Assembly (NCBI GenBank): GCA_945918315.1
Contig: CAMEIK010000049.1
Span: 1 to 7,706 of the forward strand
Source of the DNA: an uncultured Clostridia bacterium
GTDB taxonomy: Bacteria; Bacillota; Clostridia; Oscillospirales; Oscillospiraceae
Reading direction: 5' to 3'
Length of the DNA: 7,706 nt
Shown piece after piece: positions 1 through 7,706 of the stretch (its first letter is position 1; the number at the start of each line of letters is the position of its first letter). The notes beneath the pieces are model-generated. The model did no database searches. It saw only the letters and a list, made by a program, of their open reading frames with translations, and was not told where the DNA came from. The translations under genes and the position numbers were made by a program.

Positions 1-1
1 G

Positions 2-1006
2 TTAAACCTGCCGGCAGGAGGAGCGCTCGATGAGGGTGGGGGTGAGAATCCGGTGGGTATAGCCTGCCAGCTCGTTCTGGACCTTTTCAAGCAGAGTGTG
101 GACGGCAACGGAGGCCAGCATTTTCATAGGCTGTTCGATGGTGGTCAGCTCAATGCGGGGCAGGCCGCTGTCCCGGATATTGTCGAAGCCCAGCAGGGAG
201 AAATCCTGGGGAATTTTCAGTCCCATTTCCTCCGCCGCCTGCATGATGCCCAGGGCGTTGGTGTCGGTGGAGGCGAACACGGCGGTGAATCTCCGCTCCT
301 GAACCAGAAGCTGCTTGGCCAGCTGATAGCCATATTTAATGGAGGTGCCGGGGAAGGTGTTGTTGCAGAACTGGGGGGTAAGCCCCAGGTCCTGACAGGC
401 GGCGGCGTAGCCTTCGCTGCGGAGCTGGTGGGTGATACTGCCCTGCCGCTTGCCGAAATAGAGAATGTCCCGGTGCCCCAGCCGGTACAGGTACTCCACA
501 CCCATATAGGTCCCCCGGAAATTATCCACGGAGACATAGCTCTCCTGGGCATCCCGGAGGTTTTCTCCCACAAACACCGTGGGAAGCCTGGAGAAGAAGG
601 GCTGCAGGCTGTCGTAGCTCTCGGGCCCCGCGGGCAGGAGGATTACGCCGTCCACCTGGCGGCCGATCATCAGCTCAAAGAGCTCCCGCTCCTGCTCAAT
701 GTCCCGGGAGGAGTTGCACAGGATAATATTGTAGCCTCTGGCCCGGGCCTGACGGTCAATGTGATAGGAAAGCTCGGACATGAAGGGATTATTGATGCCC
801 GGAAGGATGAGCCCCAGAAGCTTGGTGCTTTTCATGACCATGGACCTGGCCACGGTGTTGGGGGTGTAGTGCATTTCCTTGCAGATATCCAGGATCCGCC
901 CCCTGGTTTCCTCACTGATCTCGGGGCTGCCCGACAGCGCCCGGGACACGGTGGAATAGGAGACACCCGCGGCTTTTGCCACATCCTTGATGGTAACGTT
1001 TTTCAT
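2..1006 (-). CDS. LacI/GalR-family transcriptional repressor
   Basis: Complete 334-residue DNA-binding regulator, a normal length for the family. The N-terminal helix-turn-helix occupies about residues 4-30 (IKDVAKAAGVSYSTVSRAL), with Y17, S18 and R22 at the positions that read the operator in E. coli LacI. The hinge helix follows (PNTVARSM, residues 49-56). Residues 60-334 are a periplasmic-binding-protein-like sensor domain with the usual landmarks: LLGLILPGINNPF, DGVILLP, SVDN, LGHRDILYFG, a GFDN turn and TTIEQP near the end. Such proteins normally bind a sugar or sugar phosphate and release or tighten on DNA in response. The ATG at 1004-1006 has a GAGGTG ribosome site about five bases upstream, so this start is well supported. 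The gene is divergent from the HAD/phosphoglycerate mutase operon, and operator-like palindromes sit over both promoters, so it probably represses itself and that operon. The effector cannot be read from the sequence. Position 56, the minor-groove leucine of LacI, is methionine. Confidence 0.95.
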   Translation of the reverse strand: MKNVTIKDVAKAAGVSYSTVSRALSGSPEISEETRGRILDICKEMHYTPNTVARSMVMKSTKLLGLILPGINNPFMSELSYHIDRQARARGYNIILCNSSRDIEQERELFELMIGRQVDGVILLPAGPESYDSLQPFFSRLPTVFVGENLRDAQESYVSVDNFRGTYMGVEYLYRLGHRDILYFGKRQGSITHQLRSEGYAAACQDLGLTPQFCNNTFPGTSIKYGYQLAKQLLVQERRFTAVFASTDTNALGIMQAAEEMGLKIPQDFSLLGFDNIRDSGLPRIELTTIEQPMKMLASVAVHTLLEKVQNELAGYTHRILTPTLIERSSCRQV

Positions 1007-1051
1007 ACGGTCACCTCGTTACGGAAATGTGCGCTTTATTTTCGCAACTCT

Positions 1052-1080
1052 ATTGTAAAAGCGTTTTCGCAAAAAAGCAA
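1052..1080 (-). promoter_or_regulatory. Probable promoter of the LacI-family gene
   Basis: Reading the minus strand, TTGCTT (1080-1075) is followed after exactly 17 bases by TACAAT (1057-1052). The -10 matches consensus at five of six positions, the -35 at three of six. Transcription would start near 1045, leaving a leader of about 38 bases before the ATG. The weak -35 would fit modest expression of a repressor. The operator-like site at 1054-1071 covers the spacer and most of the -10. Confidence 0.5.
1054..1071. promoter_or_regulatory. Imperfect operator-like palindrome over the repressor promoter
   Basis: An 18-base imperfect palindrome centred on C1062/G1063: six of nine base pairs are symmetric (TG, AAA and C in the left arm; G, TTT and CA in the right). 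LacI-family operators typically have a central CG with AT-rich flanks. It shares GTAAA and CGTTT with the site at 1355-1362, although the two halves are spaced two bases further apart here. Its position within the repressor promoter suggests autoregulation. This is inference from pattern and position only. Confidence 0.4.
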
Positions 1081-1199
1081 GGGAAAATTGTGTAGTATCG
1101 TAAAAAAACTTTTTTTCCGTCGAATGCTCTTGTAAATAATCCCCAAAGAAGGGGGCGGAGAACCGAATATTCCGGAGAAAGAGCGGAAAGAAACGCCTG

Positions 1200-1234
1200 T
1201 TTGCACTCCAGTTTGCGCACAATTTGCGCAAATT
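1200..1234. repeat. Phased TTTGC repeats ending in a perfect 14-base palindrome
   Basis: TTTGC occurs at 1200-1204, 1212-1216 and 1223-1227, that is at spacings of 12 and 11 bases, about one helical turn each. The second and third extend to TTTGCGCA. The last lies in AATTTGCGCAAATT (1221-1234), a perfect 14-base palindrome with central CG. The cluster lies about 75-110 bases upstream of the operon -35 and upstream of the repressor promoter. It could be a binding array for the adjacent LacI-type protein at an auxiliary site, or for an unrelated regulator. Confidence 0.5.
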
Positions 1235-1308
1235 ACCGGAAATGTTTCGAAAATGCCTAAGAATTCATATTTTCAGTAAATTTATAACAAAAAAAGTTCA
1301 AAAAGCAG

Positions 1309-1337
1309 TTGACAAACTGGGCACTATGGGGTAGAAT
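1309..1337 (+). promoter_or_regulatory. Strong sigma-A type promoter of the HAD/mutase operon
   Basis: A perfect -35 (TTGACA, 1309-1314) is separated by 17 bases from TAGAAT (1332-1337), which matches the -10 consensus at five of six positions. An A/T-rich stretch at about 1265-1305, with runs of A, precedes it and may act as an UP-like element. Transcription would begin near 1344, giving a leader of about 70 bases before the first HAD gene. The operator-like sequence at 1355-1362 lies just downstream of the start point, a classic repression position. Confidence 0.8.
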
Positions 1338-1354
1338 CAAAACAGAAAGACCGT

Positions 1355-1362
1355 AAACGTTT
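1355..1362. promoter_or_regulatory. Candidate LacI-family operator downstream of the operon start point
   Basis: AAACGTTT is a perfect 8-base palindrome with the central CG typical of LacI/GalR-family operators (PurR and CcpA relatives use similar cores). It lies about +11 to +18 from the predicted transcription start, where a bound repressor would block promoter escape. The flanks are only weakly symmetric. The divergent LacI-family protein is the obvious candidate ligand, but this is inferred. Confidence 0.5.
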
Positions 1363-1367
1363 GAGAC

Positions 1368-1390
1368 CCGGCGCGCCAAAAGCGCACCGG
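1368..1390 (+). promoter_or_regulatory. Leader hairpin just upstream of the first HAD ribosome site
   Basis: In the operon leader, CCGG (1368-1371) pairs with CCGG (1387-1390). After one C/A mismatch, GCGC (1373-1376) pairs with GCGC (1382-1385), closing a CAAAA loop. That is eight G-C pairs ten bases upstream of the AAGGAGG site. There is no T-run, so it is not an intrinsic terminator; it may stabilise the 5' end or tune translation. Confidence 0.4.
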
Positions 1391-1414
1391 ATACATGGAA
1401 AAGGAGGAAGGCAG

Positions 1415-2179
1415 ATGATTCGGGGCGTTTTATTTGACCTGGGCGGCACCCTCCATGTCAGCGATTCCCCGCCCGGCAGAGACGTATGGTTTGCCCGGCG
1501 GGTGATTGAACGGATGGGGGACTACGGCATCCGGCTGGACATTTCTCCGGAAGCCCTGGCCAATCAGCTGAACGTGAACGCGGAGGAATACAAGCGCCAT
1601 TCGGAGCAGGATCTGCGGGAGCTTCCGACGGCGGAAATCTGGAGCAGGTGGTTTCTGCGGGAGCAGAAGCTGACGCCGGAGCAGCTTTCGCCCATGTCCG
1701 AGGAGCTGAGCTTCCTTTACGACTATGAGCGGGTGCGGGTTATGCGCCGGCCCCACCTGGCCCAGACCATGGAGCGCCTGAGGGAAATGGGCTTCCGCAT
1801 GGGCGTTATCAGCAATATCATTTCCCGGTCGGTGGTACCCCACTTCCTGGCGGAGTACGGCATCGATGGCTATATGGACTGCGTGATCACCTCCTGCGGC
1901 ACCGGCATCCGCAAGCCGGATCCGGATATTTTCCGGGTGGCGGAGAGGAAAATGGGCATGGCCCCCGAAGAACTGGCCTATGTGGGCGACACCATTTCCC
2001 GGGATGTCCGGGGCACCCGGGCCGCGGGCTGGCGTCTCATGATCCAGATTCGGAACCCCGGCGTTGCCCATCGGGACAGGGGACTGGAAAACGGGCCCTG
2101 GAAGCCGGACTACCTGATTGAGGATCTGGCGGAAATTCCCGACATCCTTGCCCGGGAAAACGGACAAAATGACAGGTAA
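1415..2179 (+). CDS. HAD-superfamily protein 1 (D-x-G motif I)
   Basis: First gene of the operon, 254 residues, a HAD subfamily-I-like protein with a small helical cap. ATG 1415 is chosen because AAGGAGG (1401-1407) lies seven bases upstream and the protein then begins directly with the first HAD strand; a longer frame opening at TTG 1363 would start inside the operator. Motif I is FDLGGTL with nucleophile D8, but G10 replaces the second aspartate that serves as acid/base in HAD phosphatases. Motif II is VISN (S133), motif III RKPDP (K167), motif IV VGDTISRD (D192, D197). The cap (about 20-115) shares with the three next proteins a Y-K/R then E-[IL]-W-x-x-W/Y pattern (Y59-K60, E74-I75-W76). 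It is the most divergent of the four. Substrate unknown. The missing aspartate makes simple phosphatase activity uncertain, though phosphoryl chemistry or a binding role is possible. Confidence 0.9.
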   Translation: MIRGVLFDLGGTLHVSDSPPGRDVWFARRVIERMGDYGIRLDISPEALANQLNVNAEEYKRHSEQDLRELPTAEIWSRWFLREQKLTPEQLSPMSEELSFLYDYERVRVMRRPHLAQTMERLREMGFRMGVISNIISRSVVPHFLAEYGIDGYMDCVITSCGTGIRKPDPDIFRVAERKMGMAPEELAYVGDTISRDVRGTRAAGWRLMIQIRNPGVAHRDRGLENGPWKPDYLIEDLAEIPDILARENGQNDR

Positions 2180-2204
2180 TACGGACAAATTGACATTGGA
2201 TAAT
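2160..2204 (+). repeat. Short imperfect tandem repeat spanning the HAD1 stop codon
   Basis: Two adjacent copies, 2160-2180 and 2181-2204, share ACGGACAAA, then A/T, then TGACA, then GG and TAAT with small insertions. The first copy encodes the last residues and stop of HAD protein 1; the second is untranslated. This looks like a local slippage duplication of the gene end. The second copy creates a TTGACA at 2190-2195, but no -10 lies at the proper distance. Confidence 0.55.
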
Positions 2205-2344
2205 TGACGGCCGCGGGTTACACTGTTATCGGGGAAAAATCCGGAAACCCGGGATTGTTCGTCCCCGGCGCGGCGGCGGAGCTTTCTTCGCAAGCGAAAG
2301 CAGAGTTTACAAAACACAGAAAAATAACATTGGGAGGAATCCGA
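2180..2344 (+). other. 165-base spacer between HAD genes 1 and 2
   Basis: This is the only long gap inside the operon; the other HAD and mutase genes are 3-15 bases apart. It contains the second copy of the tandem repeat, a 6-bp inverted pair CGGGGA (2230-2235) and TCCCCG (2262-2267), and overlapping alternative hairpins around 2281-2301 (GCTTTC with GAAAGC, or TTCG with CGAA). No T-run follows, so these are not intrinsic terminators; an RNA-processing or stability role is possible. TTGACG at 2204-2209 has only a weak partner (TATCGG, 17 bases on), so an internal promoter is doubtful. Confidence 0.4.
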
Positions 2345-3076
2345 ATGAACAACAACATTGATACCGTTTTCTTTGATGTAGGCGCGACCCTGCGCTATGT
2401 GGTGGAGGACCCGGAATTTGCCGCCGCTGCCGAAAGGGAACTGATGGAGCTGGTGGGAACGAAGGAGTCCCACGACGAGTTCTTTGCCAAGCTGGAAAAG
2501 AACTGGAAGGCCTACCGGAAGCTGGCCAAAACCGAGCTGCTGGATGTTTCCGAAATGGAGCTGTGGCTTTACTACATGCTGCCGGATTACCCCGCCGAGG
2601 TGATAGGCCCCAACGCCGCCCGGCTGACCCGGCTGTGGCGGGACCATGACGGCCGCCGGGTGGTCCACGAGGGCACCCTGGAGACCATTCACGAGCTGAA
2701 AGCCCGGGGCTACAAGCTGGGCATCATCGCCAACACCGTCACCGAGACGGAGATCCCCGACTGGATGTGCCGGGACGGCGTGGCCGACTGCTTCAAAACC
2801 GTGATCCTTTCCTCCAAGGTGCGGCTGCGCAAGCCCGACCCCACCATCTACCAGCTGGCGGCCCGGTGCATCGGCTCCAAGCCGGAAAACTGCGCCTATG
2901 TGGGCGACAACCCGGTGCGGGATGTGGAGGGTGCCGTGAACGCCGGATTCGGCGCCATGATCCTCTTTGAGGACGCGGGCACCGCCGACCGGGAGGGCAA
3001 GGCCCCCACGGTGCAGCCGGACTACCGCATCCATGGCATCCCCGAGCTGCTGGACCTGCTGCCCGCCAGGGGGTAA
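2345..3076 (+). CDS. HAD-superfamily protein 2 (D-x-G motif I, motif II Ser/Thr lost)
   Basis: 243-residue paralogue of the next two proteins. ATG 2345 follows GGGAGG (2332-2337) by seven bases; the in-frame extension back to 2204 has no ribosome site and no HAD-like sequence. Motif I is FFDVGATL with nucleophile D11 and G13 in place of the acid/base aspartate. Motif II reads GIIAN, so the usual Ser/Thr is A129. Motif III is RKPDP (K163); motif IV is YVGDNPVRD (D188, D193). The cap has AYRKL (57-60) and MELW (71-74). The C-terminal tail PDYRIHGIPELLDLL is shared in pattern with the other copies. With both the acid/base and the motif II hydroxyl missing, it is the likeliest of the four to be catalytically weak or to have a non-phosphatase role. 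That is inference; the Mg-binding aspartates are intact. Confidence 0.9.
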   Translation: MNNNIDTVFFDVGATLRYVVEDPEFAAAAERELMELVGTKESHDEFFAKLEKNWKAYRKLAKTELLDVSEMELWLYYMLPDYPAEVIGPNAARLTRLWRDHDGRRVVHEGTLETIHELKARGYKLGIIANTVTETEIPDWMCRDGVADCFKTVILSSKVRLRKPDPTIYQLAARCIGSKPENCAYVGDNPVRDVEGAVNAGFGAMILFEDAGTADREGKAPTVQPDYRIHGIPELLDLLPARG

Positions 3077-3080
3077 GGCC

Positions 3081-3812
3081 ATGGAAGAAATCAAAGGCGT
3101 ATTTTTTGACCTGGGAGGCACCCTCCGCATCGCCGAGCATGTGCCGGAGCATGAGGCAAGGGCCGCCGCCCGGATGGCAGAGCTTGCGGGAGCCCGGGAT
3201 GTAGAGGCGTTCATGGATATGGTGGAGCGCCGGTATGAGCCCTACCGGGAATGGGCCCTGACGGAGAACAAGGAGGCCGGGGACTACGAGCTTTGGGCCA
3301 AATGGCTCCTTCCTGAGTACCCGGAGGAAACGCTTCGCAGGATCTGCCACGAAATGACCTACCAGTACCGTCAGGTCAAGGGCCTGCGGCATGTGGTGGA
3401 GGGCGGCGTGGAGGTCATCCATACCCTCCACGCCCGGGGCTACAAGCTGGGCATTATCTCAAACCTCATCGGAGAGACGGAAATCTATGACTGGCTCCGG
3501 GAGGATGGTCTGGAACCCTACTTTGACGCCGTGATTCTTTCCTCCGTCTGCCACATCCGTAAGCCGGACCCCCAGATGTACTTCCTGGGCTGCCAGGCGC
3601 TGGGGCTGAAGCCCGAGGAATGCGCCTCTGTGGCGGACAATCTGAACCGGGACATCACCGGGGCCAAGGCGGCCCGCATCGGGGCCAACATCCTTTACAT
3701 CAGCCCCGAAAAGCTGGCGAAGAAGACCATTACCGAGGAAAACCGGCCGGATTACATTGTGCACCGCTTTACGGATATTCTGGAGCTGCCCTTTTTGCAG
3801 CAGAAAGGCTAG
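3081..3812 (+). CDS. HAD-superfamily protein 3 (D-x-G motif I)
   Basis: 243 residues, starting four bases after the previous stop; AGGGGG overlapping that gene's last codons serves as ribosome site, so translation is probably coupled. Motif I FFDLGGTL has D10 and G12. Motif II is GIISN (S127), motif III RKPDP (K161). Motif IV is SVADNLNRD: the normal glycine before the metal-binding aspartate is A185, while D186 and D191 remain. The cap carries PYREWAL and YELWAKW, nearly the same as in protein 4. A stretch in the RGYKLGI region (3432-3454) is identical at 23 consecutive bases to 2702-2724 in HAD gene 2, pointing to tandem duplication or gene conversion. The substrate is unknown. Cytoplasmic: no signal peptide or membrane segment. 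Confidence 0.9.
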   Translation: MEEIKGVFFDLGGTLRIAEHVPEHEARAAARMAELAGARDVEAFMDMVERRYEPYREWALTENKEAGDYELWAKWLLPEYPEETLRRICHEMTYQYRQVKGLRHVVEGGVEVIHTLHARGYKLGIISNLIGETEIYDWLREDGLEPYFDAVILSSVCHIRKPDPQMYFLGCQALGLKPEECASVADNLNRDITGAKAARIGANILYISPEKLAKKTITEENRPDYIVHRFTDILELPFLQQKG

Positions 3813-3815
3813 TCC

Positions 3816-4556
3816 ATGGAAAAGCAGATTGATACCATCTTTTTCGACCTGGGAGATACCTTCCGGGTTATCCGGAAGGACCGGGAGTACCAGCGCCAGG
3901 CAAAAGCGGTAATCACCCGCTGCCTGGGGGTGGACACCGATCCGGAGGATTTTTACCGGGACGTGATTGAGCCCCGGTATGATAAGTACAGGGAGTGGGC
4001 CCTGAGCTACTACTGCGAGGCGCCGGTGGAGGTGCTGTGGACGAGGTGGCTTGCCTATGACTTCCCCAAAGACCGGGTGGCTGCCCACGCGGCGGAAATG
4101 ACCTGGGCCTACCGCAAAACCAAGGGTGAGCGGGTGGTTACCGAGGGGGGCATCGACACCGTAAAGGAGCTGTACCGCCGGGGCTACACCCTGGCCATCG
4201 TCAGCGACCTGGTGGGCGTGGAGGAAGTGGACGACTGGCTGGATCACGACGGCCTGCGGCCCTACTTCAAGTCCGTGCAGCAGTCCTCCGTGTGCCTGAT
4301 CCGCAAGCCCCACCCGGCCATTTACTATTACGCGCTGGCGGAAACCGGCGCCGACCCGAAGCGCACCTGCTTTGTGGGGGACAACCTGAACCGGGACATC
4401 ATCGGCGCCAAGGCAGCGGGGCTCGGCATGACCGTTGGGGTCCAGTACCCTGACAAAAAGCCCCAGACGGTGACCGAGGAAAACAAGCCGGACACGTTTA
4501 TTCACCATTTTACCGAGCTGCTGGACCTGTTCCCGCCTCTCGGTGACAAGGACTGA
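3816..4556 (+). CDS. HAD-superfamily protein 4 (D-x-G motif I)
   Basis: 246 residues, starting three bases after the preceding stop; AGAAAGG (3802-3808) is a modest ribosome site seven bases before ATG 3816. Motif I is FFDLGDTF with D11 and G13. The D14 that follows is shifted one position and would not replace the missing second aspartate of D-x-D. Motif II is IVSD (S130). Motif III is RKPHP (K164), with His in place of the common Asp. Motif IV is FVGDNLNRD (D189, D194). Cap residues YREWAL and VLWTRW match protein 3 best, as does the tail TEEN-K/R-PD. Protein 4 is therefore the closest sibling of protein 3. Its stop is 15 bases before the mutase start, so the two are almost certainly cotranscribed. 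Function is unassigned beyond the HAD fold. Confidence 0.9.
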   Translation: MEKQIDTIFFDLGDTFRVIRKDREYQRQAKAVITRCLGVDTDPEDFYRDVIEPRYDKYREWALSYYCEAPVEVLWTRWLAYDFPKDRVAAHAAEMTWAYRKTKGERVVTEGGIDTVKELYRRGYTLAIVSDLVGVEEVDDWLDHDGLRPYFKSVQQSSVCLIRKPHPAIYYYALAETGADPKRTCFVGDNLNRDIIGAKAAGLGMTVGVQYPDKKPQTVTEENKPDTFIHHFTELLDLFPPLGDKD

Positions 4557-4571
4557 TGGGGAGGATGGAAT

Positions 4572-6131
4572 ATGGAAGCACTGTTTACCGGCGGTGAGGC
4601 CCTTGCCCGGGCCGTGGAAGCCGCCTACGCCCAGGGACAGACGGACTACTCTCTGGAGCCCATGGCTCTGGAGGACGAGGCCGGCAATCCCGTGGGCAAA
4701 ATCAAGGATGGGGACCATGTGGTGTTCTGCTGCCGCCGGGGTGAGCGGGAGATCGAGCTGACGGAAGCCTTTGTGGACCCTGCCTTCGACAAGTTTGACC
4801 GTACATATCTGAAGGATCTGGAATTTGTCATCATGACCATGTACCACGACAAATTCAAGGATCTGCCCATTGCCTTCGCTCCGGAAAAGGTGGTCATGCC
4901 CCTGGCCCAGGTCATCAGCGAGGCGGGACTTACCCAGTTCCACTGCGCCGAGTCGGAAAAATACGCCCATGTGACCTTCTTCTTTAACGGCGGGCGGAAC
5001 GAGCCCTTCCCCGGCGAGACCGATGTCCGGGTGCCCTCTCCCAAGGGGATTCCCTTTGACCAGAAGCCGGAGCTGAGCCTGCCGGAGGTGGCGCAGAAGG
5101 TAAAAGGCGCCGTGGATACGGGCTACGACTTCATCCTGACGAACTTCGCCAATGGCGACGTCATCGGCCATACGGCGAATACGCAGGCCAAGCTGAAGGC
5201 CGCTTCCACCGTCAGCCGCTATGTGGGCGAGGTTGCGGAGTACGCCCGGGAGCACGGCTATTTCGTGGCGGTCACCGCGGACCACGGCAATATTGAGGCT
5301 CTCTACGACGCCAAGGGCAAGCCCCATGTGGCCCATACCACCAATCTGGTGCCCTTTGTGGTCCTGGACCCCCAGGGCAGGCAGGTGCCCCTCCACGACG
5401 GACGGCTGGGAGATGTGGCTCCCACGGTGCTGCAGGTGCTGGGCCTTCCCCAGCCTGCCGAGATGACGGGGGCTTCCCTCATTGACGCCCCGGAGATCCG
5501 GAATCAGAAAATGATGCTCATGATTCTGGACGGCTGGGGCTACGGCACCCATGACGACGGCGACGGCATCTACCTGGCCGAAACTCCCGCCTGGGACGCG
5601 CTGCTGAAGACCTATCCCAACTGCCGCCTCCGGGCCTCCGGTGAGGATGTGGGTCTGAAGGCCGGCAAACCCGGCAACTCCGAGGCCGGTCACTCCAACC
5701 TGGGCGCCGGACGGGTGGTGGCCCAGGACGATGTCCGCATGGACGAGGCCATCCGCAGCGGCGCCTTCCGGACCAATCCCATTTTCCTCCATGCCATCGA
5801 GGGAGCGAAAAAGGCGGGCGACCTGCATCTTATCGCCTATCTGACGGAAAAGTCCAGCCACGGCTGTATTGACTATCCGCTGATGCTCACGGAAATGGCG
5901 GAGGGTGTCAGGAACGTTTACTACCACATCATCTTTGACGGACGGTCCACCGAGCCGGGCAGCGCCCCTGCCATGCTCCGGGCCCTGGACGAAAAGCTTC
6001 AAAAGCTGGGCCGGGGCACCATTGTGGACGGTGTAGGCCGGGGCATTGCCCTGGATCGGGACGGCAACTACGCCAAGGTCAGAAAGGCCTACGACTGCAT
6101 GACCCTGGGAGGCGGTACCCGTTACCGCTGA
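4572..6131 (+). CDS. Circularly permuted cofactor-independent phosphoglycerate mutase
   Basis: 519 residues; the normal enzyme has about 510. iPGM interconverts 3- and 2-phosphoglycerate through a phosphoserine, using two metal ions. ATG 4572 has GGGGAGG (4558-4564) seven bases upstream. The order of parts is rotated. Residues 1-100 match the second half of the transferase domain (two substrate arginines R56, R59). Residues 101-305 match the C-terminal phosphatase part: SEKYAHVTFFFNGG with K130, NGDVIGH with D196 and H200, TADHGN with D237 and H238, H255, and the usual terminal MTG at 298-300. After a short linker come MLMILDGWG (metal ligand D320), GNSEAGH (serine nucleophile S370) and the first half of the transferase domain (H430, R458, R490, R496), ending where residue 1 would continue. 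All canonical segments occur once. Against Geobacillus numbering, Asp154 appears replaced by S459 and His125 by C432. Activity is likely but substrate preference is open. No symbol is given because the architecture departs from gpmI. Confidence 0.92.
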   Translation: MEALFTGGEALARAVEAAYAQGQTDYSLEPMALEDEAGNPVGKIKDGDHVVFCCRRGEREIELTEAFVDPAFDKFDRTYLKDLEFVIMTMYHDKFKDLPIAFAPEKVVMPLAQVISEAGLTQFHCAESEKYAHVTFFFNGGRNEPFPGETDVRVPSPKGIPFDQKPELSLPEVAQKVKGAVDTGYDFILTNFANGDVIGHTANTQAKLKAASTVSRYVGEVAEYAREHGYFVAVTADHGNIEALYDAKGKPHVAHTTNLVPFVVLDPQGRQVPLHDGRLGDVAPTVLQVLGLPQPAEMTGASLIDAPEIRNQKMMLMILDGWGYGTHDDGDGIYLAETPAWDALLKTYPNCRLRASGEDVGLKAGKPGNSEAGHSNLGAGRVVAQDDVRMDEAIRSGAFRTNPIFLHAIEGAKKAGDLHLIAYLTEKSSHGCIDYPLMLTEMAEGVRNVYYHIIFDGRSTEPGSAPAMLRALDEKLQKLGRGTIVDGVGRGIALDRDGNYAKVRKAYDCMTLGGGTRYR

Positions 6132-6159
6132 CCGGGATTACAAAAGATCATTTCGGGAC

Positions 6160-6190
6160 GCTTCCGGAAAACTGACCGGTTTCCGGAAGC
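6160..6190 (+). repeat. Perfect 11-bp inverted repeat before the MgtC-family gene
   Basis: GCTTCCGGAAA (6160-6170) and TTTCCGGAAGC (6180-6190) are exact reverse complements around a 9-base loop. Each arm contains the self-palindrome TTCCGGAA (6162-6169 and 6181-6188), 19 bases apart. No T-run follows on either strand, so it is not a standard intrinsic terminator. It lies 29 bases after the mutase stop and 10 bases before the GGAGG of the next gene. It could be an mRNA stem controlling read-through or stability, or a pair of protein-binding sites. Confidence 0.7.
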
Positions 6191-6214
6191 AACCCAAGAC
6201 GGAGGTTGATTCGA

Positions 6215-6949
6215 ATGCTTACGGCTGCTCTTCCCACTGTGGACATGACTGCCATTAGCCTGAACGCCTGGGATATTCTGCTGCGTATGATGTCTGCCAT
6301 GCTGGTAGGCGCGATTATCGGTACGGAGCGGGAATTCACCCACCGCCCGGCGGGTATGCGTACCCATATGCTGGTTGCGCTGGGTGCCTGCGTGGTAATG
6401 GTGACCAGTCAGCTGCTCTTTGTCCAGTATCGACCCTATGGCGCGACCCCGGACCCTGCCCGGCTCAGTGCCCAGGTCATTACCGGTATCGGTTTTTTGG
6501 GAGCCGGAACCATTTTGAAGGAAGGTCCTACCATCAAGGGTCTGACCACGGCAGCCAGTATCTGGGCAGTTGCCTGCCTGGGTGTCGCCATGGGCGCGGG
6601 CTACTACGCGGTGGGCTTCGTGGGTGCCGGCTGCATGCTGGTGACCCTGACGATTTTTGAGCGGCTGCAGACGCTGCTGCTGAAAAATAATTACGCTCTG
6701 TACGCCTTCAGCACCACCTGTACGGACATTGCCTATGTCCTGGACCTGATCCGCCGGCTGGCTGCCGAGGCGGACGGCATCGTGACCTCCACGGAGGTGG
6801 AGGAAGCGGAGGACAAGCACACCTTCCGGATTGAGTTCAAGGTGAATTTCCCCGGCAGAGGAGCCGCGGAACGGGAGCAGCAGTTCTTCACTGCCCTGAC
6901 CAGCGATGAACGCACCAGTTCCGTCACCGTTGCCCGGGCCCGGGTGTGA
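6215..6949 (+). CDS. MgtC/SapB-family inner-membrane protein
   Basis: 244-residue membrane protein. ATG 6215 is preferred: GGAGG (6201-6205) is nine bases upstream, while the TTG at 6206 abuts the ribosome site. Family signatures are all visible: GxxxGTERE (residues 32-40), RPAGMRTHMLVALGA (44-58), TGIGFLGAGTI (90-100) and GLTTAASIW (109-117). About five hydrophobic segments fill residues 20-147. The remaining ~95 residues are hydrophilic and acidic, resembling the soluble C-terminal domain of longer MgtC proteins. Members act in magnesium-limited growth and envelope ion homeostasis, and MgtC itself modulates the F-type ATPase in Salmonella; whether that applies here is unknown. The gene is 83 bases after the mutase on the same strand with no obvious promoter of its own, so read-through from the upstream operon is possible but unproven. 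Confidence 0.9.
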   Translation: MLTAALPTVDMTAISLNAWDILLRMMSAMLVGAIIGTEREFTHRPAGMRTHMLVALGACVVMVTSQLLFVQYRPYGATPDPARLSAQVITGIGFLGAGTILKEGPTIKGLTTAASIWAVACLGVAMGAGYYAVGFVGAGCMLVTLTIFERLQTLLLKNNYALYAFSTTCTDIAYVLDLIRRLAAEADGIVTSTEVEEAEDKHTFRIEFKVNFPGRGAAEREQQFFTALTSDERTSSVTVARARV

Positions 6950-7153
6950 GAGCTCTGCCCGAAACTGAGGGATAATCGCGTTTCCCGTAAGGGAAAGGCT
7001 TCGGATTAACGAAATAGACAGCCTGGGGAACGGCAAAAAAACGAGGTTTTCTCCAGGTAGGGGTTTTGTCAACTTTTTTTGGCTTAGATCAAGGGAAATT
7101 CCCCCCTTTTTGCGGGATTTCCCGGGAGCCAACACAGAATGGAGGATTATGAA
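6950..7153 (+). promoter_or_regulatory. Hairpin-rich gap and leader before the pyrophosphatase gene
   Basis: 204 bases without a gene. Three hairpins are visible: TTTCCC-GTAA-GGGAAA (6981-6996, a GNRA-type tetraloop); a 9-bp stem with one G-U pair between 7022-7030 and 7049-7057; and a 10-bp stem with one G-U pair between 7093-7102 and 7114-7123, which may extend through GGCT (7081-7084) with AGCC (7127-7130). A run of seven T at 7074-7080 lies 16 bases past the second stem, too far for a classical intrinsic terminator. TTGTCA (7066-7071) resembles a -35, but no -10 occurs at 16-18 bases. The promoter for the downstream gene is therefore not identified. No known riboswitch class is recognised. 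Confidence 0.45.
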
Positions 7154-7706
7154 ATGAGCCAACTGTTCATCCTTTTTGCCGCCCTGGGTTCCATTGGCGC
7201 GCTGGCTTTTGCCGTTCTGATGGCAAAACGGGCCCTGTCCGTGGATGAGGGCACCGACCTGATGAAAAAGATCGCGTCTTTCATCCGCGCCGGCGCCAAG
7301 GCCTATCTGCACCGGCAGTACACCGTGGTTATTATCTTCTTTGGCTGCATGTTCTGCGTGCTGTGCGTCATGGCGGCCATGGGCTTTCTGACCTGGTTCG
7401 TTCCTTTCGCTTTCGTCACCGGCGGCTTCTTCTCCGGCCTCAGCGGCTATGTGGGCATGAAAATCGCCACCGCTTCCAATGTCCGCACCGCCAATGCCTG
7501 CCGGCAGGGCCTGAACGCGGGTCTGCGGGTAGCCTTCTCCGCCGGTACCGTTATGGGCTTTACCGTGGTTGGCCTGGGTCTGTTTGACATCACCGCCTGG
7601 TATCTGGTGCTGCGGTATCTGTTCCATCTGGAGATGGAGTCCATCACCTCTGCCATGCTGACCTTCGGCATGGGCGCCAGCTCCATGGCCCTGTTCGCCC
7701 GGGTGG
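7154..7706 (+). CDS. hppA: Membrane-bound ion-translocating pyrophosphatase, N-terminal part (cut by window end)
   Basis: The first 184 codons of an open frame that continues beyond the window. ATG 7154 has GGAGG (7141-7145) eight bases upstream; the ATG at 7149 runs into a stop after two codons. This family couples hydrolysis of pyrophosphate to pumping of H+ and/or Na+ across the cytoplasmic membrane. The start matches the family: a first membrane helix (about 2-23), then a cytosolic stretch with IRAGAKAYLHRQY (residues 44-56), a second helix, then GYVGMKIATASNVRTANACRQG (98-119, a hallmark GMxxAT-NVRT block) and VMGFTVVGLGLF (133-144). The catalytic pyrophosphate-binding motif and the residues that decide ion specificity and potassium dependence lie downstream of the window. 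The gene appears to be a separate transcription unit, since a 204-base structured gap precedes it. Confidence 0.93.
   Translation, partial: MSQLFILFAALGSIGALAFAVLMAKRALSVDEGTDLMKKIASFIRAGAKAYLHRQYTVVIIFFGCMFCVLCVMAAMGFLTWFVPFAFVTGGFFSGLSGYVGMKIATASNVRTANACRQGLNAGLRVAFSAGTVMGFTVVGLGLFDITAWYLVLRYLFHLEMESITSAMLTFGMGASSMALFARV

Follow-up and report, generated by a model that had tools for sequence, protein, structure and literature searches.

The window analysed here, a stretch of 7,706 nucleotides, contains an open reading frame whose product is a natural circular permutation of the cofactor-independent phosphoglycerate mutase (iPGM) sequence: each iPGM segment is present once, the two blocks are swapped, and both are read in one frame. 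The permuted clade is widespread, with members labelled Bacillota, Thermotogota and Anaerolineae, and, as judged from alignments, its proteins are conserved enzymes in which the transferase pocket has been reshaped. iPGM is a textbook enzyme and belongs to a class of drug targets. The permutation inverts which domain sits inside which, and it offers a natural case with large sequence samples on both sides; therefore, how topology affects an enzyme that works by domain closure can be tested directly.

Exchanged blocks in a single open frame

In canonical iPGM, the first part of the phosphatase domain is followed by the transferase domain and then by the second part of the phosphatase domain, an order that was not found in the open reading frame of the window (Table 1; the domain boundaries follow what we take to be the limits of the canonical domains). 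When the translated frame was aligned by HMMER with the iPGM of Bacillus/Geobacillus stearothermophilus (PDB 1ejj), residues 14-304 matched residues 219-509 (i-Evalue 4.2e-60) and residues 313-519 matched residues 5-214 (6.2e-38), so that the order of the blocks was exchanged. The alignment was likewise crossed with 51 of 51 canonical iPGMs taken from the fetched loci, whereas a canonical control (L007) gave one collinear stretch with all 51, itself among them. Pfam and NCBIfam each reported two stretches on the frame, and TIGR01307, the NCBIfam equivalog model for iPGM, matched it in crossed order with 461.6 bits against a cut-off of 330.65. In contrast, the model for the archaeal-type enzyme (apgM, TIGR00306) reached 25.4 bits against a cut-off of 320, the transferase part being of the iPGM type, and phosphopentomutase and apgM, which belong to the alkaline phosphatase superfamily, matched the protein much more weakly than iPGM did.

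Table 1. Features of the window, with positions counted from its first nucleotide
Feature	Position	Strand	Evidence or remark
LacI-family regulator, divergent	2..1006	-	PF00356, PF13377; family c2 in 66/81 loci
HAD hydrolase 1, motif I DLGGT	1415..2179	+	PF00702; family c1
HAD hydrolase 2, motif I DVGAT	2345..3076	+	Pfam match; locus families
HAD hydrolase 3, motif I DLGGT	3078..3812	+	Pfam match; locus families
HAD hydrolase 4, motif I DLGDT	3816..4556	+	Pfam match; locus families; 15 bases upstream of the permuted gene
Circularly permuted iPGM-family frame	4572..6131	+	Single open frame, 519 aa
Transferase domain, second part, residues 1-104	4572..4883	+	Residues 14 onward match 1ejj 219 onward; boundary approximate
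FCCRRGERE signature, residues 52-60, within the second transferase part		+	Invariant in 120/120 homologues listed
Phosphatase domain, second part, residues 105-304	4884..5483	+	K130=K336, D196=D403, H200=H407, D237/H238=D444/H445, H255=H462
Linker, residues 305-312, old C-terminus to old N-terminus	5484..5507	+	Between the two aligned blocks
Phosphatase domain, first part, residues 313-384	5508..5723	+	D320=D12, nucleophile S370=S62
Transferase domain, first part, residues 385-519	5724..6128	+	H430=H123, R458=R153, R490=R185, R496=R191
Ser459 codon, in place of canonical Asp154	5946..5948	+	Ser in 201/201 close rows and 125/126 wider rows; Asp in 51/51 canonical rows
MgtC-family membrane protein, downstream	6206..6949	+	PF02308; family c4 in 32/81 loci
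Membrane pyrophosphatase, start of gene, cut by window end	7139..7706	+	PF03030

An earlier reading of the window, made from the sequence only, had proposed an uninterrupted frame in crossed order, a true permutation with every segment present once, and a fusion of the old termini with the new termini opening in a loop of the transferase domain. All of this was upheld by the alignments described above, in which the separately aligned halves were crossed and not collinear, and by the structural alignment to 1ejj. The positions given for the motifs MTG (298-300), DGWG (320-323) and GNSEAGH (368-374) were also correct, but the linker, put at about 13 residues, was found to comprise 8, lying between I304 and K313. 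A partial duplicate or a fusion of two genes was rejected because each segment occurs once.

The AlphaFold2 model of the 519-residue protein had a mean pLDDT of 92.1 and a pTM of 0.85, while residues 313-519 modelled alone gave a pLDDT of 54.3. In the structural alignment with 1ejj, the half that is comparable in chain order had the same fold; structure matches outside the iPGM, phosphopentomutase and sulfatase-type chains were treated as reflecting a common fold. Residue 7 of the model corresponded to residue 212 of 1ejj and the C-terminus to residue 214, an overlap of about 3 residues, and neither the sequence nor the structural alignment to 1ejj revealed a clear duplicated remnant at the new termini. 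An origin by tandem duplication with subsequent loss of the outer halves is plausible. As a result of the permutation, the nesting of the domains is inverted: the phosphatase domain is continuous (residues ~105-384) and is flanked on both sides by the parts of the transferase domain.

Spread and phylogeny of the permuted order

The best 120 of 7999 scored homologues of the window protein were all permuted. A scan of genome contigs (one-per-species genomes) with the signature segment of the window's clade returned 217 relatives, of which 80 loci were kept; all 76 readable ones were permuted, and the remaining 4 were truncated by contig ends or unread. Three of the kept loci (L089, L095 and L106) are strain-named Oscillibacter records that bear no MAG label, and contigs of up to 1.3 Mb were among the named Oscillibacter records with the permuted gene. 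In the window's genus, 6 of 37 genomes carried the close family, the window's own genome among them. Beyond that genome, one carrier was found among 394 genomes of the order sample and one among 391 of the class sample, with the order confirmed on L118; the class search, performed at E ≤ 1e-90 with a rotated query, was probably too strict to pick up the wider permuted family. In a phylum-wide sample of 398 genomes, 11 more carried a far more distant permuted protein (41-45% identity), which was collinear with the window protein over nearly its full length in 10 cases and over 10-434 in one that was cut. When one of these distant proteins was used as the query, 117 of the best 120 out of 7474 matches were permuted by motif order and 3 could not be read by pattern. 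The few named sources among those 120 were Bacillota, Clostridia, Thermotogota, Kosmotoga and Anaerolineae. Ten named proteins of the wider family were checked and were permuted by motif, with P0197 less clear due to an extra early motif. The phylum-wide search and the second protein search ruled out a restriction of the permutation to the window's clade.

An assembly or sequencing error as the source of the swapped order is extremely improbable. The draft genome is 64% complete and comprises 264 contigs, the window being one of them with 7.7 kb, and such an error would be compatible with this. However, the same order was found in the best 120 homologues, in 117 of the 120 proteins of the second list, in the 76 readable genome loci and on the long named Oscillibacter contigs, and the family-specific residues coincide with the swapped order. 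Independent genomes thus refute an artefact, and the order was rightly taken as genuine in the earlier reading.

For phylogenetic analysis, permuted proteins were rotated to the canonical order, and unrooted trees were computed by quick searches from 17 close permuted and 41 canonical rows, from 28 rows across the wider family and 18 canonical rows, and from 32 permuted rows with Oscillibacter added and 18 canonical rows. In each of the three trees, all permuted rows were on one side of a branch with an SH-aLRT value of 100, although in the tree of 17 and 41 rows the tool warned that long branches meet there. The suggestion that the rotated order might define a clade was therefore borne out for all sampled permuted sequences. 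If the root is placed on the canonical side, the close family is nested in the wider family. A single origin of the permuted group is favoured by these unrooted trees. Among the canonical proteins compared, none combined the canonical order with the permuted signature: CCRRGE was present in 0 of 24 canonical open reading frames, and Asp154 was present in 51 of 51 canonical rows.

The literature search, which lay mostly outside subscription journals, found nothing relevant on a permuted iPGM, and the main text of PMC2964296, where iPGM paralogs are described as rare, has no occurrence of 'permut'. Permuted proteins passed the TIGR01307 cut-off of 330.65 bits, with scores of 461.6, 408.0 and 387.6 and two stretches each, and therefore annotation by this model cannot separate them from canonical enzymes. 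Public sources label permuted proteins as ordinary iPGM, where they label them at all. For many species, the listed repertoire of phosphoglycerate mutases (PGMs) and the reconstructed pathways may therefore contain errors.

Active-site residues, gene rows and accompanying mutases

Conservation of the active site was analysed in two alignments of permuted proteins, for which the rows are not all distinct genes. The close alignment of 201 rows consisted of 176 rows (170 distinct) out of 208 candidates and of 25 added rows (22 loci, mostly of the Oscillibacter type, and P0005, P0082 and P0094), with L068 and L001-L006 left out. The 25 added rows were identical to the other 176 in these residues, and a tree with four of them added retained one permuted group. 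The wider alignment had 126 rows, leaving out P0138, P0140, P0159 and P0225, in which the rotation point was not found or the length was below 480 aa, and L170, which is cut. We take the catalytic and substrate residues of iPGM to be the metal ligands, Ser62, Lys336, and the substrate residues H123, R153, D154, R185, R191, R261 and R264. D12, S62, H123, R185, R191, R261, R264, K336, D403, H407, D444, H445 and H462 were identical in the 51 canonical, 201 close and 126 wider rows, the metal ligands, the nucleophilic Ser62 and Lys336 thus being invariant in 201 of 201 close rows. R153 was kept in all close rows and in all but one of the wider rows. The permuted family therefore retains 14 of the 15 named residues and six of the seven substrate residues, with D154 as the exception.

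Asp154, which presumably contacts the hydroxyls of the glycerate, was replaced in all 327 permuted rows, by Ser in 326 of them. G121S, V122S and S124G were also fixed in all 327 rows, F260 was replaced by Arg in all but 2 (Lys in those), N259C and A265E were near-fixed, and position 120 was cationic in 200 of 201 close rows and in 97 of 126 wider rows. Stretches such as CCRRGEREI and KSSHGC in the permuted protein stand in place of YNFRPDRAI and GGVHSH in iPGM. It is this combination of kept active-site residues and fixed changes that indicates conserved enzymes with a reshaped transferase pocket. The permuted protein and the iPGM of 1ejj (TIGR01307) thus share both blocks, the metal ligands, the nucleophilic Ser, the Lys and most of the substrate residues, and the permuted protein differs in its circular permutation, in the replacement of Asp154 and in a gene row that is not glycolytic.

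The gene row of the window's clade was compared across 81 loci, with genes from codon-model calls and with the repeats L001-L006, L036 and L051 left out. In 76 loci, the permuted gene was directly preceded by a HAD gene of the same strand, and an uninterrupted row of LacI, 2 to 5 HADs (mostly 3-4) and the permuted gene was found in 63. Relatives of the fourth HAD (E ≤ 1e-20) occurred in exactly 6 of 60 related genomes, which were those with the permuted gene, the window's own included, and in 0 of the 54 others; a search of 18 carriers found them in 17 (the record of G432 is identical to that of G002). A gene for MgtC, a membrane pyrophosphatase or a PfkB-type kinase is located downstream in this clade.

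The wider family has different gene rows. In five of seven loci of the families f155, f142 and f167 (L160-L163 and L169), the row consists of genes for a GntR regulator, a cyclic 2,3-diphosphoglycerate (cDPG) synthetase, a solute-binding protein, a permease and an ATPase, with the permuted gene last; the GntR gene falls outside L162, which starts inside the row. In the other two loci (L168 and L170), which are truncated at the end of a contig, the ATPase gene adjoins the permuted gene. The synthetase is homologous to that of methanogens (Methanothermus fervidus; 8ork, 8oru) at E about 1e-129, the copy in L161 giving 3.7e-130 to 9sxb and 3.1e-129 to 8oru and 8ork. In contrast to the methanogen system, the gene here is bacterial and stands with genes for an ABC transporter and for the permuted enzyme. 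Among 83 loci of the window's clade, the window included, none had the synthetase gene within the flanks, which extended up to 10 kb and were often shorter. The solute-binding protein of L161 resembles 6wce, which binds pyridoxal-5-phosphate, and 4r72, which was deposited as an Fe3+ component and which we take to be AfuA, a binder of sugar phosphates. In L164-L166, three of the eleven wider loci, a phosphoglucomutase gene adjoins the permuted gene, and none is among the neighbours shown for L167; a gene that we presume to be RapZ-like is located on the other side in L165-L167. The five genomes with the synthetase row are bacterial and encode a close homologue of an enzyme whose product is described as confined to methanogens, cDPG having been reported as found exclusively in hyperthermophilic methanogens (PMC10690619).

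Most of the sampled hosts encode another PGM. Among 34 carrier genomes, which were picked via their permuted loci and include G432, identical in record to G002, a canonical iPGM was found alongside the permuted gene in 25, one of which (G438) has it in fragments only and has a dPGM too. A dPGM over the cut-off was found in 4 of the other 9, so that 29 of 34 have another PGM; the last 5, whose completeness is unknown, showed no canonical iPGM and no dPGM or aPGM over the cut-off. A canonical iPGM, complete or in part, was found in each of the 5 other carriers of the window's genus, and in 7 of the 8 fetched contexts the canonical copy adjoins a tpiA motif. In the wider family, 8 of 11 genomes have the permuted gene and another PGM. 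In three f155 genomes that are 97-98% complete (G879, G952 and G1203), the permuted gene was the sole iPGM-type match and no dPGM was over the cut-off, and therefore the permuted gene could be a working PGM there. The window's own genome (64% complete) showed the permuted copy only.

Candidate reactions

We consider it somewhat better than an even chance that the permuted iPGM-family protein is a metal-dependent Ser-phosphoenzyme whose phosphorylated, glycerate-like substrate differs from 3PG and 2PG. A Ser-phosphoenzyme is likely because the phosphatase half keeps its chemistry. Another substrate is suggested by the loss of Asp154, by the other fixed changes of the pocket, by the presence of a further PGM in the majority of sampled hosts and by the non-glycolytic gene rows. 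As in iPGM, Ser370 of the phosphatase half would accept the phosphate, and the altered pocket, with Ser459 for Asp154, Arg55 for Phe260, Lys427 for Gly120 and Glu60 for Ala265, might hold a different or more anionic acceptor. The substrate is possibly bis-phosphorylated. Our best guess for the family would be that 2,3-bisphosphoglycerate or a closely similar compound is turned into 2PG/3PG, because the gene follows the cDPG synthetase and ABC transporter genes in five relatives. For the window's own lineage, this substrate may be proposed only by kinship, and the exact substrate may differ there, where HAD genes take the place of the synthetase. Several results argue against another substrate. 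The canonical substrate site retains His123 and every listed arginine, which would also fit PGA; the equivalog cut-off is passed; the cation at position 120 varies in the wider family; the synthetase was not found within the flanks of the loci of the window's clade, and L164-L166 have a phosphoglucomutase gene beside the permuted gene instead; in the three f155 genomes and five of the 34 carriers, neither a canonical iPGM nor a dPGM over the cut-off was found; and the window's own genome shows the permuted copy only.

Alternatively, the enzyme may be a true phosphoglycerate mutase, a permuted isozyme for 3PG and 2PG that duplicates another PGM in most hosts and is the only one in some. The retention of 14 of the 15 residues, the TIGR01307 score and the genomes that lack a canonical iPGM and a dPGM over the cut-off (G879, G952, G1203 and the five other carriers) agree with it. 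However, Asp154 is replaced in every permuted row, another PGM is present in 29 of 34 carriers, in 8 of 11 wider genomes and at least partly in 5 genomes of the same genus, and the permuted gene is located in LacI/HAD or cDPG synthetase/ABC rows rather than in a glycolytic one, which makes an isozyme rather unlikely. The identification of the protein as a phosphoglycerate mutase in the earlier reading thus stands as far as a permuted iPGM sequence is concerned, but as a plain PGM it finds no support in view of Ser in place of Asp154, of the other PGMs of most sampled hosts and of the neighbouring genes. It is also conceivable that the mutase ability was lost altogether and that the enzyme is a phosphatase: with Asp154 gone, the phosphoserine would be hydrolysed and not passed back to the substrate. 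The replacement of Asp154 by Ser while the phosphatase-side residues are intact, and the HAD hydrolases as operon neighbours, are in line with this. However, the 327 rows retain, apart from one R153 change, the Arg and His residues of the transferase domain, for which a plain phosphatase would have no obvious need, and we regard this alternative as improbable.

A broader scheme may tentatively be drawn, which we regard as possible though less likely than not. The permuted proteins would be an old iPGM branch in several bacterial phyla with a reaction of its own in the uptake and breakdown of 2,3-bisphosphoglycerate or cyclic 2,3-diphosphoglycerate; the swap in nesting would have been coupled with the new active site; and in gut Clostridia the enzyme would have been recruited to a LacI-controlled array of HADs that lack the usual acid/base Asp. 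If the link with the cDPG synthetase reflects function, there would be a bacterial route for a metabolite described as methanogen-confined.

Some minor features of the gene rows were also observed. Within the close family, the most divergent member (61% identity, L108, 6845-17817) has no LacI or HAD gene next door; a MgtC gene is located upstream, and genes for a solute-binding protein, an ATPase and a permease similar to 2-aminoethylphosphonate-type transporters are located downstream. In Oscillibacter-type loci (L076, L080, L091, L095, L101, L106 and others), a split transketolase and an iron-type alcohol dehydrogenase are encoded downstream. In the window, the divergent LacI gene and the first HAD open reading frame are separated by 354 bases (1006-1361), a candidate site for the operator. 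In HAD enzymes, the second Asp of motif I (D+2) is the acid/base residue. This position was Gly in 280 of 280 readable motifs of the operon HADs, 14 further copies being cut or unreadable, and the Lys motif and the GDxxxxD motif, read by pattern, were each kept in 293 of 294.
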